64,000 nucleotides of DNA from contig NC_089275.1 in the NCBI RefSeq assembly GCF_963678975.1, positions 18,054,220-18,118,219 on the forward strand. Reading direction: 5' to 3'. The position numbers and the translations under genes were made by a program. The stretch is from Dysidea avara. Lineage: Eukaryota > Porifera > Demospongiae > Dictyoceratida > Dysideidae. The notes beneath the pieces were generated by a model. It ran no database searches. It worked only from the letters and a program-made list of their open reading frames with translations, and was not told where the DNA came from. Below, piece by piece: positions 1-64,000 of this stretch (within the stretch, counting starts at the first letter, position 1; each line of letters starts with the position of its first letter).

Positions 1-522
1 TGTTCATCTTTCTGTCTGCTATTAATGTACACATGCACTATGTGTTCATGTACAACCTTAACCTTCATAACATTTGAGTAGCGATATAAAGTGGCTATTA
101 GTAGAGTATTACATGATAATGTATTCATGCATAAGTGCCAGAGCATTCGCACAATTTCCCTTCATTTAGATGTGATTATTCTGCACCAATTAAAGCATGT
201 TGTGTACATGTGCTGACCCTGTGGTGTTGATAACCTTGTGATCATGTTGTGTGTGTATATAACACAAGTTGTGGTCTCCCTCACATGTGATATGATATGT
301 CACATGACCAGTCACAGTGCACTATTGACTTTTAACACTACCAAGATTTTTGTTGCTTCTGTAGGCTCTAGGTCATACCTACTTAACTCAATTCTGTTAG
401 TTATTTTTGACCTTATTTGTTTGTAACTATGTAAGCTATTTTTAGCTGCAACATGTGTACTTAATTATTTATGTGATATGTGTGTACATATGAGTAGTGA
501 AAACAAATATTATTATTAACAG
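1..522 (+). other. Intron of the BBS2-like gene
   Basis: No open frame of interest. The stretch ends in a plausible branch/acceptor region (...ttattaacag at 522), so it is read as the intron before the first visible exon. Confidence 0.6.
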
Positions 523-3128
523 GATTTGCAGTCTACAATTGACTTCCCAAAACAACTCGAGGAATTTAAAACTATCTTATTAAAGGTATGTGTGTGTGTG
601 TGTGTGTGTGTGTGCGTGCGTGCATGTGTGTGTGTGTGTGCGTGCGTGCATGTGTGTGTGCTAATGTTGTTTTAGTAAGGACTTTTAGTTTTAGTTATAG
701 TAATTTTTCTTAATTCCTTTTAGTTATTGATTTAGTTATGGTTATATTGTCTGTGTTATTTTAGTTTTAGTTATAGTTTTAGTTTAAAATGTGAAAATCT
801 TTTTGTAAATACATATTTGTCTTACATCTTACTAACAGTACTTTAACTTTTAGTTGTAGTTAACTAAACATCAAGTCACAAACTATAGCATATATGTGAC
901 CATCTTAACGTCTAGTTCGCGCTCTGAATTTTTTTAAAATTTCTCAGCATTATCTGCATTGTCCAAGGAATGGTTCGCCAAAGTTTCAGCCTTTTGTGGT
1001 GAGTAGTTTTGGAATCACAGTGCTAGAAAGTAGGAAGAACAAGGAAATCGATTTGTACAGTGACTATACTAAAAATAAACTACAGGCGCTTACATTCGCA
1101 GCCATAACTTCCATTTGAATTAGTCTACAAAGTTGGGATTTGGCTTGCAATGTTCACCATGGATTGGCAGATCAGCCAAGGTATAGTTTTAGCCATGCAG
1201 TCACTTGTGTATAGGTGTATGAAGGTGGTTTTATTGAAGAAACGGCGACGATTTTGTTTACGTCTACCACATTGTAAGCAAATGCATGTGACACGCAAAC
1301 CATTGGGGCTACAGAAATGAAACAAAGATTTTCGAACTCCCCATGAGTAGGCAAATAAGGTGGTATATAGTTTTAATCGATTTGAGTCTTCCTTCTTTGA
1401 GTATTGGCCCGATAAAAACTTGCATATTTTTTCTTGTATCATGCATAATTTCATGTAAATTTCGATTTTCTCAATGCACATGCTTGTGCGAACTAGACGG
1501 GTTTTTGCTGAGACAGTCACATATTGATGTTTGGATGCTACATATAGCACTATACAGTTTCATTCGGTGCTTTGTTCCACCTATAGAACATATGTGAGCT
1601 TATACATACAGTGGTCTGAGCAACATGGTATTGTTTTAGTAAAGAATTTTAGTTTTAGTTATAGTAATCCTTCTTAGTTATAGATTTAGTTATGGTTATA
1701 ATGTCTTTGTTGATTTAGTTTTAACTACAGTTTTAGTTGTGCATAAGAAAATCGGTTTTAGTTATAGTTTCTTAATTCTTTTTAGATTTAGTAAATTGTT
1801 CTGTTGTTTTTTAGTTATAGTTTTAGTATAGTTAACTAGTATATATTTGCCATACTAAAAGTACTTTTAGTTTTAGTTATGGCAACATTAGTATATACAT
1901 CTGTGTGTACTTGCGTGACAGTGAGAAATGCAGTGTGTATGTGCATGCATCTGTGTGTCATGTGTGTGTTGTGTGTCTGTGTGTCTGTGTGTGTGTGATT
2001 ATATAAACTCAGTTCCATTACTCATCACTGGTACATTGTTCTCAGGTTGATGAATTACACTCAGCCAGACAAAGGCTATCAGCAGAAATGGCAGACAACT
2101 CTAACGGCATCAAGAACATGATAGTAAGGGCTGAGGATGCCAGGCTGATGAAGAGCATGTGAGGGACTTGTGCAGACTGGCCTGTCATGTTCTCACTTGT
2201 ATTTCTTGTCCTTTTTAGTACCAGTATCCCACAATAGCCTATTTCACTACATATCTTCCTGAATGCAGATAAAGCAGCTGTGTAGCAGTTTTTGTATTGA
2301 TATTGCAAGGGATTATTTCTATAGTGACCTTAAGTTTACTTATTCTAGAAGGTTCCAGAATGCTAAAATTAATGTTAATCAGTGCTTAACCACACTATTT
2401 CCACCCTATTTGTCTAAACTGTGGTTAGCCACAAAATTGTTTAAGACGGGTGTGTCTGATTTCACAATATCAAAGAGAATTGCATATTTTTGGTTTCATA
2501 CACACACATGCACTCACACTCTACACACTACACACACACAATTCATATACATATTTTGCATTCAGGTCATCGATGAAGAAAGCTTACCAGCAGTTGTATG
2601 ACCTCAATCGTGACATCATCATGGGCTACAAGATCAGATGTGCCAATCACAGTGAACTTCTGGAATGCCTCAGGCTAGCCAACCAAGCTATACAGAAAGC
2701 TGGACGGCTAAGAGGTAGGTTCTACAAACAGATTCCAGCACACTAGCATATCTACACATTGGTGGGGGAAAAATTTTTTTTTTAAGGGAGATTTTTTTTC
2801 AGTACACTTACTAGCCTTTTCATATTTATTACATACTGAGTATAGTTGTGTTACCTACCAGTAAGCAACAAAATGTTATAACTACACTTTTCTGGCGTGC
2901 ACAAAAATTGTTTTCCTTGGTTGGAGCATATTCTTCAACAAAATTATTATCTATATTATTATGTCAATGCATATTCTACTTACACTATGGCTAGCTATTA
3001 GCTCTAATATTTTTATCCTTACAGTCGGCAAATATAAGGCAGCTGTGGTAGCTGCTTGCAGATCAGCCATTAAAGACCACGACAGTACCACTCTACTGAA
3101 AGTGATTCGAGGTGGAGCAACAACATGA
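523..3128 (+). CDS. BBS2: BBS2-like BBSome subunit, C-terminal exons (gene starts upstream of the window)
   Basis: Four exons join in frame: 523-585, 2046-2158, 2566-2714 and 3025-3128 (stop TGA 3126-3128). They encode about 142 residues, the carboxyl end of a protein whose human counterpart has about 720. Each junction has AG/GT signals and compatible phases (0, 2, 1). Recognisable BBS2 signatures are [20 protein letters not shown] followed by [16 protein letters not shown] and an ending in KVIRGGATT. The N-terminal beta-propeller would lie upstream of base 1. In the family, BBS2 is a core subunit of the BBSome, the coat complex that moves membrane proteins in and out of cilia. The 1.46-kb first intron is filled with TG microsatellite and TTTTAG-rich repeat; the other introns are short. 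Recognition is from remembered family motifs, not a search. Confidence 0.85.
587..660. repeat. (TG)n microsatellite at a splice donor
   Basis: About 74 bp of TG with interspersed CG steps. It begins inside the donor site of exon 523-585 (aag|gtatgtgtgtg). A second TG-rich tract lies at about 1894-2000, before the next exon. Confidence 0.9.
664..1885. repeat. Direct repeat pair of TTTTAGTTATAG-rich sequence flanking about 750 bp
   Basis: Bases about 667-860 and 1627-1885 both open with ttgttttagtaa and share the run ttttagttttagttatagtaat, followed by ttagttatggttata. They lie in the same orientation inside the BBS2 intron. The 900-1600 interval between them has no supported gene. This could be a locally duplicated simple repeat or the ends of a decayed element. 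Confidence 0.6.
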
Positions 3129-5785
3129 CACAGGAAAACAGCTCACCTTCACTACAAAACTATGTCATATACAACAGCGGTCTATTGTAGCTACATTGTT
3201 TGTAGATGTGTGTAATATGGTAACCCTGTCACTTCACTTGTCTCAATGTAAACACAGGTTATTTTTACATTGCTAATTTAGCATTATCAGGTACTGTACA
3301 GTAGTACTGAATAGTAGTGATGGCAAAATTTGTTTCTATAAAACATATTAACAGCTGAAAACCAGCATTAACTTCCTGACTTTGAAGTATTGTGTTCTAC
3401 TGACTAACTAACTGAAATGTCTTTTCACTGCAGAAGTGTAACATAACAACGGTAATGATATACTTTTGCCTTTTTGTGTAAAGCAATAGCTGTTGTACGT
3501 ACAAAGCTCTCTGTAAAATGCAGAACCTAATGAAGTCAAATGCTTTACATGCTATAGCAGGATCTCACAAGCACCACAAGGCACATAATTAGACACGTTT
3601 AGTCACATCCTAATGTCAGTTCTTTCTTACAGTATATAAGTTTACTAAATACCAGTACGCAGAAAAATTTGGAATTTTCAGCTAGAGTAGGGACCATAGC
3701 ACATCAATAAAAAGTACTGAAACAAATTGGAGTAGTCCATGATATTAAATCACAGTAAAAACATAAGAAGTGTTCTATCCCTACTGTGCATTTCCATTAT
3801 GGTATCTTGAGCACAGTAGGATATAACACTTCTTGTTGTTTTACTGTGATTTAACACTACGGCTTGTTTCAGTACTTCTTATCAATGTGCTATGGCCCTT
3901 ACTCTAGTTAAAAATTCCAAATTTTTCTGTGTACTTGTTTGTTATCTTTTGTTGTAAATAATTATTATGACTGGTGAACCCACGCATACCACATCTGAAA
4001 TGGTGCCACGCACCCCAGCTATATCAATTATCGTCTGAAAAGTGAAGTATCCATTACGCTTCATTGTTAGCTATGTTCAACCCGTTACACAGCATTACGA
4101 ATCAAGGACTGTTCGAAAAGTACCTCTGCAATCAAAATAGCCACTATGAAAAATACGGACATTTTCCGTTACAAAGGGAAGTCATCGTGTGTTACTGCCA
4201 ATTCGACACTTTTCACTGTCAGCAAAGTTGACTGGGACACAAAAGAGGACACTGGTAAGTCCATGATGCATTCTATGTACTGCAGTATGCCAAAAGGCAC
4301 CTCTGGGGCCGAAGCGACATCAAACAGTGAAAAAATCAAGCCTGTAGTCTTAGCAGTTACGCTTGTCTGAATGCATCAGTCAGTAGAAAATTCCGTTAAA
4401 TATTTTTTTTTTAAATTCCGTAACAACTTGTTGAAAGCATTTCGGGTCGATCTGAAGGCTTGTCTAGGCTTAGTTTTACCTAACCAATACTGCCTCATCA
4501 TCGTCAGGGAAAAATTGAGGATAGTTTTTGGGTGATGTTATTTTGTGGGCCACGCCTACTCCTTTGTGGTCCCTACTACACAGTACTATTGTACTGTATG
4601 ATAGTACATGTACATCAAGAGTTTATAATATTAATACAAGAATACACAGAAAGCTCTTATAATTTCAGACCATAGACAGTCTCAGGGATAACTAGAGCCC
4701 TGATAAAGTATATTGCATGGATGTTAAACTGTTGACTAAAGTTTACCAATCTTACAGTTCATGTCATTATAACTATCATGGAATGAACTCACTACTCATG
4801 GTTAGAAGTAACTTGTAATTGTTATGCTACTCATCACACAGCTAAACCATTAGGTGTAGCAACAAGGGAGGCTAAAGAAAGACCCTCCACTTTTAGTTTG
4901 GAAGGGGCTTAGCCCCGCTTAGCCTTACAATACAATATAGATACTCCCATAGAGCAGTGATAAATAGTGTTTCAGTATATGTGACCAATGGACACATTGT
5001 ACATTTGCAGATAAGCAATAATAAGCCGGAAGTGATATGTGATTTGCTGAAAATTGAGCCATGTGCATCCAGGTGTCTCTCAGAGTAACCACCTATGATT
5101 TTAAACGTGCTTTCTCATGAGCATGGCTGTATCATGCATGAGTGTCGACAGCTGTAGGTTCAGAATCTTGTGCATAAGATCACAGCATTCATTGTCAGCG
5201 AGTTGTACTAGCTATCCAACCAAGTCACTATAATGACCAAGTAAAAAGTTGCTCCGATCTCATCATAAGTTCCACTGCTCTAGATCTAGCCCATTTCAGT
5301 AGTCAAAAAAAACTTGTATTATCAGCAGATGCTATCCACATTAAAGAGGAATTCCATATGAAATTTGCAACTCTCTTGGATCTGCTTCTGTCGTGGTAGT
5401 TGTAATACAAGTACGCATTTTCAATGGGATATATAATTCATGTATTGTACACTGTTTATAAGTCTTGAAATTGGCCTGTAAATATGTAGCTCATGATGCT
5501 AGTCTCCCCCTAAGACTGCAGTGGTCTAGGGTGAGACTATAGCTAAGTAGACACACAATTGTCGTATGATTTCACCTTCGTATCTTGCCACTATTTCTTT
5601 CAATGTTATTGATGAATGATCCCAAATAACTGCAGAAACATAATTATTCAGTGTAAAGTATAATTAGGAGATTCTGTTTGTGCCTCACAAAATTTTGTGA
5701 CTGTATTGCAGTACCGGCCAGTATTGTGTATATCTACAGAAACGACATTGATGACTTCAAGACAAAGATGTTGATGTGTAGTCAC
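3129..5785. other. BBS2 3' UTR and intergenic repeats
   Basis: The 3' UTR region of the BBS2-like gene is followed by a foldback element at 3658-3931 and unassigned repeat-like DNA. A 74-codon frame at 4146-4370 lies in sequence that resembles dispersed repeat rather than a gene; it has no recognisable domain. Confidence 0.5.
3658..3931. mobile_element. Foldback MITE with TA target duplication
   Basis: The two halves are near-complete inverted copies. The left end, after TA at 3656-3657, reads CGCAGAAAAATTTGGAATTT; the right end, before TA at 3932-3933, is its complement with small changes. Inner arms share the CATAGCACAT, AGTACTGAAAC and AAATCACAGTAAAA blocks. Length is 274 bp. There is no coding capacity, so it is a non-autonomous Tc1/mariner-type element by ends and TA duplication. 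Confidence 0.75.
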
Positions 5786-5787
5786 TA

Positions 5788-6208
5788 GGCATGAGGCTAT
5801 TATGCTCCAAAAATTGGGGATTATGCTTTTGAGCAGTGCTCAAAAAATCACCCATTATGCTTTTGAGAATTGCCCATTATTCCCAAAATTATGTCACCAT
5901 AATTGGCTGTTTATTGTTGTATCAGACCATTTTCATTGATGTTTAAGCTTCAAATAGTCTTGAATTCTTTAGCTGGTTGCTGTATTAGAGTATTTCATTC
6001 CAATGTGACTGCTTTGTTAGAATAAATAATATTCAGTGACTGTTCTATTAGTTTCTGACTGCTCTATTAGAGTATCTCAATTTTTTAACGTAACTGTGCA
6101 ATATGCTACTGTTAAAGCTTTATAATCACCTCAAAATGCTAGCATAATTTCTGATTCCCACACATACTTATTATGCCAGAAATTATTCTGGCATAATCAC
6201 CACATCCC
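5788..6208. mobile_element. TA-flanked MITE, GGNATGNGG...ATTATGC termini
   Basis: The left end, after TA 5786-5787, is GGCATGAGGCTATTATGC. The right end, complemented, is GGGATGTGGTGATTATGC, followed by TA 6209-6210. Short ATTATGC/GCATAAT blocks recur inside. One further end of the same family (GGGGTGTGGTGATTATGC) occurs near 59150. It contains a copy of the TCTATTAGAGTATCTC motif. Confidence 0.65.
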
Positions 6209-6479
6209 TAGTAGTGACCGATCTTGTTCATCCATCATTGTTTTGACATAGCTATACCCTGACTGCTATTATTATGATGATGTTGTTGCTATTCAGGACA
6301 AGCTGATACAATCTACACACTGTTCCATCAAGTAACTCTTCATACAACAAAGTATATATATCAGTAACCTGGTTTATGCAATAAATAAGGAATTATGGAG
6401 CATCTTTGGGTGAGACTATACATCTTATACCATAATTCATTAGATTGATCATGACTCCCCGAGAATTTCGTTTAAATGT

Positions 6480-7045
6480 TACTAAGCTCTCAAGGACATA
6501 ACAGTAGTTTGAAATGCTATGGAACAGATATGATTAATTGATTCCTTACTTCTATTTCAAGGCATCTATTTTATTTACAATACCATCTACAATGGGATTC
6601 AACATACATATTTCTGCAACAGTTTCATGATATTTGACCACCCTTCTTCTGCACTCCTCTGCCTGATTTCCATTGAAATATAAGTTCCCAGATACCAGAA
6701 TAGCACTATTAAAACTTGTCCTAAATAAGTGTAAATTGAATAGTAGAGGATATAAGAATAACACCTGTTAAGCTTTTCAGCCCATGTGAATGAGCAGCAG
6801 GAGCAGCAATGTTTGGACAAAAAGGCTGTAGTGATGGTCCACATACAGCCATGGAAATCCAATAATAATCCAATAGTACTAGCTGCATGGCTAGAATGCA
6901 GTGGCCCGGTAGGAAACACGATCTTTAGTACCATGTCAAATTTGGACAAATGGGTAGATGAAGCACCCATAAAAGTATCACCACATTACTCACAAACAGA
7001 TCATACAAAAGATTTGAAAGCACTTAGTACTATGCCTATGCACCA
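6480..7045 (-). repeat. Dispersed repeat, copy 1 (residual coding potential on minus strand)
   Basis: Homologous to 19978-20440: shared blocks include ctctcaagga, tttgaaatgct, tttcaaggcatct, cttctgca followed by cctctgcctgatt, and gacaaRtgggtaKatgaWgcacc. On the minus strand both copies keep a common peptide end (NQAE-x-CRR-x-VV), so the family once carried a protein ORF. A third piece in opposite orientation lies at about 14180-14300 (complement of acaaaaaggctgtagtg). The protein is not recognised. Confidence 0.6.
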
Positions 7046-7316
7046 TGCACAGAAATCTAATTTCTTCTTGCTCATTTACTTTAGTGTAGTACTAGTATTG
7101 ACTATATAAGTGCACCTTACCAAGTCTTCCCTTATCACACAATAGTGGATATTATAGTTGAATAAACAACAGAGTCAGTGAAATAATTATTATAAGTGAT
7201 AATAGTTGCATAGATATTGTATACTACGAATCTATGCTATACGTAGTTAACAAGGATTACTTATAGATAACAATAACAAGTCTTCTGAAACACATGCATA
7301 AGCTGAAAAAGATGCA

Positions 7317-7342
7317 GCCTTCAAAAAAGCTTTTTTGAAGGC
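7317..7342. repeat. Perfect 26-bp palindrome
   Basis: Arms GCCTTCAAAAAAG and its exact complement meet without a loop at the centre AGCT. It lies in otherwise unassigned intergenic DNA; function unknown. Confidence 0.8.
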
Positions 7343-7854
7343 CACACTTCATGGATTATACGTACTTGTAGCCACACTGGTTAGTGTCAAGTAGCAAACC
7401 TGACTCAACTGTTATAAATGAAACATTTACTCTTACCAGCCCAACTCATGTATTTGGGAATAACACTTAATGGATTCAGAGGAATATAATGCCATTATGA
7501 ATTGTAAAATGATATTTAGTACATGTGAGATACCTGAGCCAAAACTTCAATGGAATGCATTGCAAACATCATCCTGTCCCATCAGATTTTGGGAACCTAA
7601 AAAAATTGTAACAAGATATTATAGCTATCTGGTACCATGCAGCTACGTTTAAGAAGCCTGTGAAATATGACACACATCACAGGGACATGCATTCATGTAA
7701 ATAAAACCAGTGTCAATAATAGCTACAGGGATGACATAACAGACATGTACACCAAGATATTGCAGTCAACTGTTGCTTATTAGCGTAAAACTTTGCAAAG
7801 TAAAATTATAAATTCTGACTATGTATTGTCATGCAGTAGTATATTCTAGTACTA

Positions 7855-8016
7855 GTGTATTTTCTGTCGGTTGAATGTAATGAATTAGACAGAAAATAAG
7901 CTCCCGCATGAATACTATTGGTGGTCACGTGAGCATCTCACGTGACAAGGGTTTTAAAAGGCTGTTGTAGCGTGAAAAGTTCATTCTACGCCACGTGTTC
8001 ACACTAGTGGGTTACC
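7855..8016 (+). repeat. Ngaro split repeat A1
   Basis: 162 bp, apparently identical to 12934-13095. It starts GTGTATTTTCTGTCGG and ends CACTAGTGGGTTACC. It includes an internal palindrome around TCACGTGAGCATCTCACGTGA (about 7925-7945) and should contain the element's 5' promoter/transcription start by family analogy. Confidence 0.93.
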
Positions 8017-8048
8017 TTTTTGGTTTTTTGGACAGTTCTTTTCAACAG

Positions 8049-8753
8049 ATGTCGATGGAAGAAGAACAAGTACGGCAGATTGCTAGTGCAGTCTCGACGA
8101 CCATCGGGGAGCAGTTTGCCGCCAAGTTCAGCGAATTCCGTCAGGAGATGGTCGCATCCCAAGCGGCATGTTCCCAAAGCGTCATGGAGAAACTCACTCG
8201 CAAGACGCACACGTTTAAGAAAAAGGGTTGTGAAGCCCAGTTCGTCTTTAATGACAAGATAGACGACCACGTGCAAGCTGCCAAAAAGCAGCTGGAGAAG
8301 ATAACAGCAACCGACGAGCCTTCCCAGCGAGCTCTGGAGCAAGCAAAAGCTGAACTGGAGCAAGGTGATGAGGAGATCCGTGTTCGTCAAAAACACATCA
8401 GAATTGCTGATCGTTCGGATTGGGGAGTAGTCGCCGAATATGAGGCCGATGAGCTTGCGGATAATTCGGACGACGAGAAGCGGCTGTACCGTGCTCGGAA
8501 AGAGAGGGACGCCAAGCGTAAACGTGCAGCGTCTGGTGGGCCGGCCAGCAGAAAGAAGCCCAGGAGAGAGGAGGCACCGAGGTCCAATGAGGGTGCTGCC
8601 AGGATGCCACCAGGACCAAGGACCGTGACAAGACCAATTGGGCCCTGCGCAGATGGGCCACTTAGCAAGGAGTTGTCCCAGGAATCAGCAACCGTATCCT
8701 TTTGGTCAATCATGTGTTGGTGCCGTTGGCGACATAAGTGTTACAACATGTAG
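8049..8753 (+). CDS. Ngaro ORF1, gag-like protein
   Basis: The ATG at 8049 begins MSMEEEQVRQIAS; the frame is open from 7995 but without an earlier ATG. The product is about 234 residues. It has a charged, helix-prone middle (alternating K/E/Q, a likely coiled coil) and a basic Arg/Lys/Pro-rich stretch near residues 155-195 (KRKRAA, RKKPRREE), consistent with RNA binding. By position it is the gag equivalent that packages element RNA. A zinc-knuckle remnant (GHLARSC, with the H-x4-C spacing) is read only in the +1 frame at about 8653-8680, at the start of the RT frame, so the gag end and pol start are split by a frame change here. The family ORF1 is poorly conserved, so the name rests on context. 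Confidence 0.7.
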   Translation: MSMEEEQVRQIASAVSTTIGEQFAAKFSEFRQEMVASQAACSQSVMEKLTRKTHTFKKKGCEAQFVFNDKIDDHVQAAKKQLEKITATDEPSQRALEQAKAELEQGDEEIRVRQKHIRIADRSDWGVVAEYEADELADNSDDEKRLYRARKERDAKRKRAASGGPASRKKPRREEAPRSNEGAARMPPGPRTVTRPIGPCADGPLSKELSQESATVSFWSIMCWCRWRHKCYNM

Positions 8754-11020
8754 TGTTGATTCTGTGGGTCAATGTCATAGTGGAGTAAAGGACTCCCAGA
8801 GTCAAGGGGTGGCTCATAACATAGGACTGAAAAAGGGTGTTGATGAGACAGCTCAGCGAAATTGCAAACTAACTGAGTACAAAGAAGGTGTTGATAAGAC
8901 ACCTTCACAAAGTAGTGAAAACCTAATTCCAAGTGTTGATGGCCTTGAACTTACTACAACTGGGCCTGCTGGGGCATGTGGTGGGCAAGAAGCTCTGGAC
9001 AGTGAGCATGTCCCTCCTGAACCCCTAGACAGTTTTGGGTTAGGCTCTGCCAGCTTTGAGAATGAGTGGGAACTGGCTAGATCCTGGGAATGGGAAAATA
9101 TGGGGGCCAGAGGCCCACAAATAGTGGACGTACAAGGGAGGCTTAAGCAAAATATCCTGTTTTGGTCCAAGGTTCTTATGGCCCCAGCTACAGTAATTGA
9201 TTGGATTCAAAATGGCTATAGGTTACCCCTCCAGTTTATGCCTACCCCGTTTGAGCAGGGTAACCACAAGTCTACCGTGGACTACAAGGATTTTGTCACG
9301 GACAGTGTGCAGGAGCTAGTAAACAACAGGTGTGTGAGAGAGGTGGGAACAAGGCCAACAATTTGTAGTCCCCTATCAGTCGTAGCTAGCCACAGTGGTA
9401 AGCATAGGTTGGTAGTAAATCTTAGGCACTTGAACCAGTTCTTACGTAAAGACCATTTTAAATATGAAGACCTAAGAATTGCCACTTTGATGTTTGAGAA
9501 GGGGGATTTCTTGATGAAATTCGATCTGAAATCAGGCTATCACCACTTGGATATAATTGAAGAGCACCAATCTTTTCTAGGGTTTGCTTGGGACTTGAAA
9601 GGTGTCCCCAAGTATTTTGTATTTACAGTTTTACCTTTTGGTTTAGCTTCAGCATGCTATGCTTTTACCAAACTTTTGAGACCACTTATTGCATACTGGA
9701 GGGGCCAAGGTTTGAAGGTTGTCCTGTACTTAGATGACGGTATAGTGGCAGTAAAGGGTGAGGACCAGGCAAAAAGGGTGAGTGTACAGATACGCAATGA
9801 TCTGGGTGAAGCTGGCTTTGTAGTTAATGAGGCTAAGTCACAATGGGTACCTGTTAAACGATTAATTTGGCTTGGTTTTGAAATTGATTTGGAGAAGGGT
9901 AAAATAGTAGTGCCAGAATCAAAATTAGAAAACACTTGTGACTTGTTGCAGTCGTTGGTGAAAAGGCCAACTGTCCCTGCTAGAATGTTGGCTAGTGCTA
10001 TTGGCAAATTAATATCCATGTCGATGGCTCTAGGCCCAGTTACACGCCTCATGACACGCAGCCTATATGGCGCACTGAACACTAGGCGATCATGGTGTGC
10101 CCTATTACAGCTTCCTGAGGAGGCGAAAAGTGAAGTGGAATTTTGGATTGGGAAAATAAAGGAATTTAATGGACAAAATTTATGGCCCAAGCCATCAGCA
10201 GTGAGGGTGGTTTTCTCAGATGCAAGTGACACTGGGTTTGGGGGTTATACAGTAGAGCATGGAGGCCTTATTGCCAGTGGTCAATGGACTAAGGAGGAGG
10301 CCCAGCAAAGCTCTACTTGGCGGGAGCTTAGAGCGGTGCGTTTGGTTTTTGGAATCATTTGGTCCCAAGCTGCAAAATGAAAGGATAAGGTGGTTTACAG
10401 ACAATCAAAATGTGGTTAGGATAGTTCAATGTGGTAGCAAAAAAGCAGCCCTCCAGCAGGAGGCATTGGCTATTTTTGAATCCTCAGTGGTGGCCAGAAT
10501 TCGATTAGAGCCAGAGTGGATACCTAGGCGGGAGAATGAAGTAGCAGACTACATTAGTAGAATTATTGACTACGATGATTGGTCGCTAAACCCATTGGTA
10601 TTCAAGGAACTAGACAGGCTTTGGGGGCCTCACACTATTGATAGGTTTGCTGATTGGTGTAACAATCAAGTGTCACGTTTCAACTCGCGTTATTATTGCC
10701 CGGGTACTGAGGCCATTGACGCTTTCACGTGTGACTGGGGCCAGGATATTAATTGGTGGTGCCCCCCACCGTTTCTGGTCCCGCGGCTGTTAAAGCATGC
10801 TAGCATTACAAAGGCTAAAGGAACGTTGGTTATTCCTAAGTGGGTTTCAGCCCCTTTTTGGCCGCTAATTTTTCCCAACGGGACCAATCCAGCCCAGTTT
10901 GTGAAAGAAGTTAGGGAACTACCCAAAGTTGAAGGCCTGTTTGTAGAAGGTCGCTCGGGTTGCAATTTGTTTAAAGGGGTCCCTAACACCCCAGTGATAG
11001 CCTTGCGTCTCAAATGGTAG
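8629..11020 (+). CDS. Ngaro reverse transcriptase-RNase H, with a one-base frame break
   Basis: The frame opens after a stop at 8626; its first ATG is at 8653. Counting from 8638, RT motifs are KFDLKSG (catalytic Asp about 296), LPFGLASA (about 332-339) and the YLDD active site (364-367). RNase H begins at VVFSDAS (Asp about 528) with WREL (Glu about 563). The reading then leaves this frame at the T5 run 10346-10350 and continues one base over, where WFTDNQN supplies the next RNase H acidic site. The DIRS-group C-terminal region (DRFADW, WWCPPPF) follows, to TAG 11018-11020. The first frame would otherwise stop at 10380. Its role is copying element RNA into DNA. The shift could be a mutation, an assembly error or programmed frameshifting at the homopolymer. 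Confidence 0.88.
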
Positions 11021-11055
11021 CTGTTAGGATGGTTTCTTGTTTACAACAGTTAGTA

Positions 11056-11690
11056 GCCTGGAGTGCTGGTGTTCACGACCGGAGTATGGTCACAGCCAGA
11101 GTTCTGCTGTTCTATGACTGGAGTATGGTTACAGCCTGGAGCGCTGGTGTTCTAGGACCGAGTACGATTGCAGCCGGAGTGCTGGTGTTCTATGACCTGA
11201 GTAGGGTCACAGCCCGGAGTGTGGGTGTTCTATGACCGGAGTATGGTCACAACCTGGAGTGAGGTCCATGACTTGAGTATGGTTACAGCCTGGAGTGCTG
11301 GTGTTATATGACCTGAGTATGGTCACAGCCTGGAGTGCTGGTGTTATATGACCTGAGTATGGTCACAGCCTGGAGTGCTGGTGTTATATGACCTGAGTAT
11401 GGTCTCAGCCTGGAGTGCCGGGTTATATGACCGAGTATGGTCTCAGCCTGGAGTGCTGGTGTTATACGACCTGAGTATGGTCACAGCCTGGAGTGCTGGT
11501 GTTATATGACCCGAGTATGGTCACAGCCCGGAGTGCTGGTGTTATATGACCGGAGTATGGTCACAGCCTGGAGTGCTGGTGATCCATGACCTGAGTATGG
11601 TCATAGCCTGGAGTGCGGTCGGGATTCTACCAGGGTAGGGCCCCAGCTTGGTGAGGTGAGTTAGTGTTGCCACAGCCTGGAGTGCTGTTG
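11056..11690 (+). repeat. ~40-bp minisatellite between RT and recombinase genes
   Basis: About 15 imperfect tandem copies of a ~40-bp unit: CCTGGAGTGCTGGTGTTATA then TGACCTGAGTATGGTCACAG. The array occupies the RT-YR spacer of the Ngaro element. Variation between units is mainly substitutions and 1-5 bp indels, least in the middle (about 11270-11600). Confidence 0.9.
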
Positions 11691-11749
11691 TTCAGGGAAA
11701 CAGTTAATCCTTGAAGGCCGATAATTGTAACGTATTGCTGGTTATATAA

Positions 11750-12817
11750 ATTGAGAATTTTTACGAGGGTATACTAATTGTATGTGGTCACGAATGTCTG
11801 CTTATATATTTTTCAGAGGTATTCTCCCATGGAGCCTGGCTGGATTTGAAAGAGTTGCAGGACCCTGCTCTGCAGGAGCTGGCAAAGAGGATTCCGGATA
11901 CTGTCCTACATGGTCGAGCTGGCTCCACAGTCAAAAAGTACTTGGGAGCATTCAGGAGGTGGAAGTCCTGGGCGAAGCAGCATCAGTTGCCAGTTGTGCC
12001 AGCTAAAGAAGCTCATGTTGCATTGTACCTCCAGTATATAGGTGATACTTTACAATCCAAATCAGCAGCAGAAGAGGCTTGTAATGCTTTATCTTGGATA
12101 CACTCAACGGCAGGGTTGGTATCCCCAGTAGGTTCCCCGTTGGTAAAGGCAACGTTACAAGGTTTACAGAGAATGCTAGCTAAGCCAGTCTGCAAGAAAA
12201 CCCCAGTAAAGGTCGAGATGCTGGAGCAAATGGTAGCAGATGCAAAGCGGAGTGGCTCCCTGTCAGATATGCGTTTAACTACTGCATGTCTTATTGCATT
12301 TGCAGGGTTCCTGAGATTTAGTGAATTGATCAATGTCCAGACTAGCCATATATCACTCAGGCAGGATGCTATGGTGATCAAGATTCCCCATAGTAAAACG
12401 GACCAGCTCAGGAGAGGGGATGAAGTGATCATTGCAAGAAGTGGAAAGGAGACCTGTCCTGTGTCATACTTGGAAAATTATTTACAGAGAACTGATACTT
12501 CACTGCAGGTGCAGAGATTCCTTTTCCGGCCGATACGTAGGACCAAGAATGGTGAATGCCTTCGTGAGGCAGGCAGTATTAGCTACACATGCATGTGGGA
12601 GCAATTCAAAAGAAAGGTCGGTATGCTGGGATATAATCCGACCGATTTTGGTTTGCACAGTCTGCGTTCTGGGGGAGCTACTAAGGCAGCTAATGCAGGT
12701 GTGCCAGATAGGCTGTTTAAGCGTCACGGACGTTGGAAGTCCGAAAATGCCAAGGATGGCTATGTGGATGACTCAGTAGAGCACAGATTGTCTGTCACCA
12801 AACAGCTGGGTTTATAA
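11750..12817 (+). CDS. Ngaro tyrosine recombinase (YR)
   Basis: The conserved region begins near 11846 and gives 323 residues ending QLGL at 12817. It has an N-terminal SAM-like DNA-binding half (residues about 20-110, STVKKYLGAFRRW) and a catalytic half. The full catalytic set is visible: Arg157 in FAGFLRFSE, Lys184 in HSKTDQ, His271-x-x-Arg274 in HSLRSGG, His294 in KRHGRW and nucleophile Tyr306 in DGYVDD. The enzyme would integrate a circular DNA copy. The frame is open from 11750 but has no ATG before residue 110, well inside the domain. A strong acceptor-like TATATATTTTTCAG ends at 11816, so translation may follow splicing or readthrough. The catalytic domain looks intact. Confidence 0.92.
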   Translation: MENFYEGILIVCGHECLLIYFSEVFSHGAWLDLKELQDPALQELAKRIPDTVLHGRAGSTVKKYLGAFRRWKSWAKQHQLPVVPAKEAHVALYLQYIGDTLQSKSAAEEACNALSWIHSTAGLVSPVGSPLVKATLQGLQRMLAKPVCKKTPVKVEMLEQMVADAKRSGSLSDMRLTTACLIAFAGFLRFSELINVQTSHISLRQDAMVIKIPHSKTDQLRRGDEVIIARSGKETCPVSYLENYLQRTDTSLQVQRFLFRPIRRTKNGECLREAGSISYTCMWEQFKRKVGMLGYNPTDFGLHSLRSGGATKAANAGVPDRLFKRHGRWKSENAKDGYVDDSVEHRLSVTKQLGL

Positions 12818-12847
12818 TGTATTCTTGTACAAGCTTTCTTTGTAACC

Positions 12848-12933
12848 CTAGAGTGATGATTGGTAGCCCACGTTTGGTGGCGGCACAACCCAATGTGTTG
12901 TAGGGTGGTAGGGGTAATAGTATGGTGAGGGAG
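12848..12933 (+). repeat. Ngaro split repeat B1
   Basis: 86 bp from CTAGAGTGATGATTGGTAGC to TATGGTGAGGGAG, apparently identical to 13478-13563. It directly abuts A2. Confidence 0.93.
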
Positions 12934-13095
12934 GTGTATTTTCTGTCGGTTGAATGTAATGAATTAGACAGAAAATAAGCTCCCGCATGAATACTATTGG
13001 TGGTCACGTGAGCATCTCACGTGACAAGGGTTTTAAAAGGCTGTTGTAGCGTGAAAAGTTCATTCTACGCCACGTGTTCACACTAGTGGGTTACC
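12934..13095 (+). repeat. Ngaro split repeat A2
   Basis: Copy of 7855-8016 at a constant offset of 5079, no mismatches seen. It sits immediately after B1, giving the B1-A2-B2 order used as the template for circle formation. Confidence 0.93.
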
Positions 13096-13242
13096 CCTCC
13101 CACCCTCCCTGTGATGTTATGGATATTTGATTTTCCTTGACTATAGGTAGCTGAGGGCTGGATGGCAGAGGAATAGTTGACTTTTTCTTGTTTGTTTTGG
13201 TTTTGCATACACATGAGTGGAGCTCTATTTGTTTTGGTTTTT

Positions 13243-13290
13243 CCTAGTAGGCAAAAAAAAAAAAAAAAAAAAAAAGAAAAGCCTACTAGG
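13243..13290. repeat. Stem with poly-A loop inside the Ngaro 3' region
   Basis: CCTAGTAGGC (13243-13252) and its exact complement GCCTACTAGG (13281-13290) flank A23, G and A4. The 13096-13477 interval between A2 and B2 otherwise has no gene. Confidence 0.8.
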
Positions 13291-13437
13291 TTTTTCCCGG
13301 TGGTTGTCTGGGGGCTGGACAGCCACAAATTTATTATTTACGGTTATTATGATTTGGAGCTAAGCCCCCCACTCAACCGGTAGTTGTAGTTTATTGACTT
13401 AGGTGTTATGGTTGTAATTTTGTTGGTTTAAAAAATT

Positions 13438-13563
13438 TGATGATTGGTAGCCCACGTTTGGTGGCGGCACAACGCTTCTAGAGTGATGATTGGTAGCCCA
13501 CGTTTGGTGGCGGCACAACCCAATGTGTTGTAGGGTGGTAGGGGTAATAGTATGGTGAGGGAG
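13438..13563 (+). repeat. Ngaro split repeat B2, with an extra partial B unit before it
   Basis: Full B2 is 13478-13563. Bases 13438-13473 repeat 36 bp of the B unit (TGATGATTGGTAGCCCACG onwards to GGCACAAC) just upstream. This adds a truncated third B copy not expected in the basic layout. Confidence 0.9.
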
Positions 13564-13652
13564 TAATCCAGTTGTATAAGTCCTTACTATCTACAAACCA
13601 TGCACTTAAAATCTAACCTTCTCTATAGCTTATTTGATTCAGTGGTGTAGTA

Positions 13653-13989
13653 CACTGTGCAAAAAGTGGGATATAATATGGTATTTCCAGTGGCTTATTG
13701 AATACAAATAAGCCTTAATATAAATCCTGTATTATACTCATTTTATACTTTAGTATAATCCATACTATACTATTGCATATATGGTTTCAGTTTATTTACC
13801 ACATTACCTCAAATAGCTTATATCTAATATAATGCCCACACTATACCATCGTATATATGGTTTCAGTATATTTAACACATTAACTGAAGTCTTACATGAG
13901 ATTGTTAGTATAATACAGGTTATACCAAGCTTTTTTGTATTCAATAAGCCACTGGAAATACCATCTTATATCCCTCTTTTTTCACAGTG
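13653..13989. mobile_element. CACTA-like MITE with 3-bp target duplication GTA
   Basis: Terminal inverted repeats run about 50-60 bp: the left end CACTGTGCAAAAAGTGGGAT is matched by the complement of the right end, CACTGTGAAAAAAGAGGGAT, followed in both by ATGGTATTTCCAGTGGC. GTA lies on each side (13650-13652 and 13990-13992). The interior is AT-rich with no ORF. CAC-termini plus a 3-bp duplication suggest the EnSpm/CACTA group. Confidence 0.75.
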
Positions 13990-14179
13990 GTAGTGTTGGT
14001 TATGCATGGGGTAGCTACTGTGGACCTTATCAATTATTCAATAATATAAACAACAATACGTCTTTTTGTCATTTTTATATACTTTGGTGGCACATGTTTC
14101 ATTGCATTGCCTGACATACTTAAATTCACAATTTTCCTAGATCCTTGTTTCCTTGTTCACAGTTTAGCTGTTTACATAG

Positions 14180-14300
14180 AAAATGTTTCACTTCTCTTTC
14201 ACACTACAGCCTTTTTGTCTAACCGCTGCTGCTTCTGCTACTCATATGGGTTGAGAAGCTTAAAAAGGAATTGCTTTAAACAAGATGAAAAGTTATTATT
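14180..14300 (+). repeat. Dispersed repeat, copy 3 (opposite orientation to copies 1 and 2)
   Basis: The complement of this stretch contains acaaaaaggctgtagtg, preceded by a run of agcag units and aagctt, matching 6770-6835. It is a short fragment of the family seen at 6480-7045. Confidence 0.5.
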
Positions 14301-14660
14301 AGTATGTGTTAAAGTTATATAGGTCACTCACTTGCAATTTGATAGTTCTGTAATGCTGAAAATGATGTGAATACACTCAATACAGCCAACTAGTCAAGTA
14401 ACTACTATCCAGGTATCTCACAATTGTGTTAGCTACCTGGATGCCTTTTATGCATCAGTATTGAACTGATTCTGAACTGAACATGCTATACACCATGACC
14501 GGATATACCTGGTGTTAAGGTTGTTCATGACCAACCTGCAGCTGTTGACAGTAATATGGCATTAGACTTATTTTAAAGCCATGTTTGATTCATAGAAATA
14601 CCATGAAATCCTTACTAGCTACAAAGACGAAAGCATTCTAATTTCTAATCTGGTACTATA

Positions 14661-14984
14661 ATCTAATCAAAAACAGCCAAGCTGTAAAAAAAGGTGCGGC
14701 CCCCAAAAAGGCCATGGTGAAAAAAGATGTGAAATCCAAGGTGGCGGCCAAGAAATGGCTGTGATGGTAGGTTAATGGTTGCATTTTAATAACGACAATT
14801 CAGGTGAATTTGGTGCCAAGACCAAGCGGCACAAAATTCACCTGAATTGTCGTTATTAAAATGTAACCATTAACCTACCATCACAGCCATTTCTTGGCCG
14901 CCACCTTGGATTTCACATCTTTTTTCACCATGGCCTTTTTGGGGGCCGCACCTTTTTTTACAGCTTGGCTGTTTTTGATTAGAT
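14661..14984. repeat. Large foldback: 157-bp arms around a 10-nt loop
   Basis: Bases 14661-14817 and 14828-14984 are inverted copies that pair base for base, with about one or two differences seen (for example G/A in ggttRcatttta); the loop is 14818-14827. Both arms carry the lysine/alanine-rich coding-like segment described in the next entry. No target duplication is obvious. It may be a palindromic duplication of a gene end or an assembly-type inversion. Confidence 0.9.
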
Positions 14985-15095
14985 ATCACTTCTTTTTGTA
15001 TTTGTATACTGCAAAGCCGGCCTATGGCTGGCTTTGGGGCTTTTTTAACCCATGTGTTTTTTTCTTTACCACAGGAAGAAGAAAAGAACTTAAAG
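14670..15095 (-). pseudogene. Histone H1-like Lys/Ala-rich tail remnant, duplicated by the foldback
   Basis: In each arm one frame reads a peptide of type AVKKGAAPKKAMVKKD...SKVAAKKWL and stops. On the minus strand just outside the right arm (about 15000-15060) another open stretch reads VKKAPKPAIGRL. Lys, Ala and Pro spacing of this kind is typical of linker-histone carboxyl tails, but ribosomal protein tails look similar. No globular domain is found, and the reading frame is broken between the pieces. It is read as a processed or rearranged gene remnant with low certainty. Confidence 0.35.
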
Positions 15096-15189
15096 AAGAT
15101 TTTTAATGCTTCAATTGTTTTTGATTTTATTAGTAATTATACAAATTATATACATATGTTTATTACATGCCCATTATTCCCCACAGGAT

Positions 15190-18100
15190 ATTTTTTTGCA
15201 GTTGATCTCTCTACTGGGTGACTTGAAATGTAGCTGAACTATATACAGGATGGTTTCTTTGTAGCTGAACTCTCTACAAGGTGACCTCTTCTAGCTGGTC
15301 TCTCTACAGGGTGATTTGTTTCTAGCTGAACTCTCTACAGGTGATTTGTTTGCAGCTAAACTCTCTACATGGTGGTTTGTTTGTAGCAGAACTCTCTACA
15401 TGATGGTTTCTTTGTAGCTGAACTCTCCATAAGGTGACTTCGTCTAGCTGAACTCTCTACAGGGTGATTTGTTTGCAGCTGAACTCTCTACATGATGGTT
15501 CCTTTGTAGCTGAACTCTCTACAAGGTGACTTTGTCCAGCTGATCTCTCTACGGGGTGATTTGTTTCTAGCTGAACTCTCTGCAGGTGATTTGTTTGCAG
15601 CTGAACTCTCTACATGATGGTTCCTTTGTAGCTGAACTCTCTACAAGGTGACTTTGTCCAGCTGATCTCTCTATGGGGTGATTTGTTTCTAGCTGAACTC
15701 TCTGCAGGTGATTTGTTTGCAGCTAAATTCTCTACATGGTGGTTTCTTTGTAGCTGAACTCCCTACATGATGGTTTCTTTGTAGCTGAACTCTCTACAAG
15801 GTAACTTCTTCTCTACAGGGTGATTTGTTGTAGTTGAATTCTCTACAAGGTGGTTTGTTTGAGGCTGAACTCTCTACATGGCGGTTTCTTTGTAGCTGAA
15901 TTCTCTACAGAGTGATTTGTTTGCAGCTGAACTCTCTACATAATGGTTTCTTTGTAACTGAACACTCTACAAGGTGACTTCTTCTAGCTGATCTTTCTAC
16001 AGGGTGAATTGTTGTAGCTGAACTCTCTACATAATGGTTTCTTTGTAACTGAACACTCTATAAGGTAACTTCTTCTAGCTGATCTCTCTACAGGGTGATT
16101 TGTTTGTAACTGAACTCTCTGCATGATGGTTTCTTTGTAGCTGAACTCTCTACAAGGTGACTTCTTCTAGCTGATCCCTCTACAGGGGGATTTATTGTAG
16201 CTGAACTCTCTACAAGTGATTTATTTGCAGCTGAACTCTTTATGTGGTGGTTTCTTTGTAGCTGAACTCTCTACAAGGTGACCTCTTTTAGCTGATCTCT
16301 CTACAGGGTGATTTGTTTCTAGCTGAACTCTCTACAGGTAATTTTTTGCAGCTAAACACTCTACATGGTGGTTTCTTTGTAGCTGAACTCTGTACATGAT
16401 GGTTTCTTTGTAGCTGAACTCTTTACAAGGTGACTTCTTCTAGATGAACTCTCTATGGGGTAATTTCTTTGTAGCTGAACTCTCTATATGATGGTTTCTT
16501 TGTAACTGAACTCTCTACAAGGTAACTTCTTCTAGCTGATCTTTCTACTGGGTGATTTGTTTGCAGCTGAAATCTCTACATGGTGGTTTCTTTGTTGCTG
16601 AACTCTCTACAAGGTGAATTCTTCTACCTGATCTCTCTACAGGGTAATTTGTTTGTAACTGAACTCTGTACAAGTGCATTTTTGTGGGTGATCTCACTGC
16701 AGGTTGATTTGTTTGCAGCTGAACTCACTAAAGGGTGATTTTGCTTGTAGCTGAACTCCTTGCATTGTGTCTAGTTTCTAGCTGATCTCTCTACAGGGTG
16801 ATTTGTTTGTAGCTGATCTCTCTACAAGTTTATTTGTGTGTAGCTGATCTCTCTGCAGGTTGATTAATTTATAGCCGATCTCTCTACAAGGTAATTTGTT
16901 TGTAACTGAACTGTCTATAAGGTGATTTATTTGTAGCTGATCTCTCTGCAGGTTGATTTGTTTTAGCTGAACTCTCTACAGGGTGATTTACTTGTAGCTG
17001 AACCCCTTACATTGTGTCTAGTTTCTAGCTGATCTCTCTACAGGGTGATTTGTGTGTGGCTGATCTTTCTACAGGTTGATTTGTTTGTAGACGATCTCTC
17101 TACAAGGTAATTTGTTTGTAGCTGAACTCTGCACAAGGTGCTTTTTTGTAGGTGATCTCACTGCAGGTTGATTGTTTTGTAGCTGAACTCACTAAAGGGT
17201 GATTTGCTTGTAGCTGAACTCCTTACATTGTGTCTAGTTTCTAGCTGATCTCTCTACAGGGTGATTTGTTTGTAGCTAATCTCTCTACAAGTTGATTTGA
17301 GTGTAGCTGATCTCTCTGCAGGTTGATTAATTTGTAGCCGATCTCTCTACAAGGTAATTTGTTTGTAGCTGAACTCTCTATAAGGTGATTCGTTTGCAGC
17401 TGAACTCTCTACATGGTGGTTTCTTTGTTGCTGAACTCTCTACAGGGTGTTTTGCTTGTAGCTGAACTCTCTACAGGGTGATTTGTTTCTAGCTGATCTC
17501 TCTACAGGGTGATTTTTGTAGCTGACCTCTCTTCAGGGTGATTTTTTTCTAGCTGATTGCTCTACAGGTTGATTTGTTTGTAGATGAACTCTCTAAAGGG
17601 TAATTTGCTTGTAGCTGAACTCCTTACTTTGTGTCTAGTTTGTAGCTGATCTCTCTACAGGGTGATTTGTTTGTAGCTGATCTCTATACAAGTTGATTTG
17701 TGTGTAGCTGATCTCGCTGCAGGGTTATTTGTTTGTAGTCGATCTCTCTACAAGGTAATTTGTTTGTAGCTGAGCTATCTATATGGTGATTTGTATGTAG
17801 CTGATCTCTCTGCAGATTGATTTGTTTTAGCTGAACTCTCTACAGGGTGATTTGTTTCTAGCTTATCTCTCTACAGGTTGATTTGTGTGTAACTGATCTC
17901 TCTACAAGCTGATTTGTTTGTAGCTGATCACTCTGCAGGTTGATTTGTTTCTAGATGATCTCTCTACAGGTTGATTTGTTTGTAGCTGAGCTCTCTGCAA
18001 AGTGTTTTGTTTGTAGTTGATCTCTCTACAAGGTGATTTTTTGTAACTGACCTCTCTTCAGGGTGATTTGTTTCTAGCTGATATCTCTACAGGGTGATTT

Positions 18101-18990
18101 TTTGTAGCTGACCTCTCTTCAGGGTGATTTGTTTCTAGCTGATTGCTCTACAGGTTGGTTTGTTTGTAGCTGAACTCTCTACAGGGTGATTTGCTTGTAG
18201 TTGAACTCCTTACATTGTGTCTAGTTTGTAGCTGATCTCTCTACAGGGTGATTTGTTTGTAGCTGATCTCTATACAAGTTGAATTGTGTATAGCTGATCT
18301 CTCTGCAGGTTGATTTGTTTGTAGCCGATCTCTCTACAAGGTAATTTGTTTGTAGCTGAACTATCTAAAAGGTGATTTGTTTGTAGCTGATCTCTCTGCA
18401 GGTTGATTTGTTTTAGCTGAACTCTCTACAGGGTGATTTATTTGTAGCTGAACTCCTTACATTGTGTGTAGTTTGTAGCTGATGTCTCTACAGGGTGATT
18501 TTTTTGTAGCTGAACTCTCTACAGGGTGATTGCTTGTAGCTGAACTCCTTACATTGTGTCTAGTTTCTAGCTGATGTCTCTACAGGGTGATTTTTTGTAG
18601 CTGAACTCTCTACAGGGTGATTTGTTTCTAGCTTATCTCTCTACAGGTAGATTTGTTCATTGCTGATTGCTCTAAAGGTTGATTTGTTGCAGCTGAACAC
18701 CCTGCAAAGTGTTTTGTTTGTAGCTGATCACTCTAAAGGGTACTTTGTTTGTAGCTGAACTCTCTCCACAGTGACTTGTGTGTAGCTGAATTCTGTGTAA
18801 CTGAATTCTCTAGAGAGTGACTTAATTGTAGCTGAATTCTCTACACAGTGCATGACTTGTTTATAGCTGAACTTTCTTCAGTGTGACTTGTAATGTTCTG
18901 AATCTCTATAGTGATATATTTGCATAACTCTCCACATGGTGACTGTCTTCTTGCTGAACTGTCTATAAGATTAACTGTTTGCAGCTGAAC
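15190..18990. repeat. ~31-bp satellite array, about 3.8 kb
   Basis: More than one hundred units of the type GTAGCTGAACTCTCTACAGG then GTGATTTGTTT. Variants alternate (gaactctc / gatctctc; acaggg / acaagg / gcaggt), and longer higher-order units recur, for example a ~122-bp block repeated at about 15490-15730. A 3' subfamily carries ccttacattgtgtctagtt. No ORF persists through the array. The array decays after about 18750 into single, diverged units. Confidence 0.95.
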
Positions 18991-19977
18991 TCCCTACAGA
19001 ATAACTTGTGATGTAATAAAATTCTATAATGGAATAAATAAATTAGCCGAATGCTCTATTAGGGTGACTGTTCTATTAGAGTATCTCGATCTCGCATTTG
19101 CTACACGGAGTTGGCTTTCGAATCATAACTCAGTGGTTTGTAATCCGATTCTTCTGTACTACTGCAAGGACTTTCTATGAAGATTATTCCAGCTATACAC
19201 CGATTTTCAGCTCATTGCTCTAAGCGGTTTGCCTAGTAGGCGTGAAAACTAATACTTTTTTATTCATAAAAATCGATCGCGTAATTGTGACACAGGTTGG
19301 GTTTTGTGTCATATCTCCGTGGTCTTTATCTCGATTCCTTTCAAACCACCAAAAGGCACTCCTACGATGGTTACTCCATCTACATAGCAATTTTCAGCTC
19401 ATTCCATGAAGCGGTTAACCCTGTAGGCGTGACAACAAATCGATCTTGTTTTACGCGAATAATCGGTCATAACTCCTGAACCATTCATCGGATTTGTACC
19501 AAATTTGATGCTAGGATTCGCCTTTGGACTCCCTTTCTGTGTGCCAAATTTCAAGGCGATCGGAGTACGCGTTTGCTTGTTATAGCAATTTTTGCAAGTG
19601 TGCGAAAAGACGAAGAAGAAGAAGAAAAAAAAAACGAAGAAAAATAAACGAAACTTTGGCAGCTCGTATCTCGGAAATGGCTGGAGCGATTTCCTTCAAA
19701 TTTGGAATGTAGACTCCCTTGGCTGGCGGGCAACTGTGTAGCAAATTTGGTTCCAATCAGATAAGTGATCACCGAGATACAAATGTGTGAAAATGACGTT
19801 TTCGTTCTTCCTGTCAATATACTCACGGGTGTGGCGCGCCAGCTTCTTGGGCCGCACGACACACTACCGTGTGTCTTGATACTACCTAGGGAATTTTCAA
19901 GAAACCAAATCTCATAGCTAGGCACTCTATCATATTATAGCTAGATGACTGGTCGAACGGTGGTTAAATATTGCTAT
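18991..19977. repeat. Unclassified repeat with internally duplicated sequence
   Basis: The phrases cataactc, ttttcagctcatt and gcggttNNcctNtaggcgtga occur twice (about 19100-19240 and 19300-19440). A GAA-rich run follows at 19608-19650. The short frames here show no domain. The style suggests a dispersed sponge repeat. Confidence 0.5.
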
Positions 19978-20440
19978 GCTCTCAAGGATTACTAGCTACT
20001 TTGAAATGCTATTGAACAGATATTATTAAATTGGTTCCCTTCATCAATTTCAAGGCATCTAGTTTTTGCAATAAAATCTAATGGGATCAACATACATATT
20101 TTGCAAAAGTTTCATATACTAGACCACCTTTCTTCTGCACACCTCTGCCTGATTAGTAAGTTCCCAGATACCACCTGCAGGCACCAATAAAACTCCTCGT
20201 AAAGAACTCTTACGAATAGTAGTCTTAGAAGCACTAGCTGCACTGTGAGAATTCATTGTAGGAAGCATACGTTTACACAATCTTTCAGCTGTCTTCTGTA
20301 CCATGACAAGTGGGTATATAGATGATGCACCTATACTACCACACTTATGTACAGGTCTTACAAAGACTTGAAAGCCTTTTGGATCTAAATAGTCCTTCAC
20401 ACAATATAGTGCTTCCACCTGCTGGCAACAATGAGTAGAT
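19978..20440 (-). repeat. Dispersed repeat, copy 2, with 99-residue minus frame
   Basis: Partner of 6480-7045. The minus-strand frame 20418-20119 encodes about 99 residues ending NQAEVCRRKVV. The other copy keeps the similar end NQAEECRRRVVKYHE. The preserved peptide in two diverged copies suggests it descends from a real protein, possibly of a transposon; not recognised. Confidence 0.5.
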
Positions 20441-21795
20441 TGCTAATTGGACAATCATAGTGCTTCAAGTTAAATTATGGTCAAAATGGAATCCTAATAA
20501 TTATTTTCAAACTGTTAACCTCTTCAATAGGAACAGAAGCCATACAATCAGTATTACACAGCAATAAATTCCCAACAAGAAAAAGTATTGACATTATCAC
20601 TACACACCAAACAGTAAAGCTTACTTCTCATTCCAACACTCCAAAGATGGCTCAGCAAGCTACTCCACCACACACTGTCAAATGCTTCCACAGATGTATT
20701 TAGCTAAGGATACAATCATCCCTTGTACACCAGTATAACATTAAAGTGTATAGCAAAATTGCTTTCATGGTAGTCTATAACATATTCATCTCTATGTATA
20801 TGTTCCATGTACATATACGTATTTTATACATACAGTAGCTATCCACTGTAGTGTAAGTAATGTTGATAGAATCAGAGAGGTGGTGTGGGAAAAGTGATTT
20901 GTACAGTACTTACATTTGCAAATCACACCAAATGTACAAAGTGAGTTCTTGCTGGAGGGTCAGGAACAGGACTCTGAAAAATTTAAGTCAAATGAAGTAA
21001 TAACTAATAAGTATTAATTACAAATTGTGAACCACTATAGATATTCACTGAAGACTCACTGATCTGGAAGAGAACTCTTGATCATGACATCAGCTTGTAA
21101 AATTCCTTACACTTGTTTGACATAATTCATTACTAGAGAAACAATGGTGGCATTCATATTCGAGGTTATAAATTGTACATTAAAACACGTTCCTATATAT
21201 ACTAAAGGATAATTTTTGTTAGAACAATACATGAAGCTAGCTACCAATTTGTTCACTGCACTTTGGCTGTTGGAGTAAATTCAAGCCTGAGTTAGTTGTT
21301 GCAATTCAGTTGGAAACCAACTTTGAAATATCCAGGCTACTCCCTGAACTGACCAGACTATAGCATTTGAACAATAAAATAGCTAGTACCTTATAATACA
21401 GCAATTATAAATTCCATGCCTTAGTTGTAAATATGTACACCTTTTATATACTTATCTCAGAGCATACATAATTTACTCCAACTCTTTGTATCATATCATT
21501 ATAATTATGAAGCATTGTACAAATTAAATTGTTTATAGCTATAGCTAGCTACTTGACTCATCCATAGTTTTTGTAGAAGATCAACAGACCATAATTTGTA
21601 GATTATATATGTTTTCAACAACAACTGCACGACCCTGTATATACGTTGTTAAGCATTTTTGACAAGAAAAGATAAGTTCCATAAATAAAATAGTAGTTAT
21701 GGTACAGCTTTCATGATGTCACTTTTTGATGACTATAATGCATCATTGTATGAGCTGGTTATCACCACCCTACCCTGCATGAATATATTATTATT

Positions 21796-22301
21796 AATGC
21801 TGGGTGATACAGATATTTCTTATGTCATATATATGTCTTGGCAAAATGTATTCACAATATGAATATATATCACGATATACAGTATACCCATAACAGTTGA
21901 TACTGTAGCTTACAAGTTACAAACTTAGTCTTAAGGTTGAATTTGCAATGCCTTTGTCATCTTACAGTATATCTATTACAAGTGTAATTGCCGGCATTGG
22001 CTCTTTGAAATACTGTTCTGCATTGCATTGTAAACATATCTGTGTATTTACCTAGCACCTTTCAAAATGGTAGAAAGGATACTATATTGGGTGTAAATGT
22101 TACCAGAATATCTAATGGTATAACTAACGCACTCTCAATGAAGGTGCAGTGCAAGGCTTGGCAAAACTAGCATTTTACAAGCTTACATAGTACTGGGTAA
22201 GTCACGTAAGCTCTATCACGATAATATTTTCTAACTATCATATCATGACATAAATAAATATATCACGATACGAAATATATTCGATATATTGCCCAGCACT
22301 A
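21796..22301. mobile_element. TIR element with TGCTGGGYRATA ends
   Basis: The left end is aatgctgggtgatacagata. The right end, complemented, is agtgctgggcaatatatcga. Inner blocks with atatcacgata occur near both ends (21870, 22258). No ORF; type uncertain. Confidence 0.5.
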
Positions 22302-23503
22302 ATTATTATGCTTTATGTGAGGTTCAATGTTTCATTTTATATGTACACTTGTTTCTATAGCAACTACTATTATGCTGTAATATGCAAATTGATGGTTATT
22401 AGCTTTATTGAAACTCTAGCTAAATGTACACTACTGAAATTTTGATGGAAGCTTGCATTAAGCCTAGCAATTAATCAGTGGTGGATCTAGAAATTTTCAG
22501 AGAGGGTTTCCACTCAGGACTTGCAAGCTGTAAGTTGAAGACCAAAAATCAAACAAACAAAGAAAGGTCACTACATGCTATGGAATGCCATAATGGTAAT
22601 TTCAAAAAGCAAAAGTACGAAGTTTCGCCAGTAGAAAAAGTCCTGATATAATACAGTATGTATAACGCTTGGTGATTTTATCAACCACACAAATCGTAGG
22701 GGCACGTGCTATTTTCAGAGGGGGTACATGCAGTGTTTTGTAGGTCTGTGTAGGCTCTGTAGGTTTAATTGCTTTTTTTCTGCTTTTTGTCTTTTATAAA
22801 TTTCTAGCTAGAGATTGGGGAGGATGGGAGTGCCATTAGGACCGGAATGTATATACTTTAAAAGTTTCTGGAAACCCCAGAAACCCCCATAAAATCACCC
22901 CTGACTTTGTGTTTAACAGTTGTGATTTAAAAAGAACTTGCATTTCAACATATCAACTTAAACTACATGCTCAAGAATGTATATGCATAGTTGCTTGTTG
23001 ATTTCTTAAAGATGCTAAAACTTGTGTTGAACAGATTGACGTCAATTTAGTTTTTGTTTTATATGATGCAATGAAATTACAAACATGCAATATGCAACAT
23101 TACAGACTGCAATATGTTGTTCATGGTATCCTAATGTACATTACATGCATAATAACTGGTAATTTACATATTATTGAGTGATTTACTCAAATGTTTAATA
23201 TTGTATACTGGTGTTGCATATGCCCTCTTCCAGTCTGAAGGGAGTTTACCCTGATGTATAATGCAGTCAAGTGTATAACAACAAATCCTTGCACTGAATT
23301 TGACAGCTATTAAAGGCACCAGTAATGTAAATTGTAGCTCATATTAGGAGACTCTCAGTCTGTATGCACATTGCAATTTGATCAGTTTCATGTGTGTACT
23401 GAAATGTTGACGGTGTTACTATGCAGAATACAAAATTACACAATTCACAGCAGTCTTCTTCATAATCCATTACTGCATGGATTAATAAAAAGTACACAAA
23501 CTA

Positions 23504-23814
23504 GATGATTAAAAAATTGGAAATTTTAAAATGGGAATAAGGATCGCTGAAAAAGCCATGAAACAAGAAGGGATCGCTGGGGTGGTAATATAAACTACAA
23601 GTCCCTATTTTGACTCTCTGTCGGTGGTAATGTAAACCACAAATCCCTATTTTGACTCACTTCAAAATGACAGAGTATGTAACTAATGATTTATGACAGA
23701 GAGTCAAAATAGGGATTTGTGGTTTACATTACCACCCCAGCGATCCCTTCTTGTTTCGTGGCTTATTTCAGCGATCCCTATTCCCATTTTAAAATTTCCA
23801 ATTTTTTATTCATC
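23504..23814. mobile_element. Foldback MITE with TA target duplication
   Basis: Arms are nearly perfect. The left GATGATTAAAAAATTGGAAA (after TA 23502-23503) pairs with the right end before TA 23815-23816. Inner shared blocks are GGGATCGCTG, AGTCAAAATAGGGATTTGTG and its complement. Length is 311 bp, non-coding. Arm phrase ACAAGAAGGGATCG resembles that in the elements at 3658 and 49287. Confidence 0.8.
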
Positions 23815-23999
23815 TAGTAGTAGATATTCTGTCATTGCATATGTATGCAGTTATATGTATAACTATTCAATATGAAAATATTTATACAGTTTCTATGATG
23901 TACTCTTGACTGTTTCATTAGAGTAGTATATCAGCCTCTTAATGTAGAGGGGCTCTAGCTTCTCATGTTCCCCATAGTAGCACAGTGTATAAATATGGT

Positions 24000-24480
24000 A
24001 ATTTTATGCATGAAAAGTATCAAACTTGGCACAGATACTAGAATGCCATTCATTTTTGATATAGTTATGTGTAATTGCATATTTTGACCTTTGGTGGTGA
24101 TCTTTATGTATGGAAATTTTTACATTGAAAAATCGTATTTTTGTTTTAGTCTTAATCCTGGGGCATGTATTGGCACTGTTAAAACATAACATGGTTTCAA
24201 ATTAACAAATTCATGATCATCAATTTTGTATTAGCCATGAAATTCTATAAAGCTACCTTTCCATTGGCAATAATTTACATGTACACCCAATGCAAGAACA
24301 GACAAATTTAAAGAATATTGTAATCATAGATAAAGTAGATCATGACATCTTTAATTTACACTTGGGAACGTGTTTGAAATAATGCATGAGGCCAGTAAGA
24401 TAAAGATGAATTTTCAGTGCTGCAAAGGTCACCAAAGGTCAACCTGTGATGGCACTAGCTATATTAAAAGAATGAATGTC
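24000..24480. mobile_element. Inverted-arm element with TTGACCTTTGGTGACCTT motif
   Basis: The left arm (about 24050-24115) and the complement of the right arm (about 24420-24480) share cattcattttt, gatata and ttgacctttggtg. The same arms occur in the element at about 60860-61480. Confidence 0.5.
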
Positions 24481-25664
24481 ATTAGGAGTACTGAACTGAT
24501 ATAGAAAGTTTATGAAGTGGAATAAATAAATTCACTTTGACCGGACGTTATCCCTTATTACGTAGGTGGAGAGTAACTGGACTAATGCAGCTTTCAGCAT
24601 TCCAAAAATGTCCACTACGAAGACATTAAGATACCGTACAATTAAATACACCAGTATTTGAAGGCATTTCAAATAGGCTCGTGCTCTTGATTACGTATAG
24701 ATATATGTGTTAATGAAGACATATTGAATTAATTGCATAGCAGGACTATATGATTCCGCTGAAGAGTAGTTAGGCGACTGCTCTATTAGAATTTAGAGTA
24801 TATCGATCTTCTGCATTCCCAGCACTGACTCATGCAGTATTCCATTCATGCATAGCTAACCTTTAGCTAGTACAAATCCCAGTAAATCAAGGTAAAGTAA
24901 GTTGGCTAATGACTACAGTAGTTGCTTTAGCTATACTTTTGCAATTGTATGGGCATTGGAAAAAGTGAGGGGACACTGCCCCTCCACTGTTGAAAAAGTG
25001 GGGGGGCAGTTGCCCCCTCTATTTCTTCGCCCCTGTAACTATGGCTGCATGCATGTACTCCCAGTGCAAGTCATGACTGGAAGACCCTCATAATCACTCT
25101 GTCAATCACACACTCCTCTGTAGTCTGTACTCTGGCAGATTTTAAGGAAACAAAACTGCTGCCATGAACCTTCATTGTAACTGGCTGTTCAGATTTACAG
25201 TGGACACACCTAACTATATGACCTAAAATAGAAAGTTTGTATATAAATAAAATAGCTATAGCTTGACCTTTGCAAAATTTAATATTCTATAGCTACAATC
25301 AATTGCAGGTCAAAGCTATATGCAATCTATAAATACCTACATATGCTGCAAGCTTAGCAAGCTAAAACCCGTGACCATTCATCGTATGGTACGCACTTTA
25401 AGGTCTGCATGACTAGTGACATAAACAATGCCGGATAACGAACACACCTATGGCCTTAAGTAATCGGAAATAACCGTAAATTCAAGTTGTATATAAACAA
25501 AACTAGCGACCTTTGCTAGCTTTTTGCCAAGTTCTATCGCTAGTCCGAGGCTAGGTTACTTTCAGGGTGATTTTGTCGCTTTTGTAACTTAAAAGTTATT
25601 CCAAATACAGTTTTGACTTAAATCTTAGTCTCAGCTATCCCATCTATTGATCTATCGATTTAAA

Positions 25665-28354
25665 ATGCCGGCGACCTTCAGTAAACAAATCAAGAGCGCA
25701 GGAGCAAAAATAACTGGGGACTACATAGAGAGCGTCTACAGCTACCAGACGACTAGCGTGGAGAGGACGCCGACTGGAGTACACGTCAAACCTGTTACTC
25801 ACGAGATGGTGTTCCGAACAAAGGCCAGCGCTCCTCGTCTAGGGGTCATGCTGGTCGGCTGGGGAGGTAACAATGGTAGTACTGTGACTGCGACCATCCT
25901 GGCTAACAAGATGAACCTGTCTTGGAGGACTAAACACGGCGACAAGGTGATTTTCGTACCAGTAGTATGTTGCTATAATGACGTCATCAAAAGGTCATTG
26001 CTTGAACTAGTCCTTTCGTGTTGGCTTATCGTTATGTTGTAGTCTCTCATTAGTTTAATAACGTGTGAAGGGAATTGTCTTAGCTATGATGGTACAAACT
26101 AATGTCAATAGCATGTAAATCTTGAGTTTGACCTTTAAGGATATTCATTACACAGTGAGTTTACATTGTGTATGCGACGTGTAAAAACTTCTAACTGTAA
26201 GAATTATAACTATTGTATATATAATAGGATGTATTTACTGATATGTTAAAGAGTTTGATCACTGTAAATCAATTGTTTACATGCTGTCACACCAAAGGTC
26301 AATAGGTCACTTTGTGTAAAAGGGCAATATTGTCACAATACTGTTTCTCTAATGTTGCTCATCTTATTATACAGAGAGCTAACTACTTTGGATCCATCAC
26401 ACAAGCTTCTACAGTGTGTCTTGGTCCAGGCAGTAATGGAGAAGATGTGTTTGTTCCAATGAATGAGATGTTACCAATGGTGAACCCAAACGACATTGTT
26501 ATTGACGGTAAGGAACATGGTGTTTGGTATGATGATTAATATGCATAAAACCACATAATTGATTGCTATAAATAGAACAGATGTGTTGGTGCTACCTGTG
26601 GCATCCTACACAGCCACAGAAGCTGTAAATTAAAGTTTAAATGACTGTTATTGTCACTATTCAATAGGTTGGGATATCAGTTCAAAGAACTTGGCTGATG
26701 CTATGTGGGATGCTTGTGTGCTGGAGTCCAACCTTCAGGATCAGCTAGCACCACACATGAAGAAAATGAAACCCAGACCTTCAATCTACTGTCCTGACTT
26801 CATTGCTGCTAACCAATCTGATCGTGCTGATAATGTGTTGAAAGGTGATTACTACATATCCATTAACACCACATCAACACTAGTGGTCAAGCTGTTGTAT
26901 ATTTGATATCGTCTCCATTTCTTAGGTACAAAATGGGAAATGATGGAACAGATTAGAGCTGACATCAGAGATTTTAAGACAAAGGAAAAGCTGGATAAAG
27001 TACAGTAGCTGCAATGCATAGAGCAGCTTTAACATTACCTATTGTTTTAGGTGATAGTCTTGTGGACTGCTAACACTGAGAGATTTTGTGATGTCTCTGT
27101 TGGACTGAATGACACTGCTGACAACTTGTTGAAGTCGATACGTGACAATGAAAGTGAAGTGTCACCATCTACCATTTTTGCTGTAGCAAGCATCCTAGAA
27201 AAGGTACATCATTCTCACTGCTAAATGTATGCTGCTTCATTTATTGTTCATTTCCAGACCACATACATCAATGGGTCACCACAAAACACGTTTGTACCAG
27301 GAGTGGTGCAATTGGCAGAGAAAGAGGGAGTGTTTATTGGTGGGGATGATTTTAAGTCAGGCCAGACAAAGGTCAAATCTGTCCTGGTGGATTTCTTAGT
27401 ATCTGCTGGAATAAAGGTATTTTTTAAAATGCAACCAAACACGAATTTACTTGCTTTATCACAGCCAACCTCAATTGCTTCATATAATCATCTCGGAAAT
27501 AATGATGGAAAAAATCTGTCAGCTCCTAAGCAATTCCGATCGAAGGAGGTAGGAAGTTTCCTGCATGTTATGCTTTAGCTTTGAAGTGAATTCTGTAACA
27601 GATTTCAAAGAGCAATGTCGTAGATGATATGGTAGAGTCTAACTCAATTCTCTATGCAAAAGGAGAGAAACCAGATCACATTGTAAGTAACACACAAACT
27701 TAAGGCACTTTACTATTACCATTTTCAGGTGGTTATTAAATACGTTCCTTGTGTTGGAGACAGCAAGAGAGCAATGGATGAGTATACCTCAGAGATCTGT
27801 ATGGGTGGAAACAACACTATTGTTCTGCACAACACTTGCGAGGTAAGTACAAAGATTTGTACAGTACACAGGATTAACTGTTCTACGCAGGACTCATTGC
27901 TGGCCACACCAATCATATTGGATCTCATCATTATTTCTGAACTGTGTGAGCGTATCAGTATGAAAGTGGAGGGAGGAGAGTTTGAGAGTTTTCATCCAGT
28001 ATTGTCTGTGTTGAGTTACTTGTTGAAGGCTCCCATGGTACCATCAGGAACACCAGTTGTCAATGCTTTGTTCAGACAAAAAATGTGCCTAGAAAACATT
28101 TTCAGGTATGTAAGTATCAGGTGACATGTACAGAGTCATGTGACAAATACTTCCCAAATCACAGGGCTTGTCTTGGACTGCCAGCACAGAACTACATGAT
28201 GTTGGAACACAAGGTCCCTACACTAATGGCTGAACTAGCTGAGAGAAGCCCAATGTCCACTTCATCTACACAACCGAAGGTCCCTATGCAGCAAGCAGTA
28301 CCACAATCTAATGGGGTTCACCTCAATGGAGCAACCACCAATGGAGTCCATTAA
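25665..28354 (+). CDS. ISYNA1: Inositol-3-phosphate synthase (11 exons, complete)
   Basis: The enzyme converts D-glucose 6-phosphate to 1D-myo-inositol 3-phosphate using bound NAD, the committed cytosolic step of inositol synthesis. Exons: 25665-25946, 26375-26507, 26668-26844, 26926-26999, 27051-27203, 27258-27416, 27465-27548, 27602-27682, 27729-27842, 27891-28105, 28165-28354. All introns are GT-AG and phases join to 553 residues, close to the family's usual length (about 510-560). Visible motifs are the NAD-binding GWGGNNGST (65-73), [34 protein letters not shown] (301-311), [10 protein letters not shown] (332-341) and YTSEI. The carboxyl tail is Ser/Thr/Gln-rich and variable, as in animals. 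The start is the first ATG and gives an N-terminus of normal length. I see no defect. Confidence 0.97.
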
Positions 28355-29752
28355 GCCAACAGAATCCACTAAACCAAGCGTCCACTAACAATTCTTTTAA
28401 ATTATTATATTGTATAGATAACTATGTACATGATACATGCATATCATCAATAATGTATACGTATATATTTAACAATGTCTATACTAGCAATGTATGTGTA
28501 TGTCTATTGTCCATGCAGTGCTGTACATGTAATGCTACTGCTGTGACTTGCTATGTATTGTTTGATCAATTGAGTTCTGGTGATTGAAAAATGTAGTACA
28601 GTTTTATAAAGTTTTGGTGATTAAACAATGTATAGTTCAAGGTATTTTTATACGGTGGCCATTTTCATGGGTGTGGAGCTAGGATGTGGCGTGGTGAGTA
28701 ATGTGAGAAGTGGAGCCACTTCAAGGTTTGACCTTTTGTGACCTTAGTGTAGTAGCTACATCTTATAATGGAAAATCATGCTTAGGAGCTTTTGTTAGTA
28801 CATACCATTGCATGTAGTGACGATTACGCATCACTCGAAAGATACTTTCTACTTAATCTTCGACTTTCGCTTAGCTACCCTTGTGAGTATAGCGCTTATT
28901 GATTAGCGGTTAGGGGAGCTTATTTATTAGTGGTTTGGGGCGCTTATAACCGGTCAGCGCTTATACCCTGTCAGCGAAAACAGAAGCGGTCAGTTATTAT
29001 TTTTGCAATGCATTGAGCTCTGTGATTTCGTCACCCAACCACACTTTTTACATAAATAGTAATTCTTTTGGTGGTTTCTGCACTCTAATAGAGCAGTCAA
29101 ACTACACTCTATAGCCAGCAGTTATCCTTTCTTTAATTAAAATGCAAAAACCAGTAGAGCTAAAATACTGCAGATACCAAGCAGTGTAATTACAATCGTG
29201 TCTATTCAATAGAGTATTGCAATGACTGTTGTATTAGAGTATATTGCTCTATAGAGTTATAACTATCTTGATCTTTCAATCTGAAAGTGGTCTAGTCAAT
29301 GCCTGACCCGTGGGCTCTGGCCCTGTATAAGCTATAATACAGTAGCTCTCCAAAGACCTTTTGGGCTGGATTAAATTTTGGCGGAAATTAAGATCAAAGT
29401 TTATTGAAAGTTGAGCCAAGTTTACATCATACGACAGAAAATTTGGAAACCTGTCACCAAATTCCTGGAGCCACCCTTGATTTTTCTGAAATTGCGGACT
29501 TTTTCAAGAGCAGTTCTTCAGAACTCTCCTACCTATCATGAGAATGAGCTAGCTTAGAACATCTGAATACACAATGATAACCATGCAAACCCGGTTTTCT
29601 GTATAATAAATAATTAAGTAATATTCTGTATAGATCCAATTACACATGTAACTGAACCTAGTGTAAAATAATATTACTGATGCACAAGTCAATATTTTGT
29701 ATGTATACATGTAAAATATATGTGGTGTACTTAACATAGCTTATTATGTTAC
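28355..29752. other. 3' UTR and intergenic DNA
   Basis: Downstream of the synthase stop is AT-rich sequence without a clear AATAAA close to the stop (ATTAAA occurs near 28620). Copies of the TCTATTAGAGTAT motif occur near 29085 and 29230. No gene is supported. Confidence 0.5.
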
Positions 29753-29964
29753 CGTACGCAAGGAAATTTTGACATCAAAATAATTTGACGAATTCAGACT
29801 TCAAGATTTGACGAATAAAATGTTGACGAAAATGAAGAAATTGTAGAGAAAACCTGTACTTTTAAGGGCGCTTATAAACATTTGACGAATTTAAATTTGA
29901 CGAATTAAACTGATTCGTCAAATTCGTTAAATTTTTTTGACGTCAAAATTTCCTTGCGTACGCA
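29753..29964. mobile_element. Short TIR element with iterated TTTGACGAATT
   Basis: The left end CGTACGCAAGGAAATTTTGA and the right complement agree almost fully. Outside lies GTTAC on both sides (29748-29752; 29965-29969), a candidate 5-bp target duplication. The interior contains at least five TTTGACGAA units in both orientations. It is 212 bp and non-coding. Confidence 0.7.
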
Positions 29965-30029
29965 GTTACTTTTTGTCATTCATATGTTTGAAGTGATGCA
30001 GCAATTACAGTTGTAATTATCTTTAGTAA

Positions 30030-32491
30030 TTAGTTTTCTGCCACCAAAGGCTCTCGATACTCCCGATAGTTAAAGGTAACCTCAGGAACATTAGCAAGTT
30101 GAAAATTTTGTACTGTTGATCTGTTCTTGATCCATCCCACAACTGTGTTCACACCTTGTTGTATCTTGTTCCTGATCACTCCACCACACATATAATTGAA
30201 GTGAACTGCAGTTGTAATGCTTACTAAATTGGCAATGACTGGATTAGTGTGGTGAAACACCAACAAGTATAAAATCTGGAGGTTTAGAATAATGAGCTGT
30301 TCGTCGTAGTTCTGGTATTTACACTTAATAGGGTGTAGCATGCCTGTCACCGCACATACTATTGCAATGACTAAATTTGCCACGTTGAGATATGCAGTTG
30401 TATTAAGTGTAGAAATCCAAAGGAATACTGCTCGTATCACAAGCTGTAAACCAGTCCAGTAATAAAATCTGTCCTTGTATGGTCCATGATAAGCATCCAG
30501 TAGTGGCTTAAATTTGTTGATGTAATGGAATCTCTGGAGTGGCCTGTTAAACAACAAGATAATGGTAAAGGGTACTTGTATCAGGAATATGATGAGACAT
30601 GTTATGAATAAGATGATAAATCTTACTCCAAGTAGTGGCACATTAGCATCTACTGACCACACCAATGTAGACTGTTCACTGGGTAGTTGAGTGATGGTGG
30701 AATAGGAGAACAAGACAATGGATACTGTGTGGAGTATTTTAGTATAGGACAATAGGAATAGTGTAGCAAGTACTGGTAATGCTCTACGTGCAGTGAGCCT
30801 CTGTATTTTAGTGGAGTAACGACTTGTTATGATGAGTGATGTAGCAATGAAGATGAGGTAGAAAGGAAACTCTAGCTGTAACCACATATTAGCATAATCA
30901 TCCATACCATTGTAGAAACATGATGGAATACCCAAATCAAGATTAGCTAGTGATGTAAAGGTGTAAGCAGGGGCGGATCCAGGGTGGGGCTTTGGGGGCT
31001 GAAGCCCCCCCTTCATATTTAGGCTTTACTTGATCAATATGCTGAGTATTATAATGAAATTTTGTCTTAGCATAATTATATGATCACTAATAATACAAAT
31101 ACTCATAAAACCACCTTATAAACATCTTTCCAAGGTATTATCAGTGGATTTATGCTAAAGTTTATGCAACAAGGACCCGGATCAGCATTGGAGGTGTACA
31201 AGATTGAGATACTCTAATAGAGCAGTCAGCTAACTACTCTAATAGAACATTCACTGGAAACATGTAGTTGGTTCTGTTATGGAATTTTTCCAAATCTGCC
31301 TGCACTTATACATACAATGAAGTGCATTAGTCTGTTTAAAGGGCTTCATTCATGCATCTACTTGTGTAGTTAATATGTATGGTAATACTTAATTCAGGTA
31401 CACAATTTCCATTGAAAATGCTCTCAGATTCAATCTTGTATTGTTCAAATTTCAAAATTTTCCATTTTCAACATTATTATTCTAACAAGCACCTATTCAG
31501 TGTTGTGCAATTGTGAGAGGGGTACATCATGTACTTGGTTGTCTGTACCTACCCAAACTTTTCCATTAGCAAAATGCTTCAGAGCCATACCTATAATTTA
31601 AAGGCAGTATATAAATTATCTAGATATGAATTTTATGTGGAAATGTCTCCAAATTGCAGTATTTTAGCATCTATTTTTCAAAAATTTTCCTGGGGGGGGG
31701 CATGCCCCCAGACCCCCTAGTTCCCTCTACCCAAGAGATTAGTACCTTGAGTTAGCCCCCCCCCCCCCCCCCCCCTTATAAATCCTAGATCCGCCCCTGG
31801 TAAGCTGGTGTGAATTTATCAAACAACACTGAAGTATTAACACCTGTCACATTAAAATACAAGATAAAGGCATTAATATTTCCATCAGTTACTGTGAGAT
31901 TAAGGACAAAAAGTAATAAAACCAACACAAGACCTGCTATTGCAATGGGAACAATGAGAATTAAGTAGGCATTGGGACACTGTTGACATTGTGGGGAAGC
32001 AAATATAGTACTGAGACCTTGCTGACATTCTCCACATAAAACACCAGATCTGTTATAAATACACTGTGAGCTGGGAGTAGAGAAGTTCAGATCTGATGGA
32101 TGAGACATACAGTATTGAAATGGACACTTCAGAGAAACATGATAAAAATAAGAGTCATTATGAATTCTTGCTGACATCCAACTATTTCTTGGACGTACTA
32201 TTGTTTTATCATCAATATTGCAGCTAGATGCTCTAAGTTTTGGATAGCAAACACATTTCTATTTATTTCAATGAAGCTAGGTGGACAAGGAAGTTTTCTA
32301 GCATAAAACTATTAATATAAAGATCGTCATCATTATGAACTTTTGGAAATATTGCACACCAAGTATCACTAGGAAATGTTATTATTCCACTTGCAGTTGT
32401 TGTCAGTTAGTTGAAACGATATAGTTTTGGTGCTGTTTATAGTACATGGTGATACATACAACTGTTTGCTATTGGGTCATGAAACAACTAC
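30030..32491 (-). pseudogene. Broken beta-helix/multi-pass membrane protein gene, C-terminal half
   Basis: This is the 3' half of a gene whose 5' half is 38636-40546; the two are separated by a 6.1-kb element. Minus-strand reading recovers the family order: FPSDTWCA motif (about 32355), Cys-rich segment with CGECQQGLS (about 32030), then several hydrophobic segments and the tail NYREYREPLV just before the stop at 30030. The membrane part (30981-30030) is nearly identical in DNA to the intact paralogue at 42043-42990. Between the Cys-rich part and the membrane part a separate element (30968-31799) interrupts the frame after KFTPAY. Stops and shifts also lie near 32270-32430. The gene is therefore inactive. 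Confidence 0.85.
30968..31799. mobile_element. ~830-bp TIR element (CAGGGGCGGATC ends) inside the broken gene
   Basis: The left end CAGGGGCGGATC (30968-30979) and the right end GATCCGCCCCTG (31788-31799) are exact complements. GTAAG is present on both sides (30963-30967; 31800-31804), a 5-bp target duplication. Removing the element and one copy rejoins the host frame. The interior has a C21-type homopolymer (about 31756-31776), a ctggggggg/gccccc phrase and a TCTATTAGAGTATCTC motif (complement) near 31205. CAG-ends suggest a hAT-related non-autonomous element. Confidence 0.8.
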
Positions 32492-32499
32492 CACAGGAA

Positions 32500-32960
32500 A
32501 AAATGTGGCATTTCCTGTAGCAGGATATGTGCAGGAAATTTACAGGACAGGTGACATTTCCAGCACATATCCGGGAGATGGAAATGTACAGGAAATTTGC
32601 AAATTTCCTGTACATTTCCTACTACATGATAGGGCACAATTTCCTACAGATTTCCTGCACTGGACATATGAAATTTCCTGCAGATTTCTTCTATAAGGTA
32701 TTTATGAAATTTCCAATACATTTCCTCTATACAATATCTATGGAATTTCCTATAGATTTCCCCTATACAATATCTATGAAATTTCCTGTAGATTTCCTCT
32801 ATACAATATCTATGAAATTTCCTATAGATTTCCCCTATACCATATCTATGAAATTTCCTACAGATTTCCCTTATACAATATCTATGACATTTCCAACAGA
32901 TTTCTTCTATACAGTATTAATGAAATTTCAAACACATTTCTTGTACAGTATCAATGAAAC
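32500..32960. repeat. Subterminal GGAAAT array, left end of the CACTA-like element
   Basis: Tandem ~33-36-bp units of the type TATGAAATTTCCTATAGATT then TCCCCTATACAATATC recur about nine times (32690-32950). Before them lie scattered aggaaat/atttcct motifs. The facing array at 38130-38620 is less regular (CAGGAAATGTGNCAGAAATGT). Confidence 0.85.
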
Positions 32961-34010
32961 TTATACATGTGGTAAAAACTGTAAACAATAATATCTACAT
33001 GGTATTACATTATATACATGTACACAGTTACAAGGGTATAGTATAGCTACAAGTTAGTCACATAGTACAGTACCATATATCAGATTTTGTGACCCATCAC
33101 GAAATTTCTTTTGCTTGGGACAAAGTGTGATCACCTGGGCTGAACCTGTTTAATTGACTACCATCTTTATCATCATATCAGCATGTTTACTCCTTAAGCT
33201 TGAGTTTTAACTTTCATTAGCCCATCGTGTCACTCCTTGCTAGATGTCTCTCTGCTCTCTTGGTGTATCGATGTCACTTAATATCTTCTTGATTGATAGC
33301 TATTTCCACCTTGCCCTTAAGTTCGGCATATTACAGCTGCTCCACTTTATTGAAGGTTCTGCAAATTGTATAATGTAACTGATGCACGGTATAATACACA
33401 TTAACAAAAAAATGCAACCTACACTACAATATAACTATTTTTCTTGGACATTTAAGAAAGTTGAACGATGCAAGATTACTGAAAACAGATCCAGTGTAAC
33501 CATACGAAAAATGTTTGTGGTCAGGGCCAACAAATATGAAAAACTGAACACATTAATACCAGAGCTTATGATAACGTCCAGACACCGGACAAAATCCGGT
33601 CAAATTGCATAGATGTCTGACCATAATGCAATTTGTCCGGACACAGTGTCCCATCAAAGCATAAAGAAGGAGCCTAAGGGCTGAGCTGGCATGCTATCAA
33701 CAATAACATTCACTTGGTTGCCAGGAGATAGTATACATTCTTACAACCCAAGGGAGTGACCATAAATGTACCATTGCCAACCCACTGGTGTACTTTAACC
33801 ACATAACAGCTGCAGTAAGGCATGTGATGTCTTACCACTATAATGTTTATTTGCTATGCTACAGTAGACATGTTGGGCATTCATCTCATGTCCAGTCAAT
33901 TTTGGCAATTGTCCGGCCGATTTTGGTTTGTCAGGACATTGTGGCAGGACAACAGAGAATTCTTATCATAAGCTCTGTAATACTATGCATAGAAAACACA
34001 TTAATAGTAG

Positions 34011-34660
34011 GACCTAATGTATTTCGCAGACTGGACTCGCAGACTGGACTCATGCACTGAACTAAACAGCTTCTTAACAGTTATCCAGGCATTATCTAGC
34101 TCCTGTACCACTGGAAACACCATTATCAAGCTAAAACTGTTGAAGCTGCTCTTCCTACAAAGTTACAGAGTTTGCGAATGCACTAATTTAATAGAATGTT
34201 TACAAAACATGTGTACTTGTGCATACTAGCAGTGGTGGAGGCTATTGTAGTTGCGTAGGATTAATTCCTTTGCTGCTTTACTGCCTAGTACTAGTGGATA
34301 GGCTACTGTGAATGACCAGAAGTAAATACTTAGCGATGTTGTTAGTATTGCGCTATCCGCTTAATGCTGCCTGCTAAGTTAGTTTACATCTAAAAATATG
34401 TTGTCACTATATAGACTGTGTAGAAAAGGCTATGTGTAGCCTATATCTAACTATTTATGCACTATTATAACGTCTTGTAAATATTCTAATAAATTAGTGC
34501 ACGTGCGATATTTGTGACTTTGTAGGAAGAGCAGCTTCAGTAGTTTTAGCTTGACATTAGTGTCTACAGTGGTACAAGAACTAGGAAATTCCTGGATAAT
34601 TGTTAAGAAGCTGTTTCTAACTTAGTGTGAGTCCACTCCACAAAATACATTAGGCCTATT
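34011..34660. repeat. Inverted duplication of an exon-like segment (~190-bp arms, ~260-bp spacer)
   Basis: Bases about 34011-34207 and the complement of 34466-34660 align: cctaatgtatttYg, acagcttcttaacaRttatc, tgtaccactg, aagctaaaact and gaagctgctcttcctacaaa. Both arms encode a peptide of the type KLKLLKLLFLQS followed by CTNL. Divergence is substantial, so the duplication is old. Confidence 0.75.
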
Positions 34661-35786
34661 AGTAGCAGGTTGGCAGCTATTCTTGAAAACTAGCTCCTTA
34701 AGTGGCTGAAATACAGCAGAATCAATACCAAAATCTTTGGCTGGCTGTTGAAGGCCATCCACCACTGATTCTCATGAAGCAAGGTCCTCGTGTCAAAGCC
34801 AGAAAATGTGACTAGAGCCTGACAGGGCACCCAGAAAACATAACCTCAAGAAACCAGATTTGAGCATCAAAATCACCGGATAGTTTGATATTGTAGCTAC
34901 CCACTAGAGGTGGTCGTTCAATTTCCCCTGGTGTATAATTTGGATCCGCTTTCTAAAATCAAGTTACAAATAATGGTAAAGTACTGTGTGGTATTATGTT
35001 CAATCCAAATGCACCTGGGAATGCATACATACTACTCAAGGTCACAATTACTGTAGGCAAGATATGAGCAATGTAGGATATAAGGTTACACATATTTTGA
35101 ACAGGATGTCTGTTTGTGGCCTTGTTTAATGATACACCACAGAATAAACACATATTACAAACAAATACATAATTACAAACAAGACTTGTAATCACAAAAG
35201 AGAACCTCACCTACAGACCAGGTGACACATCAACGACATTCAGTAACAGCTCAAACTCAATTGTAGGTTGGCATCCTGAGGTCCGATGGACGTTTTCAAC
35301 AGGTGCTATAGTCTTAATGATGTTCACCATCTTGGCAAAGCTACCATTCTCTTAATATATCTGGTGATACATTCTGCTGACGAGTAACACTATATTTATC
35401 TCCAGACATACTACTCTATTGATGAGTGCGATTTTGATAACCTGGATATAATAAATATTTGTGTACTGGACTAGGCGACTCTAAATGATGCCTACCTTGT
35501 TTTCCTGCACCGAGTTGTAGTAAGAAGAGCTTGTTTGTTTCCTCACATTAGAAGCAGTGGCAATAATACCATTCCTTTTCACATACCCATATGGAATTAC
35601 AGTTGTTATGGTAGGTGGGTGATGTGCGAGTAGTGACTTGAGTCCAGAACCCCTCGAGTCGAGACGGCCGCTTCACTGGCATTCTTTTATTTCACTACTT
35701 GCTTGCGGAATCTTCTCTTTCTCTATGCCACAGAAGAACGCTTCGATTCTCTCCAACTTTCTGCCAGCACCTGCCAACGTCGCCAT
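34466..35786 (-). pseudogene. Exon-like fragments of an unrecognised gene carried by the CACTA-like element
   Basis: On the minus strand an ATG at 35786-35784 opens MATLAGAGRKLERIEAFF. It continues, apart from one TGA near 35666, through a peptide ending YYNSVQENK at a donor-like aag|gtaggc (35496/35495), followed by an acceptor-like tatatccag before 35441. Farther on, open segments read KMVNIIKTIAPVENVH (about 35335), KADPNYTPGEIERPP after an ag at about 34955, and SFLTIIQEFPSSCTT near 34610. This looks like a spliced host gene captured and decaying, but I do not recognise the protein. Each piece alone is short, so confidence is limited. Confidence 0.4.
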
Positions 35787-35978
35787 TTTTAATGTTCCCG
35801 CGCAGCATAACAAACGCCTCAACTTTTGTCAGAAAAAACTATTAAGTTGCGCGCTTAGGTTAAAATCGATCGGTTAAAATTCTTGCTCTTTGCGACCCAC
35901 CCAACCTTTTACTCTAGAAGAGAAAGAGAGTATCTTCCCTCATATTATGTACAGCTAGCTAAATATTATACGTAGCTA

Positions 35979-36011
35979 TACCATAGATTATATAGAGGGC
36001 TATAATCTATG
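35979..36011. repeat. Small perfect hairpin
   Basis: CCATAGATTATA and its complement TATAATCTATGG flank an 8-9 nt loop, within the CACTA-like element. Confidence 0.6.
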
Positions 36012-36552
36012 GTTTTAAACTCTAGTGCACAGACTAACATACGAGAAGCCATACAATTGCACGTAAGAGTTTGCTACTTGATATTATTTCAGCCCTTCAG
36101 TACACTCAGACTTACTTCAAAGATTCTTTTGAGCGGCATGCAACTGTCAGCACCCAACTAAATTACGTTAAAAATGCTTTCAGATTGCTGCATCTCAGGC
36201 TTGAGTGATGATTTTAAAAATTTTCCTGGTGGAGTGGGGGGCTGCCCCCAGACCCCCTTGAAAATATGCTACAACTGCTATGCCCTCAACTGTGGTGGCC
36301 CACCTGCCCCTATTTTGCCAGAGCCAGCCCTGCTTGGTAGTCTTGTTTGGTTACACTTTGGTTCACACTTATCAGATTTGATCAATTTAATTGATCAGGA
36401 CAAGTAGTGCAATCTGGATCCAGAGGCAGAGATGGTTTCAGTGCCCACAGGTGATTAGTGCGGTGAGCAACTGGCAATCTGGCTCAGTGCCCGAGACATG
36501 CTGAAACACGTAGTAGCTACTGTAATACATGAAGGAGTTGATTATATAATTA

Positions 36553-36839
36553 CAGGGCAGGATCCAGGCTTTTAAAAGGGGGGGTTCCACTTTAAATTGC
36601 AACTTCAGTCTAGCTGTAAGTTGAAGATAAAAAAAAGGTCATTACCTGCTGACAATATATAGCTGCCCCTCACCATAGATGCCCTCACCAACTACATTTC
36701 CTTATATACATATAGCTTGCTACACTGCTCCTCAAAAGACTACTGTGACTTCTCTATTAGAGTATCTCGAGTAAGAGAGGCTCTTCTTTCAAAAGGGGGG
36801 TTCCATGGAACCCTTTGAACCCCCCTGGATCTGCCCCTG
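36553..36839. mobile_element. 287-bp MITE related to the CAGGGGCGGATC element, nested
   Basis: The left end CAGGGCAGGATCCAGG faces CCTGGATCTGCCCCTG on the right. Flanks AATTA and AATTC match at four of five positions. Near the right end is a TCTATTAGAGTATCTCGAG motif. It lies inside the 6.1-kb element, so it inserted later. Confidence 0.7.
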
Positions 36840-37313
36840 AATTCGATACAGAATTTTGCATGTATGATCAGCTTTGGCTACACAGCATGCATGTGCAATT
36901 CCCACTGAGCCAAACTGGAAAGTGACAAATAGCTACACCAAAATCTTTTAAGTGCATTCTATGTAAGTAATTATGCATCAGATGTAAAGCAAAAGCACAC
37001 ATCACAATGTCAACCCCATTTGATGTGGTGTCAAACTCATGCATTATGTAGAGTCGTTTTTCTACGATAAAGTGTGTGGGAATACTACCTTAAATAGACA
37101 TATATTTCTTGTAGCCAATATAGCTCCTAATTATAATGGTGTTCAGTCCCCTTCATTGACTCATTGTCAATAGTCTCTCAACGGACCACCCTATAGTTTG
37201 TGGCTGCTGATAGTAAAATATCTGAGTTGAGTTAGCTACATATACGTATGCTGGTGTGAATTTTATAAATTTATCCCAGAAATTTTATTGTAGTTGTAGT
37301 GGCAAATTGGATC

Positions 37314-37355
37314 CTAGCCACTACTGCTATGATCCAGTAGCAGTAGTGGCTACTG
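37314..37355. repeat. Hairpin TAGCCACTACTGCT
   Basis: TAGCCACTACTGCT and its complement flank about ten bases (atgatccagt). It is non-coding, inside the CACTA-like element. Confidence 0.6.
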
Positions 37356-38635
37356 GATGGTAGCTTCATTGGTTTCGTATACATAATTATGTGTTGACCT
37401 GGTTATAGTGGTACTCCTCTGGTAAGAGTAGAAAGGTGTGTGCTGAAGTTCCAACAGGTACTGTAGAAAATGTTTTGGAGATGAGTTTCCCAGTTCGCTG
37501 TGTATAGAAAATTGTTCCAGCTCATCGATAAAATGATTTTTTGCTTATTGTGAGATGACACATAACAGCCTATAATATTGTTTAATCTTATGGTGATCCT
37601 GTGTAATTCATAATACAAAGTGACATAATTATGCAAAGGTTGCTTGTTTTCTGTTTTGTGCCATGGTTACCAATGGGGCTCAATAGAGAGTGTCTGGAAA
37701 GCCACCCATTTGTTTGTTTAACCATTACTAGCACTTACAAATTGTGGCAAACCTATTATATCAAACAGCATGTAGCATTTTTTGAGCTGTAACAATTTGT
37801 TATTACATATATAGGTATATTGATCACTAGATTAAAGTTTGGTGCATGGGTTAATTTCTATATTCTGCAAGACAACAAAAACTGTGAAGTGTGCGATAGA
37901 ATTTTCAGTGGATGCAGATATATTCATGTAATAATTCTACCTTTAGCTACCAGTTAAACTGCATAGTACAAACTAAAAATAAAATTATTGCAAAATTCTA
38001 CAGTAATTTGAGCTGAAGTGTAACCATATCAATTTAAAATTCCATAGTAACTTCAAATCAATGACAGTAAAAGTGGCATGTGTCAAACTTATATTACATG
38101 CCTAACTGCAAACTACCGTAACAGGTGATATGTACTAATACAGAAAATGCACCAGAAATGTAAACAAATTACCTTGAAATTTCCGCATAACTGGAAATCA
38201 CCTGGACAGGTGGTATGTACTAGTACAGGAAATGTTCCAGAAATGTGAACAAAGAGCTCCTTGACAAAATATGGTTGTGGAATTTCCTGCACAACTGGAA
38301 ATTAGATGGAAGAGTGATATGTAGAAGTATAGGAAATGTGTCAGAAATGTAAACCAAAAAATTTCCTTGACATTTCCAGTTCCAGGAAATGTGACATTTC
38401 CTGCATGAGTGGAAATTGCCTGGAAAGGTGGCATGTATTAGAGCAGGAAATGTGCCAGAAATATGAACAAAATATTCCTTGACATTTTTGAAAGTGGCAT
38501 TTCCTGCAAAACTGGAAATCACTTGGAAAGGTGATATGTACAAGTACAGGAAATGTGTCAGAAATTCAAAGAGAAAATTTCCTTGACATTTCCTGTACCG
38601 ATATAACCGCCGGAAATATGGTATTTTTTGCTGTG

Positions 38636-40546
38636 TACAATGTTGGATTTGCTGAGTGCATTCGTACGTATGGTCCGCTGAAGTTGAGAACTGTTAAATA
38701 TCTTAGTGTTCTGATTAATGTACATGCTAAACGTTTGTCTGGGATAATAATAGCCTAGCTAGTTCATTATTATTACAATCTTGAAGTTGAAATTTCCCAA
38801 CTTTGCAAAGACAAAGTGTTTTCTGTCCAACAGTTTGTGGCAACTCATCATATGAACCAGGCTCATTGATGTACTGTATGTATTTCTTATTTACATCAAG
38901 TGGGGTACATTTGTAAATGTTGAAATATTAACAAACAGCCAGCAACAATCTTTGATAGGTATGTTCCTATAACATAGTAGTTCACTGTAATAAGGGTTGT
39001 TTTGAAAGGTAACTGAATAGTTGCTTTCCAGATCACTAACATATTGAAAAATGCATAGTGGATAGGGCACTGATATGATTCTAAATATTGCACAAATCTG
39101 TTATCTAAAAAATGTAATTTGGTATTATCCCTATTGCAATAAATTCATTATCAAATGGGTCGCTATGTCTTGGTATATTATCAACAGCACTGAAGTGAAA
39201 GTTGCCATCACCAAAGTCTATGATGAACAATGCAATATTGTTAGTGAAATGTATGTCTCCTTCAGCTGCAACAACAATGCTTTGATCTAGGCAAACAATG
39301 CTGCCACCAATTGTCAAATTATTGTGATCAAAAATTACTGTACCTATTAAAAGTAGTTGACTTTCAAATAACTTAATAATGAGATCAAAATTGTCATATC
39401 TATTGGAAGAGAAAGTGGTATTTTCTATTGTAATTATACATTGCTTCATACATCTGATTGCAAATCCATCAATATTGCCTTGAAAACTGCAATTGGAAAA
39501 GTTTGCTGTTGTACCAGATAGTTCTATTATACCATACTCATTGTTTAAGAACTGACAATTGATGAACATAATTGTAACATCATATGGATTTAATGCTGTC
39601 AATGACAACACTGTACCCCAACCAGTACTATTTTTAAACACGCAATCATTAAACCAAACACTTACATTATTAAAGTGATTACTGTTCTTTGATATAGAAT
39701 GAGTATCGATAGTCCAAGGGTTATTCATGAACTGTGAGTTGTTCACATATACCACTGCTGTACCAACAATTTGTAGGGCACAATGGCATTGTTGAATCTG
39801 TTGTTTTTGAATAACCATATTAGACAAGTGCATTATCACTTTATAAGATTTTTGCAGTAGGTAAACTTAGTTTCAATGCAATAATCTTCATATTTCTGGT
39901 GGTGATCATTGATTAAGAGAACTGGAGTGTTTATCTCTTCACTTGTGTCATTGTAATACAGATACATTCCATGACATGTGATGTAACTGAAGTGAGACTT
40001 GCCCATAATGTTGACTGCTATCAGTCCATAATTTGGGAGACAAGCATGTTTTTTTGGATATGCAACTGATGCAAGAAAGCATTTTTGGAAATTGCGATAA
40101 GCAATACTGCACCATTTACATAGGTCTCAGTGGCTTGGGTAAGAACCTTACGAGTATGTATTTGACTTACACAGTACTGAACTGCTATATTCCATATTGT
40201 CAAATTGGTTATATTAATTAATGTCACACCCACAACCACAGCATTATATTCACACCGTATGACTACATCAGGTGATATGTCATTAGATGTACAGTTTCCA
40301 ATCAGTGAAATGTTGTGAATGTTTTGTGTGATGAAGGTGATGTAGTCCTGATAGGAAGAGTAGTTGAGTGTTAGAGGTGAAGTATTTGGTGGTATTGAGC
40401 AGGTAGTGTTGTAGGCTATGACGATGATGATATGTAGTGTTAGGATAGTAGTGATCATCAGGTGTCACAATGTAGACACTACCATGGCCAGTTGTGGTAC
40501 TTTGGAAGGAGAGCAACAATAGCACGATGTAGTAAATCACAAACAT
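38636..40546 (-). pseudogene. Broken beta-helix/multi-pass membrane protein gene, N-terminal half
   Basis: The ATG near 40546 opens a signal-peptide-like MFVIYYIVLLLLSFQS, then TPDDHYYPNTT and HYLLNTTKYFTSNTQLLFL, the same start as the paralogue at 45570. The reading shifts frame within the first 100 codons and again around 39840-40020. Long beta-helix-like stretches rich in Asn and Thr follow (39839-39105). Similarity to the paralogue continues past the last long frame, through DCCWLFVN (about 38960) and LCLCKVG (about 38815), to the 38636 boundary, after which the 6.1-kb element begins. Beyond that element the gene resumes at 32491. Multiple shifts make it a pseudogene. Confidence 0.82.
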
Positions 40547-42042
40547 TCTACAGTATGATATGCATATAATTATTATGCAACATGCACATTTGACTGCACC
40601 AGCACATATTTGGCTATAAATTGTCTGCTGAGCTGAGGTAAAATATATAAACGCAACATATTATATTCATACAGTATGTATAACCTTACGTTGACATATG
40701 TATCTCCTCATACAGCTATCAATTACGTATAATGCACAAAAATAACTACACCTCTTTTTATATTTCTCCAACACCTATATGTATACCTGCATGGATGACC
40801 TGCTGCCCTTTTATACACATACTGCAAACTTTTCTTGTATTTGTGGTTACAAAGGTTGTGTAAAATACGGTTGTGTACTGTGTATAACTGTACCCACATC
40901 ATTTGGCCATACATGTGAAGTGAGTTGTACACTGCAATTGATAAAACAGAATCAATGAAACTTTGATTTCAAAATTCATTCAACAGTTTGAAACCTATGA
41001 GCCCTGAAATCAACAACACCTGAAACACAAACATATAATAAACAGGACTGTATGTTTGTTTATCAGTTATTCTGCAGTTTTGTATATTAAAAAGCGGCTT
41101 ATACTTTTAGCCATGATTGAACTCCTATGGATCATCACACTGTTAGGATCAAATAAAAAAGACTTGTAGAAGTACGGCATTAATATAATACAATGCTCCA
41201 TCTTGTTGCATATTAATACTTTCAACATTCCAATTAGTGCATGTTGTTTTATGGTGCGTTTACTAATGAAGTAAATTTTATTATATTATTGTTGTTGTTT
41301 GTTTTAAAGACATGGTATCATGCAGGGCTGCCAGGAAATAAGTGAAATTATGTTAATTTCATAATTATTTGATTGATGCTTTAATTTTGGACATAAATTT
41401 GCTACATAAGCAATCACAAGATGTATGTAGATATTTTAGATATATAATTATTTTATACTTGACAACTTGCATATTTTGGAACTTGGGCAAATTCTCATTC
41501 TTCAACTTCACTTACACATGTACACATACTAATGCAGTATGTATGTGTGTAAAGAGATTCAATAAGGAAATTTGGTGAGGGGGGAAGGGGGCACTGGAGA
41601 CATCATTACACCCTTTACTAACCAGTTACAGTGTAGATGTGATCAATTGGCATTTTTAATAGATTATGCATTATATATTAATGATGTACAATTGAATGCT
41701 TTGCTCCCTCATCACTTGTTTGCTTGACCACCAGGTTGGAGGCTTTACACTCTGACCATCTACATCTAGCAACTGCTTCTTATGGACTATACCCCACACA
41801 CTCTGTGCTGATTCAGACTATAGCAGCTTGTCAAGACAAGACAATATAAATAGCATTAAAATTAATATGCAATACCCACTGCATAATTAAATGCAAGTAT
41901 AAGTGTGACATGTGCAATATATAACTATTGCTTGTATGTTATTATTGTGTAGTCTCAATCTTTGTGCTAAACATATCATGTTTGAAGCAATGTAAATAGC
42001 AATTACTATGTATTTTAATGATAAAAATTCTTTAAATATCTA
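40547..42042. other. Intergenic spacer between the tandem paralogues
   Basis: About 1.5 kb between the start of the broken gene and the stop of the intact one. It is AT-rich with short frames only; presumably it holds the promoter of the broken gene and the 3' UTR of the intact one. Confidence 0.5.
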
Positions 42043-45000
42043 TTAGTCTGCTGCCACCAAAGGTTCTCGATACTCACGATAGTTGAAAGCAACTTCAGGA
42101 ATGTTAGCAAGTTGAAAACTTTGTACTGTTGATCTGTTGTTGATCCATCCCATAACTGTGTTCACACCTTGTTGTATCTTTTTCCTGATCACTCCACCAC
42201 ACATGTAAGTGATGATGTGGTACACCACAATAAGAGTGAAGTGAACTGCAGCCATAGCAATAACAGCTGTAATGGCAGTTATATTGTAGTTGTGCTGTAC
42301 AAATATATGTAACACTTGGAGGTTTAGAAGTAGGACTAGCTCATGGCAGTTTTGGATTCTGTTTTTGAAGGGTTGTGCTATGCCAGTAATTACACACATT
42401 GCAGCAGCTATAATGCTACCAGCTGCTAGAGTTGTGTCTCTGTCTAATGCTGATATTCCTAGGAACAAAACACCTATCACAAGCTGTAAGCCAGGCCAGT
42501 AATAGTGATTGTCTTTGTATGGTCCTTGATAAGCATCCAGTAGTGGCTTAAATTTGTTGATGTAATGGAATCTCTGGAGTGGTCTGCTAAACAACAAGAT
42601 AATGGTAAAGGGTACTTGTATCAGGAATATGATGAGACATGTTATGAATAAGATGATAAATCTTACTCCAAGTAGTGGCACATTAGCATCTACTGACCAC
42701 ACTAATGTAGACTGTTCACTGGGTAGTTCAGTGATGGTGGAATAGGAGAACAAGACAATGGATACTGTCTGGAGTATTTTACTGTAAGACAATAGGAATA
42801 GTGTAGCAAGAACTGGTAGTGCTCTAAGTGCTGTGAGCCTCTGTATTTTAGTGGAGTAACGACTTGTTATGATGAGTGATGTAGCAATGAAAATGAGGGA
42901 GAAAGGAAACTCTAGCTGTAACCACATCTTAGCATAATCATCCATACCATTGTAGAAACATGTTTGAAATATACCCAAATCAAAATTATTTAAAGTTTCA
43001 GTGAATTTATGAAACAACACAGAGCTGTTTATACCAATAATGTTGACATACAATATGAAAGCATTGATAGTTCCATTAGTTACTGTAAGGTTGAGGAGAA
43101 AGAGTAATAAAACCAACACAATACTTTCTATTACAATAGGTACAATGTGAAACAGGTAAAAACTAGAGCAGTGTTGACATTGAGAGGAAACAAATGTAGC
43201 ACTGAGACCTTGTTGACATTCTCCACACAATATACCAGATCTGTTAAACAGACACTGGTCGTTAGGGGTAGACAAGTTAAGGTGGGATGGATAGGGTAAA
43301 CAATAATGGAATGGACACTGCAGAGAAATGCGATAAACGTAGGAGTGGTTGTTAGTAGGTGTAGCAGATATCCAACTATTAGCAGGATGTAGTATAGTTT
43401 GATCATTAATGTTGCAAGCTAGCACACCTAACTGTACCAATTTTGGATGACACACACATATTTTATTTACTTTAATAAATCCAGGTGGACACGAAAGCTG
43501 CTTTATGTAGAATATATTTAGATCATCATATGAGTCTCCAATAAGTTTCAAAAATACTGCACACCAAGTATCAGTGGGAAATGTAACGGTATACCTTACC
43601 CTATTGCAAATGGCTCCAGAAGCTTCCAACTTCTGATGATTATCATCAATGATGCAAGGTGATATGTAAGACTGCATAGTATCAAATTCAAACTCAAGTT
43701 TTACCTTGGACTTGTTGAAATGTTTGTTGATGAAAATGTACATATCTATTGTTTGGCCAGAGTATAGATAACCTAATTCATTTGTGCTGCAATCCGGCTG
43801 CTGATTTGCGTTGTGGCACAAGCAAATTGTTTTGTGGTAATAATTTTGTTGGGTCATGTTATATACTCCAGAACTGTTCATGTACTTTACATATTTGTTG
43901 TTTACCTCAATCGGTATGGTATCTGCAAACAATGAATCTTGTAACCAGTGACAATCCATTAAAGGGACACTGTTAGTACAGTGATTGTTGTAGTGATTAT
44001 TATGAAATATAATTGAGTAGGAATTGTTTTGCTTAAAAAGTGATGTATTGTATCTGTAGTATTGAAAAGTACACCATGGAAAAGCCATTGGTTTGAACCT
44101 AAAAATTGTGCAAACATGATTATTATAGAACGTTAAATTACCTCCTATCAAAATCATGAACTGGTTATACTTATTACAGCTAAAGTCTATAATACTGTTT
44201 GCGTTGTTGCATGAAAAATGCAGTTCCCCATGTAATGACAATGTGCTGGATGCATCTAGATGAATTATAATTCCAAAGGTATTCTCATGAAAAGTTAGTT
44301 TGCTCACAATCAAAGTAATTGTGTTAGATAAATCAATTAAATTTGTCTTATCATTAGCATTGTTATAAGAAAAGTTGACATTTTCTAAATAAATAATTCC
44401 GGTTTTTGTAAAATGTAGCTGAAACAATTTTGAATTACTGTTGTTACGAAAGATACATGTAGAACATTTTACATTTGTGGTTGCCAATGATATTAGTACA
44501 TTATTGATTTCATTGTATAAGAAAAGACAATTATATATATGAAACCACACTTGATCTGCTGAATATTTTATTTCAGCATTACTCCTCACCAACACTCCAT
44601 TGCTTGCTTTGTTATTTATGAAATGGCACTTAACAAATAGTACTATTGCTGTATTTACACTTTTTAAGTAACTGAAATGAAAATCAACAGCAGTCTCAAA
44701 AGAGCAACCAACGAATTGACATTTAGTAATGCGTATTGTTGCTGCACTGTTAATATTAAAATGGAACACTACACTTCTTGAAATTAATTCTTTAATAATC
44801 ATGTTTGATAGGTGTAACATTATGCCATAAGATTTTTTGGTCACATATGTGTTTATCAAACTAACCATGTCACACAAATCTTCGATATAAACTGTGCAGT
44901 GATCAATAGAGATGGTAGTACTATAAGTATATGTAGTATTTTGCAGCTCTGTTGTCTCTGTACTTGCTTCATAACTATACAGTAAAATTCCATAACATGT

Positions 45001-45570
45001 GATGTGGCTAAAGCGAGATTGCCCCACAATGTTGACAGTCATCAGTGCATATAATGGAAAACAGGAATAAATTTTATGGATGTGTACAAGATACATGACA
45101 ACAGTATTGCATTCTATGATCGAAACTGCTGCACCTTCTAAACCACCATGTTGTAAGACAAACTGATTAACACAGTTCTGAATCACTAAGTTGGATATTG
45201 TCAAGTTTGTGATCTTGACAAATTGAATGCTGACACCTACATAAGTAGTGTAGTTGTATTCACACTGGATGACTGCATCCGGTGTTGTACCATTGGTATT
45301 ATTTCCAATCAGTGAAATGTTGTGAAGATTTTGTATGATGAGATCAGTATGAAGGTGATGTATTCCTGGTAGGAAGAGTAGTTGAGTGTTTGAGGTGAAG
45401 TATTTGGTGGTATTGAGCAGGTAGTGTTGTAGGTTATGACAATGATGACATGTAGTGTTAGGATAGTAGTGATCATCAGGTGTCACAGTGTAGACTCTAC
45501 CAGTTGTGGTACTTTGGAAGGAGAGCAGAAGTAGCACATGTACAGCTGCAGGGTAATATATCAGCAACAT
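42043..45570 (-). CDS. Large secreted/membrane protein: signal peptide, beta-helix-like ectodomain, Cys-rich stalk, multi-pass membrane module
   Basis: Single exon. The ATG at 45570 (1175 residues) gives MLLIYYPAAVHVLLLLSFQS, a normal signal peptide and the start shared with the broken paralogue; an ATG at 45597 would add nine residues. Numbering from the longer form: residues 35-500 are Asn/Thr/Ile-rich with repeating NLTISNLVIQNC-type strands, resembling a right-handed parallel beta-helix, with many N-glycosylation sites. Residues 590-810 are Cys-rich (CLCH, CPPGF, CGECQQGLS). Residues about 814-1130 hold some seven to nine hydrophobic segments, including FIATSLIITSRYSTK and RFIILFITCLIIFLIQVPF. 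A short cytosolic tail ends NYREYREPLVAAD. The function is not known to me; a surface receptor or adhesion role is inference. Gene and frame appear intact. Confidence 0.85.
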   Translation of the reverse strand: MLLIYYPAAVHVLLLLSFQSTTTGRVYTVTPDDHYYPNTTCHHCHNLQHYLLNTTKYFTSNTQLLFLPGIHHLHTDLIIQNLHNISLIGNNTNGTTPDAVIQCEYNYTTYVGVSIQFVKITNLTISNLVIQNCVNQFVLQHGGLEGAAVSIIECNTVVMYLVHIHKIYSCFPLYALMTVNIVGQSRFSHITCYGILLYSYEASTETTELQNTTYTYSTTISIDHCTVYIEDLCDMVSLINTYVTKKSYGIMLHLSNMIIKELISRSVVFHFNINSAATIRITKCQFVGCSFETAVDFHFSYLKSVNTAIVLFVKCHFINNKASNGVLVRSNAEIKYSADQVWFHIYNCLFLYNEINNVLISLATTNVKCSTCIFRNNSNSKLFQLHFTKTGIIYLENVNFSYNNANDKTNLIDLSNTITLIVSKLTFHENTFGIIIHLDASSTLSLHGELHFSCNNANSIIDFSCNKYNQFMILIGGNLTFYNNHVCTIFRFKPMAFPWCTFQYYRYNTSLFKQNNSYSIIFHNNHYNNHCTNSVPLMDCHWLQDSLFADTIPIEVNNKYVKYMNSSGVYNMTQQNYYHKTICLCHNANQQPDCSTNELGYLYSGQTIDMYIFINKHFNKSKVKLEFEFDTMQSYISPCIIDDNHQKLEASGAICNRVRYTVTFPTDTWCAVFLKLIGDSYDDLNIFYIKQLSCPPGFIKVNKICVCHPKLVQLGVLACNINDQTILHPANSWISATPTNNHSYVYRISLQCPFHYCLPYPSHLNLSTPNDQCLFNRSGILCGECQQGLSATFVSSQCQHCSSFYLFHIVPIVIESIVLVLLLFLLNLTVTNGTINAFILYVNIIGINSSVLFHKFTETLNNFDLGIFQTCFYNGMDDYAKMWLQLEFPFSLIFIATSLIITSRYSTKIQRLTALRALPVLATLFLLSYSKILQTVSIVLFSYSTITELPSEQSTLVWSVDANVPLLGVRFIILFITCLIIFLIQVPFTIILLFSRPLQRFHYINKFKPLLDAYQGPYKDNHYYWPGLQLVIGVLFLGISALDRDTTLAAGSIIAAAMCVITGIAQPFKNRIQNCHELVLLLNLQVLHIFVQHNYNITAITAVIAMAAVHFTLIVVYHIITYMCGGVIRKKIQQGVNTVMGWINNRSTVQSFQLANIPEVAFNYREYREPLVAAD

Positions 45571-45597
45571 CTTACTACCTGTATTAAAGAACACCAT

Positions 45598-48500
45598 GTT
45601 GTGTATTCATTATAATAATTTTATGCCACATAGGTAACACTACTGAAAACTATAAGATTCTAGCTAGTTACACTACTTCTATTTAAAATTGGACATTGGA
45701 CCAAACATTAATGTGTATAATAGTGTAGCTGTGTACAGTATCAGAGATTTGTTCATATAACGAGTGCATAAGTGCTGCAAACCTTGTGATGTTTCAGGAT
45801 GTACTCCTACTTGTTGTGCATACTAAGTTAGGAGCACAAATGCTGCAAGGCCAATTTGACAAAGCTGGTTAAGCTTACAGTTGTTACAGTAACATTGCAA
45901 GGTGAGTTAACATTAAAGTTATAAGCAAAACCCACAATGTAGGATAGCAATTTGTCAACATTTCTTGTAGTCTCAGCTATTTATCCCTATATTTTTTATC
46001 AAGTATATGCACCCTGTATATTCTACAGTCTTAATTCTCATAGGCAGATACAGGTTGGACACTCTTACTGTTTGTTTTCTTAATGATAATGCCAAACTTG
46101 ACGAGAAATTTAATGGTGACAGTCAGTACATATAAATAGCACTATACACATGTATGCATACATGCATGACACCACGCACAGACTCTGACATAACTTAGTA
46201 CTTGATTACTCACATATATTCTATAGCATGACTATCAGTCACTTCACCTGACAACAATTGTGTACATAGTAAAGATTTATGTCGTTATACTAGTACATAT
46301 TATTCATATATATTATGCATACAGATCACAAGTGGTTGAATTCACATGCATCATACATAATAAGTACAGATGCACAGTACTGATTTTTATTGTTGTATAA
46401 CACATTCTGTAATTGAGTTATTATTATTAGTAATTCTAAGAAATCGGTAAATGCACAGTTAAATGCATATCATGACATAAACATGTATAGTTTTAATATT
46501 TCATTTTCATCACCTGATAACTTATTTAGTGTACATACATACGAAGATGCAGGGCTACTGAACTGAAGGTGGATGAACAATAATATAAATAAACAACTGC
46601 ATAGCATATGCAATATATCTTTTCTATATAGGTATAACAGAGCTGCTATATATTATTATTAAAGCTTTACAGTGACCAGCACTAAAGGTCTGATAGCAGC
46701 TTGTGCCACAGCCTTTGGATTGCTTATTCTATAACCTAATATACAGAAACTTGACTCTTTAAAGACAACTACAGCTGTACACCTGGCTAATAAGGTGAAA
46801 CAGAATATTGACCAAAGACCAAAGAAAGGGAAAAAAATCCCTCCAACCCCAGGATTTGAACTGCAGGTCACCCAATGCCTAGTTGAGTGCCACACTCAGT
46901 CTCCTCCAGGAGTGATGGATTTTCTTCCTTTAAACCTGAATATTTATTAAAATGTTGTAACTCTGACTATTAAAAAATTATGATTCAAATAATTTATGTG
47001 GCTCTGGGGCAGGATGCTGACCAGTGCACAGAATTTATGTATGAGTAATGAATTATACAGTTGTGAATGTATAAAATGTTTAGGACCTAAATGCAGTTTA
47101 CAACTTTTTCAAGTAACAGCAATGATACACACACTGAATTACAGTGCTGTTATTATTAGTGTTCCTGAAAATTAATGTAAAATTAAACGTTACACCAGTC
47201 AAATGTTACAGCATTCATGATGTCATTTCATGATGACAACACTGTGAGCAGGGTCACATGATCTTTACAAGTACTTGAATACCAGTTTAGGTCTCCAAGT
47301 ACCAAAATCATTAAAGGCTACTCAAATAGTTACAGTATTTGTTTCAGTTCTACAGCCAACCGTGTATTAAGTGCCGCCATATAAGGCATATAAATTTCCA
47401 CTGAAAAGGTAAACTGGGTCACAAATACAGTAGCTAATTACCTGATCCAACTGTGTGATATCTACTTTGATTTCATTCACCATAAACTGTACAACATGTC
47501 TGACCAAAAATTAATGGGGTGTACTTGATCTGTTGTGGTATATGACAGAATACATATTATGTATACACAAAAAAGGTTGTCACAAGACGTACTACGATGG
47601 TAATATCTCTGTGTTTACTGTTTATAGCTGTGTATAAAAGTTCTTGATTATCAAAATTGTTATACAAATACAGATTACATAATATCTGATATCGATCATG
47701 GAGTAAGTAGTTGATGTACGTCAATGTCAGAGAATCAATCATATGTACAAATCAATTGCTGGATGCAATCATTAGATGTTTGTAGAAGAACTAAATAAAT
47801 CTGATCATTATGTACACAATTATGCACTCCTCCACATCATGTAGCATCCAGCACAGCAAAAATAGTGTTCCAATACTACATTAACTCTGCCTCTTGAAAG
47901 AGCTAATTCAAAAACACTCCCTATACCTGGATCACAAATCTATAAATGACCCCAAAACGGGGCCTGTGATCTTTGGCAGTATTTGTATATGAACTATGCT
48001 GTGCAAAGAGTATTGGAACATGCACTGAGCTACTACATAATTATACTAGTAGCAATACCATACTATATATATGTATTATGGTCATGGTCCATGGGCTCAG
48101 TATGCTCATCTGATGAACTATTATATTCAGTAATGAGTTTATGTCTATAAAAAAAATTAATGGCTTTGTACATGCAACATCTGCTGCTGTAATTATAGAA
48201 TTATAGCATATGAAAGTCATAACACATAGTTGTATTATTTATATTTGAAAAATTAATGATGTATGATTGAAGATATCAAGCTCTTACCAATAAGCATGCA
48301 CAATTTATGACATAGATAAACTTTGAGTTACACAATCTGACATTATTAATTGAAGTCCATACCTAGAGTTTGATATATCTATACCTTGCCATCAAAAATA
48401 ATAATATATTTCATTCACGTATATTACAAACTTTAGTTTTAGTCTTTTATATACTGTACATATATCACTGGCAGCTATTTTGTTAGTAGTATGTATGTCA

Positions 48501-48699
48501 TATACAATAGTATATAGCTATTATGTTGGAGGCCTTTATCATAGATAAAAATTTAATTATATAGCCATACATTGTAGTGATTGCAGGTGGCCAATGCATA
48601 CATACAGCACTAGTAAGCTGTCTTGTTCTATAGATTGAGCTATATAGTAAGTCACAGCACATATATTTGGAAACTGAATTAATGCCAATTTATCTATTA
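45598..48699. other. Intergenic, AT-rich, with a SINE-like piece
   Basis: No gene supported. Likely promoter of the intact membrane-protein gene just above 45570. The rest is AT-rich with TATA- and TGTA-rich runs and one tRNA-like SINE fragment at about 46640-46930. Confidence 0.5.
46640..46930 (-). mobile_element. tRNA-derived SINE-like fragment
   Basis: Read on the minus strand, a head with GAGTGTGGCACTCAACTAGG and the B-box-like GCAGTTCAAATCCTGG resembles a tRNA gene promoter. A body and a tail ending in CAGCAC/GTCACTGTAAAGC and (TAA)n follow. A similar tail occurs at about 60460-60520, and a related ctgtaaagccttaataaataaat tail at 52330-52370. It has no full tRNA fold. Confidence 0.45.
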
Positions 48700-48960
48700 C
48701 AACCATCAAGACTAAACTGAAGAAATTTATGTGGAATCATTTTGTGGATCACTTCAAAGATGACAATCACTGTACCTACTATTTTCTTTGTCTGTGCAGC
48801 AAATGTCATGATCTCCCACCAACATCAAACTTTCAGACACTTTAGCTAAGTTGTAAATTAGTAGTTACTATATATTTGTGTTTTGGGCTGCAAGCACCAG
48901 TTGCTAGCAGACCCTTGGCATAAAGCAATAATAAATAAATAAATAAAGCAAACATGTAAC
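48700..48960 (+). pseudogene. LINE retrotransposon 3' end fragment
   Basis: The frame to the TAG at 48843-48845 reads IKTKLKKFMWNHFVDHF, then a CLCSKCHDLPP pattern. This is the usual carboxyl end of invertebrate LINE reverse-transcriptase proteins (a Trp-x-His-Phe block followed by Cys-x2-Cys). A 3' UTR and an AATAAATAAATAAATAAA tail follow at about 48925-48950. It is 5'-truncated. Confidence 0.7.
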
Positions 48961-49286
48961 TACATGTTAAACAAACACAAACAAAGTATAATATGATAGC
49001 TGTAAGTTTTATAAAGCACAAGTAAGCTTTCTTGTTCTATAGATTAAGCCTATCAATTTAACTAGCATAAGAATAATTTTGTATACACAAAACAAAAGAA
49101 ACAAGAGTCAAACAAGTCAGGATGTTAAACTGCTCTAGGACTACAATGGAGCATGTACAGTAAATTCTAATGTTCTAAATCTGTCAGCAGCTAAGGGGTA
49201 CAGACCACACATTTGTGTGAGACTTACTTCCAAATCTCCTGACTATCCCTCTGAAGGTATACTTTAGCTCCTGCTATTATTTACTA

Positions 49287-49638
49287 GGGGGGCAAAACTT
49301 TGTAAATTTAAACAAGTAGAATAGGGATCGAAGTTGTGATTCTGAAAAAAACAAGAAGTAATAGGGATGGTGATTCACAATACTGCTTAATACATCATAC
49401 AAACCAAGCAGCTTGATTTGTGTACATTGAATTTAAGATTCCTATTTCGACTGTTCAATAAAAAGCCGAAATAGGAATCTTAAATTCAATGTACACAAAT
49501 CAAGCTGCTTGGTTTGTATTGATGTATTAAGCAGTATTGTGAATCACCATCCCTATTACTTCTTGTTTATGCAGTTTTTTTCAGAATCACAACTTCGATC
49601 CCTATTCTACTTGATTAAATGTACAATTTTTTGTCCCC
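49287..49638. mobile_element. Foldback MITE with TA target duplication
   Basis: TA (49285-49286) and TA (49639-49640) bracket ends GGGGGGCAAAACTTTGTAAA and, complemented, GGGGACAAAAAATTGTACAT. Almost the whole 352 bp folds back: AAGTAGAATAGGGATCGAAG, CAAGAAGTAATAGGGATGGT and CAATGTACACAAATCAAGCT are all present with their complements. Non-coding. Confidence 0.85.
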
Positions 49639-49659
49639 TAGCTAGTTTCTGAAATTTTT

Positions 49660-50082
49660 CATTATTATTATTATTATTTGGGGGAAAAGGGCAGACAGCA
49701 AAGCTGATTAAGCCCAAACAATTACAAATTATAAGTGCTAGTTTGAAAATGTAACTAAAGTGTTCAGTTCAATTAGTTGCAGTGGCAGTGAATTCCATTC
49801 CCGGATAGTTCTTGGAAAATAACTTGTCATGTAGGTGATGGTATTTGTTGGTGGCACAATTAAGTGAAACGGATGGTGATGTCTAGTGTGTTTGGTGGTG
49901 AAATGAATGTATTGTGGTAAAGATAAGCCAATTTCTCCATGCATTATTTGATAGAACAAATTAAGCCTCTGTTGCTTCCTTCTCTTCACTAGGAGTAACC
50001 AGTTGAGCTGTTCCAGCATGGCACTAACACTACTGTTCATGTCCATGCACATGGACAACACAATTTTACAGCTGGTGTGCAC
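49660..50082 (-). pseudogene. LINE retrotransposon 3' end fragment (opposite strand)
   Basis: The minus frame 50082-49738 ends with YFPRTIREWNSLPLQL, the hallmark motif near the carboxyl end of L2/CR1/Rex-like LINE proteins (FPRTIREWN). The 3' side carries an (AAT)n tail at about 49661-49678. Only the last about 115 residues remain. Confidence 0.75.
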
Positions 50083-50196
50083 TGCATATAGTACTGCAGT
50101 AATATAGTATGTGAAGGCCTAGGCTTGCTTCATGATACTCAAGCATCTGTCTACTAGCTACAGGTAGAGTGTGTACTCATGATCAGTCTTATAGAA

Positions 50197-50568
50197 TGAG
50201 CCATATCCGAAATTACGTCACAAACATAAAATGGCTGCTGTAGTGTGGGAATGTTCGTAAAATTTGTATGGGCGACTATGGAAAGAAAAATTGTGAACGG
50301 CGATATCTCAGCTAAGACGGAAGATATCGAGCTCTAACCGGAAGGTATGATTATAAATTAGCTGAAAGAATAGGAACCTAGCATTGTATTGAAAATCAAC
50401 CGAAAATCGCTTTTACGCACTTACTGTAATGTCTTATAGCCATACCTGCTAGTTAGAGTTCAATATCTTCCTTCTTGGCTGAGATATTTCCGTTCAAAAA
50501 TTTTCTTCCCATAGTCGCCTACGAATGTCCCCACACTGCAGCAGTGGCCATTCTTATGTTAAAGCTCA
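50197..50568. mobile_element. Long-TIR MITE, copy 1
   Basis: The ends TGAGCCATATCCGAAATTAC and, complemented, TGAGCTTTAACATAAGAATG lead into long inverted arms (TGTGGGGACATTCGTA, ATGGGCGACTATGGRAAGAA, GATATCTCAGC). Copy 2 is 59231-59630. Non-coding. Confidence 0.8.
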
Positions 50569-53026
50569 TAGCTATAGATTCTGAAAGGGCATGATCATGC
50601 ACAGGCTGTTTTCACCCAACGTGTTAAATGCTTTGATCCACAACAATAAAGGCATTGAAATTATATAGCTGGAAAACCCTACCAATCTGTAAAAAGTAGC
50701 TATATCTGTAGCTATTATTTAGTCTTCTCTCGTGCAGATCCTTAAGGCAACTGCTCTCAATCTTTTGATCATGTACGAAGGAGACACACCCTCTTTTAAA
50801 TTCTTTAAAAAAAAATTATTATGGAATTTTTTTGTTTAATATAAAAGATGAGAAAAGGTCTTCACGCTCAAACAGTGGGTAGAGAGGCAAATTCTGCCCA
50901 ATCTTGTGATGATGGAATTGTTGCCATTACAGAAGCAGCATTGCCACGTTGAACATCAATATCAACCTTCTGAATTAAATTTCTGGTAGCTTATTAGGCC
51001 TGATACATATACTGGTTCTGCACACTTTGGCGTATTATGGGGGTAACTTGCCTTTGTTAATAAAGGAAAGATTTTACATGGATGTTTTCTTTGTTTATAA
51101 AGGGAAGATTTTATGCCAATGTCTCCTTTGTGCACTTAATGGAAAGATTTTACGCAGAATAAGTGACGTAAAACCCAACGCATGCAATTGCATAGTACGT
51201 GCTTACTAAAGGGAAAATTTTACGCGAATTATAATTAACTTGAATAGTAAAAAATCTACTTGAGTACTCATTGAGATCACATGACCCAGCTCAAAGCCTC
51301 ACAGTAATTTTTTTTTAAATGGAATGATGCCATAAAGGCTGTAGGTGTTGCAATTTGATACAGGTCACTAGTCAGGAACACTAATATCAGCACTTTGTGT
51401 ATCATTGCTGTTACTTAAAAACATTGATATTAAACATGTCACAATCGCAATAATTTAGTACCTAGTATTTGTGAACACTCGATCATTAACTCTAGAGAGT
51501 GGTCAAATGCTGAAAAGACATGATAGTTTTAGCTGTAATAAAAATTTAATTAAAACTTGAAACAGCTAGAGATCACAAACAAATAGAAATCAGTACTACA
51601 ATTAAGAATGTCAAACCATTCTAAGACCCCAGCACTTCAATAATATACAGATAATGATCCTTACATGAGTACATAACTACTAGTTTTTATAGATTTAAGA
51701 GCATTCACTTGTACAGCTTAGAGCTACTCGGTGGCTAAGTGAATTGGGCTTTAGAACGAATATCATCCTTTCAATGTGCACACTTTCAAGCAATATTGAT
51801 ATCATTCTCATGTCAAAATCAGTGGTCGAATTGAGGGTATACGGGGTATACGAAGTGCACTTCGATATTTTTTTTTGTAACTGAATTTGTACTTGTGCCC
51901 GGGGTGAGGGGAGGGATACAGGGATTTTATAAATCGTGGTGTCGAATTCCCCACAACTGGGACAAAATCGACTGTCAAATTCCCACTATGTCCCCACCCC
52001 CTAGTAGGGGATTTGACAACACCTCAAGGATGACTAAGCACATATTTCATGCATGCGACTAGTAATGAATCTGGTATACACCTGTAGCTAGTAAAATTAT
52101 ATATAGTGAGTGTGATTCTATTGTTTAGGAATGCAACTACCAAAAATCAGTTAGTGAATTGGACAACTGTCAATTGCCCCAGGGGTGGGGACAAGAAGCA
52201 ATGTCAAATCCCCACTTGGGGTGTGGGGACGCCCAGGGGTGGGGCATGACTCCATTCTCCACCTTTTCAAATATACTTTCTGTAACAACTTTAAACAGGC
52301 TGTAGGACCAGGTGTCCTACAGACCTTCAGCACTTCTACTGTAAAGCCTTAATAAATAAATAAAATAAAAATGAAATTGACAAGTGCATTAGTAGCTAGC
52401 TATCCATGTTAGCAGTGTAGCTAGCATCCTTCAGTAAAAAACATCCATGAAACACTAGTTACTGCATAATTAATAGTAACACATTCTTACTTGTTGTAAC
52501 GTGATTCTCCAGCCATTTGATCTCCTAATTCCACAATCCTCAATAGCTTCATTTCGTGAGGTGTGCATTAATTAGAACATGTGGTGGTTTAATTAGTTTG
52601 CAATTATTCAATCTAATTTATATATCATCTACTCCTTCTACTGCACGTGTCTATCAAGGAAGTAATTGGGGATGAATCAGTTGATATGAAAGCAGCAAAA
52701 CAGTGAAGAAGATTGTAGTGAGTCTATATAGTGTACATACAGAGCAAGTACCAACTAGTAGTGACATTTTACCACATTTACCTAGTTTTTGGAACCGGAA
52801 AATGTGGCTGGATAAAAAACGTTCCTACCTTTGGCTTATTTGTGTAAATCATAATTGGGTTGCAGCACTTGTAAAGAGTTAGCTAGCTACAATCTCTAGG
52901 TGTAGGTGCTGCAAAGAATAGTATTCATCTTTCTCATGAATGGCAATCAAAATTACCACCAGAATCATTCTCAAAAGGTCAATTTTTTGAAATTTCCTTA
53001 TAGACTTCATTAGTATTCATACTTCC
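50569..53026. other. Intergenic, no gene seen
   Basis: Contains a run of AAAGGGAAGATTTTACGC-like repeats (about 51050-51230), a clustered gggGTGGGGAC/GTCCCCAC segment (about 51900-52240) and a retroelement tail with AATAAATAAATAAAATAAAA at about 52350-52370. Confidence 0.5.
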
Positions 53027-53546
53027 CAGCGTTGAAACCGGGTCGGGTCATCCGGGTCACATTTTCTCCGGGTCATCCGGGTCTGACCCGGTTTACAATT
53101 TATCCGGGTCTGACCCGGATTGGATCACGTGAGAAACGAAATTGTTCGTTTGACGACGTGGAACTTATAAACGCTATCGCGTAGCTCTTTCGTGAGCCAC
53201 GCCCACTTATCGCATTACCAACATATGCTCAGCCACGCCTATTTGTTAGTAAGTGCAGTATGTAGCACGAAACTGAGGGTATCTATGGTGATGGGGTAGC
53301 TATTGTCAATAGGTGAAGACCTTTTTTTTTTTTTTTTCTTTGGTCTTCAACCTACAGCTAGGCTGAAGTTGCAATATTTACTCAACACGAATCGAACGCT
53401 CAAAATGTAGACTCGTTCGCTCGCCCGAGACTAGCCGAAACACGTCTCGGCTTTAATTAATCCGGGTCACATCCGGGTCTGACCCGGATTGCTATCCGGG
53501 TCAGTGGGTCATCCGGGTCAGCAGTAGTGACCCGGTTTCAACGTTG
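53027..53546. mobile_element. hAT element (non-autonomous) with perfect 8-bp target duplication
   Basis: TIRs CAGCGTTGAAACCGGGTC (left) and its near-exact complement GACCCGGTTTCAACGTTG (right). The flanks ATACTTCC (53019-53026) and ATACTTCC (53547-53554) are identical; an 8-bp duplication is diagnostic of hAT. Both subterminal zones contain many CCGGGTC(A/T) units. It is 520 bp without a transposase. Confidence 0.9.
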
Positions 53547-53554
53547 ATACTTCC

Positions 53555-56283
53555 AGCATTGATTTTCACAACATATTTAACAAATTTTACATTTATAAAT
53601 TTTATTCAAAATCGCTACCAAATGATTCAATCTCAAAATTATTGAGGAAACTAAACTAACTAATTCGGTTTTGTAGCTCAGTATATAGCTACTATTACCT
53701 TTCATACTTCCAGTGTTGAACTCAGCAAATTTCAGCCAAAATCAATCTCACAATGTTAGCTTTCAAAATTTCCATGGGGAGCAGCCTAGACCTTACACTA
53801 ATTTAATTTTTTAGTTTAGTAGCTATACAAGTCTTAACATTTTTGCATGAAATTTCACTTCTGTCATCAAAATTCAGCAACCTACATCCCTGTTGTAATG
53901 TTAAATGATGACAATAATCCTCTGCACCGGTTACCATCATTGTACCAGGTCTCAATTTCTGAATTCTGACTTGCTGTACTCCTTATTCTTTCCATGCTTC
54001 TTTTTTTTCTGAGGAGAAATTCTAGCGGCTTAAACAAACACTCATTAGCTATCATTTGGTACTTTTTCATCATGCTTTCCTTTTCAGTGCAGCATTATTA
54101 GAATACTGCTGGTGATCGACAGAACTGTGATAGGAAGCTTTTAGTTACATGTATCTGCTGCAGTGATATCCTATGAAGTAAAAAACTTGTCTTATTCATA
54201 AAGAGACTATATTACTACTTTGCTGCGTATAATAATGTTCTTTGATCACCATTCTTTGCGAGTAAATCTTGCCTGCTCAAGTCCAATGGTGATTTGTGGA
54301 GCTTGGTCCCGATCACTTGAGGTCATATTTGTAAAACATTTGTAGATGATTTAGCCTGGTCCACATGAAGATTTTTGCTGCTTGAGTTTCATTTTTACTT
54401 TTTTGCACTACATTAAGGCTACTAACTTTGCTATTGTATAAGAATTGTCAGGAGCATATGAACAGCTGAAAGAGCATGAAACTTACACTGCCTGCCAGGT
54501 GCCATCATAATCCAAATCAATCACTGATTACTTTCCATATAAGGAAAGTAAAATCCCATTTATTTGAAGCTGTATACAAAATTGCACATGACCAGTGACA
54601 CATGGCGATGGTAAAGTTGGCTGAGTCTTTCTTGAGTTCTTTCTCTTCTGGCGAACTCATCTCTACTTCGTGCAGCTGGAGTGCCATTTGTACGTGACGT
54701 AAAACAAACACAGTGATGTAATTGGATTGTCATGGAACTCAGTTTCACACTCCTTCGCTGCCTTCGGTGGCTCATAAGCTCCTGATAATGTACTTAGTAC
54801 TATATAACACAATGCTCAACATGTCATGCATATAGAAATATGCATCAATGCATTGCCCAAACAATCATTTAGTAACCATTCATCATAAAACAGTCAACTT
54901 GTCATAATTTTGTGACTACTCTCAGCTTGACTAAGAAACTATTACTGCTGTGTGTTGCTAAATATATAAGTAAAAAAAGTATATCACAATCGTATCTTTG
55001 AATCGGTTGGGTAACAAAGCCGTGTTCTTAAGATATTGTCTGGCTTGAGCGGTTCCTTTTACTAAAGTGATCATACAGTCAACCGATAAAACCCACAATC
55101 ATATATTCTAACATAGTAAAGCATAATGATGCATGAATAATGTTCTGAGGGCTATTAATCCACACTTTAAAACCATGATCAATTATCATGCAATAAAACA
55201 AACAGGGTGAGTTGGTACAGTACTAATTATTTTAAAGTACAGTAGTACTGTATAGTATGGAATAGGTAGCTATCACACATATATATTCTCCTGCCATAAA
55301 ACATCATCATAACCTTCCTTCATGACAACTAGGCTACGAGTATAGGGACATAGAAATAAAAGCCATTGAAAAAGGAGACCATTTACAACCTCAGCTATGC
55401 ATTTACTAAAGGACACTTAATTCCTACTCCAGTTGTGGCTATATATACTATATTGACAGGCTGTATAATGATCGAAGTTGGAATTAAATGTGCAGGTGTA
55501 GGCAATCTCCATTCTTTCAGAGCTTTTTTATTTCTATGATCCATACTTAAATACACTTTTCCTTATGGGAATAATCATGCCAATTTTGAATAATTCCGTT
55601 TACCTATTTCTCCTTGGATATATATATATATATGCCAAATCTGAAACCAAAAGAGCTTAGCTATAATCTGGCTAAGCACCTACCCGCAGGCCAAACCCGT
55701 ATGCATCCAGTGGTAGCTAGCTATAAGCTCTCGGGTAAGCCTGCTTTGTTTGGACCAGTTTGGTGAACAAAACTGATAGCTAGCTATATACTGCATGTAG
55801 TTTGGTGAACTACATCCCAAAACTCACACCAGACCTGAAAACTGGTTTGGCAACCCCTGGTTTGACCCGGACTGATTTTGGTTGGGCCGGACCAGTTTTG
55901 GATGCCAAGAATGGTCCGGCCAGACCAGTTTTGACCAAAACTGGTCTGGCCGGACCGATTTTTGTCCTGAACCAAGTTTGGTGTTATGTACCATTTAGAT
56001 GTCAATTACTTCTTCTGTTTGTCTGTTAATTCTGCCAAGTCCTGAATAGAAGCAAAAAGTTGCAAGGGCATAAAAGAGTCTAGGATGTCTTGCATTTCTT
56101 TTGCTATATAGTTTGGCAAGTTTGCAAACATTTCAACTGTAACTTTCTTTTCATTACCCTTCAGAGAATGGTTTACCTTCTCTGCAACCCTTTGGTATGA
56201 TCTAGTCCAGTTATAATTACATGCTCTTTCAATTTCAAAACTTGGATACGATTCTTAGTTATATATGAATCATGGCACTAAAA
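53555..56283. other. Intergenic, no gene seen
   Basis: AT-rich sequence with a region of interleaved GGCCGGACCAGTTTTGG and complement blocks at about 55845-55960, likely another inverted-repeat element. Confidence 0.5.
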
Positions 56284-56530
56284 TGTGACCGGATTTGCGA
56301 AAAGGGGTCTTCCACACACATCCAGTTTACCAACTTTGACAATCCATAACTTCAGATTGAAAAAAAGGTAATGACTTGAAATTTGGTCAGCAGTGCGTAC
56401 CAACATAGCTTAATGGATGGAGAAATTTTCAGGTTTATATATTACTTGCACACTGAGTTATGGTCTTCCAAGTTCATAGAATTGGATGTGTGTGGAACAC
56501 CACGTACCCCTTTTCACAAATCCGGTCACA
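56284..56530. mobile_element. TIR element, TGTGACCGGATTTG ends
   Basis: The left TGTGACCGGATTTGCGAAAA and the right complement TGTGACCGGATTTGTGAAAA agree, with CTTCCACACACATCCA repeated inverted inside. 247 bp, non-coding. Ends resemble those of 61968-62589 (TGTGACCCAGTCTG). Confidence 0.75.
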
Positions 56531-58822
56531 AATGATCATTCCATATTGGATCTCATGCATGCTACTACAGCCCATTTCATAGCTGTATGATTACAGCAAT
56601 TCCATGTTTTTATTGTGCCTTCCACCAATTAATAATATATACAATAGTACAGTAGTATAGTTAATTTACATAATATACATATGGAGGGCTAATCCACGCT
56701 AGTAATATGATGGCAGCAGGGGTGGATCTGGAATATTTGCAAAAGAAAGAGCACACTGGTAGAAGTAACCGCACAATGCATGTGATTCACTCTGCAAATG
56801 CAGAGCATAAGATTTCTAGTGGGGTCTGGAATTATCTCTCCAATGGACATTTTGAAGAAATAAGCTTTTGAGATTGAATGTGTTGGCACTTCAACTTAAA
56901 GTTGTTTTATTGAAATTCATATACGTATATACAGTACTGAGCTAGAAAACAGAATGTAGTAGCTATAAGGTCTAAAGTACAAGCAATAGGCACTGCTGGT
57001 GTGAGGTGTACAGGTGCTTCTGTTTATCAGTTTAAACAACCAAAATACCGATTCTCCCAACTCTACTATAATCTAGATCCTAGTTAGATACTCTTTGTAG
57101 ATGAATGATCAAGTATAGTGTTTTATAATTATACTACTCTTAAAGTACGTAGTGGCTACTCTATTACAGTATCTCGATTTTAATGCAGACGGAACTCAAA
57201 ACCATCTATTTTCCCATGTTCCCCTTGTAATATTATGTCATGGGTAGGGATAGGATTGGATATATTCACAATCATAAACTGCACAAAAATCTTTGAAATA
57301 ATTAGAGTCTAGATATGTACAATGAGTATAACACTATGAACATTTTCTGTCAGCTTATAACACTATGAACTTACCTTCATACAACTAGTGTGTGAATTCT
57401 GGGTGACTGCGCCGTAACTTTAGCAGCAAAATGTCCAGTCACGGTGCCGTGACTCAGGCTAGGCACAACGTTATTGCAAACAACAGCCTCTTGTGGTTGC
57501 ATTCCTGTTATTGTGTGCAAGGCTAGGTTAACCAATTCGTCAAGTTAAAAGCCGACAAATTACTAATAGTTGGCAGATAAAGCCATTAAAAATAATATCG
57601 CGCTCGTAACTACGGTATGGCGACCAACTAACTAGCGCAAGCGAAACACGGATGTTTTTTGAGCTCGTTACGTCACATTGGGAATTTGTACAGAGACGTC
57701 ACATGAGTTACTTCCATTTCCAATCCCGTTGTAAAGTCTAGCATATCTATGGTTTAACGTATTACAGCTCTTGTCAAGGAATTTCTTTACGACTGGATAT
57801 ATAATGGGGACATGCTACAAGCCCTGACCCATTTCGGGAAACAAGAACCTGGTCCAGTACAAGCAACAAATTCAATACTATATACCACTAAGCACCAAAA
57901 CAACTTTAATTAAATCTGGTACCACAAACCTTGTTAGACTTGTTCAACCTGTTTGGGGGAGAGGTCTCAGTGTTGTAGACAAATTTTACTTCTGCTAGTG
58001 ATCATGAGTACTACACCTCCTGCAACCTGTGCTTAAACTATGCTGTGAAGAATAATCATTTAGGATACATATCTATTTTTCTGAGTTGTATCAGCTCTGG
58101 CTTGGTATTTAATCAATAATATTATAGATTAATAATATTTGGTGCAACCTTGAAAACACCATGCAGGCAGTACTGTTTAAGCACTGCATGAATTACTTTT
58201 TTTCTGACCTAAGTAATGCGACATGCAATAGCCTAATGTTCAAAATCAAAAATGGCTTGTTGCCTTCATGTTTAACCTTGAGCTTTGTTCACCCTATAAG
58301 AAAACAAAGTTGATTCACACATTTTTGTTGTCCAATAAAAGGTTGAAAAGTCATTTTTGTTTATTGAAAATATACATTATGCTTAACTCCGTAATGGCTG
58401 TCCGTCATTGGTTTACACCTCTTTACTCTTCATCTCATGTCTCCTTCCTCCATGCTGTTATGGCTTAAACACCAATTAGCTAAATGCAGCAATATAGATC
58501 AACGGCAGAGCATAACATTGGAAAGCACTTCTTGATTTGGGCAAAGGGTACGTCTGTCTGCTATTCATCACTTTGTTTCAAACTTCTTTAGTGCAGTTTA
58601 AGTATTATTTTAGTAACAACTATCTATACTTTTAAAATTGGGATGTCAAGAGCCCCATTTCAGTTTTGCAATAAATAATGTTACCTGAAAAGTTCATCAC
58701 TAAAGATATTCCTAGGAAATTTAATGATATATGCAGTGTATTAAGCTGTGTAAATCAGTTCAATCAAATGCATTAACTATCTATACTGTAGCATAACAGT
58801 CACCCATTTGTCACAAATTTGT

Positions 58823-61800
58823 TCAGCTGTTAAATTGTTCATTTGTAACATAGTCATCTGGTTTGTTATCATCATCGTAATCATCATTTTGCAGGCGATA
58901 ATATGACTGTTGTGGTCTAACTTGCAGAGGATGAGCTGAAGGTTGTTGAGGTGTCCAACTGCAGTACTCCCTGGAAGCCCAAGAGAACACACGACTCCAA
59001 GATATGATAGCTATCAGTGATATCACTCCCATTGCCATCCACGATGTTATCTATCAATAATTTACACATAAATCTCTGATAAAATGGGCATAATTAAGTT
59101 TGATTAATTATTTATATGTAACTTATGGTTTTCTTTGATTCATTGTTAGGGGTGTGGTGATTATGCTAGTATAATTTTGGCACGTGTAGGAGTTGGAAAT
59201 TGCACTGTCATTATTATGAAGCTTTAACAATGAGCCTTATCTGAAATTACGTCAGACATAAAATGGCCGCTGTCACAGTAGTGTGGGGACATTTGTAAAA
59301 TTTGTATGGGTGACTGTGGGAAGAAAATTTTTGAACAGTGATATCTCAGTGAAGACTGAAGGTATCGAGCTCTAACAAGAAGGTATGGTTATAAATTAGC
59401 TGAAAGAACAGGAATCTAGCGTTGCTTTGAAAATCAACCAAAAATTGCTTTTACACACTTATTGTAATGTCCTATAGCCATACCTGCTAGCTAGAGTTCG
59501 ATATCTTCCTTCTTGGCTGAGATATTGCCATTCAAAAATTTTCTTCCCATAGTCGCCCATACAAATTTTATGAATGTCCCCACACTACAGCAGCCATTTT
59601 TATGTCTGTGACAATTTCGGATAAAGCTCATAGGAAAGTCTGCAATTTGCACAATTCGTTAAAAATTGATAGAGCAGTCAAATATTCTAATAGAACAGTC
59701 ACATAATTATACTAGACTAATAAAGCAACCGCTTAATGAATAGAAGACTATTTTGAGAAGTAAATGATTTAGTAATTTAGATCAAAAGATTATTGACTGT
59801 AATTAAGACAACAATTTTATTTTAGTATCAAGATAATAGTAAATCTTCGTAATCTATTGTATACCAGCTACAGACAGACAGAAAGCTTGTGGAATGGTAT
59901 CAAAATAATTGGGGAAGTGATACAGTGAGCACTACATGATATTAAGTCAACAAATATGTAAACTGTGCTTACAAAACAGTCCTATAACATAATCAAAATA
60001 TTATTGATATCAAGATAATAAATTATGGTTGTCACAATGTGTGACCTAGTCTGGGTCTTATTGCCTATTTAAACATTGAGAAATGCCAGTTTTTAAGTAG
60101 GTAGTGTTGTAGCTTGCATATATCTTCGGAATGCACACATAACAATGAATTCAAAGATTCAAAGACATCTGCCATTGTGTACAATAACCAAGAGAGGATC
60201 TAGGATTTCCAAAAGGCATGTGTATACACAGCAGGGGCTAAGAAAAGTTGCAACTGTTTCACTCTGTTTGATACAACTACTGCAGTTAGTTAACTAATAC
60301 AATGTGCAAAGCTCATTTAGCATACATGCTTGGTCTGGGGGCATTCCCTTACAGAGGTTTTTTTTTGTAAATTTAGCCCTCTGAATTTCAAATTTGTAAT
60401 AATTTTGACTGAACTTTTATGAACATTGTAAGCCAGTTTAACTATTTTCTTATTCTTATTAACACTTTCCAGTGTCCAGCACTGAAAATCTGACAGCAAC
60501 ATGTGCTGCAGCCTTTAACTACTTCCTTTGCCACTGTTTCCAGGAGCTGTAAACTATTTCTATTAGCCTATACTGAAGCTACTAACACTAAAAGATGAAA
60601 TTGCAACCTGCAATATTACTGAGTCTATGTTACACCTGCTTACAAAGAGTTTTCTACTGCATCTATTTATCAGGGAAGGGCAATTATCTGAGGCTGAGAA
60701 TTTCTGTGGTTATTGCAAAGTATCATCTTTGGAGCATTGGAATTTAAGGTGATGGTGTACTTTTGTTATTCATGTTGATAAAGAAAACTTTATGTGTACA
60801 CCTATTAAAAGCACACACAAGTAGAAAGGATATAACTATACAGTGGTCAAATTTCGTTTGTTAATATAGCCAACGCAAAGATTGTGTGCTTTTTTTTCAT
60901 AAAACCATGAAACTTCACAAGTAGAATGTCTCATAACATGTATTTTTGATATAGCACTATCACAGGTTTGACCTTTGGTGACCTTTATCACAGAAAATTG
61001 GTCATTAATTTTATGGTTTTGTCTCCCTGAGGTATTAATTAACATGGTACGTATATATCAAAGTAAATGTTTTGTTGGTTGGTTTTTATTTTTTGAAGTT
61101 AAATAAGCAATTTCATTCCAAAGTTATGATCACTTATTTTACCCATGAAATTTACCTGCCCCAATGAGCAACAAGTGAATTTTGCAGCTAATAAAAATAA
61201 CCATAACTTCAAATTATATAAATTATAACTTCAGATAAAATCCAAGTTGATTTGGTCAACAAGACTTTCACTTTGGTACCAAGTTCTGACAAGTTTATTA
61301 CTGCCTTAGGGAGACAAAGACAGAATGGCTAAATTTCTGTGCAACTATGGCCATGAAGGTCACCTAAGGTCAAATCTGCGATGTCACTATATAATCAAAA
61401 ATACATGTCGTGAGGCACACCATTATATATGTGGAATTTTTCATGGTTTTATTTAAAAGTGCACAATTCAGATAATTTTTGGGGCTATGCTGCTGTATAT
61501 ACTATAATAGAAAATGTGTGGAGTTTGATCAAGGTAAGGATGCAACCGGCCTTAGACACTGTTGTCGTCGTATTAACTTTATAGATGCTTAAGTTAAAAT
61601 TTACTAGAATTGATAGTTTAGTTACAAAAGAAACTGAAGTATTTCAACAAAGTATCAAGTCTGTAGCTAAAAATGAAATTACCCATTATACTTTTAACCA
61701 GAAAAGAAATTATTCTCAGAGTAGTCTTTCAAGAAGAACAATTGATGGGTTATGTTTCAAGGTACATAATAAAATTCTAAATTTTAAGCACCGCCTTATG

Positions 61801-63550
61801 GCAGGATGTTTGGCACAATAAAGAAAGAGCAGTGCACAGGTAACAAAGAACAGGTGTTTAATTTTTAACATATTAAACAATGGTCTTTGTTCTTTATAGT
61901 TTGCAAGAGTTTTTAATGATGGATGTCTATTTGAGTATTTGACTGTTCTATTAGATTATTTCAAATATGTGACCCAGTCTGGGAAAACCGGGCTCATTGC
62001 CTATTTAAAAGTATCGAGAAATGCCAGTTTTAAGTATTTAGTGTTGTAGATCGCCAATGGTTGAAGCTATGTGTACCAAATTTTCACACGTTTTGCACCA
62101 ATTTCTTACCTTCCACAGTGCGAGTAGCCAACAACTAAGTTTCCCGCCATTTTAGATAAACCGAGGTTGACTGTATCAGGCGAGCTGCAAAATGGGTGGG
62201 AGGCGGGGGCCTGGAAGGCGGGAAAGATGGTGTTCAAAAATTGAAAAGGAGGGCGTAGGGATGAATTAGGCCAAGCTTTGGGCCATTGAGGTCTCAAAAT
62301 TGGCTAAAATGAAAGGAAATTCACAGCAGAGGTACTTATTCAACACCACAGGGCTGTACAGCCACATACAGTCATCCCCAGGCTGACCAGAGCTCCATTA
62401 AGGCTCCATACCGCACGTACAGATCGCCACTGGGCTTGGGAGAAGCAGCCAGAAAAACCAGACCACTCAAGTGTAGCTGATTTTGATTGTGGAAAATCAG
62501 ATAGTTTATTCATGTAGCTTTGTGTCCTGGGTGAAAAATCGAATCTGCTGACATGGGCAATAAGACCGGTTTTGTCAGACTGGGTCACATATTAGCACCT
62601 TTTAGCAGTTTTACACCTAAAATATAATTTTGACCACTCTTGTGTTGATGAAATTAGCTCTTCCTTTCTTGTTCTTTCCATCTTTTCATTACCCATGGCA
62701 GCTTCTACTAGCCTTGTAGATAACATTTTGAAGGGGAGATGCACCCCCTCTATCCACCCTTGCAATAACTCACCTCACATGCCAGCAGAGCATAGTAAAT
62801 CCTGACTGCAACATAATGCCCATCATCAGCAACACCATACAGGTAAATATTAGCACAAATTTCACTGTAAACTAGATACACAATGTCATAATGATATACC
62901 TAAAGCATATACCATAAAATAATGGGGAAGTTTTGTGGTTAAAGTTTACCAAGACTATTTGCAGTAAAACTTCACAGTAAAGCTTAAAACTGTAAATAAC
63001 ACGTATAAGATTATTTCAATTTAGTGGGGAAACTTTCATGGTTTACTTTGAAACTGTGAAAATGGAAAACTCATGCCTAGCAAAACTTTCCCCTTATTAT
63101 ACAGTAGCATACACTACCAGAGAAGTATGCCATGAAACATCTATGGTTTTTTCATGAAATGTTAAATCTCCCCTATGAAATGTACCATGAAAGTCAATTC
63201 ATGGTATACAATGGGTTGTTTCATGGGCCATGAAATGCGTTTCCAGATCAGATTATCATGGTACTTTCATGGTGTTGCAGAGATTTCATGGGTGCAGTAC
63301 CCATGAAATGTTAAAATTCATGGGATAAACCATAGGTATTTTCATGGGTATTTCATGGTTATTTTCATGGCAATTTCATGTACTGTATCTGGTAGTGATA
63401 ATGAACCTCTCTTTATAATAATCTTCATAGCCTTTCCTTAAACTATCACAGGTTTCTGCCTTCCCTATGGAAATCACCATACTGATGGCTAAAGTCAGCA
63501 GTGCAGTTAATGTTGCTTCCACCCCATCCAGTATGCTGAAAGCGTTGGAT
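58823..63550 (-). CDS. Probable four-transmembrane (MARVEL/synaptogyrin-like?) protein, 3' exons
   Basis: Three exons join in phase on the minus strand: 63550-63450, 62864-62779 and 59050-58823 (stop at 58823). They give a hydrophobic segment in the first (TLTALLTLAISMVISIG), one in the second (FVLIFTCMVLLMMGIM) and one in the third (MGVISLIAIISW), with short loops. A hydrophilic tail rich in Gln, Tyr and Asp follows (YRLQNDDYDDDNKPDDY). Junctions are AG/GT with phases 1 and 0; the donor at 63449 (GTGATA) is weak. Three spaced membrane helices plus a Tyr-rich cytosolic tail recall MARVEL-type vesicle proteins, but no diagnostic residue was identified. The upstream exon at 63865-64000 may belong to the same gene; its phase does not fit directly, so an exon is probably missing. 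Confidence 0.45.
59231..59630. mobile_element. Long-TIR MITE, copy 2
   Basis: Ends TGAGCCTTATCTGAAATTAC and, complemented, TGAGCTTTATCCGAAATTGT. The body matches 50197-50568 along its length with scattered changes. It lies in the large intron of the four-transmembrane gene. Confidence 0.8.
60860..61480. mobile_element. Inverted-arm element, second copy of the TTGACCTTTGGTGACCTT family
   Basis: The left arm (about 60870-61020) and the complement of the right arm (about 61320-61470) share cataaaaccatgaaa, acatgtatttttgat, tttgacctt and ggtgacctt. See the related element at 24000-24480. Confidence 0.6.
61968..62589. mobile_element. TIR element, TGTGACCCAGTCTG ends
   Basis: The left TGTGACCCAGTCTGGGAAAA and the right complement TGTGACCCAGTCTGACAAAA bracket 622 bp. 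A partial copy of its left end is at about 60048-60115 (TGTGACCTAGTCTGGG...attgcctattt). No transposase is visible; a 0.25-kb GC-richer core (62130-62250) has no recognised ORF. Confidence 0.7.
63112..63397. mobile_element. CACTA-like MITE with ATGAAA arrays
   Basis: The terminal repeat CACTACCAGA is perfect at both ends, with ATA on each side (63109-63111; 63398-63400). The 286-bp body holds about twenty CATGAAA/TTTCATG motifs in both orientations. CACTA start, 3-bp duplication and subterminal motif arrays fit the EnSpm/CACTA group. Confidence 0.8.
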
Positions 63551-63864
63551 CTAAGACAGTGACCAACAATATAAAATCCTATAGTACCGGTATATAGTTT
63601 TGATGGATGTGACCAAGTACAGTCTAATTAAACATGTAAATCATGGCTACGAGGTGTATTGCACTTATGCATGCACACCCCAACTCCAAAGTCAGAGGAA
63701 GTTTACTTTTGATAAACCCAAGGTGAAGCCAAGGGCTTTATCAACAGAAAACTTCTGATGGCTGAGAAGAAGGGCCTGAAGAGGTTTATATAAGTGAAAT
63801 GAGGCATGGTCCATACCATGTGTCTACATGCTAACAACCCATACCCTTTTATGCACAAACTTAC

Positions 63865-64000
63865 ATAAAAACAATTGGCATGGAAGACATGCTGGTAGCC
63901 TTCCTCTTGCAATGCAGCTTGCTCAAAATCACTCAAATCTTCCTCGTCTTGTGCAGCTGCTGCAATCACTCCACGGAGGGTATTGCTAAAATCCGGAACG
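63865..64000 (-). CDS. Candidate exon, possibly of the same four-transmembrane gene
   Basis: Only one minus frame is open. It reads VIAAAAQDEEDLSDFEQAAL and then GYQHVFHANCFY up to a good donor (tat|gtaagt). It enters from beyond base 64000. The acidic segment followed by His/Cys/Phe residues would suit a cytosolic region before a first membrane helix. Its identity is not known. Confidence 0.4.

Follow-up and report, generated by a model that had tools for sequence, protein, structure and literature searches.

A variable beta-helix surface protein with constant ends: candidate member of a large germline receptor repertoire

The 64-kb stretch of DNA analysed here (the window) carries one intact gene, at 42043..45570 on the (-) strand, whose product is predicted to set a long, hypervariable beta-helix on a conserved multi-pass membrane module. 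We propose that this gene is one member of a germline-encoded candidate repertoire of variable recognition receptors at the cell surface, a reading to which we assign a probability of about 0.5. The proposal follows from the layout of the family, in which a variable binding surface is joined to a constant membrane module in many copies, many of them broken, whose constant parts evolve in concert.

Gene structure and predicted architecture

The uninterrupted open reading frame spans 42043-45597 (-) and encodes 1184 residues if its first in-frame ATG (45597) is used. Met10 is probably the likelier start, given the acceptor-like site before it, the protein similarity of a nearby pseudogene, which sets in at residue 9 of the gene product, and the presence of YAG at this place in relatives. 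The AG of the probable splice acceptor (tttaatacag) lies at 45579..45580 (-), 8 nt 5' of Met10, and points to a probable intron in the 5'UTR. Among 26 intact relatives, 17 have a YAG at most 14 nt before a candidate ATG; the background figure is 546 of 1703 ATGs. Relatives that offer several candidate ATGs have a greater chance of being counted, and the script scored L003 and L004 as misses despite 'tatttccag' directly before their ATG. The gene had been described as a single-exon gene of 1175 residues, and this holds for the coding part, which is one exon of 1175 residues counted from Met10; the gene as a whole probably has the additional upstream intron.

The initial annotation had read the protein as a long beta-helix-like ectodomain, a Cys-rich stalk with CGECQQGLS and an extended multi-pass module, and all three parts could be placed along the sequence (all coordinates on the (-) strand). 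Hydropathy suggests a putative signal peptide at aa 10-33 (45499..45570), and relatives also have a hydrophobic start. A conserved N-terminal cap follows at aa 34-105 (45283..45498), with low structure-model confidence at aa 34-77, and leads into the predicted beta-helix at aa ~67-575 (43873..45399), whose hypervariable part covers aa ~206-500. The structure prediction proposed as a check returned a solenoid that fits the right-handed beta-helix fold, defined as a parallel beta-solenoid with rungs of ~22-30 residues, and fold alignments and F-x-x-N motifs agree with it: 13 such motifs occur at aa 35-560 against 3.6 expected, a number reached in none of 20,000 shuffles. This enrichment is shared by several relatives and absent in many others. 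Strands in the model suggest a probable beta-sandwich domain at aa ~588-705 (43483..43836); Foldseek gave short, weak rows (E 0.008-0.07) to domains of PapD-like and complement type, without indicating their place within the model.

The Cys-rich stalk occupies aa 701-812 (43162..43497), has invariant Cys in alignment A2 and contains CGECQQGLS at aa 791-799 (43201-43227). The membrane module at aa 813-1130 (42208..43161) is predicted from hydropathy and charge to have about nine helices in an N-out/C-in arrangement, which would place the ectodomain outside; the structure model likewise contains several helices, with low confidence (pTM 0.24). Conserved polar or charged residues lie in or beside the membrane helices (K940, D970, R1042 and H1119). 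The tail at aa 1131-1184 (42046..42207) has an invariant E-P pair near its end (EPL; A2 columns E479 and P480).

Searches against known families

The protein had been thought to match no named receptor class, and searches of the window protein and other members bear this out: Pfam and NCBIfam gave no named receptor family at cut-off, NCBIfam giving nothing at all, PHROGs gave only non-significant rows at E 0.045-0.05, and PDB sequences gave no significant match (one row at E 0.48). We therefore claim no membership of a named receptor family. The nearest approach is Pfam DUF7630 (PF24633), which resembles the stalk in its Cys pattern but covers only 45 residues and scores below the cut-off of 27 bits (20.1 and 19.3 bits for the window protein, E ~7e-4; 19.1 for the pseudogene); 19 of 23 members match this model at E up to 1, the best at 8e-4. 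A PRA1 match in one of the 23 members (E 0.0025) was taken as chance. As for receptor and channel classes, the Pfam output holds no 7tm model, hydropathy gives about nine helices, and TRP, fungal TRP-like and other channels are absent from the Pfam output and non-significant among PDB sequences; these comparisons are of sequence and hydropathy, the membrane model (pTM 0.24) being too poor for a comparison of folds.

Single-protein scans of prokaryote and viral contigs, a mode sensitive to close relatives only, found no relatives and so lend no support to transfer from those sources, where distant relatives may still exist. A literature search over titles and abstract beginnings, mostly outside subscription journals, yielded no title on this family. 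A similar membrane module may be present in uncharacterised invertebrate proteins, cnidarian above all and sponge proteins too, and the family may already be present, uncharacterised, in public databases.

A large family with many broken copies

The gene belongs to a family spread over the genome (550.8 Mb in 108 contigs), in keeping with the early suggestion of an expanding surface-protein family. A membrane-module motif occurs at 315 genome sites with at most 3 mismatches (control 0), and a cap motif at 223 (control 35). A protein query gave 1422 first-look candidates, with 39 scored, and 45 matching stretches, mostly within full-length open frames; full-length relatives share 46-66% identity with the window gene. 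A second query returned 40 rows, some at places already found by the first. By hand tally over the genome queries and sampled sites, the distinct open frames that reach 1,120 aa without stops number 47 or more. When every fifth of 100 exact-match membrane-motif sites listed on contigs C1-C8 was sampled, 10 of the 20 held an intact full-length ORF and the other half were broken (5 intact and 9 broken among 14 newly fetched sites, 5 intact among 6 already known), a proportion that exact matching and restriction to C1-C8 may tilt towards intact copies. Rough extrapolation suggests on the order of 150 intact genes genome-wide.

Copies also recur at short range, with clusters on contig C4 at 5-11 Mb and 18.1-18.6 Mb. 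On C4 at 18.19-18.23 Mb, two head-to-head gene pairs (L003/L008 and L004/L009) are repeated ~28.6 kb apart, with 99.9% protein identity between L003 and L004; this is a recent segmental duplication, ~70-110 kb past the window end.

Constant ends and a variable middle

We aligned 26 intact members from the 30 loci nearest the window gene, which are not a random sample; L009, L013, L014 and L029 were dropped (longest ATG ORF below 1,050 aa). All 26 members entered, unweighted, the consensus profile, pN/pS and close-pair windows, and the near-identical copies L004, L023 and L024 were left out of the runs test, codon identity, trees, F-x-x-N count and alignments A2 and A3. Mean consensus is high in the cap (0.93 at aa 51-100), falls to 0.28-0.47 at aa 251-500 in the beta-helix, recovers to 0.80-0.93 at aa 751-950 (0.86-0.93 at aa 801-950) and then declines through 0.77-0.81 at aa 951-1050 to ~0.57 at aa 1051-1150.

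Synonymous differences follow the same course, with pS of 0.17 in the cap, ~0.7 in the beta-helix and 0.31 at aa 870-960, and amino-acid constraint alone does not account for the low values in the cap and at aa 870-960. Where the amino acid is the same, the fraction of identical codons reaches 0.87 in the cap, against 0.52 in the beta-helix and 0.74 at aa 813-950, and this codon identity is greater between same-contig genes in all five regions compared. The similarity of the cap can also reach across contigs: between L016 on C6 and L019, L026 and L028 on C4, codon identity is 0.97 in the cap, 0.45-0.47 in the beta-helix and 0.56-0.58 at aa 813-950. One exact 29-nt string, AAATACTTCACCTCTAACACTCAACTACT, recurs among cap-motif copies of six or more contigs (C4, C6, C8, C9, C13 and C15), in contrast with the near-saturated synonymous sites of the beta-helix.

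The shared stretches are tract-like. Of 253 gene pairs, 190 gave p<0.01 in a runs test. The start of the longest run fell within aa 1-205 for 125 of these, within aa 801-1050 for 60, within aa 601-800 for 5 and within aa 206-600 for none; with permutation within regions, the counts were 59/236 (aa 35-205), 95/253 (aa 813-1050) and 5/252 (aa 206-600, ~2.5 expected). These counts are descriptive, since gene pairs are not independent. Trees of the regions also conflict at support of at least 0.9: the beta-helix tree contradicts 5 of 14 membrane splits, and the cap tree contradicts 7 of the 14 membrane splits along with 4 of the 13 from the beta-helix. The former conflict is the sounder, as several near-zero branches with high support in the cap tree make its conflicts weak. 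In the beta-helix tree the window gene (L001) pairs with L002 on contig C15 (support 1.0), whereas in the membrane-core tree it joins its contig neighbours L003 and L008 (support 0.948). Homogenisation of the gene ends in tracts fits gene conversion, as judged from these sequence comparisons, with unusual codon constraint at the ends as the lesser alternative.

A broken second copy and its surroundings

The window also holds a related copy on the same strand, originally taken for a tandem paralogue; the relationship and orientation stand, but this copy is a pseudogene and not a working gene. Its N-terminal half (38678..40549 (-)) is scattered over several reading frames by frameshifts and stops, and its C-terminal half (30033..32382 (-)), 73% identical to the intact gene at aa 868-1184, is split by an 832-bp non-autonomous DNA transposon (30968..31799) that ends in inverted repeats and shows a CTTAC target duplication. 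A functional multi-exon gene is ruled out, the interruptions being frameshifts, stops and the transposon.

Divergence between the two copies is patchy: dS is 0.20 at the N end, lies between 0.5 and saturation over aa 87-633, stands at 1.0 across aa 714-866, drops to 0.05-0.3 at aa ~868-1030, climbs to 1.3-2.8 at aa ~1030-1130 and is 0.34 near the C end. Of 8 fragments (two of which overlap), 7 allowed an estimate of dN/dS, which is 0.2-0.66, suggesting that both copies were constrained during much of their history. Such a pattern is expected where tracts have been converted between copies that were both long under constraint.

The ~6.3-kb gap between the pseudogene halves has a tandem array at each end (32667-32959 and 38088-38591, with units of 36 bp and ~103 bp), both containing GAAATTTCC-like words; the arrays may thus mark the two borders of a single inserted element. 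An inverted repeat lies at 34064-34616, with 145-nt arms, 83% complementary and 263 nt apart. Elsewhere in the window, 7971-12817 (+) holds a retroelement that we take to be DIRS-like: a reverse transcriptase matching RVT_1 (E 7.9e-17) is followed by a Dam-type methyltransferase match below threshold (E 1.2e-4) and then by a tyrosine recombinase matching Phage_integrase (E 5e-9). A Myo-inositol-1-phosphate synthase gene at 25629-27578 (+) lies in at least two separate open stretches and is thus intron-bearing. The 64-kb window has no match in Rfam, and ARAGORN predicts no tRNA in it.

Selection on the beta-helix

No significant excess of pN over pS was seen in any of 399 windows from 7 close pairs (best p 0.08), and mean pN/pS is below 1 in every region. 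In the beta-helix, family-wide pN/pS is 0.65-0.74 with pS near saturation, so relaxed constraint could account for part of the variability. L022 compared with L021 and L027 at aa 300-395 has 31-33 nonsynonymous and 5 synonymous differences; this departs from the rest of the gene (p ~0.001, post hoc), while pN>pS itself is not significant (p 0.16-0.23). Within this close trio, the Cys and Phe framework positions of the beta-helix are largely kept, and the intervening residues differ.

Discussion

We propose that the beta-helix would do the binding and that its ligand is most likely a glycan or a surface molecule of microbial or self origin, a guess suggested by the solved fold neighbours, most of which bind or act on polysaccharides. 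The disulphide-rich stalk could relay binding to the membrane module, which would act as a common transducer or channel with the conserved tail inside. New copies would arise by duplication, conversion would keep caps and membrane cores similar, and new specificities would come from beta-helix divergence. We more tentatively raise the possibility of an immune or self-nonself system of a kind not seen elsewhere, in which the near-identical caps and membrane modules of hundreds of beta-helix receptors act as homology arms, and recombination between copies, even between chromosomes, swaps or protects hypervariable ectodomains and so renews germline specificities.

A family of chemosensory receptors or ligand-gated channels resembling odorant receptors, with ectodomains sensing dissolved molecules and a nine-helix module that conducts or signals, seems to us unlikely. 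Large size with many broken copies (9 of the 14 newly fetched sites) and a conserved membrane core with its four polar or charged residues would suit such a family, but a beta-helix of ~500 residues is large for small-molecule sensing and the Pfam output holds no channel or 7TM model. We consider it distinctly improbable that the proteins serve in adhesion or surface structure (tissue cohesion, skeleton or mucus binding), varying because a rod-like spacer is all that surfaces require, since a spacer needs neither a multi-helix module with a core consensus of 77-93% nor hundreds of divergent copies. Least probable is a duplication-driven family without repertoire function, in which the beta-helix drifts under relaxed constraint and conversion and folding keep the ends, for although pN/pS below 1 throughout, non-significant positive selection and the broken half of the sampled copies accord with drift, the close trio keeps its beta-helix framework as the residues between change, and dN/dS for the window gene against the pseudogene indicates constraint.

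Should the host belong to an early-branching animal lineage, the sponges for example, the recognition-repertoire reading would supply concrete candidate molecules for telling self, microbes and food apart. The family provides sequences and clusters as well as predictions, namely beta-helix polymorphism between individuals and ligand binding by the ectodomain, and it is a clear example of concerted evolution acting at both gene ends alongside divergence of the middle.

The best fold neighbours in Foldseek are phage tailspikes, polysaccharide lyases and epimerases, polygalacturonases and the PfbA adhesin, all of which we take to be right-handed beta-helices; no match to the beta-helix model reached E <=0.001. 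The window protein is only 8-13% identical to solved beta-helix proteins and differs from them in being membrane-anchored by a multi-pass module. Chlamydial Pmp proteins, characterised by paired GGAI and FxxN repeats and a Pmp match in Pfam, share F-x-x-N repeats within a beta-helix, but the window protein has no GG[AI] and its Pfam output contains no model for Pmp, and its anchor is multi-pass where that of Pmp is an autotransporter. Among variable invertebrate recognition families, Botryllus fuhc and fester, Hydractinia Alr and sea urchin Sp185/333 have other ectodomains and single-pass or secreted forms, and to our knowledge none is a beta-helix on a multi-pass module. They resemble the present family in being multi-copy or polymorphic with a variable ectodomain, and a multi-copy, variable surface receptor family is a kind of system already known.
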